Of a DNA stretch of 40,418 bases, positions 1 to 40,418 are shown piece after piece. Location: the IMG/VR virus record IMGVR_UViG_3300020472_000062, positions 1-40,418 of that record, one strand, 5' to 3'. A model generated the notes under the pieces. That model saw only the letters and a list, made by a program, of their open reading frames with translations, was not told where the DNA came from and made no database searches. Made by a program: the position numbers and the translations under genes. Every line of letters starts with the position of its first letter. The first letter of the stretch is position 1. Origin of the DNA: a virus.

Positions 1-39
1 TGTTCCTGCGTAGTCTGCGATTATACGAGCTTTACTCAT
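1..39 (-). CDS. 5' end of a tail-fibre-type small protein (cut by window edge)
   Basis: An ATG at position 39 opens a frame that runs off the left edge and starts MSKARIIADYAGT. Openings of the type MSKAR-x-IADYAGT are common at the N-terminus of phage tail-fibre-like proteins of marine phages. It follows the 77-residue gene in the same direction. If the window is circular, the frame would continue from position 40418 and stop after 24 residues, overlapping the start of the cysteine-rich peptide. That would make it a tiny remnant of the usual longer protein. If the window is linear, the rest of the gene is simply missing. Confidence 0.5.
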   Translation of the reverse strand, partial: MSKARIIADYAGT

Positions 40-83
40 GTGTTATTACTCTCATTAGAATTGTTAATTGTTTTTGAAGTCAT

Positions 84-317
84 TCAGCCTCCCATTCTTG
101 CTTTTCGTTTTGCTTCAGCTTCCTCTTGTGAAGCAGACCAAGAATCCTTTAGCTCATTAGTCCAAAGTTGTTCTGCTTTTTCCTGTATTTCAGAAGATTC
201 TGAGGATACATCCGAATCTGGTGAGAGTACTCTCCTGTGGTATTTACCATCATCGTTAATCTCTCTGATTTGTAACTGGTTATGTTCTCCAACTACTTGT
301 ATTTTATCTAATTTCAT
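84..317 (-). CDS. Small tail-region protein, acidic, 77 residues
   Basis: This 77-residue, charged protein has a central Ser/Glu-rich stretch (SSESSEIQEKAEQLW) and a basic C-terminus (EAKRKARMGG). It has no signal peptide or membrane segment. It lies directly downstream of the fibre satellite genes, and a start at 317 leaves a short gap after the 148-residue gene. Proteins of this size and character often follow tail-fibre genes in marine T7-like phages, but I cannot name a function. A fibre accessory or assembly role is an inference from position only. Confidence 0.75.
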   Translation of the reverse strand: MKLDKIQVVGEHNQLQIREINDDGKYHRRVLSPDSDVSSESSEIQEKAEQLWTNELKDSWSASQEEAEAKRKARMGG

Positions 318-332
318 AAATTACCTTTAATA

Positions 333-779
333 TTAAGTTTTTATACAGAAAAAACTGGCACTCATGATAATATCATCATTGTTTTCCATCATACTGTCTG
401 TTATATGTGTCCAACCACCATCATCTACTGCGGCATAGAAATATATAGCATTATTGTAAACATAAGGAGATATATTACCAGAACCAGTGGGTAAATTTAT
501 GCCATTAAACATTAAACCTCCAGCAGCAGCACTTTCATACGATGGCCCTGCAGGATTGGTTGCGAAAGGCAATCCACTCATTGTACCAAAACCACCTTGT
601 ATGTTACCAATACTAGCCTGAAGAAAGCATATCCCACCAATTTTTCTATACCAATTATAACCCACAGTATTAAAAGACCCTGAATTTGGAACTGGTGTCC
701 AAGTCCCTTCTTCATAATCCAGTTCAGTCTGACCGATGACACCAGACTTCGATCCTGCTCCGCCAATTATTCCACTCAT
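333..779 (-). CDS. Tail fibre-associated protein, 148 residues
   Basis: The N-terminus (GIIGGAGSKSGVIGQTELDYEEGTWTP) is a recurring module of phage tail and receptor-binding proteins, in which TELDYEEGTWTP introduces a beta-rich C-terminal domain. The rest is Gly/Ser/Tyr-rich, as expected for a beta-structured tip protein. It sits third in the fibre cluster after the main fibre gene and the 116-residue protein. A strong Shine-Dalgarno (AGGAGAATGAC) supports the start at 779. Likely a distal fibre or receptor-contacting subunit; receptor unknown. Confidence 0.8.
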   Translation of the reverse strand: MSGIIGGAGSKSGVIGQTELDYEEGTWTPVPNSGSFNTVGYNWYRKIGGICFLQASIGNIQGGFGTMSGLPFATNPAGPSYESAAAGGLMFNGINLPTGSGNISPYVYNNAIYFYAAVDDGGWTHITDSMMENNDDIIMSASFFCIKT

Positions 780-788
780 GTCATTCTC

Positions 789-1139
789 CTATGTCCAGTC
801 TTGGTCAATGTAGCTACCCCAAATATCAACTGTAGCTGCATTAGTAAAAACACATCTTAGCTCATCTGTTCCTGTTAGGACAATCTTATCATTGTATATG
901 AATGTTTGCTTCCCAAGTATAGCTTGATCGTGTAATAAATTTATCGCTGTTCCTCCACCATCATAATGAATACTTAAACCTAACCCTTCATCTACATTAG
1001 ACATTTCACAAAAACTTATAGAAATTATGGTATAAATATGATTAGCAACACCATCAAGTAATGTAGCTTCAGTATTTGATTGATTATTAATATAAAATCG
1101 TTTAAGAACTTCTGTTCCTGACCCACTTGGTATTGCCAT
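789..1139 (-). CDS. Small fibre-cluster protein, 116 residues
   Basis: A 116-residue, mostly beta-predicted protein of alternating hydrophobic and polar residues, directly downstream of the tail fibre (stop at 1140, start at 1139) and 9 bases before the next gene. The N-terminus (MAIPSGSGTEVLKRFYINNQ) resembles short beta-sandwich proteins found behind fibre genes in marine podoviruses. No enzymatic motif is visible. It is probably a virion surface or fibre-associated protein, a role inferred from its position. Confidence 0.75.
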   Translation of the reverse strand: MAIPSGSGTEVLKRFYINNQSNTEATLLDGVANHIYTIISISFCEMSNVDEGLGLSIHYDGGGTAINLLHDQAILGKQTFIYNDKIVLTGTDELRCVFTNAATVDIWGSYIDQDWT

Positions 1140-3206
1140 TTAACCTCCTAATACTAAACTTTGATGTGTACTACTTTGCATAAATGCTCCTTTTTGTTTT
1201 ATCTTTCCTGTTGTTGATGTTTGAAAGTCTCCACCAGTTCCAATACTTACTAGACCAGTATCACCTTCTACTAATAATTTACCTGAACCTACATTAAAAT
1301 CATCTCCTGCATCTGTTCCAAGAGTCACTCCAATGCTGGTTCCTGCATCAGAAGAGATTGTATCAAGAGCAATATCACCTACGTTAGTAATATTGTTATC
1401 ACCAAAACTTACGTTGCTATTAAAGGTTCCGCCATTAGTTGCGGAAACCATGTCAGCGGTTTCAAAGCTCTTAAAAGCAATTACATTTAATTCATGGCCT
1501 ACTGATGCTCCAGAACCTAGAACAATACTCGTACCATTACTAGCTGTATAATCTGTTCCATTTTCCAGTACAACTCCGTTAAGAGTTACAATAAGATTAG
1601 AAGTGGAATATGCTAGTGTTCCTCCACTAGTTGCGCTTCCTGTAAATGTGGTTTGATTTGCAGTTGCAGTAAACTTAAATTCACTAATTGAAACTGTTCC
1701 TGATGAAGTAGCTTTAACCCATTTGGTATTTCCTAAGTCATACACACGCATACTATTAACACTATTAGTAGTGTCAAAATAAAGCGCACCATCAACTAAG
1801 TTTCCATTGTCGTTGTCTTTTGCTGGACCTTCTTTGTTAGTATCGTATGCTCCATACACTCCATATCCAGTAGCAGTAAGATTTTCTCCTGAATCTGCAG
1901 CAGTAAATACTTGGTTTATGGTGATAGTACTTGTTCCTGAGTTGTAATCAATTATTCTAACTGTTGTTGTGCTAGGCCATCCTACAGCAGCAGTACCTCC
2001 TGCATCTGGATCAATAAGTACTTGTCCTTTTTCTACTGTTCCTGAAGCTACAGTAACATTTGTAATCTGTGATCCACCTTTTACCCATGTTGCTCCTGTA
2101 ATAGCTCCTGTAGTTGCAGTATCAGAACTAGACATTGTTCCAAGATACTTATCACCAAAATCATCAAAGATATTAGTAACTGCATTTGCAGAATTTCTAG
2201 CAGCTATTTCTGAAGCTGATGCTGCATCTGCGAAACCTGAAGCATTACTTGCATATTTCTTTGCAGAATATTCTCCTGTAATAACTTCTGTAGCTTCTAC
2301 ATGAGAACCTCCACCTAATGCCCATTGCTTTGCAGTTCCTCCTGCAGCAGTTACTCCTTGTGCGTACTCTTTAGCAGAGTATTCTGAACCATCTGGCTTA
2401 GTTGCCATTACTCCACCCGCACCAATAGCCCAATCCTTTGCAGCTCCTCTACTTGTTCCTCCTGTAACTCCTGTACCACCAACAGAATAAGCTTTTGCTG
2501 AGTACTCTGATCCATCACTATTTGCAGAGTCATCTGTATATGTGTTTACTACTCCATTAACCTTAGTAGCCCAATCTGCAGTTTCTCGTTTGTAATCCTC
2601 TGTATCCTCTTTATAAGCTTCGGTAGTTACTTCTGTAGCTGTTAATTGTGCTTTATTTACTGCATCGTTATCATCTATTCCATTTGCTACGCTTTTAATA
2701 ACTTTACTATTAGAATCAAATTTATCATCTGCATCCAAAATAATACCACCTTTAGCTATATCAATAGCTTCTTGAGCCATATGAATAACTTGGGTATTAC
2801 TATTGTCTAAGTCTACTTCTCGTATTACTGATCCGGGTGCATAGTCAACATTCTTAGTTGTTCTATTAGATATTCTTCGTATAAGTAAAAGATTACCTGT
2901 TCCTAATGAAGTTACTGTACTATCAGTAGTAGCATTTAATACAGTATTTGTTTCAATAGTCATAGTGGTAGGTGAAGTAGCACTATTGACATAGAATTCA
3001 TCACCGCTTCCTGCGGCTGTAGCAGTACCATCTCCTTTTAATTTAACACCATCAATTAAAACTTCTATAGTTTCAGGTAAAGCAGGATTAAATACAGCTT
3101 TTGTTAAGGTAAAAGTTCTTTTAGCAGGTTCATTTTCTGCTTGCGTTGAAGTTAAGGTATATTTATCGTAACTAAATGGACCTGTTTCTGATAATGCTAC
3201 TGCCAT
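1140..3206 (-). CDS. 17: Tail fibre protein (T7 gp17-like N-terminal domain)
   Basis: The first about 150 residues match the T7 tail-fibre attachment domain: FSYDKYTLT near the start, then VIREVDLDNSNTQVIHMAQEA ending the shaft-anchor region. Residues roughly 200-340 carry repeated EYSAKxYA units (three clear copies) with KDWA/KQWA between them, typical of trimeric fibre shafts. The C-terminus is Gly/Thr/Ser-rich and repetitive and does not resemble the T7 tip. The protein is 688 residues against 553 in T7. It follows the gp16-like gene, as in T7. The N-terminal domain would dock to the tail tube; the C-terminal part should determine adsorption. Confidence 0.93.
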   Translation of the reverse strand: MAVALSETGPFSYDKYTLTSTQAENEPAKRTFTLTKAVFNPALPETIEVLIDGVKLKGDGTATAAGSGDEFYVNSATSPTTMTIETNTVLNATTDSTVTSLGTGNLLLIRRISNRTTKNVDYAPGSVIREVDLDNSNTQVIHMAQEAIDIAKGGIILDADDKFDSNSKVIKSVANGIDDNDAVNKAQLTATEVTTEAYKEDTEDYKRETADWATKVNGVVNTYTDDSANSDGSEYSAKAYSVGGTGVTGGTSRGAAKDWAIGAGGVMATKPDGSEYSAKEYAQGVTAAGGTAKQWALGGGSHVEATEVITGEYSAKKYASNASGFADAASASEIAARNSANAVTNIFDDFGDKYLGTMSSSDTATTGAITGATWVKGGSQITNVTVASGTVEKGQVLIDPDAGGTAAVGWPSTTTVRIIDYNSGTSTITINQVFTAADSGENLTATGYGVYGAYDTNKEGPAKDNDNGNLVDGALYFDTTNSVNSMRVYDLGNTKWVKATSSGTVSISEFKFTATANQTTFTGSATSGGTLAYSTSNLIVTLNGVVLENGTDYTASNGTSIVLGSGASVGHELNVIAFKSFETADMVSATNGGTFNSNVSFGDNNITNVGDIALDTISSDAGTSIGVTLGTDAGDDFNVGSGKLLVEGDTGLVSIGTGGDFQTSTTGKIKQKGAFMQSSTHQSLVLGG

Positions 3207-3215
3207 GAGATTTTA

Positions 3216-6200
3216 TTAAAAAGGTTGTCTACCTACATTTAGATTTTTATGTTTAGCTTGGGAAGCTAATTGTGATAATATTTCAGGATGTTGAGTTAAT
3301 TGCACTTCTAATGCCTTATCAAGTATACTCTTCCATTCAGGTTTTTCTAAGACTAAAGTAGCTGAAAATGATTTATTTGACATTAAAATATTTTTAATCT
3401 CTTTTTGAAGAGCATAGAATTTAGCTGGATCGGCTAAGTCAGGTACTTTAGATTCTGAAGGAACTTCTTTACGTTTTAATGAATCAACTATTGCCTGAAA
3501 TCTAGGTGTATTAAATGCTGTTCTATTTAATTCTCCATTAATACTTAGCCATATAGTTTGTTGAAATGGTGAGAGTGGAATATGTCCTCTTGTCTTAGGA
3601 ACTTGATACGAAGTCCATCGTTTAGGATGTTTATAATCTAAATTAAACATTCGTACTAAAAATGCTGTATTAGTTTCTTCTACTTTTCTAAATGAAATAG
3701 AGGATAATACTTGTTCAAATATTCTTTGTAAAAAAGTTTCTTCTTTATTAGAAAAGCCTTTAAAGTTACCTTCTAGATCTATTGCCCAACAGCATCCACG
3801 TTTAATAGGACCATCCTTTCCTTCAGCATGAGGATCTACCTCAGTATCTAGAATCATTAATTTACGTTTTCGATCAATCCATTGATTCGTTAATTTCATG
3901 ATGAAATCAGCTTGAGCAATTTTATCTGGACTCCAATTAACTTTAATTTTTTTACCACCTATAAGGGTAATTTCTCTTTCTAATTCTTTTTTATTTTTCT
4001 TTACTAGAACTTCTTTCACACTTGATTGTGGTAAAAATCGTTGATTGTTTTTTGCTCTTGCTATAGCTTCTCGTAAGGATTTATAAAATGTTGGAGATAA
4101 CCAATCAACTAAATAATTATTTATAAGTCGTGCAGGATCTGCATAAGGATTATCTAGGCCGGGAAGATTAGAGAAAATCTCTTTAATACCATTCATAACA
4201 GTTTTATCTTGAACAAACGACCCGATTTGATACGTTAATTTATCCCAAATTTCATCTACTTTTTCTGAGTAAGCTACCGGATCATCTTCCACAGCTTCTA
4301 ATTCGTTGGCTAACTCTTTAAACAGACCAGCCACCGCACCCGCTATTACAGGACTTGCTAATGGATCTGCTCTTCCTATAGGAATAGAATGGAGAGTGCC
4401 GTTTAAGATGTTATTGTAAGTTACATCTGGTAATAATCTATTAGCATCTTCATTTAAGTCTCTAATTTGAGAATCTTCACTATTTAAGTTAATTTGTACT
4501 GATCCTTCTTCAGTTTCTATTCCTTTGTATCCATAGTAACCTAGTGCCATAAGTCCTGATCCAGTAGCTACCCTTGCGGCTACTTCAGACCTCCATCTAG
4601 GAGATGTCGCAAATCTAGCTATCTCATCGGGATCAGTCAAGAACATTCTAGCAATTCTAAGTGCCTGTACTGGACCTCTATTCCACATCATTTCTTTTTG
4701 AATGAAGTATGGAGTCTTAATAAATGGGACATAGTATAGCAGACCGGAGGATAGTATATTTTCATCTAAACCTCTGAACAAGAAGTTTTTTACTTCCGGT
4801 TCAAGATCTACTTTTCTAGCTTTTTCAAGTAGTCCAATATAATATTCTAATCCCTTCTTACTTAATTTACCTTGAAAAACGGAGGCTTCTGCAAATAGTT
4901 TTCCTGCTTCATGAATATGTTCAGGTAATTGTTGTATAACTTCTCTATAAGTGGCTTTTTTTTCTTTAAAAGTAGCTCCTAGTCCACTTGATCCACTTCC
5001 TACAATTTTTTCTGCTTCTCTCCATGATAAAGCATGTATAACTTGTCTATAAGCTATTTCTCTAAATCCAGAATCTTGTGCTAATAAGGTTCTTCCCGGT
5101 ATTCCTGTAGTGATTCCTATTGATTGTATGGCCTTAGTTATTATACTTTGATCACTTAAAGATAGATCTTCTATTCCAATTTTATTACCTATTGGTCTTA
5201 GTATATCATTGACTGCTGCCTTACTAATAGGATCAGGAACTCCTAATTTTATGTCTGTAAAGGGAATATCAAGAGTTTCTTCACCTACACTTAAACCTGC
5301 TCTTTGTAATTCGTGATCTCCTCCGTCTAGTTTTCCTTTTATAAACGATTCCTTAACTTTCCCTAAAGCAGATCGGTTTAACATTTTAGATTCTGTGAAC
5401 CATGCACTTTCAATTAAAGATTGAGTAGCTCCAAAGAACCATGCACCTGTTTCTCCCCAAGAGGAAGCTGCCTCCATTGGATTCTGAGGTAATATTTTAT
5501 CTATTCCTGACCATCCTATAAGTTCACCTTCTAATTTACCATAACCAGTTGCTAGAATTTTTTCAGTTGAATGAAGCATATTCATCATCCCTGTACCTGC
5601 AACATTTACTGATGTTGTAGCTAGATTGGATAGAAAACCATTTATATTTATAAAATTACCAGCTTCAAATAAACGATTCCATATAGGTTTTGCTAACATA
5701 CTACTTGTTTGACTATGTTCTGTATGTTGGATAATATCATTACTTAATCTTCCTATAATATCTGTAGTACTCTCTCCTGTAGCAACATAATCAGGTATTC
5801 TCTCAGCTTCTTCTTTCATTCTTTCTGAAACTATTTCTGTATTAAATGTTTTATTAGTAGACTCAGGAATCATATCAGAAGAAATAGGTATTTTTTGTTG
5901 CACCTGTGTACGTGCAATATTAGTATTAACTCCACTTAAATATCCTGTTATTTGATGACCTTTTGAGTATTCTGTAAGCCAATCATCTTTAAGAGAGTCT
6001 AGGTCAGACATTACATTATTATATTTAAGTTCTATTTCAGAAATATCCGCACCTTTTTTAATTTTATTGTTAAGTTCATTTCGTAAAATAACCATATAGT
6101 TATATACATCACTATATTCTTTAGCGTGTTGAGTCACTTTATCAATCTGTGCACCATGTAGAATTCTAGCCGCTAGAACTTGATAAGGTAATTCATGAGT

Positions 6201-8444
6201 CTTTGATCCTAAATGTTTTAGAAATTGTTCTATATCAATTCCACCAGTTTTCAATTCAGCTATCCATTTCTCAGCACCTCTTTTCATTTGATCAACGGTC
6301 ATTGGTACATACTCAGGGAGTATATCACTTAAATGCTTATGTGTTTTTATAACATCATTATCATTTATAATTTTATTAAGATTAAGTCTACCAATCTCTT
6401 TTGTAGTATCTAAAGGATAGGCAAGCATATGTTCCACCTCTTCAGGTGTCATTATAGGTGCTGGAGGTATTGTAGGCGCATCTGTGAGAGGAATTGAAGT
6501 ATCTCCATCAGCTACTTGTTCATGTTTTCTACTTTCATACTTAAATTGAGTATTGCTTTTCTTATTAAATTTAGGTTTAGGAGCAGAAGCTTTATCCCAA
6601 TATGTAACTTTTCCTCGAACTAATACTCTTTTATCAAATACTATAGCTTCTTCTGCACTTCTGATAGCTAAACCATTCTCTACAACCCTAAATAAATGAT
6701 CATCTTTAGGATTAAAATTAACTTCTATACCTTCAAATACAGGTTTTGTTTGGATTATATCTCCTCTAGCTGTCATTGCTGGAAATTTAGTAGATTTTCC
6801 AGATGCTATGGAATAACGTGCTTCTTGATTAACTTTAAATTCTACATTTCTTAAAGTTACTGCATGATCATATCCAAGAACAGTTCCCGGTGTTTGTGTA
6901 TTTTTAGAATCCTTATGGACAGTTACTAAGACTCTTTTACCTGCTTTAGTATTTAACATATCAGCAGGTGCTATAGTAGGACGTACTTCTACAGTAGTAT
7001 TGGGTGGTAACTTTCTATTAGCTTTAAATTTCTTTTTGACTTTTTCACTAGAAATATTCTTTAAAGTTAATTGACGTTCAGTTACAAAAGCTTCGGGAGG
7101 TAGTTTTTCTTTAGGTATTGGAGGTACTGTTGGATTTTCATACTTAAATCCTCCCACATCGACTATAGGAGGAGTATCCCTATGAAGAGGAGGAGCCATC
7201 TCAAGAGGTTCAAATACAGTCTCAACAGGTTTCCCTGTTTTCTCTTCTTTTATTTTATTTTTTAAACTTTGAATTCCTTCCTTAATAGAAACATCTTTAT
7301 CTGGTTTAACAATTTCTTTAGGATACAACTCTTCAAAATCTCGTTGAAGTCCTTTTAATGAATTTAATAAGCTTTTAAAAGGTTTAACATCTGTTAATTT
7401 ATCTGTTACGAATGCTCCAGTTTTGTATAATTTCTTTCCAAATTTTAGTAAAGGTGGAACAACTAATTTAGCAGTTGTTTGGAATGAAGCAGTAAGAAGC
7501 ATACCGTCCACAGCATTCCTCCAAGTCCTATCAAATATATTTTCATTTTCTGATGCTGCTAATTTTCCAATAATACCATCATCTATACCAAACATATCTC
7601 GAAGTACTGATGAAGTTCTCCAATCGGATGGAAGAGTTAAAGACTCTCCAACACCCATTTCAAGGACGGTTTTAATTGCTGGTAAAGAAACAAAACTTTC
7701 TAAAGCAGGGATAGTCTTACTTATAAATTGAGCTGGTGCTACGTATGCTCCCACAGCATAACTAAATCCACCTTGTGCTATACCACCTGCTATGTTTCCT
7801 CCAGTAGTCTCAGGTCGAGGTGGTTCGTTCAATGGCGACCATTTATCCATCATAAATGCTTGATAGGCCATATGATTGATACCTTTTAATTGATCATACC
7901 CATGATATATAGTCCAATCAAACCAGTTTTTTTCCTCTTTATTTGCTATTATTGCTAATTCTTTTTTTAATGCTTGAGTTATTGAAGATTCTTTACCTGT
8001 TGAATTTTCTCTTTCTTCTATGTAACTTAGTAATTCTTTAGCAGTTTTACCTGCAAGAGATGGATCTTTATCAGTAGAATTAGGATCAAATTTTCCTGAT
8101 TGATTAATGAACCCTTCTAAAAATGAGGATACGGCCTGTTGAGTTTGTACAGGATCAATTTCTTTAAATATTTTTTCTTTAGGTTCAGCTTCTTCAACAT
8201 CAACAATAGGAATATCCTTTGTTAGTTGTGCTGGAGATTCTTGCATCTGACTAACCATTAGGTCTTGTTGATCAGAAGAAGGTGTGATAGTAGGAACATT
8301 ATCAATAGCTGCTCTCTCATCACTCCCCGGAGGATATACATCATCCAATTCTTTTTGTTCTAATTCTACAGGACGAGCAGGTGCGCCTTCAATATTTGGG
8401 TCAGGGAGTGTATCAGTTGAATTATCTGTTAAAAGTTCTGCCAT
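3216..8444 (-). CDS. 16: Internal virion/core protein (T7 gp16-like position), 1742 residues
   Basis: The longest gene of the genome, at the position of T7 gene 16 between the gp15-like gene and the tail fibre. T7 gp16 (1318 residues) forms part of the ejected core that helps DNA cross the envelope. Here the N-terminus is acidic and proline-rich (about residues 1-90), and long helical stretches with short hydrophobic segments follow, for example around NGFLSNLATTSVNVAGTGMMNML and GLMALGYYGYKG. I do not see the lytic transglycosylase-like N-terminal domain that T7 gp16 carries. The family assignment rests mainly on position and size. Confidence 0.85.
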   Translation of the reverse strand: MAELLTDNSTDTLPDPNIEGAPARPVELEQKELDDVYPPGSDERAAIDNVPTITPSSDQQDLMVSQMQESPAQLTKDIPIVDVEEAEPKEKIFKEIDPVQTQQAVSSFLEGFINQSGKFDPNSTDKDPSLAGKTAKELLSYIEERENSTGKESSITQALKKELAIIANKEEKNWFDWTIYHGYDQLKGINHMAYQAFMMDKWSPLNEPPRPETTGGNIAGGIAQGGFSYAVGAYVAPAQFISKTIPALESFVSLPAIKTVLEMGVGESLTLPSDWRTSSVLRDMFGIDDGIIGKLAASENENIFDRTWRNAVDGMLLTASFQTTAKLVVPPLLKFGKKLYKTGAFVTDKLTDVKPFKSLLNSLKGLQRDFEELYPKEIVKPDKDVSIKEGIQSLKNKIKEEKTGKPVETVFEPLEMAPPLHRDTPPIVDVGGFKYENPTVPPIPKEKLPPEAFVTERQLTLKNISSEKVKKKFKANRKLPPNTTVEVRPTIAPADMLNTKAGKRVLVTVHKDSKNTQTPGTVLGYDHAVTLRNVEFKVNQEARYSIASGKSTKFPAMTARGDIIQTKPVFEGIEVNFNPKDDHLFRVVENGLAIRSAEEAIVFDKRVLVRGKVTYWDKASAPKPKFNKKSNTQFKYESRKHEQVADGDTSIPLTDAPTIPPAPIMTPEEVEHMLAYPLDTTKEIGRLNLNKIINDNDVIKTHKHLSDILPEYVPMTVDQMKRGAEKWIAELKTGGIDIEQFLKHLGSKTHELPYQVLAARILHGAQIDKVTQHAKEYSDVYNYMVILRNELNNKIKKGADISEIELKYNNVMSDLDSLKDDWLTEYSKGHQITGYLSGVNTNIARTQVQQKIPISSDMIPESTNKTFNTEIVSERMKEEAERIPDYVATGESTTDIIGRLSNDIIQHTEHSQTSSMLAKPIWNRLFEAGNFININGFLSNLATTSVNVAGTGMMNMLHSTEKILATGYGKLEGELIGWSGIDKILPQNPMEAASSWGETGAWFFGATQSLIESAWFTESKMLNRSALGKVKESFIKGKLDGGDHELQRAGLSVGEETLDIPFTDIKLGVPDPISKAAVNDILRPIGNKIGIEDLSLSDQSIITKAIQSIGITTGIPGRTLLAQDSGFREIAYRQVIHALSWREAEKIVGSGSSGLGATFKEKKATYREVIQQLPEHIHEAGKLFAEASVFQGKLSKKGLEYYIGLLEKARKVDLEPEVKNFLFRGLDENILSSGLLYYVPFIKTPYFIQKEMMWNRGPVQALRIARMFLTDPDEIARFATSPRWRSEVAARVATGSGLMALGYYGYKGIETEEGSVQINLNSEDSQIRDLNEDANRLLPDVTYNNILNGTLHSIPIGRADPLASPVIAGAVAGLFKELANELEAVEDDPVAYSEKVDEIWDKLTYQIGSFVQDKTVMNGIKEIFSNLPGLDNPYADPARLINNYLVDWLSPTFYKSLREAIARAKNNQRFLPQSSVKEVLVKKNKKELEREITLIGGKKIKVNWSPDKIAQADFIMKLTNQWIDRKRKLMILDTEVDPHAEGKDGPIKRGCCWAIDLEGNFKGFSNKEETFLQRIFEQVLSSISFRKVEETNTAFLVRMFNLDYKHPKRWTSYQVPKTRGHIPLSPFQQTIWLSINGELNRTAFNTPRFQAIVDSLKRKEVPSESKVPDLADPAKFYALQKEIKNILMSNKSFSATLVLEKPEWKSILDKALEVQLTQHPEILSQLASQAKHKNLNVGRQPF

Positions 8445-8456
8445 TTTTCTCCTAAT

Positions 8457-11288
8457 TTAATTGCCAATTTGTAGAAATTCATCTATATTATCTCCTACTT
8501 TTCCAAACCATTTTGCATTTCTGTCTCTTAATTCTACTTTTGTCTGATTTTGAATCGTCTTATTTATATTGGTAGTAGATGTATTAGTTCCAGTATTTCC
8601 AGTATTTCCAGTATTTCCAGTAATATTAGATATTTCCCCAGTCCCAGATATATTTAAAAACTTTATTTTCTTCCATAAGTCAGTCTGAGTTCCTTCAGAT
8701 AGCATATAATTAAAGATTTCTTTTTCTTTATCATTAAATATAGGTTCGTTATCACTTGATACTGCATCTATACGATATAATTCTTTTAAATCTCCGCCAG
8801 ACGTTTTTCCTGACATATTTTTCACATATCCTTCTAATACTGCTCTTCTGATAGGATGATTCCGTGGACTTGCTCCTACTCCAAATATACTAGGCCACTT
8901 TCTTTTTAATGTTTGATCGAAATTATGAAGATGTGTATTTAAGGTATGAAATATGTTTAAAGAATCTCCATCTAAAATGGTATCTATACCTTGATCAGCA
9001 GATCCAGTAACTAACAATCTTAAAGATGTTTCTGCACTATCAAAAGTACTTTTTGTACCGTACTGTTCATCTAGTACTTGTAATGAATTATCTTGAATTC
9101 CATCCATCAAACTATTTAACCTTGTAAAATGGGAATCAGAAAGTTGTTTACTTTCATAAGCAGTATATATATCATTATTAATATCTTTTATTTCTTTAAT
9201 AGGATTTCCATTCTCATCAAATAGTTTATCACGTGAAATGTTCTGTAAAGAATCTATTTTCCTATTCAGACTCTCATATGTCGTAAGATTAGACTGAACT
9301 GGTTTACCTTTATCAGCTTCTATTTTATTTTTTCTTTGAGTTTTTATAGTTCTTATTTTTTGTCTAATTTTAGAAATTTGTGTGCCATTACGTAAAGGTG
9401 ATGTAGTTGATATAGTATCTGTATTGTCACTATTAGCTGATAGTACAGTCATAGTGTATGCTAAAATTTTATTAATCTCATCTACCTCAGTAGTGCTTCC
9501 AGTCTGAAGAAAAGTATCTAAATGATTATTAATTAATGTTTCAGTAAGACTTCTTCGTTTATTACTATGTGCTGTTTGTTCTTGTATTTTTTTTAAATTA
9601 ACGGTTTTCCTTTTTTCTAATTTACTATCATCTAATTTATCAATTTCAGCATTTTGTAAATCTCTTTTTAATTTGTATAATACATTTTTACTATCAGTAA
9701 ATTTCTTTTTAAATTCTAGGTATCCTTTCCATTCATATCCCACTTCCTCTTTATTTATAAACCTATCTTCTAAGTCTTTTAACTTTTGTATTACGTTTTC
9801 TATTTGTAATTTTTTATTTTCATAACTTTTTGTTGCAAATATACTATCATTTGTAAACTCTTCGTTTATTTTGTGCATCATTTGAAGAGTCTCTACTTTC
9901 TCTTTTTCTTGATCAGATCCTAATGGTTGTTTAGTTCTTTCTACGGCTATTTTTTCTTTCATTAATGCTTGTAATTCTTTTTGTAAAGAAGTAACAGTCA
10001 TTCTTCCTGTCATAGTACTACCATCGTATAATGGACTTGATGGTTTGTTTATCTCTTCACCTAGATTCTCTATAATTTTACTAATTTGATTAGATCCTTT
10101 AGCACTTATACCTTCTTGTAAGAAGCCTCTTACTAACCTACTTCCATTTTGTTGTTTTAGTAAAAGGGTTTTGGCATCTTGATTCTTAGTCTTGTTTTTC
10201 TGAACATTCCATGCGGCATCTCTTACTTTATCAAGTAAAGTTAATAGTTCTTTAGCCTTATCTTTTGTACCTGTAGCAACTAATAAAGAGACTCCATCTT
10301 TAGGACTATCTTTTAAAAAGTGATCTATGGTGGTATACAAACCATTGTGAGGATTCAAATTATTAGGATCACCTCCTAATGCAGCTTCTTCTAGTAAGTA
10401 ACCTCTGTAAATATCTAGTATTCTTAAATCTGCCTCATCTCTAGTTTCACCTGTAGCTTCTCTAAATTTCTTTCTACTAGAACCAACCCACTCTTGTATA
10501 GTTAAACGTCTTAGTGGATATTGATTCCTAAGTAATTCATCGGCTTTTACATTTTTTTCTGTTACTTTGTACTTTTTGAACCATTTAGCACCTTCTGAAT
10601 ACACACTATCATAATTTATCCTATTTCCTTGTTTAGCTAGGACATGTTTTATATATGGATTTTTAGTGAGTAAGTATTCTAGATCTCTTATTCTAGTATC
10701 TTCAATCCATTCTCCTAAAAATGTTGGAAAGTCTTTATCAAAAGGTACTCTTTGAGTAATTTGTTCTCCTCTTAGATCTGTTACAACCGTAGGAACTCCC
10801 AATTGTCTATTTTGTAACCATTCTCTAGCTTTCGATTCAACTGCACCTTCAGAATTATCTTTTATTTTAGAATTCCATGTTGATAAAGATACTTCACCCT
10901 GTTTTAAATGGAACCCGTGCTCCATTTGCTTTAATAATTTAGGATTATCTTTTCTAAATTTTATACTTTTTAATATTATATCTCTTGCAGTACTAGAATT
11001 CCATTCTTTATTAGAAGCAGCCATCTCTCTTCCTAGTATTTCTGCTGAATGAATATTTTCTTTATCTACCTTTCTCTCTGCTAGGTCTACTGCTCTATCA
11101 TATTCTAATTTACTTCCAACACCCTGTACAAAAGTCGTGCTCAAGCTGAGTAGTTGATTAGCGACATCCTTTTTTCTATTGTATGCTGATTGAATATCAC
11201 TAGCATTTATACTACCTTGAGGATTTATTTGTTTAGTGCTAACGCTAGGTTCAAATCCTTGTTGACTAACTAATGATTGTTCTGCCAT
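8457..11288 (-). CDS. 15: Internal virion protein (T7 gp15-like position), 943 residues
   Basis: A 943-residue, lysine- and glutamate-rich, mainly helical protein located between the gp14-like and gp16-like genes, as T7 gp15 (747 residues) is. Ejected core proteins of this type form a channel across the periplasm. Residues about 560-680 are strongly charged and likely coiled coil. Near the C-terminus there is a short TGN tandem repeat encoded by a 9-bp DNA repeat. No enzymatic motif is recognised. The start at 11288 follows an AGGAATATTATAA leader directly after the gp14-like gene. Confidence 0.83.
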   Translation of the reverse strand: MAEQSLVSQQGFEPSVSTKQINPQGSINASDIQSAYNRKKDVANQLLSLSTTFVQGVGSKLEYDRAVDLAERKVDKENIHSAEILGREMAASNKEWNSSTARDIILKSIKFRKDNPKLLKQMEHGFHLKQGEVSLSTWNSKIKDNSEGAVESKAREWLQNRQLGVPTVVTDLRGEQITQRVPFDKDFPTFLGEWIEDTRIRDLEYLLTKNPYIKHVLAKQGNRINYDSVYSEGAKWFKKYKVTEKNVKADELLRNQYPLRRLTIQEWVGSSRKKFREATGETRDEADLRILDIYRGYLLEEAALGGDPNNLNPHNGLYTTIDHFLKDSPKDGVSLLVATGTKDKAKELLTLLDKVRDAAWNVQKNKTKNQDAKTLLLKQQNGSRLVRGFLQEGISAKGSNQISKIIENLGEEINKPSSPLYDGSTMTGRMTVTSLQKELQALMKEKIAVERTKQPLGSDQEKEKVETLQMMHKINEEFTNDSIFATKSYENKKLQIENVIQKLKDLEDRFINKEEVGYEWKGYLEFKKKFTDSKNVLYKLKRDLQNAEIDKLDDSKLEKRKTVNLKKIQEQTAHSNKRRSLTETLINNHLDTFLQTGSTTEVDEINKILAYTMTVLSANSDNTDTISTTSPLRNGTQISKIRQKIRTIKTQRKNKIEADKGKPVQSNLTTYESLNRKIDSLQNISRDKLFDENGNPIKEIKDINNDIYTAYESKQLSDSHFTRLNSLMDGIQDNSLQVLDEQYGTKSTFDSAETSLRLLVTGSADQGIDTILDGDSLNIFHTLNTHLHNFDQTLKRKWPSIFGVGASPRNHPIRRAVLEGYVKNMSGKTSGGDLKELYRIDAVSSDNEPIFNDKEKEIFNYMLSEGTQTDLWKKIKFLNISGTGEISNITGNTGNTGNTGTNTSTTNINKTIQNQTKVELRDRNAKWFGKVGDNIDEFLQIGN
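8591..8620. repeat. 9-bp tandem repeat in the gp15-like gene
   Basis: The 9-mer cagtatttc is repeated three times in tandem, followed by a partial copy. It keeps the reading frame and encodes the T-G-N repeat near the C-terminus of the gp15-like protein. Probably a replication-slippage product in a flexible linker. Confidence 0.85.
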
Positions 11289-11303
11289 TTATAATATTCC
11301 TTT

Positions 11304-12050
11304 CTACCTATAACCCATGGGATTTCCAACATTTGTAGGACTTGAAGTTTCTGGTGATCCAAAGTTTATATCTTTATACTTATAGTATGTTTGCATTGAA
11401 CTCAATCCTGAATTAACCATTGATAAATACATAGCTGTTCTATCAGTACCAGTTGGAGGTGTTAAACCAGCTATAGCATACTCCATATTAAGTCTATCTG
11501 TTTTAAGTCCTTCCATTACTGATTCTTTCTTAAACAATGTATTAACTCTTTTAATATTAAAATCTTGTTTGATAGCTTCAGTACCTCGTAAAATATCTCC
11601 AGATGTTCTATTCATTAGAAATTTAGTACTAGCACCTCCAATAAGATCTGCTGATGCCAATGTACCTTCTAATCTTTTCTTTTTTAAAGCTTGTTCAAAT
11701 AATATATTTTGTTCAATTTCAGCTTCTCTACTATCTGCTCTGTCTATTTGAGATAGTGTATTTAATGCTATACCTTGCTGTTGTTTGAACTTTTGTATAC
11801 CTAATATTTTAAGTTGTTCTCTTCTTTTTCTTTCTGCTTCTTCTGCCTCCTCTTGGGCTATTTGGCCTGTGTAAGCACCATATAAAGACATACCTAATTG
11901 AACAGCAGCCATTACTGCTGCCGCAGTTCCCATACTTATTGGTTCTGCTAAAGTCATTGGACCTTCATAATCGAAGGATTTTTCGGATTCTTTAACTAAT
12001 TCTCCTTTTTCATCATCCCAATAATATACAACTTCTGTATAAATTTTCAT
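11304..12050 (-). CDS. 14: Internal virion protein B (T7 gp14-like), 248 residues
   Basis: Residues about 40-65 form a small Ala/Met/Gly-rich hydrophobic segment (GTAAAVMAAVQLGMSLYGAY), followed by a long charged helix with EEAEEAERKRREQ. This is the layout of T7 gp14-type core proteins. T7 gp14 is 196 residues. The extra length is partly an N-terminal module (MKIYTEVVYYW to about residue 35) that is also found at the start of the 217-residue protein at 20112. The gene lies directly after the tail tubular B gene and before gp15. It probably forms the outer-membrane pore of the ejectosome, by analogy with T7. Confidence 0.85.
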   Translation of the reverse strand: MKIYTEVVYYWDDEKGELVKESEKSFDYEGPMTLAEPISMGTAAAVMAAVQLGMSLYGAYTGQIAQEEAEEAERKRREQLKILGIQKFKQQQGIALNTLSQIDRADSREAEIEQNILFEQALKKKRLEGTLASADLIGGASTKFLMNRTSGDILRGTEAIKQDFNIKRVNTLFKKESVMEGLKTDRLNMEYAIAGLTPPTGTDRTAMYLSMVNSGLSSMQTYYKYKDINFGSPETSSPTNVGNPMGYR

Positions 12051-14999
12051 CTATATTCTCCTAGATCTCATGTGTAGGAATCCTTCCCATTCTGCACTTT
12101 GGAATGCACAAGGTAAGTATTCATCATTAGTTAAAGAAACTTTACAATTATACGAATTAGAAAGTATCGAACTCTTAAATGTTCCAGATAATAGTTTGTA
12201 TTCACCAATCTGAGAACTGTTGGTTATAAATCCACTAAATGTTTTATTGTAAGATTTACGAGGTGTTATTGATTTAGTAGATCCTACATTGTCTGGATCA
12301 GGAACATTAATATTATATGGGGAAACATCGACACTTAATTTGAAGAATCCAGTATTATTATATAATATATTTATATTCCTTAATTGTAGTTTTGCAGTTT
12401 GTACTGCGGTATCCTCTGCTTTATATAGAAACCTAGTGAATTCATATTTGAATATAAATGGTACACCTGCATATATAGTATCTCCTGCTACTATCCGTGT
12501 ATCGACATCTGCCTGTGCAATCTTCTGTGCATTCTGATTTACATATACTATATCAGAAGGTAATTCTATAGTAGGAGTAACTACAGCCACAGTTCCACTT
12601 GTACTTGTAGAAAAGCCTATTGTAGGTAGAGAAGTATAACCACTTCCCTTATTAGTGATAGTTACAGTAGCTATCTCACCGCTTCCTCCTACAGTAAAAG
12701 TTCCTGTAAATCCAGTTCCTCCACCTCCTGAAATATTTAAATCACCTGCGGTATATCCTGTTCCGGCTGTAGTAATTGTAAGATCCTTAACGCCTGTATA
12801 AGGAAGATCAGAGAATGTGTCTACACTTGTAGAAGATTTTATCTTTACTCTTCTATCTAGAAGAACTGGAGTCTTATCTTCCATAACTGCAACAGAAGAG
12901 TCGGTAGAAAGATTTACATTTTCTAAATATACACCATCTGGTCTACTAATTAATATCTGTAATGTTGAGCCTATAAATTGACAGTTAAGTATTTCATCAG
13001 TAAAATTCCATACTGACCAAGATGATTGAATTTTATCTTGAGCTTGCCAATAATATTTATATATGTATAAATTCTGTTTTTCTGTACTACTCTGACAAAC
13101 TAGAATTGACTCGTTACTTGAAGATACTAAGTTAGTTATTTTTCCCGGTATATATTGTGGAACATGAGAGGTTATTTCCACAGCATCATTCACTTCTTTT
13201 CTATTATCTACAAAATATTCTCTAATACCAGAGAATTCTCCTCTTTGAAAGGCAAAGAAAACATATCTTCCTACTGACACAGGTTTAGCACGTGCATCTG
13301 TTTCAAATTGGGTAGTAACATCTATAGAAACAGTAGCGGGAGAAAGAGAGCCTTGATCTCCTAATCTAAACTGTTGAAGTTCTGAGAAGAAGAGAAGTGA
13401 TTCACTAAAAGGTACAGCATGTTTAAGAAGAGAGACTTTATCATTTGATACGGTAACATCTATCGGGTTACTATCTAAACCAGTTATCACAGTTAGAGGG
13501 AAAAAGTTGTAATAGTTTCCAGCCTCACTAAAAATTACATTCTCATCATTTAAAAATCCAATTCTATTTTTATGGAAAAATATGTCAGTTATTGTACCTC
13601 CCACAAAAGATGGAAATGGATTACCATTATCATCACCAGCTAATCTTGCATTCCATCCAATTCTTGAGTAGTCAGTATTAGAAACACTATCAACAGTCCT
13701 ACTTGCATCTGTAGTATTAGTAACTGCTTCAAATACAAATGTTATTCCTAAAGGATTTGTAGAAGTTATTTTAGAATCATCAAATAACCTGACTAACCTA
13801 TGTGGCATAGTCTCGAAATCAAAATGTTGATCTAAGGATGGTCCGATACACTCTTTCCATACTCCTTTACCTAAATCATCTGCTTCATATTTAACATAGA
13901 AATCATCTTCTTGTTCAGTATCATCTCCTGATACTTTAGTAACAAAATCTTTTGGGACATTCTCGGCAGGTAAATAACTAAAACTACGAACCGAACCTTC
14001 TCCTATTGCACCCTTTACAGCAAATATATCTGTATCACCATGAGAGTCAGTTGTGGTAATGGAAAAATCTGAAGTATGTTTGAAATGTAATACACTACCA
14101 TTTAGTGTACAAGTCATACCTGAAGGCATACCTCCAACATCATCAAATCCATTCCAATGATCTGGATCAGCATCACCATCTTCGTTTAAATTTTCTGCTG
14201 GTTTTCTACCACCAAAACCTGTCTTTTTTAACTCTGCGGCATCTGTGGCATCGAATGATCCCCATCCAGTTCCATCAAGAGCACCGTCTCCCTCTTTTAA
14301 TACTTTTGCAATGGTATCAGTACCAATATATTCTTGGTTTGTTACTGGTTGTGTGGCTGGAGTTTGATAAGCAACTTTATAAAATGTACTACCAACTTTA
14401 ATTTTAATGACATATTTACTATTAAATCCACCTTGTTTAACATATACTAAAGCTTCATAAGAACTAGAAGCTAGTCCATCTGAGCCACGTGAAGATAGGT
14501 AACTTCCACTATCTTGACGAGATGTTTTATTATCTGCACCAGCACGTGTGACTACTTTATTATTGGAAACAAAAAAGGTGGTATCGGTAACTGTAGTAGC
14601 CTTAACTTCGGTTGCAAAGTCGGTTACTTCAGAGAAATACGAAAGGTGGGAATCGGCTAATGTAGCAAAGGTTGGAGTTTGAGCATTATTACTTCCTTGC
14701 ACAGGCATCTCATTACCTGCACTATCAAATATTTTTAAGAATTTTGTTGTTCCAGATTTACCTAAAATAATAGTATATGACTCATTCTCATCTCTACGTA
14801 TAGAATGAATAAGGTAAGAACCAGTAGGTGTAAAATTTAATTTTTGAACTACCTCACTACCCGGTCTTTTTTCTAATCCTTTAGCTACTGAAGCAAGTCC
14901 ATTCTCTTGAACTTCCGCTTGTGAAGGTAATCTTATTTCTGGTGGTTGTTGAGATATACCATTAATAAGATTGGGTATTGATTTGGAAACTAATGCCAT
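12051..14999 (-). CDS. 12: Tail tubular protein B (nozzle)
   Basis: The N-terminus (NLINGISQQPPEIRLPSQAEVQENGLASVAKGLEKRPG) is the hallmark of the T7 gp12 family, where the protein starts with an NGVSQQP-type motif. Length is 982 residues against 794 in T7. The extra length includes a Gly-rich beta-repeat segment around residues 740-790 (GTGYTAGDLNISGGGGTGF, KGSGYTSLPTIGF) that looks like an inserted surface domain. It follows tail tubular A with one base between them. The protein should form the hexameric nozzle that closes the tail and holds the fibres. Confidence 0.95.
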   Translation of the reverse strand: MALVSKSIPNLINGISQQPPEIRLPSQAEVQENGLASVAKGLEKRPGSEVVQKLNFTPTGSYLIHSIRRDENESYTIILGKSGTTKFLKIFDSAGNEMPVQGSNNAQTPTFATLADSHLSYFSEVTDFATEVKATTVTDTTFFVSNNKVVTRAGADNKTSRQDSGSYLSSRGSDGLASSSYEALVYVKQGGFNSKYVIKIKVGSTFYKVAYQTPATQPVTNQEYIGTDTIAKVLKEGDGALDGTGWGSFDATDAAELKKTGFGGRKPAENLNEDGDADPDHWNGFDDVGGMPSGMTCTLNGSVLHFKHTSDFSITTTDSHGDTDIFAVKGAIGEGSVRSFSYLPAENVPKDFVTKVSGDDTEQEDDFYVKYEADDLGKGVWKECIGPSLDQHFDFETMPHRLVRLFDDSKITSTNPLGITFVFEAVTNTTDASRTVDSVSNTDYSRIGWNARLAGDDNGNPFPSFVGGTITDIFFHKNRIGFLNDENVIFSEAGNYYNFFPLTVITGLDSNPIDVTVSNDKVSLLKHAVPFSESLLFFSELQQFRLGDQGSLSPATVSIDVTTQFETDARAKPVSVGRYVFFAFQRGEFSGIREYFVDNRKEVNDAVEITSHVPQYIPGKITNLVSSSNESILVCQSSTEKQNLYIYKYYWQAQDKIQSSWSVWNFTDEILNCQFIGSTLQILISRPDGVYLENVNLSTDSSVAVMEDKTPVLLDRRVKIKSSTSVDTFSDLPYTGVKDLTITTAGTGYTAGDLNISGGGGTGFTGTFTVGGSGEIATVTITNKGSGYTSLPTIGFSTSTSGTVAVVTPTIELPSDIVYVNQNAQKIAQADVDTRIVAGDTIYAGVPFIFKYEFTRFLYKAEDTAVQTAKLQLRNINILYNNTGFFKLSVDVSPYNINVPDPDNVGSTKSITPRKSYNKTFSGFITNSSQIGEYKLLSGTFKSSILSNSYNCKVSLTNDEYLPCAFQSAEWEGFLHMRSRRI

Positions 15000-15000
15000 A

Positions 15001-15612
15001 TTATGTTAGTGTAGAATTAGTTGTATTTATGTGTCTATCTAAATGACGGTAAGTATCATACTGATCAAATATAGTATAATCTCCTACTTCTGCTTCTGCT
15101 TCTCTCAGAGCAAAAAGAGCATTCTGTTCTTCATCTGCTTGAAGTTGTGAAAGAGTTGATGATCCTAAAATATTTTCTTGAAATTTTCTAGCGGCTCTTA
15201 GAGTAATAAACCTTCTAGCGTTCTCAGGAAGTTCGTGGAATTCTAAAAGAACTACTATATCTGTTTCAATATCTTCTGTAAATATAAAAGAATTTTTAAC
15301 TCTATCATATAATTTCCTATCTCTTTCAACTACATCTGTATCATAATCTCTAAGAACTGAGGTCACATCTACTTTCAAACAATTTAAAGGTAAATTTATT
15401 ATACCGTCTGAGTTTTTTGATAATGTGTATCTGAGATCTGTATTAAAAGTCCATCCTCTTGATTGTACTTCTCTACTTACATTATCTAAAGTAACTTCAG
15501 CAATTTCTGCTTCCTGTAATCCTGATCCTAATGTGTTTACAGGTGCTTCACCTATACCAATTAGAATTGAATTGACAGCATCTAATTTTGAAGTTGATGT
15601 TAGTGTTGCCAT
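15001..15612 (-). CDS. 11: Tail tubular protein A (gatekeeper/adaptor)
   Basis: MATLTSTSKLDAVNSILIGIGEAPVNTL is typical of T7 gp11-like adaptors, which join the portal to the nozzle as a dodecamer. With the start at 15612 the product is 203 residues, close to the T7 length of 196. A longer frame opens at 15651, but its first 13 residues would be translated from the capsid terminator stem and do not match the family, so I chose the internal ATG. The gene directly follows the major capsid terminator, as in T7. Confidence 0.94.
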   Translation of the reverse strand: MATLTSTSKLDAVNSILIGIGEAPVNTLGSGLQEAEIAEVTLDNVSREVQSRGWTFNTDLRYTLSKNSDGIINLPLNCLKVDVTSVLRDYDTDVVERDRKLYDRVKNSFIFTEDIETDIVVLLEFHELPENARRFITLRAARKFQENILGSSTLSQLQADEEQNALFALREAEAEVGDYTIFDQYDTYRHLDRHINTTNSTLT

Positions 15613-15620
15613 ATATTTAT

Positions 15621-15702
15621 ATATAAGAAAAGAGGGCAGAGCAGGAGGCAATGGAGAGAGGAAGGTCCACTCCGTTTGGAAGAGAACCTCCTGTTGCCCT
15701 CT
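15621..15702 (-). terminator. Strong intrinsic terminator after the capsid gene (T7 Tphi equivalent)
   Basis: On the minus strand AGAGGGCA (15702-15695) pairs with TGCCCTCT (15638-15631), and CAGGAGG (15693-15687) pairs with CCTCCTG (15648-15642), giving 15 base pairs with a small internal loop. A further partly paired apical part closes it. The run TTTTCTT follows. It sits directly behind the major capsid stop codon, exactly where T7 has its phage-polymerase terminator, so it should lower transcription of the tail genes relative to capsid. Confidence 0.9.
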
Positions 15703-15709
15703 ATTTAGA

Positions 15710-16930
15710 TTAAGATGCCGGAGCCGTAAGTGCTACTGCCATTGCTGGACGTAGTACGTTATGACCCATTGCATACCTAGAAACAATCAAAGTACCTTGG
15801 CGTTCAATCTGATATTCAGACTCAACGGAAAGATCCATCAGTTTCACAGTAGCTACAGCATCCTTGTGCATAACTATAGCACGAACTTTTAAAGATTCGT
15901 CCTCTAAGTTTACAGTAGAAGTCGCATCTCGACCCGCAACAGGGCCGTTATTACTTCCATCATTTACAACACCAGAATACTCTGCTGGTAAATTATAATG
16001 AGCAGCCCTACCTGATCCTGCCGTGTTTGCAAGTGGTGCTTGACCAGTTGAAACAGCAGGGTTAGCGGTATTCCACAATGAACCTGTCCATGCCGAAGCA
16101 CCTAAAGATCCAAGATGAGGAGTTCTAACTACAGGAATTCCTGCAATCATTGGAAGATCAATATCTTTAACTGATCCGCCTCCACCAACATCTCTATTAA
16201 ACATTGTCAAAGCTGAGACAGCTTCACTATTTGATACTGTCTTAAATAATGAGTAATATTGATCGGTAGCCATTACACAAATAAGATCTTCAAGAGGTGC
16301 ACCCGCACTTTCTAAGACACGCTTGGCTTCGATTAAGCCTTCCATGAAATAGGCGGCTTTCTTTGAATTAGCGAAGTTAGCCGCAAAAGCTACATTCTCT
16401 GTAAAATCTTCATCTGTAAGTTTAGTAGAAGCAAGAGGATCGTAATCTTGAATTAGTTTACTTGCTCGTTGCTGATTAGTTGACAGTGCCGCTTTTACAG
16501 CCATACGAAGGATATTCTGGTCAGCCGCTTTTGCAAGAGCATAACCTGATTCCTGTGTATAGACCGAACGAATGTCAAAATGTTGCATAGCCTCATCAAT
16601 ATTAGGGATGAATTGAGCAGCTATTAAAAGATCATCAACAGAGACTACCCTTTCTAGATTTTTCGATACCACATCCGGCATGATCTCATTACCGGGTGTA
16701 TGGTATTCTGCATTTCGGTACTTCCCTGTTATAATAAATTGTGCAGATTTACCATTCTTAATTGAACGGACTCGGCAATGGTTCATCATGATGTTTCTTG
16801 TTTGAAACGCTGTCATGACTTCACCTGCGTAAAGTTTTAAATATAAATTCCTTACGTCACCATCTGCGTGGCTTTGACCACTACGTTGAGCAGCAGCATT
16901 CAAAGCGTTTGAGGCTCCTTGAAGTGCCAT
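15710..16930 (-). CDS. 10: Major capsid protein
   Basis: A 406-residue protein at the T7 gene 10 position between scaffold and tail tube A. The start (LQGASNALNAAAQRSGQSHADGD) and the core (KLYAGEVMTAFQTRNIMMNHCRVRSIKNGKSAQF) are strongly typical of T7-like HK97-fold capsid proteins. T7 gp10A is 345 residues; the extra residues lie in the C-terminal half, where an Asn/Gly-rich insertion (about 315-340) may form a surface loop. An AGGAAT ribosome site precedes ATG 16930. No slippery site for a T7-style 10B extension is evident at the 3' end. Confidence 0.96.
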   Translation of the reverse strand: MALQGASNALNAAAQRSGQSHADGDVRNLYLKLYAGEVMTAFQTRNIMMNHCRVRSIKNGKSAQFIITGKYRNAEYHTPGNEIMPDVVSKNLERVVSVDDLLIAAQFIPNIDEAMQHFDIRSVYTQESGYALAKAADQNILRMAVKAALSTNQQRASKLIQDYDPLASTKLTDEDFTENVAFAANFANSKKAAYFMEGLIEAKRVLESAGAPLEDLICVMATDQYYSLFKTVSNSEAVSALTMFNRDVGGGGSVKDIDLPMIAGIPVVRTPHLGSLGASAWTGSLWNTANPAVSTGQAPLANTAGSGRAAHYNLPAEYSGVVNDGSNNGPVAGRDATSTVNLEDESLKVRAIVMHKDAVATVKLMDLSVESEYQIERQGTLIVSRYAMGHNVLRPAMAVALTAPAS

Positions 16931-17071
16931 TTTATTCCTTTTTGATTAAAGTTAAGCTAGATTTATTTCCAGCATTTAGTTATAAAAGTCTCCGTTTATA
17001 ACCACAACTGTTCAATCAAAGTTATCCACCTCAATGGGCTTTATTTACTATGTCTGTAGTATTAAGGAGTG
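16931..17071 (-). promoter_or_regulatory. Capsid leader: perfect hairpin and possible degenerate phage promoter
   Basis: This 141-base gap between scaffold and capsid is long for this compact genome. It holds a perfect inverted repeat, GTTATAAA (17002-16995) and TTTATAAC (16986-16979), around an 8-base loop, about 50 bases before the capsid start. At about 17057-17078 the sequence resembles the repeated promoter motif found at 30225 and 38912, with about 17 of 22 positions alike when one gap is allowed. T7 has its strongest promoter (phi10) here. The hairpin is certain; the promoter reading is weak inference. Confidence 0.45.
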
Positions 17072-17863
17072 TTACATAATGGATGATTGTGATAATTTAG
17101 ATGTCACTTCATCCCTATAAGCAGGGTCTTTTTGATAACGAGGATCATTCATAGCCTTAGTCAGTTGAGCTACGGACTGAAAAGAGCCTACTTTTGTTCC
17201 TCCAGTATCACCCTGCAAAAGTGTTGGTGCTTGTCCATCCTCCATCATTCTCCTTGCATGTAAGGATTTGATAGTGAAAACTACATCATCTACATTAGGA
17301 TTTTCTATAGCACGGTTAAAAGCGTCTATTTCTTTTTCTGGTAATGCATTACCTGCCCATTCTAATAATGAATTATATTCATCTAATCCACCTACTGCTT
17401 CATGAGCTTGAGCAACTGTTTGATCTGCAATAGCTTGCTGTCCAGCTATCCATGTATCTACTACATCTTGAGAGAGTCCTTGCTGTTCTAGTTCCCCATA
17501 AGATTGATCACTTATTGTTCCATTTTGAGCATATTCATATGCGTATTTATTAAAATCTATTCCTTGTTTTCCGAGTGCCTCACTTACTTCATTTATAGAG
17601 GCATTTTGAGGAGATGAGGAAGGTTCTTTAACTTCTACATTTTCTGTCTGATGAGTGTCACGTGAAGATAATTTCTGTTCCAGTTGAGAATAAGCTTCTG
17701 CTAAATCTTCTGGACTCTCAAATTTTTCAGGCAACCATGTAGGTTGTCCATCATTACGTGGTACACTCTGGACTCTTTCAGCTTTATCAATCATCTCCTG
17801 TATATGTTCTTGACTTTCAGGAGCTTGATCTTCGTGTGTTTCTATTACGTTTGTATCTGCCAT
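17072..17863 (-). CDS. 9: Capsid assembly scaffold protein
   Basis: A 263-residue, acidic, Gln-rich protein between portal and major capsid, the T7 gene 9 position (307 residues in T7). The N-terminus is disordered and acidic. About residue 45 there is WLPEKFESPEDLAEAYSQLEQKL, a motif regularly found in T7-like scaffolds. The C-terminus is helical with basic residues, as needed to contact capsid subunits. It should direct procapsid assembly and leave during packaging. Confidence 0.93.
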   Translation of the reverse strand: MADTNVIETHEDQAPESQEHIQEMIDKAERVQSVPRNDGQPTWLPEKFESPEDLAEAYSQLEQKLSSRDTHQTENVEVKEPSSSPQNASINEVSEALGKQGIDFNKYAYEYAQNGTISDQSYGELEQQGLSQDVVDTWIAGQQAIADQTVAQAHEAVGGLDEYNSLLEWAGNALPEKEIDAFNRAIENPNVDDVVFTIKSLHARRMMEDGQAPTLLQGDTGGTKVGSFQSVAQLTKAMNDPRYQKDPAYRDEVTSKLSQSSIM

Positions 17864-17874
17864 AATTTCCTTCC

Positions 17875-19449
17875 TTAATTAGGTTGTCGCATTGCTCCTT
17901 TAGCAAGTTCGGGTGCTACATCAGTTGCTACTTTAGCTACCATTTGTTGTTGCATTGCCTGTTCTTGTTGTTGTTGCATTGCTTGTTGTTCTTGTTGTTT
18001 CTGTTCCTCGGTTTTCAACAACCCTTGAGAATCAATCCCAAGTGAAGCCGCTAAACGATCAATATACTCACCTACATTTAACTCTCTCTGAACTACTTCA
18101 GGTCCAAGAGGTGATAAATGTTGTAAGAATCCTGCTAGCTCATTTAAGTCTTGTCCACGTCCAAGTGCCTCAACACCTGTGACTATCATAGGTTTCAAAG
18201 ACTCATCAGGAAACTTCGGTAACTTCTTTTCCTTTTGCATTTTGTTCATAATGAGTTGAACCAAGGGAAGTTGAAACTCTTGAGATAGAATAGAATATAC
18301 TCCACCTAATGCTATCTCTAATTCTTGATATGCAATTCTAATTTCTTCTGCTGTAACTCTTTCTGCATCCCTTCTAACTGAAGAGTTCATAAGGAACACA
18401 CGTGACAATCTTTCTGCTAATGTTCTAATCGTCTCTTGTGCTACACGGAAGTCAGCAGATTTTTGTAACTGTAATGTAGAAACATCTTGATCATCTCCAC
18501 TTACAATAGCACCATTTGGAGAGTCGGCTAGTGTTTTAATTCTGGTTGATCCATTAGGTCTAACCAAGAATAAAACTTTAGAAGCTGCCGCACTTCCTTC
18601 TACTATAGCTTTCGTTAAAGTTTCTAAAGATTTTAAATCTCCAATATATTCTTCTACAAATCCTCTACCGTAATCTTCTCCATCTATATGGGTAAATCTA
18701 AGAGCAAGAAAGGGACATTTATTTTTAGGATACGTACCTTCACTTCCGGGTACTACTTCTCCTTCTAATTCTTGATGAACTTTCCAAACTTTACCTGACC
18801 AATATACACAAGTATAAAGATCTACAGTAGAATTTGAAATTTCATCTTCTTCTGGTGCGGGAAGTAATTGCTTTGCGTTATCTGGAAGGGATAAAGGAGA
18901 AAGAGATTCTTTTATAATTATCTTTAAAACATTACCCATTGAATCTCGTTTAACCACATACCTATCTAATTTAAAGACTCTCATCTTTTCTTTATCAGGT
19001 AAATGAATTAAAACATTACCAGCAATAAGTAAATGTTTTAGTGCTTCTGATATAGGAACTCGAAATGCTCTCACTTCAATTTCCTGCATTACCATATGTT
19101 CAATCTTTGCTAAAGCCTCTTCAGCTTGTCCTTTTTGTTCTGATACTAAAGCTTCTAATTCGGCATCATCTATAACTAAACGAAAAAAGGGTGCATTAGG
19201 GGGAAGTAAGGAAAGTAATAACTTACTAGATAAATTATTTATACCTTCTGCTCCTATAGATTGATAAGGAGTAGGTAGAATTGAAGAGCCTGTATGTCCA
19301 TCAACAGGTAATAAGGATGGTATGGTTATTTCGGATGCTAATCTTGCTCTATCTAAAAATGTCCAACGACCTGAAGAAAGGTTAGTATACATTCCAGCTA
19401 CTTTACCTTGTTTTTCCCCTTCAAAGGAATTAACGCTAATAGTTTCCAT
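17875..19449 (-). CDS. 8: Head-tail connector (portal) protein
   Basis: A 524-residue protein (T7 gp8 is 536). Typical portal segments are visible: an N-terminal RARLASEITIPSLLP region, then KLLLSLLPPNAPFFRL, and in the middle SVRRDAERVTAEEIRIAYQELE before the crown helices. The C-terminus is a poly-Gln stretch (about residues 480-505). The gene precedes scaffold by 11 bases. It forms the ring through which DNA is packaged and ejected. Confidence 0.96.
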   Translation of the reverse strand: METISVNSFEGEKQGKVAGMYTNLSSGRWTFLDRARLASEITIPSLLPVDGHTGSSILPTPYQSIGAEGINNLSSKLLLSLLPPNAPFFRLVIDDAELEALVSEQKGQAEEALAKIEHMVMQEIEVRAFRVPISEALKHLLIAGNVLIHLPDKEKMRVFKLDRYVVKRDSMGNVLKIIIKESLSPLSLPDNAKQLLPAPEEDEISNSTVDLYTCVYWSGKVWKVHQELEGEVVPGSEGTYPKNKCPFLALRFTHIDGEDYGRGFVEEYIGDLKSLETLTKAIVEGSAAASKVLFLVRPNGSTRIKTLADSPNGAIVSGDDQDVSTLQLQKSADFRVAQETIRTLAERLSRVFLMNSSVRRDAERVTAEEIRIAYQELEIALGGVYSILSQEFQLPLVQLIMNKMQKEKKLPKFPDESLKPMIVTGVEALGRGQDLNELAGFLQHLSPLGPEVVQRELNVGEYIDRLAASLGIDSQGLLKTEEQKQQEQQAMQQQQEQAMQQQMVAKVATDVAPELAKGAMRQPN

Positions 19450-19458
19450 TAATGATTA

Positions 19459-20112
19459 TTATTTATTAATTTTACCTAAAGAAGAGGTAGGCCGTCTAAA
19501 TTTAGCGGAACCTCTACCTGATTTTTTACCTTTTTTAGCGGCTAAGAATGGATTATTTTGTCTGAGTTTTCCTAGAGCACCTTTTCCACCATCTCCTATT
19601 GCCGTTGCACCTGCTCCAACTCCTTCGGTCATATTCATTGCACCACCTGTAATAGCTCCTAAAGGATTCTTTGCAATTTTTAATACATTACCGGGAACTC
19701 TTCCTAATTCATCCATCCCTGCTCCTATTGCTTCTCCAGCCACATCTCCTACTGCTCCGGCAACATCACCTACTGCTCCCATTGCATCTCCTACTGTCTC
19801 AGTAGCTGAATTTAATACTGAACCAGCTTCGTTAGTTACTGCTCCTGCTGCTTCACCTACATTTTCTAATGCTGTTTCTGCTCCTTGACCTACTGCTCCG
19901 GCAACATCAGCTACTCCTTGAGAAGCAGTTCCAGTTGCTGTACTTGCTATTCCTGATGCTGCTGTTCCTATACCTGAAACACCTGAAGCAATACCTGAAG
20001 CTACTCCGGGCATACAACGACTAACTTCTCCATTATATTCAAAGTGTTTAGAATCTGTTTTTACTAGTTGACCATCTAGCCATTGATAATTTATTTCTGT
20101 ATATATTTTCAT
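19459..20112 (-). CDS. Virion-region protein, Gly/Ala repeat-rich, 217 residues
   Basis: The first about 33 residues (MKIYTEINYQW, then GQLVKTDSKHFEYNGEV) match the start of the gp14-like protein at 12050, so the two share an N-terminal module. Residues about 38-150 are low-complexity Gly/Ala/Val repeats (GAVGDVAGAVGDVAGEA), weakly amphipathic. The C-terminus is strongly basic (KKGKKSGRGSAKFRRP). It lies just upstream of the portal. The layout suggests a structural or internal head protein that may touch membrane or DNA, but no function is established here. Confidence 0.75.
   Translation of the reverse strand: MKIYTEINYQWLDGQLVKTDSKHFEYNGEVSRCMPGVASGIASGVSGIGTAASGIASTATGTASQGVADVAGAVGQGAETALENVGEAAGAVTNEAGSVLNSATETVGDAMGAVGDVAGAVGDVAGEAIGAGMDELGRVPGNVLKIAKNPLGAITGGAMNMTEGVGAGATAIGDGGKGALGKLRQNNPFLAAKKGKKSGRGSAKFRRPTSSLGKINK
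19748..19909. repeat. 21-bp direct repeat within the Gly/Ala-rich gene
   Basis: The 21-mer beginning cctactgctccggcaac occurs identically at 19748-19768 and 19889-19909, encoding the repeated VAGAVGQ/VAGAVGD type units. It indicates internal duplication of the low-complexity coding region. Confidence 0.85.
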
Positions 20113-20113
20113 T

Positions 20114-20587
20114 TTAATTTAAGGGAAAATAGAACTGGTAACGAGTCACAACATTAGTCCATTCTTGGGTTTCCTTTGCCAACTCTGCAAAGTAATCTAA
20201 ATCACTAATACAAAACATACCTACACATTTATTTTCTCTGGCAAATTTTGTAATAGTTTTATAAGCTTCAAAATATCTTTCTGTAACTGTATCTTTATCC
20301 ACATCTTTAGTACGAGTGGAAGAGTATAATACTAAAGTAGATCTTCCTGTAAATTCATCAGTCTGAAGTTGTGTAAGTACAAGATAATCCTCATCTCCTT
20401 CGATCCAAAGATGCATAGTATTACTGAAAGGATTCATTAACCTTTCGTATATACCTTTATACAACTTTTCTAATTCTTCATCTGTGAATTCATGTTCCTT
20501 AATTAAACTCTCAAAAGCTATTTCAATATGAGGTTTGTACTTCTTCCAATTCTCTTTGATCTTTCTTTGAGAAACAATCTTTAACAT
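20114..20587 (-). CDS. Unknown protein upstream of portal region, 157 residues
   Basis: A soluble alpha/beta protein of 157 residues. It begins KIVSQRKIKENWKKYKPHIEIAFESL and contains MHLWIEGDEDYLVLTQLQTDEFTGRSTLVLYSS, which reads as adjacent beta strands; later FARENKCVGMFCISDLDYFAEL reads as helix-strand. The pattern of central strands followed by a Cys-containing strand is reminiscent of acetyltransferase-like (GNAT) folds used as virion assembly factors, for example at the T7 gp13 role. I cannot see a convincing acetyl-CoA loop, so this stays tentative. Confidence 0.7.
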   Translation of the reverse strand: MLKIVSQRKIKENWKKYKPHIEIAFESLIKEHEFTDEELEKLYKGIYERLMNPFSNTMHLWIEGDEDYLVLTQLQTDEFTGRSTLVLYSSTRTKDVDKDTVTERYFEAYKTITKFARENKCVGMFCISDLDYFAELAKETQEWTNVVTRYQFYFPLN

Positions 20588-20610
20588 TTACCTTCCTTTT
20601 TTTATAAAAA

Positions 20611-21363
20611 TTAATCAGATCGCATACCTGCTAGGTGCTCTGCTTTTCTCCATTTTCTACTAGCACCTCCTGTTCCACTACCATAACCAATTTTAAGAGA
20701 GGATCTACCTCCTCTACTTTTCATTCCTTTATTTAATCTAAGAGTGGCAGACTTACCTCTCAATTTACCTGATCCTTTAACTCTTTCAATAGATGAGGAA
20801 CTACTTCCACCTCCTCCTCCACCTCCGCCTTTATTTTTTCTTAGCTTATCAGCAGGATCTTTAAGGAAATCAATTATATGTCCACCAGTTTCAGTTAGGT
20901 ACTCTCCTGCATCTCCAACATTATCTAGTACATCACCTACTCTATTGAAAGCATAATTAATGTTTGGTCCGAGTTTACCCATACCTGTGTCTAGACTATC
21001 CTTTAAAGGTTGGAACGCACCAAACCCTCCTGTCTGTTGAGGTAAATTTATCATACCTAAGTCTGATATTTTTCTACCCCATTGATCTAGTCCTAATCCT
21101 GAAGAGGTTGATGATAGAGTTTCACCTGTCCAATCAGTAAACATACTTGTTCTTCCATGAAGTGAGGAAAATAAATTCTGACCAAATGAACCCATCTCAG
21201 TAAAAGATGCTCCAAATAAAGCTGCTCTAGAAGCTTCATTAAACACATTAAATCCTCCTTCAACAGCTCCACTTATAACTTCACCAGCACCACCAACAAC
21301 TTCATTAACACCACCAGATATTGCTTCTCCGGTATCTTTTACAAACTCTGAAAATACACTCAT
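20611..21363 (-). CDS. Unknown virion-region protein with polyglycine linker, 250 residues
   Basis: The N-terminal half is Gly/Val-rich and weakly hydrophobic (EAISGGVNEVVGGAGEVISGAVEGG). At about residue 180 there are eight glycines followed by five serines, and then a basic Arg/Lys/Gly-rich tail of about 60 residues. The layout (amphipathic N-terminus, flexible linker, basic tail) resembles the 217-residue protein two genes downstream. It begins the structural operon after the 73-residue gene. A structural or DNA-contacting virion component is plausible but not shown. Confidence 0.7.
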   Translation of the reverse strand: MSVFSEFVKDTGEAISGGVNEVVGGAGEVISGAVEGGFNVFNEASRAALFGASFTEMGSFGQNLFSSLHGRTSMFTDWTGETLSSTSSGLGLDQWGRKISDLGMINLPQQTGGFGAFQPLKDSLDTGMGKLGPNINYAFNRVGDVLDNVGDAGEYLTETGGHIIDFLKDPADKLRKNKGGGGGGGGSSSSSIERVKGSGKLRGKSATLRLNKGMKSRGGRSSLKIGYGSGTGGASRKWRKAEHLAGMRSD

Positions 21364-21375
21364 TGTTTTTCTTTA

Positions 21376-21597
21376 TTAATTAGGCACATTTAAAATGTTA
21401 ATATTATTATCTTCTGTTTCAAAAGGTTCTGCTTCATAAGTTGATTTAATCAAGTCAATAACCTTTTGCTGTCCTTGTAAGTATCTTAAATCTTCTAAGG
21501 TTGTACGTAATGGAGGTATTTTATCGGGGAATGTATCCTCTAACCAATTAATTAATTCTTGATTAGTTCCGTGATTACCTATTTTATTATGTAACAT
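21376..21597 (-). CDS. Small unknown protein, 73 residues
   Basis: A short acidic protein (NQELINWLEDTFPDKIPPLRTTLEDLRYLQGQQKVIDLIKSTYE) with two predicted helices and no membrane segment. It lies between the ribonucleotide reductase and the first virion gene, 29 bases after the reductase stop. Similar short proteins occur at this junction in marine T7-like phages as unknowns. Conserved codon structure and a position inside the operon support it as real. Confidence 0.7.
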   Translation of the reverse strand: MLHNKIGNHGTNQELINWLEDTFPDKIPPLRTTLEDLRYLQGQQKVIDLIKSTYEAEPFETEDNNINILNVPN

Positions 21598-21626
21598 ATT
21601 AAATTTTTTCTCTATAAAGGTTGTTT

Positions 21627-23543
21627 TTAAGGAATTTCACATGAATTCCCTGTACATGCCAACTCTTGAGATGAAGTAGTTAAATCAATAGTTTCATAAT
21701 CAGTAAGTTTAGACCAATTAAGAGTAGGCATTCTCTTACTTAAATCTCTGTATTCCTTTTCTGAACATTCTTGATAAGGTGCTTGTTTATACACATGATC
21801 AGAGTAAGGAAGAAAACTAATCCCAGATATATCATCGAAATTATCATAAATAAAAGCTCCCACTTCAGGCCACTCTTCTTCTTTGACTGAAATTGTGCAT
21901 GATGGTTTGTGTTCACACCAGTATTTTGCATATACTATCCATAGTTTTAGTTGTTCAATAGCAGTTAATTGATTCCGCATAATAGATCTGGAAGGGGATT
22001 TAATTGGAAAGGAGAATACTGAGACGTTACTAGGATTAGTAATATCAGGTTCAACAGGCACTCCCTCCTCTATCATATACTTAGCAATAGGATCACTAAC
22101 ATCTGATCGAACTGTCCGTATGTAATATGAAGAGTGACGAGCATGAATCCCACTAGCTGAATCTACTAATTGAGAAACAGTGCCAGAAGGTTTAACACAT
22201 GTTATTGAACTTGAAGGATTTATATTTAATTTCTTACTCCATTCATTATTTGTTTTTATAGTTTCCTTTTTAAGGACATTTAATAGAGTCGGAAGTTCTG
22301 ATGATAAATTATTTAATAAGGAGTTGTCCATTATACCAGTTAAAGATACTCCCAACAATCTTTCTTCCTCACAATTAGTTCTCCACTCACTATTTAGGTA
22401 TCTAAATTTAGTTAATGTACTCTGCCATGTACCTAAAGTGGTAGCTAACTTGATTTTTCTCTTTAAATCTTTAATTTTATCGCCAGAACGGACAATTACT
22501 TCAGAAAGATTACAGAACTCTCTAGAACGTAAGATGATTTCTGAGCATGGGTTTGTACCAAAGTCATCCCTTTCTTCTCTCCTACCCCCTAATTCAAGAC
22601 ATTTTTTCTTCGCATTAGTCGATGAGAAGATACCTCTCTCTCCACTTTTGGATTCATAGAGCGCAGTCCACTCTCGAAAGAAAGTTCCTACATCAGGTTT
22701 GTTATGATAGTTAGTAGAATTATTAGCGAGTGCTCTTTGAGGATTTTCTTCCCACCATCTTCCAGATTTAGCTGTCCTCATTTGATCATCTCCTAAATCT
22801 GAGAGACTAATTAAAGCACTTCTTCTTACTCCACCTACCACAACTATTTCAGCTATCTTAGTTATAATATCATGACACTCAATAGGTTTTAATCTTCTAC
22901 CTCCAGCCTTTTTAAAACTATCAACAGTAAATTTAAACAAGGAATCCAGAGGTTCAGGTCCACTTGCTCTACCTCCAAATGTTTTAAGTGCTGATCCTGC
23001 TGGTCTAACTTTTGATAAATCCCATTCCGGTACAACTCCTACATAGAGTAAAGAAATTAGTTCTCGGTAAGCTTTTGCCCATCCAAGTTTGGAATCTCTA
23101 ACTTGTATTAATGTATCAGTAGGATGTATTTCATTAGGTATGATAGGTAGTTTCTCAATATACCTAGCTTCAACTGAGAAGCCTACTCCAGTACCGTTCA
23201 TTAGAACATATAATATTTCATCAAATGAACGTGGAGAATCTATATGTAGGTAAGCACAATTATAACCTGCAATATTTTCTTTATCTAAAGCCGGACCTGC
23301 TGTCATTAAGCAACGCATACTAGGCATTATCTCAAGATTTAAAACTGCACTTTTCAATTCTTTTAAAACTTTAGGTGTGACTTGATAATTGCATGTCTTT
23401 TCTAAGTGTTCTCTGAAGAAATTAAAATATCTACATACTGTCTCTTCCCAAGTCTCTCTTCTTTTCTTTTCATAATCCCAACGTGAATATCTAGATAGAT
23501 GAATGTACTGTTGGTATTGTGTAGGTAGATATTCGTCATTCAT
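21627..23543 (-). CDS. nrdJ: Class II (adenosylcobalamin-dependent) ribonucleotide reductase
   Basis: A monomeric ribonucleoside-triphosphate reductase of 638 residues that makes deoxynucleotides for phage DNA. The catalytic cysteine set agrees with the Lactobacillus leichmannii enzyme: C96 in GYNCAYL, C333 and E335 in NPCSEI, C344 in EFCNL (C333-C344 spacing as in C408-C419), and a C-terminal redox pair C630/C635 in ACTGNSCEIP. No NrdB-type partner is present, as expected for a class II enzyme. It is shorter than the bacterial protein. The start overlaps the DUF3310 gene by 8 bases, so they are probably coupled. Confidence 0.95.
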   Translation of the reverse strand: MNDEYLPTQYQQYIHLSRYSRWDYEKKRRETWEETVCRYFNFFREHLEKTCNYQVTPKVLKELKSAVLNLEIMPSMRCLMTAGPALDKENIAGYNCAYLHIDSPRSFDEILYVLMNGTGVGFSVEARYIEKLPIIPNEIHPTDTLIQVRDSKLGWAKAYRELISLLYVGVVPEWDLSKVRPAGSALKTFGGRASGPEPLDSLFKFTVDSFKKAGGRRLKPIECHDIITKIAEIVVVGGVRRSALISLSDLGDDQMRTAKSGRWWEENPQRALANNSTNYHNKPDVGTFFREWTALYESKSGERGIFSSTNAKKKCLELGGRREERDDFGTNPCSEIILRSREFCNLSEVIVRSGDKIKDLKRKIKLATTLGTWQSTLTKFRYLNSEWRTNCEEERLLGVSLTGIMDNSLLNNLSSELPTLLNVLKKETIKTNNEWSKKLNINPSSSITCVKPSGTVSQLVDSASGIHARHSSYYIRTVRSDVSDPIAKYMIEEGVPVEPDITNPSNVSVFSFPIKSPSRSIMRNQLTAIEQLKLWIVYAKYWCEHKPSCTISVKEEEWPEVGAFIYDNFDDISGISFLPYSDHVYKQAPYQECSEKEYRDLSKRMPTLNWSKLTDYETIDLTTSSQELACTGNSCEIP

Positions 23544-23931
23544 TTCTTTCCCTTTCTCTTTTTATTAAAAATTCAATATACGTTTTTGCTTTTAGGAGAT
23601 CATTCACACCTCCTTTATGTTGGTATCTAGAGACATACTTTATTACGTTACCTTCCAAGAAGTCTAACTCATTCTTAGTTATGTACTCAATAGGTTGGAT
23701 AGCAAAGCCTACCTTATCATAATGTTTTGGGTTAGTTACTTCCTCATCTTCGTAGACTTCTACATAGGATTGTGTCTGAGCGTCCCATTGCTGACAAGCT
23801 TTTGTTCTTTTTAGAATATCTTTAATATTCTGTTGATCATTGGTGCCTGTCTCCTTCATTGCTCTCTTCCACCGTTCTACTCTTTCTTCGGTGCGTTCTC
23901 TTTCTTCTTGATCTGCTGAATAATTAGTCAT
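23536..23931 (-). CDS. DUF3310 family protein (nucleotide kinase-like annotation)
   Basis: The C-terminal 75 residues contain NPKHYDKVGFAIQPIEYI and NVIKYVSRYQHKGGVNDLLKAKTYIEFLI, the signature of the DUF3310 family, small phage proteins often encoded next to nucleotide metabolism genes. The N-terminal 45 residues are charged. The ATG overlaps the exonuclease stop (ATGA), and the 3' end overlaps the reductase start. Despite database names such as nucleotide kinase, I see no P-loop; the biochemical role is unknown. Confidence 0.9.
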   Translation of the reverse strand: MTNYSADQEERERTEERVERWKRAMKETGTNDQQNIKDILKRTKACQQWDAQTQSYVEVYEDEEVTNPKHYDKVGFAIQPIEYITKNELDFLEGNVIKYVSRYQHKGGVNDLLKAKTYIEFLIKRERERNE

Positions 23932-24707
23932 ATAATTTTTCCTTCCTTAAAATATTTTGCTTTACCTTGTGGAGTCCATAAAACTATTTTATTATTATCA
24001 AAATTGTACTCACCATGTCTAAGAATTCTTGCCATTCTTGCATTACGAATTCCATCCTCTAAAGTTTGTCCAGATTTCAAATAAGATTCTAGTACAATCT
24101 CCCACATATCTAAAACTGAACCTGTATTTCCGTCCAAAATTTTTCCGGCAGATATTGGTCCTACTCCTTGACATCCTTTGTAGTTGTCAGTTGAATCACC
24201 AACCAATGTTTGATAGAAGAATTTGTAATCTGCTTTATCCTCATCCCAATCAAAAATACATTCTTCTTTAAAATCCCAATGCTTACCCGGAATTGTTAGT
24301 AAATCTTTATCTTGACTAACTATAATTCTTTCATCTTTAGATGGTGTAGTTGCAAGGATTCCTATTACATCATCTGCTTCTAACCATTTAACAACTTTAA
24401 AAGGATAAGTTTCTTTACAATAATCTAAAGCAGGTATAAAGCACATAGGTTTTCTTCCACCTTTTCTATGACTTTTATACTCAGGATTAACTTCTTTTCT
24501 ATAATTATTTTTATCACTAAAACATAACATTACTTTATCTGCTTTAGTTGCTTCTTGAACATTATTTATTTGATCATCAATGATTGTTTTAACTTCTGCC
24601 ATATCACAATGTAAAGTCCAAGAATCACCTTCCCAATTAATTTCTCTTTCAGAAAGACGAGTAGCCTTGTATACAAATATATCTGCATCAATTAGTAATT
24701 CTCTCAT
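23928..24707 (-). CDS. 6: 5'-3' exonuclease (T7 gp6-like)
   Basis: A 259-residue 5'-nuclease of the FEN/PIN type. Metal-binding acidic positions are visible: LIDADIF near residue 6, then CFSDKNNYRKEVNPEYKSHRK, LEADDVIG, IVSQDKDLL and GDSTDNYKGCQGVGPISAGKIL, the last being the helix-3-turn region that binds duplex DNA. T7 gp6 (300 residues) degrades host DNA and removes RNA primers. The start overlaps the preceding nuclease-like gene by 20 bases. Confidence 0.95.
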   Translation of the reverse strand: MRELLIDADIFVYKATRLSEREINWEGDSWTLHCDMAEVKTIIDDQINNVQEATKADKVMLCFSDKNNYRKEVNPEYKSHRKGGRKPMCFIPALDYCKETYPFKVVKWLEADDVIGILATTPSKDERIIVSQDKDLLTIPGKHWDFKEECIFDWDEDKADYKFFYQTLVGDSTDNYKGCQGVGPISAGKILDGNTGSVLDMWEIVLESYLKSGQTLEDGIRNARMARILRHGEYNFDNNKIVLWTPQGKAKYFKEGKII

Positions 24708-25260
24708 TATTCTCTTCCTTTTCTAAGATTACTTTATTTACATATGTTCTTTGATCCATTAGATCATGACGATATGCTTCATACATATTAAATGAAAAAC
24801 ATGTTATTGTTTTTATATGACTGAATGGTACAATATAAATATATGGAAACTTACATACAAATAAATAATCAAAATCTCCCTGTTTGTATGGGTCGGAAAT
24901 CAGTTTACCACTTTCATGTTTATTCCTTTTTAATTTTACATTCTCTCTAGTTGAATGTTTCACTTGAACAGTTACCCAATCTTTTTCACCTTTAACTAAA
25001 AGATCAAAGGATGCTGAAGTATCTAAAGGAGTACACATAGAATAATCCCACATGTGTAAAAGATACTTTACTAAAGCTTCACCTGCTAATCCGAATTGAG
25101 TAGGATTAATGTGTGACTGCCCAACTGGAGCCTGATTTATATTCTCCTGTGAGTGGAATCCTGAATTTATATTTCTCTCCTGCAATGGAGATTGCTTTAA
25201 TTCCAAGTTCTCCAATTCTTTTAACATACTTTCCTTTAACTGAAAGTTGTACTTCATCAT
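24688..25260 (-). CDS. PD-(D/E)XK nuclease-like protein, start uncertain
   Basis: The core is QFGLAGEALVKYLL, then SASFDLLVKGEKDWVTVQVKHSTRE, which fits E-(n)-D-(n)-QxK of PD-(D/E)XK endonucleases such as Hjc-type resolvases. Beta strands and DYLFVC follow as expected. The open frame begins at 25260, but the first about 50 residues overlap the conserved end of the DNA polymerase gene in another frame, and the next ATG is far inside the domain. Translation probably begins at a non-ATG codon or on the overlapping ATGs. It may cut branched or host DNA; the target is unknown. Confidence 0.75.
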   Translation of the reverse strand: MMKYNFQLKESMLKELENLELKQSPLQERNINSGFHSQENINQAPVGQSHINPTQFGLAGEALVKYLLHMWDYSMCTPLDTSASFDLLVKGEKDWVTVQVKHSTRENVKLKRNKHESGKLISDPYKQGDFDYLFVCKFPYIYIVPFSHIKTITCFSFNMYEAYRHDLMDQRTYVNKVILEKEENNERITN

Positions 25261-26839
25261 GCACGAAAGCTACTTGTGCATAATCTTCTCCGTACTTAAA
25301 CTCTTTCTGTAGTAGGGAGTGCATCTCAACAATCCATCTTTTACAAATGATGGCTCCTGCTGATTGAAGTAATGTATTAAGTGCTGAATGAGAGGATCGT
25401 ACTGGTACTTTCCTACCATCTAACCCTATGATAAAACCCTTATCGGCCTTCTTTTGAACTGCATCTCGTAAAGCTTTAAGAGCAGGTATCTTAGTTAAAA
25501 ATTCTTTCTTTAATTTCGCACCTTCTCCTTTCCCTTTCCCCACGATTTGACCAATTTTTTCATTTCCTGCGCCATACAGAAACCCATATATAAAAGTCTT
25601 TGCTTGATCTCTTGTAGATAATCCTGCGGCTTTTTGATTAGTCGTATGAATATCGCCTTCCAGTAACATCTTACCGTATGCACCATCATCATACCTAGCA
25701 AGGTAATGGCTAAGACAACGCAATTCCAAACCTGATACATCAATGCCCAAAAGTTCCATCTCTGGATCTGCTCGAAATAATGTTCGGCATTCCTTCCCAT
25801 AGGGTGCGTTAAGATTCGGAACTTGAGCGAGGTTTGGATGCGAGTGAGAACACCTCGAAGTTTGCGCTCCCATTGTATTAACTTTTCCATGTAGTTTACC
25901 TTGATTACAAAGTTTAATCCAAGCTTGATTCCCCTCTGCTAATTGGGCAATCCTTTTATTTAACATAAAATACCGAGACATCAATTTTGCTTCTGGATAT
26001 TCTAATTTATTTAAAACAGTTTCATCAATTTTAGGTTCATTGGAAGGTGTGAATTCTCTAGGTTTCCACCCTCTTAGTTCCTGCAATCGTTTAGCTATAT
26101 GCTTACGAGAATTAGGATTAAAATCTACAATTTTTATTTTTGAATATGTCCCATTCTTTCGTAGACCTTCATCTATTATCCATGATCCAAACACCTCACC
26201 TAATTTCTTAGCTAGTTTAGATCGTTTATCAGCTAACTCACTATAAAGTAGGACTGCATTTTGTTCATCAAAAGTGAAGCCATGCTCTTCTTGAGCTAGA
26301 CAGATGTTGGATATTTGATGTTCCATTTTAATGGTATCTTTAGGTGGGAAATTTGCAATGAAACTTTCATATAAAATCTCAGTTAAATGAACATCATTTA
26401 CACAATAATCTCTCATTTCTGGAGTAAGTTCCTTAAAGGCATCTTCTTGTTGATTATATGTACCTTTAAATGAACCTAATCTCTCTCCCCATGCTTTTAA
26501 TGAGTGACTTCCCCAAAGTTTAGCTTCAATTTTTCTAACCTTTGAATCTGATTCTCTAAGATTTGGGTGGATTAATCTTGATAGGATCAATGTATCTAAA
26601 ATCTGATCTATAGGGATAGTAAATCCATGTAGATTTTTTAATACAATTAAATCAAAACCTAATATATTATGACCTATTATTTTTTTATCTTTCAAATCTT
26701 CCAAAGCAATTTTAATATCTTCTTTATTTTCTGCTATGACAAGATTTCCTGTGGATATGTTACGGTACACAATTAAATGCACCTTAGTAACAGTATCTAA
26801 TAGACCATCAGTTTCTATATCTAAAATAACCTCTTCCAT
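25106..26839 (-). CDS. 5: DNA polymerase A family, without thioredoxin-binding loop
   Basis: A 577-residue T7-type replicative polymerase. The 3'-5' exonuclease begins LDIETDG (D7, E9). Polymerase motif A is GIDVSGLELR, motif B is RDQAKTFIYGFLYGAGNEKIGQIVG, motif C is VHDEVQ, and the C-terminus ends WAVTH like T7 WAICH. T7 gp5 has 704 residues. The missing length includes the 76-residue thioredoxin-binding insertion: here FGSW is followed within about 20 residues by DFNPNSRKHI. An insertion near LDGRKV in the palm is also shorter. A GGAAGG site precedes the start. Confidence 0.97.
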   Translation of the reverse strand: MEEVILDIETDGLLDTVTKVHLIVYRNISTGNLVIAENKEDIKIALEDLKDKKIIGHNILGFDLIVLKNLHGFTIPIDQILDTLILSRLIHPNLRESDSKVRKIEAKLWGSHSLKAWGERLGSFKGTYNQQEDAFKELTPEMRDYCVNDVHLTEILYESFIANFPPKDTIKMEHQISNICLAQEEHGFTFDEQNAVLLYSELADKRSKLAKKLGEVFGSWIIDEGLRKNGTYSKIKIVDFNPNSRKHIAKRLQELRGWKPREFTPSNEPKIDETVLNKLEYPEAKLMSRYFMLNKRIAQLAEGNQAWIKLCNQGKLHGKVNTMGAQTSRCSHSHPNLAQVPNLNAPYGKECRTLFRADPEMELLGIDVSGLELRCLSHYLARYDDGAYGKMLLEGDIHTTNQKAAGLSTRDQAKTFIYGFLYGAGNEKIGQIVGKGKGEGAKLKKEFLTKIPALKALRDAVQKKADKGFIIGLDGRKVPVRSSHSALNTLLQSAGAIICKRWIVEMHSLLQKEFKYGEDYAQVAFVHDEVQLSVKGKYVKRIGELGIKAISIAGEKYKFRIPLTGEYKSGSSWAVTH

Positions 26840-26853
26840 TTTTACCCTTCCAA

Positions 26854-28509
26854 TTAAAAGTCTTTATTTTCTTCTTCCTCTTCGAGTGTAAAATTTTCTT
26901 GAGATACTTCAATCATTCTTCCAGTATCTTTTGAATACTCTAAAGCATTACAAATTCCTGTCTCTCCTGTCCATCTGTTTTTAAGTATTCTAACAGTAGT
27001 TAGGTTAGGATTATCCTCACTCTGTTGATTCCTCTCACAACCTATAACAATATCAGAGAGTTGTGCAATCCCATGCGTTCCTCGTAACTGATTGAGTGAA
27101 GTTTGTACTCCTTCCTCATGTCCTCTGTCTCCACTTGGTCTACGTAAATGTGATACAAGTATGAGTGCACATTGTAATTCTTCTACCAAACTTCTAAGTT
27201 TAGTCATTACAAAGTCCAACATTCTACGTTCATCACCTCCACTTGTTAAACCAGAGATAACTATACTGATATGATCTAATATAATGCAATCACATTCCAT
27301 ACCTCTAACTAAATAACGAATTTTATTAAAGAGGTGATCAGGTTCTACACTTCCCCAATGATCATAAAGAAATAAATTTCCAGTACTCAGTACATTATCA
27401 AATCCATCTTTTAATTCTTCTGAGGAACATTCAATATTCTGTAGATGGATTGGTTTATTTAAATATAATCCAATAAATCCAAGTGCTGTCCTCTTATTAT
27501 TCTCTTCTAAAGCAAGATAACCTAACTTGTGACCTTGTAACATACAATGATAGCCTATCTCTCGACATACTTGAGACTTACCTACACCACTTCCTGCTGT
27601 AATAGTAACAATCTCTCCTCTTCTCATTCCTTGAGTCATATTATTCAATCCTGAGAAAGGATAAGGAAATGCTTCTATATTCTCTTCGTTGGAAATTAAA
27701 TGCCATAAGTCTCTTCCATCGACAATACCATCAGGTCGCCACACTTGAGCACCCCAAATAGCAGATATTATCTCTTTCTCTCTACCATCTTTTAACATTT
27801 CACTTGCATCTTTTAATGGTAGTATTGCTATCTTAACTTTTCCCGGTGAGAAGAGAGGTACACATTCTTCTATAGCTTTCTTACCTGCTTCATCTTGATC
27901 AAACATTAGGACTACTGATTCAAATCCTTCAAGATATTCAATCTCTCTTTGTAAACATCTCTTTGCACCTCCTGCTCCAGAAGCTACTGAAACTACAGGC
28001 CATTTGTTACCTTGAGCTTGGGAAACAGACATAGCGTCTAGTTCTCCTTCGGTAACAACTATCATTTTCCCCTTAGAAAAGAGGTTTTTACCAAAAAGAT
28101 TTGCTTCCTTTGTGTCTCCTATAAAAAGAAAATCTTTATTAGGAAAGCGTAGCTTTTGAGCTACCACTTTACTTGATCCTGACTTACGATAGTTAGCAAT
28201 CTGTACCTTTTTTCCTTTAAAGGTTCCAGTTTGATAATCCCATTTATTTACTGTGTCCTGTGTGATACACCTTTTCTGTAAGGGTAATGTTTCACCTGAC
28301 ACAAAATCCATTTTCATAGTTTCCTTCCTTTGTGAAATTTTTTCAACTGAATCTTTCATTTGTTGATAACCACAATCCGGTGTGAAACAAAAACCATGAC
28401 CATCATCATAGATGGCTAAGTTATCTTTTGATCCACAACGAGGACAAGGTACGTGGTTTATACAATTAGAGTCCTCTCTATCTACTCTCTCTCTTCCGTA
28501 GTTTTCCAT
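26854..28509 (-). CDS. 4: DNA primase/helicase (T7 gp4-like)
   Basis: A 551-residue bifunctional enzyme (T7 gp4 is 566). The N-terminal four-cysteine zinc module (PCPRCG and FCFTPDCG, residues about 20-50) recognises primer sites. A TOPRIM segment (VVTEGELDAMS, then VVLMFDQDEAGKKA) catalyses primer synthesis. The RecA-like helicase has Walker A TITAGSGVGKS, Walker B CIILDHISI and later LRGTHGIAQLSDIVIG. The first 28 bases overlap the 121-residue gene. No internal 4B start was assigned. Confidence 0.96.
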   Translation of the reverse strand: MENYGRERVDREDSNCINHVPCPRCGSKDNLAIYDDGHGFCFTPDCGYQQMKDSVEKISQRKETMKMDFVSGETLPLQKRCITQDTVNKWDYQTGTFKGKKVQIANYRKSGSSKVVAQKLRFPNKDFLFIGDTKEANLFGKNLFSKGKMIVVTEGELDAMSVSQAQGNKWPVVSVASGAGGAKRCLQREIEYLEGFESVVLMFDQDEAGKKAIEECVPLFSPGKVKIAILPLKDASEMLKDGREKEIISAIWGAQVWRPDGIVDGRDLWHLISNEENIEAFPYPFSGLNNMTQGMRRGEIVTITAGSGVGKSQVCREIGYHCMLQGHKLGYLALEENNKRTALGFIGLYLNKPIHLQNIECSSEELKDGFDNVLSTGNLFLYDHWGSVEPDHLFNKIRYLVRGMECDCIILDHISIVISGLTSGGDERRMLDFVMTKLRSLVEELQCALILVSHLRRPSGDRGHEEGVQTSLNQLRGTHGIAQLSDIVIGCERNQQSEDNPNLTTVRILKNRWTGETGICNALEYSKDTGRMIEVSQENFTLEEEEENKDF

Positions 28510-28847
28510 GTTTTGTTATCAAGTCGTGATGTTGCTGTTAATTCTCCTACATATGTATAACCACACTTATGTAAGAATCCTTTAAATTGATCCAAAACTT
28601 CGGTTAATGTTTCAGCCTCAAAAGTCATATTTATTTGATCAAATTGATGACCTTTAAAGTTATCTTTAACTCTACATCTAACTTGTCGGAATGTATATGA
28701 CTCTTCCATCTCCATATCTTCCATTGGAATACTCTTCCTATTATATTTTTTATTAGTCTTATGAACTTGTGTTCCTCTATTAAGAATACCTTTTGTTTTA
28801 TTTCCTGATGATTTCCTTCTACCTTCAGGTTGTAACGAGTGTGACAT
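28482..28847 (-). CDS. Unknown protein in the replication operon, 121 residues
   Basis: The first about 40 residues are basic and probably disordered (RRKSSGNKTKG, HKTNKKYNRK). From residue 42 an ordered part begins (MEDMEMEESYTFRQVRCRVKDNFKG) and ends in a helix-strand unit (LTEVLDQFKGFLHKCGYTYVGEL). It lies between the lysozyme-like gene and primase, overlapping the latter by 28 bases. Position alone suggests a replication or transcription accessory protein. No known family is recognised. Confidence 0.7.
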   Translation of the reverse strand: MSHSLQPEGRRKSSGNKTKGILNRGTQVHKTNKKYNRKSIPMEDMEMEESYTFRQVRCRVKDNFKGHQFDQINMTFEAETLTEVLDQFKGFLHKCGYTYVGELTATSRLDNKTWKTTEERE

Positions 28848-28855
28848 TTTCCTTC

Positions 28856-29287
28856 CTATTTAAAATCTAACCATGATTGAACATCAAAATATGGACTGAC
28901 CTTAGTCTCATCTACATCATTAAACCCTTCCACCTTTGCTTGTGGGCAAAGAATAAGTAAGGATTTAATTAGATTCTTTAAAGTCTCCCATTGTTTTGAT
29001 GTGTAGTTTAAACGAGGTTCAAGATCTGTATCAGTAGATACTCCACCAATCAGACAGATAGATATTGATTTATCATCTAGTCCCTCTGTATGAGCACCTA
29101 TCTCATCAAGATCTCGACCAACCTCAATGATACCATCTCTTTTAATAATAAGATGGTGTATCACATTTAAAAAACCTTTTTGCCTATGTATTTTATTCAA
29201 TGCTTTGACATCAAGATTTTCTTTAGGTGATGTGTTACTACTGTGAATAATTATGTAACTTGTTTCTTTTCTTTTTATTTTATCCAT
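28856..29287 (-). CDS. 3.5: T7 lysozyme (amidase)-like protein lacking zinc ligands
   Basis: A 143-residue protein clearly homologous to T7 gp3.5: IIIHSS, HHLIIKRDGIIEVGRD and SISICLIGG align with the T7 amidase. In T7 the zinc ligands are H17, H122 and C130, with Y46 and K128 in catalysis. Here H15 is kept, but Y46 is replaced by H44, and the H122/C130 region reads GFNDVDETKVSPYFD, with F and S in place of the ligands. The amidase is therefore probably inactive, while the RNA polymerase-binding function could remain. It overlaps endonuclease I by 13 bases. Confidence 0.9.
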   Translation of the reverse strand: MDKIKRKETSYIIIHSSNTSPKENLDVKALNKIHRQKGFLNVIHHLIIKRDGIIEVGRDLDEIGAHTEGLDDKSISICLIGGVSTDTDLEPRLNYTSKQWETLKNLIKSLLILCPQAKVEGFNDVDETKVSPYFDVQSWLDFK

Positions 29288-29634
29288 TCTTTAGGAATTT
29301 CTTTATTAGAAAATTTAAAATTATACTTTAACGCCCATTCTTTACAGGTCAAATTTGATCCTTGAACTTTTTTATTCCAATCATAAAAGACCAGCCTAAT
29401 ATCTAAATTAGGATGTTGTTTTTTGATTGCCCTCAAAGTTCGTTGAGCACTTCTTCTAAAGAATCCTTTTGCCTCTATCACAACTCCATTTGGAAGAATG
29501 AAATCTGGCTTATATTTTCCTTCAAGGGTATAGCCTAGAGTCAATGTTTCATACTCATAAGCTATATCCCTTTCGTCTAGGAAGGAGCCTAGTCTTTCTT
29601 CAAACTGGTTACGAAACCCTTTAGAAGTCCTCAT
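29275..29634 (-). CDS. 3: Endonuclease I / Holliday junction resolvase (T7 gp3-like)
   Basis: The core PDFILPNGVVIEAKGFFRRS reproduces the T7 endonuclease I active site (D, then E-x-K), and the ends EYETLTLGY and IPKEWIK also match. With the start at 29634 the product is 119 residues. An upstream frame to 29751 exists, but it would overlap the SSB gene and has a hydrophobic, non-homologous leader, so I rejected it. The chosen ATG lies within the last codons of the SSB gene, giving a 14-base overlap and likely translational coupling. Confidence 0.93.
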   Translation of the reverse strand: MRTSKGFRNQFEERLGSFLDERDIAYEYETLTLGYTLEGKYKPDFILPNGVVIEAKGFFRRSAQRTLRAIKKQHPNLDIRLVFYDWNKKVQGSNLTCKEWALKYNFKFSNKEIPKEWIK

Positions 29635-30166
29635 CTTCTGCTTGAAAATCTTCAGAAGTAGAGTCAGAAGAATCTTCAAATCCTTCTTCAGTTTCAAATC
29701 CCATATCCGAGATAGGATTGTAAGGGATAAGATTAATAACTTGAACTGCATCCATGTACAAAGTTATTCCTGCTCCACCTTGTACTGTCCATGCAACAGG
29801 TCGAAATGAAACTTTAACTTCAGAACCTCTACCTACTGAAACATTACAAGGATTAAGTTTAGAGTCTATCAAACGAATAGTAACTTTCCTTTTTTCTCCA
29901 GTCTTGGATTTAAAGAAAGGTTTCTGTTTAAATTTGAACAAAACATCATCACCATCTTCCTTATACGGAGGATCAGCAAGCTTCTTTGCTCCTGACTCTT
30001 TTTGAGAATTGTCCATCCACTCATCAATCTGAGCCATGAACTTTTTTGCTTCCTTACGGAGCATAGTAAACGCTAACTGATACTCTCCCTCATCGGAGAA
30101 CTTAGTATTAGGACGTTCAAGATATGCCCACGCCACTTTACCTTTCGGTGAAACTACTCTATCCAT
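29621..30166 (-). CDS. 2.5: Single-stranded DNA-binding protein (T7 gp2.5-like)
   Basis: A 181-residue OB-fold protein: VSPKGKVAWAYLERPNTKF near the start, GRGSEVKVSFRPVAW in the middle, and an acidic C-terminal tail ending ASEDEDF-like (STSEDFQAEDEDF) with a terminal aromatic, as T7 gp2.5 needs to contact polymerase and helicase. A strong AAGGAG ribosome site precedes the ATG. One of the two identical promoter-like 23-mers lies about 60 bases upstream, consistent with high expression. Confidence 0.95.
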   Translation of the reverse strand: MDRVVSPKGKVAWAYLERPNTKFSDEGEYQLAFTMLRKEAKKFMAQIDEWMDNSQKESGAKKLADPPYKEDGDDVLFKFKQKPFFKSKTGEKRKVTIRLIDSKLNPCNVSVGRGSEVKVSFRPVAWTVQGGAGITLYMDAVQVINLIPYNPISDMGFETEEGFEDSSDSTSEDFQAEDEDF

Positions 30167-30224
30167 ATTTAATCTCCTTAAATGAATAATTATTAGTTTA
30201 ATATTTAAGTTTCTTTCAACTCAA

Positions 30225-30247
30225 ATACTATAAGGGGAGTTAATTAA
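30225..30247 (-). promoter_or_regulatory. Predicted phage RNA polymerase promoter upstream of SSB
   Basis: A 23-bp sequence identical to 38912-38934. On the minus strand it reads TTAATTAACTCC then CCTTATAGTAT. It shares TAAT, ACTC and TATAG in order with the T7 promoter, with one extra base in the spacing. Transcription would begin near position 30228 and give the SSB gene a leader of about 60 bases. It is not part of a conserved hairpin, since only the other copy can fold, which favours a promoter over a terminator. Confidence 0.7.
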
Positions 30248-30250
30248 CTT

Positions 30251-32692
30251 TTAACAGAAAAAGTATTTAGAATCAAGTACTTCTGTTATATCTAACTCAC
30301 CTTTCTTTGGTGGATTTGGAACTTGATCCACTACCTCTAATGCTGACTTTTTAAATTCTTCAAGAGCATCAAAGTCTTGGTACAGTTTAACAAATGCTTC
30401 TCTTAATAATTGTGCTAACTTTGGAGTGTTTGTTGCATGTGTACCATACGAGTCATGTATCATCTGATATGAGGTGATTCCCTCTTCCACACACATATTA
30501 ACTGTAAAAGTTAATGCACACGCATCCAACGAGTGTACAAAGTTAGGAGCAGATCCATTAACTGCTCTTCTATTATCTATTCCTGTATCGTCTTCTACTT
30601 GTACAGTCGGTTTAATCAGTACTCCATCAATATGTGTAAATATCTTTTTCTTTGAAATATCTTTATACTGTTGATGTATAATCATACCAGATGGTATGTA
30701 CCATATCAAGGGATAATTTTGTTTACTTACTATACTTGATACTTTTCTAATCCAATCCATTGCTTCCCTTGCACTAACTACCACCTCTGTAATTGAATTC
30801 CAAACTTTTGTGGTTATCCAATTAACAGGAATGTACAATGGTAGATTCTTATCCCAAGGCCATTCTTGACCTTCATATATACAATCCCTAATGTACTCTT
30901 CCACATAACTTCTACAAGAGAATCTTGTTCCACCATACGGAACAACCATGACAGGTCTTTTGGTCATTTTTCTGTTTATTAAACCAGAATTTAACCATTT
31001 TTCTGCCATTTCATCACCATTCTCCATATCTTTTCGTACTTCTCTTAAAACACAGTCAGCAACGTCTTGGTATATATCTTGTGGCTCTTCTCTATTCATA
31101 AGATTTGTAGCTTTTCCACCTATCTTACACCTTAACATTGCTGAGTAGTGCTGTAAACCGTTGTTACTTCCATCTAATGCTATCGGTAGACTAGATTTAT
31201 AACCGAATCCTTCCTTTTTAAATCCTGCCCATTCATGACAGAATGCTAAAAATAACCAAGGATCACCTGTTCTTTTCCAAAATTCACAATCTAATTCGTT
31301 TTTGGCTACTCCTATTATCTGTTCTTCATGCTCTTCTACCCAACTTATTCTCTCATCTAATGTTAATTTATCCACTCCCGCACAGTTTGCTCCATGTATT
31401 GCTAACCAATCTGCTTGTTCTTGGTTCTCAATAGGTAAGGAATTAGAGAAAGTAAGCAAAGCTTTTGCGTACTCTGTACCTTGTGGAGTCAGAAAGGAAG
31501 ATACAGTATACTTTCTTCCTCTGAAGTCTACTTGGTAAGGAAAATATAGTCCTTCGTATTTAGAGAACTTTTCTGCCATTGAAATAGTTCGCATAAACTG
31601 TAAGATTTTAGATTTTCTCCTTACATTCTCAGCATAACATTCAGAAGCAACAGTTTTCCAATCTATAAACTTTTTGTACATTTCCTCACTCATTTCCTTC
31701 TTCTTCATACCTCTCGGTGCTGGACACGGTGGCACAGTCGCTTCACTTCTGTCCGGCATAGATCCAATACTCATTCCTAATTTCCATGCCTCCTGCATCG
31801 TTTTAAGAACTTTCCTGTTTACACACCATTTAGTATTCTGGAGGGCATTGACTGAGCTATATTCTTGGCTCATGTCATGATAAGTTATCTCACTTGCTAT
31901 ATTTTTATTACTTGTTTTAATAAATGAGACTCTATGTGTTAAATACCCTCCACTATAAGGAGAAGTCCACTCTTTAGGAGTACATACCATTGGTGAATAA
32001 GCCGGACTTAATATTTCACCTTTACTATTTATCTTTTCAATCCATTCTAATGTGGTATCTGTTGGAAGTACAGTTAATTCTTTCTTTTTCCTTCCTTTTG
32101 TCATGGTAACTACCTTCACAAGTCCAGTAGATCGCACTAATATGTCCACACACTTCAATCCTACCTGAATACGTTCCGTAACAGTCCAAGTATCCGTCTG
32201 ATCCACTTCAATCTTGTGTTTACAGTGTTTTAACAGACCATACCTACGATAATGCCTTGATGCTGATCTTTTTCCTACTTGTTTCTTTAAATAGTCAAAA
32301 TATTGACGATCTCCATCTCTGTAAAGGTTGAACTTTACTTGATCTTCTAACGCTTGTCCTATTTTAAAGGCTAAGTTAGTCAACTTCTGAGACTTTGATA
32401 TTCCGTCCATCACAGTTCTAAGACATATAAATGCTGATACTTCACTTGGAAGCATTGCTAGAAACGGTGCGGCAAGTGCCTTTCTACCTGCTCCACCTTG
32501 TAAAGCTTCACCGATAAACGAATCAATTTTTCTAGAAAATTTATCCACACTTTGCTTCATTAAAAGTATGCCATGAAGAGAAGTTGACTCAGAACTAGAG
32601 CTTTTAGCCTCTCTCACTTGTTTTCGGAATTTCTCAATTCCAAATTCAACCATGTCATCTTCTAACTTTTTCTGCTCTTCAAATATGTTCAT
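30251..32692 (-). CDS. 1: Single-subunit phage RNA polymerase (T7-like)
   Basis: An 813-residue homologue of T7 RNA polymerase (883 residues). Catalytic segments are intact: DGSNNGLQHYSAMLR (T7 D537 region), MTKRPVMVVPYGGTRFS (K631 and Y639), and APNFVHSLDACAL followed by IHDSYGTHA (H811, D812). The C-terminus ends FFC, close to the FAFA foot. The frame opens upstream at 32740, but I place the start at 32692, which has an AAGGAAG ribosome site and no overlap conflict with the preceding small membrane protein. It should transcribe the replication and late genes. Confidence 0.97.
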   Translation of the reverse strand: MNIFEEQKKLEDDMVEFGIEKFRKQVREAKSSSSESTSLHGILLMKQSVDKFSRKIDSFIGEALQGGAGRKALAAPFLAMLPSEVSAFICLRTVMDGISKSQKLTNLAFKIGQALEDQVKFNLYRDGDRQYFDYLKKQVGKRSASRHYRRYGLLKHCKHKIEVDQTDTWTVTERIQVGLKCVDILVRSTGLVKVVTMTKGRKKKELTVLPTDTTLEWIEKINSKGEILSPAYSPMVCTPKEWTSPYSGGYLTHRVSFIKTSNKNIASEITYHDMSQEYSSVNALQNTKWCVNRKVLKTMQEAWKLGMSIGSMPDRSEATVPPCPAPRGMKKKEMSEEMYKKFIDWKTVASECYAENVRRKSKILQFMRTISMAEKFSKYEGLYFPYQVDFRGRKYTVSSFLTPQGTEYAKALLTFSNSLPIENQEQADWLAIHGANCAGVDKLTLDERISWVEEHEEQIIGVAKNELDCEFWKRTGDPWLFLAFCHEWAGFKKEGFGYKSSLPIALDGSNNGLQHYSAMLRCKIGGKATNLMNREEPQDIYQDVADCVLREVRKDMENGDEMAEKWLNSGLINRKMTKRPVMVVPYGGTRFSCRSYVEEYIRDCIYEGQEWPWDKNLPLYIPVNWITTKVWNSITEVVVSAREAMDWIRKVSSIVSKQNYPLIWYIPSGMIIHQQYKDISKKKIFTHIDGVLIKPTVQVEDDTGIDNRRAVNGSAPNFVHSLDACALTFTVNMCVEEGITSYQMIHDSYGTHATNTPKLAQLLREAFVKLYQDFDALEEFKKSALEVVDQVPNPPKKGELDITEVLDSKYFFC

Positions 32693-32705
32693 GCCTTCCT
32701 TTTTA

Positions 32706-32789
32706 TTAGATGAATAAAAATAACCAATTAAAACTGACAATATATAGTAGACTTAACATAAATACAAAGTATATTATAATATATCCCAT
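32706..32789 (-). CDS. Tiny hydrophobic membrane peptide, 27 residues
   Basis: ATG 32789 has a good GGAGAG ribosome site. The product starts MGYIIIYFVFMLSLLYIVS and is hydrophobic throughout, enough for one membrane span. It lies between the 56-residue membrane protein and the RNA polymerase gene, with its start 10 bases after the preceding stop, and its 3' end reaches the polymerase leader. It could be an early host-membrane effector or a holin-like peptide, but the sequence gives no further evidence. Confidence 0.55.
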   Translation of the reverse strand: MGYIIIYFVFMLSLLYIVSFNWLFLFI

Positions 32790-32798
32790 TTCTCTCCA

Positions 32799-32969
32799 TT
32801 AAAAGTTATCAATTCCGTCTGGTACATCCTTAACGTGTTTTATATGTATTGCTCCTCCTTCCCAACAATAGAAAAGGATAGTAAATATAGAAAAAAACAA
32901 TCCCATTAAGAACCCGAACCCAAATATTGCAAAGAATACCAATATATCCGGTATATTTAACATCCACAT
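32799..32969 (-). CDS. Small single-span membrane protein, 56 residues
   Basis: The frame from ATG 32969 (or 32963) encodes 56 residues. Residues about 7-34 are hydrophobic and aromatic (IPDILVFFAIFGFGFLMGLF), and a polar tail of about 20 residues follows (HIKHVKDVPDGIDNF). One transmembrane helix is expected with the tail probably cytoplasmic. It follows the 124-residue gene directly. Early T7-like genes of this kind often inhibit host functions at the membrane; this is inference. Confidence 0.65.
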   Translation of the reverse strand: MWMLNIPDILVFFAIFGFGFLMGLFFSIFTILFYCWEGGAIHIKHVKDVPDGIDNF

Positions 32970-32970
32970 A

Positions 32971-33345
32971 TTAATTTAATAAATGCGGTCTTAGAATAGG
33001 TTGATACTCTACTTTTTGGCTAGAGTCTACCCAAATATTCCATTCAGCACCTTCATTTAGGAGTTTTAACAAGTTCTCAGTCAATTCAAAGGCTACTTGT
33101 TCCAACGAAAATTGTGGTGTATCCTCTATCACAGACTCAAACTCTATTTCTCCCTGTGTGAAAAATATACCACTACTATCAGGCATTTCTGAAAATGCTA
33201 AATCATAAGGATTTATAGCTTCATTAAGCACATTAAATAAATCTAAATAATTACTAGCTTTGAAAATACCTAGTATGGATCGTTGATTAAATTCACCTTC
33301 AATGAACTCTTCATCGCTACGATGCCTTACTATATAAAATTTCAT
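32971..33345 (-). CDS. Unknown acidic early protein, 124 residues
   Basis: An acidic, soluble protein starting MKFYIVRHRSDEEFIEGEF. Regular strand/helix alternation is seen, with two Glu-rich helices near residues 85-105 (LEQVAFELTENLLKLLNE). Its ATG overlaps the stop of the 36-residue gene in an ATGA arrangement, so translation is coupled. Many early proteins of T7-like phages are acidic DNA mimics or polymerase-binding inhibitors, but nothing specific can be read here. Confidence 0.75.
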   Translation of the reverse strand: MKFYIVRHRSDEEFIEGEFNQRSILGIFKASNYLDLFNVLNEAINPYDLAFSEMPDSSGIFFTQGEIEFESVIEDTPQFSLEQVAFELTENLLKLLNEGAEWNIWVDSSQKVEYQPILRPHLLN

Positions 33346-33452
33346 TTATTTACCTTTCTAGCTTGTTTATGTAAAACTTCTAGCCTTTTTAAATGTTCTT
33401 TTAATAGCTGTTCTTGTGATTTCTTATCACCTACCTTATCCAGTAAGGCCAT
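33342..33452 (-). CDS. Small charged early protein, 36 residues
   Basis: This gene overlaps the end of the 70-residue gene by 22 bases and the next gene by the ATGA tetranucleotide. The product starts MALLDKVGDKKSQEQLLKEH and forms a Lys/Glu/Leu-rich amphipathic helix. The tight overlaps on both sides support real translation even though the gene is short. Function unknown. Confidence 0.6.
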   Translation of the reverse strand: MALLDKVGDKKSQEQLLKEHLKRLEVLHKQARKVNK

Positions 33453-33643
33453 ATCAGTTCACCTATTTCAGTTTTATGGACTTCAAATCTAGGAGCAGAT
33501 GGTGATATTACCCTTCGTTCCCTTGCCGATTTGTATAAAGCGTTCACTAAATGTTGAGGATTCATATCTTCAATAGCTACTTGCTCACCTAATGACTCAC
33601 TATTATAAAATATAGTGAGTTTAGTATTTGTTGTCTCTTCCAT
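33431..33643 (-). CDS. Unknown early protein, 70 residues
   Basis: A 70-residue protein starting MEETTNTKLTIFYNSESLGEQ. It has a helix around NPQHLVNALYKSARERR and an aromatic C-terminus (IGELIWPYWIR). No membrane segment or known motif. The start follows a RNA-rich non-coding stretch, and it heads a run of closely overlapping small early genes leading to RNA polymerase. Confidence 0.7.
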   Translation of the reverse strand: MEETTNTKLTIFYNSESLGEQVAIEDMNPQHLVNALYKSARERRVISPSAPRFEVHKTEIGELIWPYWIR

Positions 33644-33789
33644 ATCAGTTCCTATGTTAGGGTTAAAGTAATGAGGTTCGTAAACTAGCTATAGCCGATT
33701 ATAACCTAAGACTTCCCCTCTGAGTTGTATGCCCAAGTCTTTATGATGTGGACTGTACACTTATTACGTTAATAACCACGATCATCTAT
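33644..33789 (-). other. Non-coding stretch with two clean hairpins
   Basis: Between the 40-residue and 70-residue genes lie two inverted repeats. AAGACTT (33741-33735) pairs with AAGTCTT (33714-33708) around 20 bases. TTATTA (33775-33770) pairs with TAATAA (33766-33761) around a 3-base loop, flanked by CCAC/GTGG. No frame longer than a few codons is present. They may be processing sites of the early transcript, comparable to T7 RNase III sites, but no such site is proven. Confidence 0.5.
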
Positions 33790-33912
33790 TTAATCATTCC
33801 ATCCTTCATCACTTGCACCACGATCCGAGTCTGGCTCATGATACTTATCTAAGTAGGGAAATTGATAATCCTCATCATCTCCATGAAATGATTTATCCTT
33901 TTTATCATCCAT
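33790..33912 (-). CDS. Small acidic early protein, 40 residues
   Basis: ATG 33912 opens a 40-residue frame starting MDDKKDKSFHGDDEDYQF and ending ASDEGWND. It is very acidic and probably disordered. An AGG sits about 8 bases before the start. The frame follows a 10-bp-stem element and the tRNA-like gene. Amino acid content typical of a real small phage protein supports it, but homologues would be needed. Confidence 0.5.
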   Translation of the reverse strand: MDDKKDKSFHGDDEDYQFPYLDKYHEPDSDRGASDEGWND

Positions 33913-33929
33913 TTTCTTGCCTATATAAA

Positions 33930-33999
33930 ATTAATCTAGCTACTTTATGATGCTCTCCGCTTCCACGCATCCCCACCCTGCTATCCACACTAGATTAAT
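33930..33999 (-). ncRNA. RNA-like element closed by a perfect 10-bp stem (element D)
   Basis: ATTAATCTAG (33999-33990) pairs perfectly with CTAGATTAAT (33939-33930) around 50 bases that are clearly GC-richer than the surroundings. Inside, GATGC (minus strand) pairs with GCATC around 13 bases. The element starts 8 bases after the tRNA-like gene and ends 17 bases before the 40-residue gene. It may be a tRNA-processing or mRNA-processing structure. No match to a known RNA family is recognised. Confidence 0.55.
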
Positions 34000-34006
34000 A
34001 GTTGTT

Positions 34007-34092
34007 TGGTGGGCAAGGTAGGATTTGCACCTACTATGTCATTCGACATCTGATTTACAGTCAGATTGCTTATCTAGATTGCATACTTGCCC
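34007..34092 (-). tRNA. tRNA-Tyr(GUA)-like gene with encoded CCA and unusual elbow
   Basis: Minus-strand sequence folds as a class II tRNA: acceptor GGGCAAG/CTTGCCC, D stem TGC/GCA, anticodon arm TCTGA CTGTAAA TCAGA (anticodon GTA), a long variable arm TGTC/GACA as bacterial tRNA-Tyr has, a T arm GTAGG/CCTAC, discriminator A and encoded CCA. Odd points: the D loop (AATCTAGATAA) lacks the usual GG, and the T loop is TGCAAAT, so position 55 is G, not T. The D-loop/T-loop contact would not be normal. It may supplement Tyr decoding or be a tRNA-like regulator. Confidence 0.85.
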
Positions 34093-34266
34093 AATCTGTA
34101 CCCACCCTAGCCCGAACTTACGTTCTCGCACAAGTTTAATGTATTCCCCCGACTAACTGAGCCTTTGGACTTACTGCTTTATAGCCATCTCAGTCGCCTC
34201 CACCTACATTCTATATTAGGGATGGAAGTCTGCACTCTCCCAATAGCTGTAGTTCTCCTACTATTA
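34093..34266 (-). other. GC-richer non-coding stretch upstream of the tRNA (element C)
   Basis: 174 bases with no gene. Stems seen on the minus strand include CGAC-TGAG with CTCA-(GTTA)-GTCG around 34156-34197, GAAC-GTAA-GTTC near 34115-34126, and GTAG/CTAC near the 64-residue gene stop. The 3' part shares AGGGTGGG with element D on the other side of the tRNA. It looks like a structured transcript, possibly the tRNA 5' leader. No known RNA family is recognised. Confidence 0.45.
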
Positions 34267-34461
34267 CTAGTTTAAATCTGTCCAAGACATCTTAATTTGT
34301 TCTTGTACAATTTTTACACCTAAGTTATGTATGAAATCTAAATCTCCCAATGAGAGAGTCTTTTTATTCAGTCTCTCTGCGTAGTCTCTTCCTAATTTAT
34401 TTGTAGGGTAGATACGTCTCATACCATACTCATGTCTTTCTTGTATGGTAAGTTCTAACAT
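34267..34461 (-). CDS. Small basic early protein, 64 residues
   Basis: A 64-residue protein starting MLELTIQERHEYGMRRIYPTN. It reads as two helices (GRDYAERLNKKTLSLGDLDFIHNLGVKIVQEQ) and has no membrane segment or Cys motif. A GGAAGGAA ribosome site lies directly before the ATG. It follows the glycosylase-like gene by 24 bases and may be in the same transcript. Function unknown. Confidence 0.7.
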   Translation of the reverse strand: MLELTIQERHEYGMRRIYPTNKLGRDYAERLNKKTLSLGDLDFIHNLGVKIVQEQIKMSWTDLN

Positions 34462-34485
34462 ATTCCTTCCTTTCTAAGGTTTAGA

Positions 34486-35100
34486 CTATCTCCATATACT
34501 TTCATGTACAGCAGATACATCGAATGGTGTAGGAAAATGTTTCGGATAGTCTACTGATCTGTCAGTACACCATACATTCCACAGAAACTTACATCCTCCT
34601 ACATCTTTACATAGTTTAATATATTCTATTGCCTTCTTACGCTTCACTGCATCTGAATTGCCAGATGTTTGAAACTTTGAAGGTGTACCAACAGATGCGT
34701 CAACATCTGGTAGAAATTTACGGATATTGTGAACATCCATGCACCCTACCTTTCCTGCTACCAATTGGCAAGTAAAACCTGCTTTTGGCAGTCCTAGACC
34801 CGGAACTTCGAGGAAAAGAAGAATCATGTCAAGTTCCATATCCTTTTTATTGGAACGTATAATCTGCATCATACGATTGTAAAGATCTTTCCTATTCTTT
34901 CTTACATAGTCTAGACCAGTCTTTTTATTTCCCCAAATCCAAGAAGAGTTTAAGCCACGTTTACGATATTCTCGCATCATACGAGGTAACATACTCGTCT
35001 GTACTCTGATAGTTGAGAATACAAAAGCTATCACTAATTCTAAGTTTTTAGGACTCGTCTGTGCAAATCTACGAACCATCGGATTATGATGATTGTACAT
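34486..35100 (-). CDS. Putative HhH-GPD DNA glycosylase-like early protein, 204 residues
   Basis: Residues 97-130 read FLEVPGLGLPKAGFTCQLVA, then GKVGCMDVHNIRKFL. This matches the pattern of HhH-GPD glycosylases such as endonuclease III (LPGVGRKTA, about 15 residues, then VDTHVxR): a helix-hairpin-helix, a conserved Lys (K106) and the catalytic-position Asp (D122). Surrounding residues are helical, as the family requires, and basic. No FeS cluster cysteine set is seen. It could repair or remove modified bases in phage or host DNA. Assignment is from motif reading only. Confidence 0.6.
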   Translation of the reverse strand: MYNHHNPMVRRFAQTSPKNLELVIAFVFSTIRVQTSMLPRMMREYRKRGLNSSWIWGNKKTGLDYVRKNRKDLYNRMMQIIRSNKKDMELDMILLFLEVPGLGLPKAGFTCQLVAGKVGCMDVHNIRKFLPDVDASVGTPSKFQTSGNSDAVKRKKAIEYIKLCKDVGGCKFLWNVWCTDRSVDYPKHFPTPFDVSAVHESIWR

Positions 35101-35123
35101 TTGATTCCTTCCTTACGAGTGAG

Positions 35124-35218
35124 AGTAGCGTGAACATTGCTATTAGGCTTTTTGCTCTCGTTTCCACGATTTTATTGTGGGCGTGGCTCTTATGCTCTCC
35201 AAGATGATACACGCTACT
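35124..35218 (-). ncRNA. RNA-like element B, closed by a 9-bp stem
   Basis: AGTAGCGTG (35218-35210) pairs perfectly with CACGCTACT (35132-35124). Inside, CCACG and CGTGG (35186-35182 and 35168-35164) form a further stem, and the minus strand carries GGAGAGCAT, also present in element D. The end lies close to the start of the glycosylase-like gene. It may be an RNase III-type processing site or a small phage RNA. Confidence 0.55.
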
Positions 35219-35279
35219 AAAATTTACTAGTTCCCATCATAGAGGAATAAACAACTTTAATGTTAAAGTTTAGTTAGAA

Positions 35280-35408
35280 TAGTAGAGTGAACCTTCCAGT
35301 TAGAAGGTGAGGACTCTAACCATGATTCAAGTTAGACTGATAACTCTAAACCGGGTGCACTCTCTCCTAGATCATAACTTCACTAGCGAACAGTTTAACA
35401 CTCTACTA
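35280..35408 (-). ncRNA. RNA-like element A, closed by a 10-bp stem
   Basis: TAGTAGAGTG (35408-35399) pairs perfectly with CACTCTACTA (35289-35280). Inner stems are ACCTTC/GAAGGT around TAACTG, and TCTAAC/GTTAGA around 10 bases. The closing stem is related to that of element B (GTAGAGTG against GTAGCGTG). Four stems in about 130 bases, with no coding frame, suggest a structured RNA with a multi-branched fold. Confidence 0.55.
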
Positions 35409-35417
35409 AATTATTAT

Positions 35418-35666
35418 TTATCCTCTTGGTGAATGATACACATCAAAATGTGTAGCTTCTTTTTTTATGCAATGCATTGGATGGAACTTCCTTCCACCAT
35501 GAATATTTCTCCAACGAACACGTATATCTGAACGGTTGCATTTAAACCTTGCAACTGCTAATCTACGAGCAAATTCCAAATTAATTTCTGAATATGGAAC
35601 CATTCTTGACATAGACACATATGGACGTGAGTCCTGTGTAGTTGTTAATATTTCTGCTGTATTCAT
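35418..35666 (-). CDS. Unknown basic early protein, 82 residues
   Basis: The product starts MNTAEILTTTQDSRPYVSMS and is Arg-rich in its centre (EFARRLAVARFKCNRSDIRVRWRN), with a His-rich C-terminus (GGRKFHPMHCIKKEATHFDVYH). Basic character with His and Cys suggests nucleic-acid contact, but no zinc pattern is complete. A GGAAGGAA site precedes the ATG. A small hairpin (CTAGT...TTCCT/AGGA...ACTAG, 35679-35707) sits in its leader. Confidence 0.7.
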   Translation of the reverse strand: MNTAEILTTTQDSRPYVSMSRMVPYSEINLEFARRLAVARFKCNRSDIRVRWRNIHGGRKFHPMHCIKKEATHFDVYHSPRG

Positions 35667-35713
35667 ATATTCCTTCCTAGTGATTATTCCTCTAGGATAG
35701 GAACTAGCATTGA

Positions 35714-35742
35714 ATCAGTTTGTATCTGTTATGGATCATAGC
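35714..35742 (-). repeat. 3' arm of a 29-nt inverted repeat flanking two early genes
   Basis: This 29-base segment is the reverse complement of 36329-36357 with a single mismatch (28 of 29). Between the arms are exactly the 72- and 116-residue genes. In the transcript the arms could form a very long stem that loops out both genes. Confidence 0.9.
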
Positions 35743-35749
35743 AGGTTTA

Positions 35750-36100
35750 TTAATCTAATATAGTTGATTTGTTAGGGTCAACTTTAAAGTAACCATTCCC
35801 TTTTTCACCTACTATTGTGGAATTAACCACTTCTGTAGGATGTATTGTAATAAATTTAGCTGAATCTATTACATTTTTTGCGTACTCATCTCCCAGTTCC
35901 CATGATCCATGAGTATGTGGAGATTTAACTGCTACAAACCATCTAGCAAGTGGGTTTGCTTTCTCTTTACTTGGTGCTTGGTATTTTTTTAGAACTCGCC
36001 AAGTCCACAAGTTATTAGCAGTTGTGTACGTTTCGTAAGGGTTGTCAACATTACGCATCTTACCACAAGGATTTTTCTCCCTAACTTTTCTAGTTGCCAT
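35750..36100 (-). CDS. Unknown early protein of marine phages, 116 residues
   Basis: Contains NPYETYTTANNLWTWRVLKKYQ and PLARWFVAVKSPHTHGSWELGDEYAKNVI. From memory, this type of sequence (YETW, WRVLKKYQ, ARWFxAVxSPxT, ELGDxY) recurs in small unknown proteins of marine podoviruses and other marine phages. Soluble, alpha/beta, no catalytic motif visible. It overlaps the preceding gene by 11 bases. The inverted-repeat arm lies 8 bases after the stop. Confidence 0.8.
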   Translation of the reverse strand: MATRKVREKNPCGKMRNVDNPYETYTTANNLWTWRVLKKYQAPSKEKANPLARWFVAVKSPHTHGSWELGDEYAKNVIDSAKFITIHPTEVVNSTIVGEKGNGYFKVDPNKSTILD

Positions 36101-36308
36101 ATTTTCTCCTTCTTAAACGAAAATGTTTGCGTTTAGACATGGCATTCCAGAAACCTGACATTTTAGGTTTTACTCCTTCTGGAAGTGATGGTATATTGAC
36201 CACTCTCAGTTCAGTTGTATTCTGAATTTGCAACTCTGCAAGTTGAACTAGCGACATAGTTGTATCAAGTGCTAGTCCTCTTGGCTCATTGTATTTGAAT
36301 CTAGCCAT
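36090..36308 (-). CDS. First early gene, unknown basic protein, 72 residues
   Basis: The product starts MARFKYNEPRGLALDTTMSL and ends in a strongly basic tail (SKRKHFRLRRRKYGN), with a central helix around QLAELQIQNTTELRVVN. A GGAGTAGAT ribosome site precedes the ATG. It is the first clear gene after the non-coding region and therefore likely among the first expressed on infection. No homologue is recognised. Confidence 0.72.
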   Translation of the reverse strand: MARFKYNEPRGLALDTTMSLVQLAELQIQNTTELRVVNIPSLPEGVKPKMSGFWNAMSKRKHFRLRRRKYGN

Positions 36309-36310
36309 AT

Positions 36311-36397
36311 CTACTCCATAGTGATAGAGCTATGATCCATAAAAGATACAAACTGATAAACTCCAGATTCAATTTTCAAAGATCTAAAAAACTTCAT
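36311..36397 (-). CDS. Possible leader peptide, 28 residues
   Basis: A frame from ATG 36397 to a TAG at 36311 starts MKFFRSLKIESGVYQFVSF and ends just before the start of the first early gene. It spans the 5' inverted-repeat arm. There is no good ribosome site before it, so it may be chance; the amino acid pattern looks protein-like. Kept at low confidence. Confidence 0.3.
   Translation of the reverse strand: MKFFRSLKIESGVYQFVSFMDHSSITME
36329..36357 (-). repeat. 5' arm of a 29-nt inverted repeat flanking two early genes
   Basis: Begins 21 bases upstream of the first early gene start and is complementary to 35714-35742 (28 of 29 positions). It covers the region just before the ribosome site, so pairing within the mRNA could affect translation of the 72-residue gene. 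Confidence 0.9.
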
Positions 36398-36467
36398 ATA
36401 AATTCAAGTTAAGTAGAATTTGTAAGTAACTCGAATCGGTATTGACTTTGCGTATATCTTTTAAACT

Positions 36468-36566
36468 AAGCTAATTCATAATTTTAAGGATATACTAGCA
36501 AATTAGCTTTTAAGTTGAATAACCGTTTCGGTAGCGCTTGGCGTTTAACTTGGTTTGGCTAATTTG
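36468..36566 (-). promoter_or_regulatory. Mutually exclusive RNA stems (switch-like) in the early leader
   Basis: The middle segment 36499-36509 can pair in two ways: with 36558-36566 (CAAATTAGC/GCTAATTTG, 9 bp) or with 36468-36476 (AAGCTAATT/AATTAGCTT, 9 bp). The first fold also brings together AAGTT/AACTT and the hairpins ACCG-TTT-CGGT and CGC-TTG-GCG. Such competing stems are the layout of attenuators and riboswitches. There is no U-run behind the second stem, so a simple terminator is unlikely. Confidence 0.5.
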
Positions 36567-36923
36567 TTGAGTACTATCCTCTCACAGGTAGAAAAAGAGT
36601 GCAAGTTTTTTTTTAAGTTTTTTTTATTGTAGCAATAGCAACGGTTTGCAACGGTTAAAATGATTTAAAAAAAACATAGATAGAGAGAGAAAGACAAAGA
36701 CAAATAAAAAAGGAATAAAAGACCGTAACTTTCAACAAGCTTTCAATCCCATTGCAAAGATTTGCAGTAACTACCAAAAAATAAGAAAATGTACAAGATA
36801 ATTGCACAAAATTGCAAGATTCGTGAAAGTTAATTAAATCTTGTAAAAATAGGATTCACGTGATAAAATGAATGGGGGAAACTCCCTTCCGCACACGTTA
36901 TTATACCCCTTCACATTTTTTCA

Positions 36924-38582
36924 CTAAATATTCATCCATACATTAGGTGTTTCCTTATATTCCTTACTTATTACCCCTGCCACAAATCTTTCAAGCTGTT
37001 CATCATGTAACTTCTCTTTTCGTACTTTCACCTCTTTGTCAGCGTCAGTAGCCATCTGTTCGACCCAATACCCAACAGCCATCTGAAGAGCGTCCAACCT
37101 GTCATCATGAATTAACGCACCTTTATCCTTTGTTATACGTGTCAGTTGATGAAAGAGCATATACTTAGCTTGACTTTCACTTGGATAGTTTTGAACTGTT
37201 TGTAAGTCCTTTTCGATCACCTGTGGATCAATGACTAACCTGTGTTGATTCATTACAGGTTCTAAAGTATCTATTATTCTCTTCTCTTTTTGTATGTTAG
37301 ATCTTACCTCTTCCATTCGTACATTGTAGATCTTACTTAGTATAGGTTTCCACAGTTCCATAAACATCCCATCACCAAAGTTAGACTCTATAAGAACCAC
37401 ATTAACTTTGTTTCTCCTAGCGATGACTGAGAGAGATTCTAGATTATCTTGTTTATATCCTCCTTGCAATCCTCCACACTCAGTAACGTATAGAATACCA
37501 TTCAGCATCTTTACAACTGCGTACCCAGTCTCATCCTTACCTCTTCCACTAGGGTCAACTGAAAGAACACTTCCTGTATACTCTATCCAATCTCCTAGTT
37601 TTGTTTGTGGAGAGTAGTAACCATCACCGGGTAGACCAACATTAGGTAAGTCTGTTAATTTATTTTCTGGATCTCTTGACCACACAGGTTTCTCAGGAGC
37701 TTTTTCTCCATCTAAGGACATAATAATTAAATCAGATAATTTTAAAGGATACCTATCCGCATCGCTGAGAGATGTGTCAAGTTGAAACTGTAAGTTAAAT
37801 CCTGATCTACCATATGATAGTTCTCTTTCAGTAAGATCCTCATCATCAAAACGTAAAGGATCAGTAGGAGTACCTACAGGTTCAGACTTCTCACTTATAA
37901 ATGGTGCTAACTTATTTGAATATCGTAGTCGTTGATTATCAGTAGGAACTCTACTAGGCCAAATACGTACTTCATACCCTCTTTCTGGTAATGTTTCATA
38001 GAGAGACATCTCAGTTTGAGGAGTTCCTAGATATACTATAGATCCTTCTGGTTTCAATATAGCATCAAATTCTTTAACAGCCTCAGACAATTTATCTCTC
38101 ATTGCTTGAGTCATAGAGTTGTTAGGAACCTCCACATCATCCGCTACGATAAGATCTGCTCGACTACCAGCTAACTGTCCAGTTATACCTACACTTTTCA
38201 CTGACGGGGAATGTGAAGCTAATGCTGGACCAACATCGAATGCTACCTTAGACTGTCTTTGACCTTCTCTTGATCTCAGATGTTGTAATATAGGTATCTC
38301 ATTAATTAATCTTTGAGTGAATGTAGAGAAATCATCAGATCTAACTTTAGAAGCTGATACAACTAAAACTTTTAATTCAGGATCAAGGAGTAAGGTATGA
38401 CATACAAAGGCAGATGTAATATAACTTTTACCTACACCACGAAAAGCCTCTATAACTCCTCGTTTAGGTTTATTCTGTAAGAATGCTGCTATATCATATT
38501 GAACAGGAGTAGGGTCAGGAAGATGTAAGTGTTTCCAACAGATAAAAAGAAAGTTACGAAAGTCTTTTAATTTATTATCCAT
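36924..38582 (-). CDS. 19: Terminase large subunit
   Basis: A 552-residue packaging motor (T7 gp19 is 586). The ATPase part has Walker A EAFRGVGKSYI (about residues 44-54) and Walker B DLIVADDVEV. The nuclease part has VLSVDPSGRGKDETGYAVV, VVLIESNFGDG and HDDRLDALQMAVGYW, the acidic triad of the RNase H-like fold. It is the last late gene before the non-coding region, as in T7. The start is 1 base after the secreted cysteine-pair gene. Confidence 0.97.
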   Translation of the reverse strand: MDNKLKDFRNFLFICWKHLHLPDPTPVQYDIAAFLQNKPKRGVIEAFRGVGKSYITSAFVCHTLLLDPELKVLVVSASKVRSDDFSTFTQRLINEIPILQHLRSREGQRQSKVAFDVGPALASHSPSVKSVGITGQLAGSRADLIVADDVEVPNNSMTQAMRDKLSEAVKEFDAILKPEGSIVYLGTPQTEMSLYETLPERGYEVRIWPSRVPTDNQRLRYSNKLAPFISEKSEPVGTPTDPLRFDDEDLTERELSYGRSGFNLQFQLDTSLSDADRYPLKLSDLIIMSLDGEKAPEKPVWSRDPENKLTDLPNVGLPGDGYYSPQTKLGDWIEYTGSVLSVDPSGRGKDETGYAVVKMLNGILYVTECGGLQGGYKQDNLESLSVIARRNKVNVVLIESNFGDGMFMELWKPILSKIYNVRMEEVRSNIQKEKRIIDTLEPVMNQHRLVIDPQVIEKDLQTVQNYPSESQAKYMLFHQLTRITKDKGALIHDDRLDALQMAVGYWVEQMATDADKEVKVRKEKLHDEQLERFVAGVISKEYKETPNVWMNI

Positions 38583-38583
38583 A

Positions 38584-38871
38584 CTATCTTCTATTTCTTA
38601 CTTCATATTGAGCAAAACAAATATCACAATCAAATAAATGTTTACTTTTAGCTTTTTGTGTAACTTTAGATTTATATTTTATTGTAGATAAATTATTTAT
38701 TTTAATTTTATCGTATACACATGTTGGACAATACTCTTTCTCTGTTAATGCTGTAGGAAAAGTAATACATCCTTCTACTCTCTTACACACTTGTATAAGG
38801 TTATACTCAGTACTTATAGAAATAGAAGGTAAGATAAATGTAATAATTAAAATAAATAATGTAGATCTCAT
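38584..38871 (-). CDS. Secreted or membrane-anchored cysteine-pair protein, 95 residues
   Basis: The N-terminus (MRSTLFILIITFILPSISIS) is a clear signal sequence or membrane anchor. The rest has three cysteine pairs: CKRVEGC, CPTC and CDIC. CPTC and CDIC look like a zinc ribbon or disulfide set. In T7 the genes between the terminase subunits encode the Rz/Rz1 spanins, so an envelope or lysis function is possible, but the coiled coil of Rz is absent. It has a GGAAAG ribosome site and a promoter-like 23-mer about 45 bases upstream. Confidence 0.75.
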   Translation of the reverse strand: MRSTLFILIITFILPSISISTEYNLIQVCKRVEGCITFPTALTEKEYCPTCVYDKIKINNLSTIKYKSKVTQKAKSKHLFDCDICFAQYEVRNRR

Positions 38872-38911
38872 ACTTTCCTTTGATATATGTTTAACTGTTT
38901 TTAACCCTCTT

Positions 38912-38934
38912 ATACTATAAGGGGAGTTAATTAA
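38912..38934 (-). promoter_or_regulatory. Predicted phage RNA polymerase promoter before the terminase segment
   Basis: Identical over 23 bases to the element at 30225-30247, in the same orientation, and here placed about 45 bases before the 95-residue gene. The TATAG core would start transcription near 38915. A local hairpin (CTTAT-AGT-ATAAG) is also possible in this copy only. Two exact copies in intergenic positions of an otherwise non-repetitive genome support function. Confidence 0.7.
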
Positions 38935-38965
38935 ACATATATAATGAAATCAATACTTTAATTAT

Positions 38966-40105
38966 TTAAGCTACTTTGCTATATCTTTGAGTAATATTCC
39001 TTTGAGTTGAAAGTTTATTTGTCTTATCAAATGTACCTTTATTCTTTACTTTTTTAACTTGTCCTTTTCCATATAAGATTACTTCATGGTACTCTTCTGG
39101 GTTTGTCATGAATTTTTCTTGTACTTTAGGATGGTTCTCATGAAATTGAACACATGAAGCTGTGTAACCTGCTTCTCTAGCTATTTCAGTAAAGTCTCCA
39201 GATGGTATAAAGGATGAAAGTTCTTCTATATTTAATTGACCCATTTTTTCAGGTGGCTTATGTCTCCATCTCCAAGTTTCTTCAGGTATTCTTGCTTTTT
39301 GAGTAGGTAAAACATTATATGGATCTTGATTATCTACATACACCTCACCATCATCATACATTCCTCCTCTACCAGTAAAGAAGTTCTCTGCATCACTAGC
39401 TGATTCTATAACCTTCCTAGTAAAGTCTTGTAACGTACTTTCTCTTTGATCCTTTGGTAACTTTTCAATTAAACGTCTAGTAGCGGCTATAATATTATTA
39501 TAGTCTTTTGGTTGTTGTATGAAGCCTAATTCATGACTGAATACACCTATATAAAGAGGTTTCTTAGGTGCTACATAGACAGCAATAACTGAAGGTTTAT
39601 AAAAACCTACCTTATCTTTGATTTGTTGTATTTCAGTATGAGTTATTTCTTCTAAATTTTCACTTTTACTATTGGCATATAAATGAGCATCATCTAAATT
39701 AGTAGTTAAATGAGCCTCTCCTGAACCGAAGTAACCGGGATCTCGTTTACCATAGGGTGATTGTTTAAACTCATCTCCACTAAAAGTAGGAGATCCATGA
39801 TATAAAATAATAGGCATTTTCTTTTGTTCCCCATTAGGATATGTCATAGTCCTAGTAGGATGTAAAAGTAAATTACCTCCTCCCCATGAGTCTAGATTCA
39901 TTCTATCTTTGTAAGGTTTATTAATCTTCTCTATTTCAAGTAGATCTAATTCTTCTTCTGGTGTGAGATTAGCTTGAACTGCTGTCCTAGCTTTACGTGC
40001 CGTAGTCCTTACACTTCCTCCACCTGCACCACCTATTTTCTCAATCATATTAGATATACCGTGTCTTTCAGTTCCAGTATATGATTTACTTTTTATTTTT
40101 CTCAT
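38966..40105 (-). CDS. ADP-ribosyltransferase-like protein between terminase genes, 379 residues
   Basis: Residues 99-145 read IILYHGSPTFSGDEFKQSPYG, then GYFGSGEAHLTTNLDDAHLYA. This is the pattern of ART-fold toxins and phage polyvalent ART domains: YHG(T/S), F-x-x-F, G-x-G-x-x-(Y/H)-(F/L)-T and A-x-x-YA. Candidate catalytic residues are H103, a Tyr/His of the second block (Y125 or H132) and a Glu in EEYHEVILYG (E338-E341). The N-terminal 90 residues are basic and Gly-rich; residues 190-320 are an unassigned insertion. A product this large here is unusual. It may modify a host protein or be packaged; this is inference. Confidence 0.6.
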   Translation of the reverse strand: MRKIKSKSYTGTERHGISNMIEKIGGAGGGSVRTTARKARTAVQANLTPEEELDLLEIEKINKPYKDRMNLDSWGGGNLLLHPTRTMTYPNGEQKKMPIILYHGSPTFSGDEFKQSPYGKRDPGYFGSGEAHLTTNLDDAHLYANSKSENLEEITHTEIQQIKDKVGFYKPSVIAVYVAPKKPLYIGVFSHELGFIQQPKDYNNIIAATRRLIEKLPKDQRESTLQDFTRKVIESASDAENFFTGRGGMYDDGEVYVDNQDPYNVLPTQKARIPEETWRWRHKPPEKMGQLNIEELSSFIPSGDFTEIAREAGYTASCVQFHENHPKVQEKFMTNPEEYHEVILYGKGQVKKVKNKGTFDKTNKLSTQRNITQRYSKVA

Positions 40106-40108
40106 ATA

Positions 40109-40342
40109 TTAATTTGTAAAAGAAGATTTACCTTTGGATATATCTTTATCACTTGGAAAAGGCATACTTTCCATTAATTGTTGTAAAGCATTATCATTTA
40201 CAGGTATAGCAGTAATATCATTATCCTTTAAGAAACGAACAGCTACTGCTAAGTCTGCTGGTTTTGCCTCTCCTGATTGTATCTTAGCAAGTAACTCATC
40301 AGCTACTGCATCATATAAAACATTAAGTTTTTTATTTTCCAT
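40109..40342 (-). CDS. 18: Terminase small subunit
   Basis: A 77-residue protein with LLAKIQSGEAKPADLAVAVRFLKDNDITAIPVNDNALQQLMESMPF, the typical short terminase small subunit of T7-like marine phages (T7 gp18 is 89 residues). It should recognise the concatemer and hand it to the large subunit. Its ATG follows directly on the stop codon of the cysteine-rich peptide. Two genes separate it from large terminase; in T7 the Rz/Rz1 genes fill that gap. Confidence 0.88.
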   Translation of the reverse strand: MENKKLNVLYDAVADELLAKIQSGEAKPADLAVAVRFLKDNDITAIPVNDNALQQLMESMPFPSDKDISKGKSSFTN

Positions 40343-40390
40343 TTAATTACATTTACAAGGGTTACATTTACAATCTTTACATTTACACAT
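40343..40390 (-). CDS. 15-residue cysteine-rich peptide upstream of small terminase
   Basis: ATG 40390, with an AGGA ribosome site 6-7 bases upstream, encodes MCKCKDCKCNPCKCN and stops exactly before the small terminase ATG (TAA|ATG). Six of 15 residues are Cys in CxC/CxxC spacing, as in metal-binding peptides. The tight junction favours real translation. The DNA is a TGTAAA-type repeat, so a purely translational-coupling role is also possible. Confidence 0.5.
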   Translation of the reverse strand: MCKCKDCKCNPCKCN

Positions 40391-40418
40391 ATTTATTCCT
40401 ATAGTCATTAATTGCAGC

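Follow-up and report, generated by a model that had tools for sequence, protein, structure and literature searches.

The early region of the virus described here raises the question of why two small genes should be enclosed, exactly and by themselves, between the arms of a long inverted repeat, and whether such a repeat acts in RNA or in DNA. The window analyzed (the whole stretch of DNA) is a 40,418-bp IMG/VR virus record of T7-like type, belongs with a family of uncultured marine phages, and has the early genes concerned on its minus strand. The 5′ arm of the repeat (stem 1) is at positions 36329–36357 of the minus strand and ends 20 nt before the ATG of a 72 amino acid early gene (36308–36090). 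The 3′ arm is at minus-strand positions 35714–35742 and begins 7 nt past the stop codon of a 116 aa early gene (36100–35750). The two open reading frames overlap by 11 nt and the loop between the arms is 586 nt. The first-pass annotation had described the arms as reverse complements at 28 of 29 positions and the enclosed interval as holding these two genes only; both descriptions are correct, and the minus-strand ORFs of 72 and 116 aa are all that is found between the arms. The lone mismatch is a U·C located mid-helix.

The score of stem 1 is 31.4; when the 4.26-kb early region was dinucleotide-shuffled 60 times, as a rough control, the best score was 21.0. A chance origin of the stems is ruled out by the shuffles together with the scarcity of comparable stems elsewhere (~1 Mb of related contigs). 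When the sense strand of the entire 40-kb window is scored with tolerance for wobble pairs, only two stems reach a score of 21 or more. The second of these, with a score of 26.4, had been missed in the first pass. Its 5′ arm (35709–35681, minus strand) starts 4 nt after stem 1, its 3′ arm is at positions 35253–35225 (minus strand), and it encloses the next gene, which encodes 82 aa (35418–35666, minus strand). The 82-aa protein is C-terminally shorter than its orthologues, and the 3′ arm is 164 nt past the stop codon of the shortened gene. At positions 35415–35254 of the window the early end of the gene relative to the orthologues is seen, and the 164 nt up to the 3′ arm are of different sequence. 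This 164-nt stretch displays a 10-bp closing helix around AGUAGAGUG/CACUCUACU, the stability of which is not unusual as judged by shuffling.

The genes of 72 and 116 aa belong to no database family, with no match in PHROGs or Pfam, to transposases included, and tblastn searches with three stem-unit genes against cultured phages gave no match. A transposon with terminal inverted repeats was ruled out as a candidate: copies lack the same repeats and the enclosed genes have no transposase match (PHROGs, Pfam).

The window carries the T7-like genes for a single-subunit RNA polymerase, primase-helicase, ribonucleotide reductase, large terminase, T7-like endonuclease and SSB. The terminase shares ~57–62% identity with the terminases of marine pelagiphages, roseophages and others, and the polymerase is less than 40% identical to those of the listed cultured phages. 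The early region begins with the two stems, which have the terminase gene on one side and the polymerase gene on the other. Other features are found nearby. A structured non-coding RNA (35218–35124, minus strand) is located between stem 2 and the gene for a 204-aa protein. It is highly conserved, has ends that are closed by a terminal helix which covaries (AGUAGCGUG/CACGCUACU or AAUAGGUGUG/CACACCUAUU), and has no Rfam match up to E = 5. It is also present in the related contigs L003, L006, L012, L013, L027, L028, L030 and L031 and is absent from L002, L004 and L005. The 204-aa protein (34486–35100, minus strand) has relatives in 49 loci and no match in Pfam or PHROGs; its PGLGLPKAG stretch is reminiscent of helix-hairpin-helix motifs. 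The early region also has a tRNA-Tyr gene with a GTA anticodon (34007–34092, minus strand), and a search for the host by way of this phage tRNA-Tyr in 289 genomes of one class gave no identification.

Relatives were gathered with the polymerase and the 82-aa, 204-aa and 72-aa proteins as queries, which gave more than 50 further contigs. Among the related IMG/VR contigs, more than 20 have between one and three stems in tandem at this location, and every stem surrounds one or two small early genes; several contigs are near-duplicates, and contig counts therefore do not represent independent events. In close relatives (polymerase identity 85–89%) the location is shared and the number of tandem stems is again one to three, with arms that differ in sequence. 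The distant relatives L241, L245, L248 and L256, with a 204-aa protein of ~65% identity, have only one stem, which is of 25 bp and encloses one gene, and one further stem is found in L271. Most relatives at ~49–59% polymerase identity have no detectable stem, the exception being L019. Comparable stems were not found in the early regions of HTVC031P, CRP-361, LUZ100, HTVC109P, RHEph01 and the fosmid phage AP013544.

The geometry of the stems was measured on 21 curated examples. The helices are 22–32 bp, the loops are 195–586 nt, and the start codon is 12–38 nt past the 5′ arm. The distance from the stop codon to the 3′ arm is 7–22 nt, with the exception of the shortened 82-aa gene of the window (164 nt). 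Consecutive stems are usually separated by 3–7 nt, the extremes being a 2-nt overlap and a gap of 31 nt. The content of a unit may vary: in L002 and L004 the stem holds the 72-aa gene alone, and a homologue of the 116-aa gene is outside any stem.

The first-pass annotation had suggested, as one possibility, a long-range RNA stem that loops out an mRNA. This is strongly supported by covariation of orthologous arms, by a wobble bias specific to the sense strand and by the predicted fold. Comparison of relatives shows that the arms are conserved as a pair, with pairing kept and compensatory changes present. In the stem-2 ortholog set (8 distinct sequences), double-sided changes occur in 11 of 26 pairs and standard pairs are found in 95% of cells. 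The covariation score of the set was reached by none of 500 shuffles, and when the partner is shifted by 1–3 columns pairing falls to 42–48%. The distant set, with 3 distinct sequences, has double changes at 7 of 25 pairs, and all cells pair. When the whole region is folded, every tested helix is present in the MFE structure with a mean pair probability of 0.81–1.00.

Departures from Watson-Crick pairing were counted in 35 stems with G-U and A-C penalized equally, which gave 63 G-U and 9 A-C (nominal binomial probability 2e-11, shared ancestry ignored). Five of the nine A-C mismatches come from one unrelated L241 repeat. The remaining mismatches are U·U or U·C, mostly near the helix center; a helix usually has one such central pyrimidine-pyrimidine mismatch, and some stems have none. 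Since the departures are mainly G-U and rarely A-C, the selected object is the sense-strand RNA. It is thereby established that the stems are sense-strand RNA helices which surround gene units, are conserved and covary; this conclusion is independent of what is proposed below for RNase III and boxA. L241 also has a separate inverted repeat (2464–2494/2608–2638) upstream of its boxA-like element; the mismatches of this repeat are mainly A-C, so that opposite-strand RNA would give the better pairing.

A boxA-like sequence (UCUUUGAAAAUUGAAUC) is located directly 5′ of the first stem. In the window the element is TCTTTGAAAATTGAATC at positions 36366–36382 (minus strand), 8 nt upstream of stem 1, and this sequence or a close variant is conserved ahead of the first stem in nearly every related contig that includes the region. 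In the distant set the helix starts within the last four bases of the element. The element follows a sigma-70 promoter in several relatives, e.g. TTGATA/TATAAT in L002, L004 and L006; no consensus promoter was found at the element in the window. In L243 and L244 (around 3556 and 4037) a boxA-like element occurs together with a TATAAT, and a long-range stem was not detected within 3.3 kb.

Related to possible function, the stems are probably RNase III processing stems of the rRNA leader-trailer type placed on phage mRNA, perhaps with assistance from Nus factors. A probability of about 0.6 is given to this reading, in which we infer both the cleavage and the boxA function. Weighing against it are L243 and L244 with their boxA-like element and no detected stem, the stems that have no central mismatch, the lack of a consensus promoter at the element in the window, and the negative exact searches described below. 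Host RNA polymerase would start just upstream of the first stem, and the boxA-like leader would recruit the host rRNA-type antitermination complex (NusB/S10 and partners). The tethered leader would keep each 5′ arm close to the polymerase until the 3′ arm emerges, so that each helix pairs the 5′ and 3′ flanks of one unit (one or two genes) with the coding sequence looped out. Host RNase III would then cut the helix, and every unit would come away from boxA as an mRNA of its own, with its ends in duplex. The benefit may be in mRNA stability or translation. A boxA-bound complex can repress nearby translation, as with suhB and lambda N (PMC5725501), and it may be speculated that cutting of the first helix could free the mRNA from such repression.

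The element upstream of the first stem is probably a boxA. Only its TCTTTGA core and the GAA close by resemble alphaproteobacterial boxA, and TCTTTGA followed by GAA is found at a comparable position in some alphaproteobacterial rRNA leaders and spacers (L210, L212, L217); the exact phage-type sequence was not found in rRNA operons, and the boxA reading is for this reason only probable. Searching for exact 15- and 17-mers of the phage boxA-like sequence gave no match inside rRNA operons, and exact boxA-pattern scans of bacterial genomes gave matches at unrelated loci. These negative searches would fit a reading in which RNase III processing is right and the element is unrelated to Nus factors, being for example a conserved leader or start-site sequence. 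That reading is credible but unlikely, as the TCTTTGA core and the downstream GAA are common to several alphaproteobacterial rRNA leaders and spacers, and the place of the element between promoter and helix matches that in an rRNA leader. The fuller proposal, that the first genes are run as an imitation rRNA operon in which a boxA leader captures the host antitermination and RNA-folding complex and RNase III excises end-protected mRNAs at serial helices, is tentative and is rated slightly short of even odds.

The helices may also stay uncut, with 5′-3′ pairing that loops each mRNA and protects its ends or controls its translation, in the manner of the hok-type fold-back or of icaR 5′-3′ UTR pairing. 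The arms are immediately outside the ribosome-binding site and the stop codon, as such a role would have it, and PMC3868564 documents translation control through 5′-3′ UTR pairing for icaR. However the main Shine-Dalgarno sequence is outside the helices and is left uncovered, which makes simple occlusion unlikely, and a nearly perfect duplex of 25–30 bp is an expected substrate of RNase III (PMC4990558; established enzymology). A tandem arrangement with only a few nt between units also suits a role in separating them better than one in controlling a single unit. Uncut helices are on these grounds considered rather improbable. Joining of the ends by the stem for a ligase-made circular mRNA, circularization having been raised in the first pass, is permitted by the geometry, but it is very improbable: no RNA ligase was identified in the scanned part of the genome, and the helices are near-continuous, without a bulge-helix-bulge arrangement.

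A role of the arms in DNA, as ends of a mobile cassette or as recombination sites that move or invert genes, is hardly tenable, for although L002 and L004 are near-identical around the boxA-like element and L004 has one extra complete unit, both arms included, that is missing at the same spot in L002, and although first-unit arms are alike in L006, L019 and L271, arms differ from unit to unit within one genome, gene orientation is constant, no transposase or recombinase is seen near the arms, and their tolerance of G-U and rarely of A-C is a sense-strand wobble that DNA sites would not need. Thus the mobile two-gene cassette suggested in the first pass is retained only in that whole units are cleanly gained or lost, as between L004 and L002; the arms are not transposon ends, because their sequence is unit-specific and no transposase is seen.

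Long-range helices that bracket individual genes are well known in ribosomal RNA; for phages, full-text searches of an open-access library found no report of such stems. If RNase III processing with a boxA leader is the correct reading, the virus would express proteins via the host route of rRNA transcription and processing. The stems would then offer a small natural system in which to ask how, as transcription proceeds, an antitermination complex assists pairing between distant stretches of RNA, and T7-like phages would be seen to have a further means of splitting the early transcript.

In T7 itself, the RNase III sites of the early region are hairpins that form locally, from one gene to the next. 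Dunn and Studier (1973) reportedly found that RNase III cuts the T7 early RNAs. The early transcript would here likewise be split into separate mRNAs by double-stranded elements. Unlike the T7 sites, the phage arms are 195–586 nt apart with genes between them, and the helix spans the unit and joins its flanks. The lambda nut/N leader has a boxA in an early phage transcript before the first gene, and the comparison is made on the boxA-like element alone. In lambda the RNase III site consists of a local hairpin. RNase III modulates lambda N-mediated repression according to a report cited in PMC5725501. As in icaR of Staphylococcus aureus, the 5′ untranslated region pairs with the 3′ untranslated region of the same mRNA; unlike icaR, the phage helices are serial, bracket whole gene units and leave the main Shine-Dalgarno sequence uncovered.

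In size the phage helices match both the rRNA leader-trailer helix and the stem of the Coxiella 23S intervening sequence. The latter is a 444-nt element that contains an ORF and has a 28-bp closing stem with one mismatch and one bulge, and the stem is cut in vitro by Coxiella and E. coli RNase III (PMC4990558). The Coxiella sequence is located in rRNA and is removed as waste, whereas the excised piece of the phage would be a useful mRNA. In rRNA operons boxA is closely followed by a helix of 25–40 bp that overlaps the site cut by RNase III; in a looping model, the helix forms since the leader is tethered to the polymerase through boxA as the RNA between the arms loops out (PMC10250234). A boxA-like element is found shortly before the first phage stem, and core similarity to alphaproteobacterial rRNA leaders makes it a candidate boxA. 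As with the leader-trailer helices of pre-16S and pre-23S RNA, the phage helices of 22–32 bp join the flanks of a looped unit and covary. No rRNA was detected in the window with Rfam, and the stem loops hold ORFs. Unlike the rRNA operon, the phage loops out protein-coding mRNA, with up to three units in tandem.
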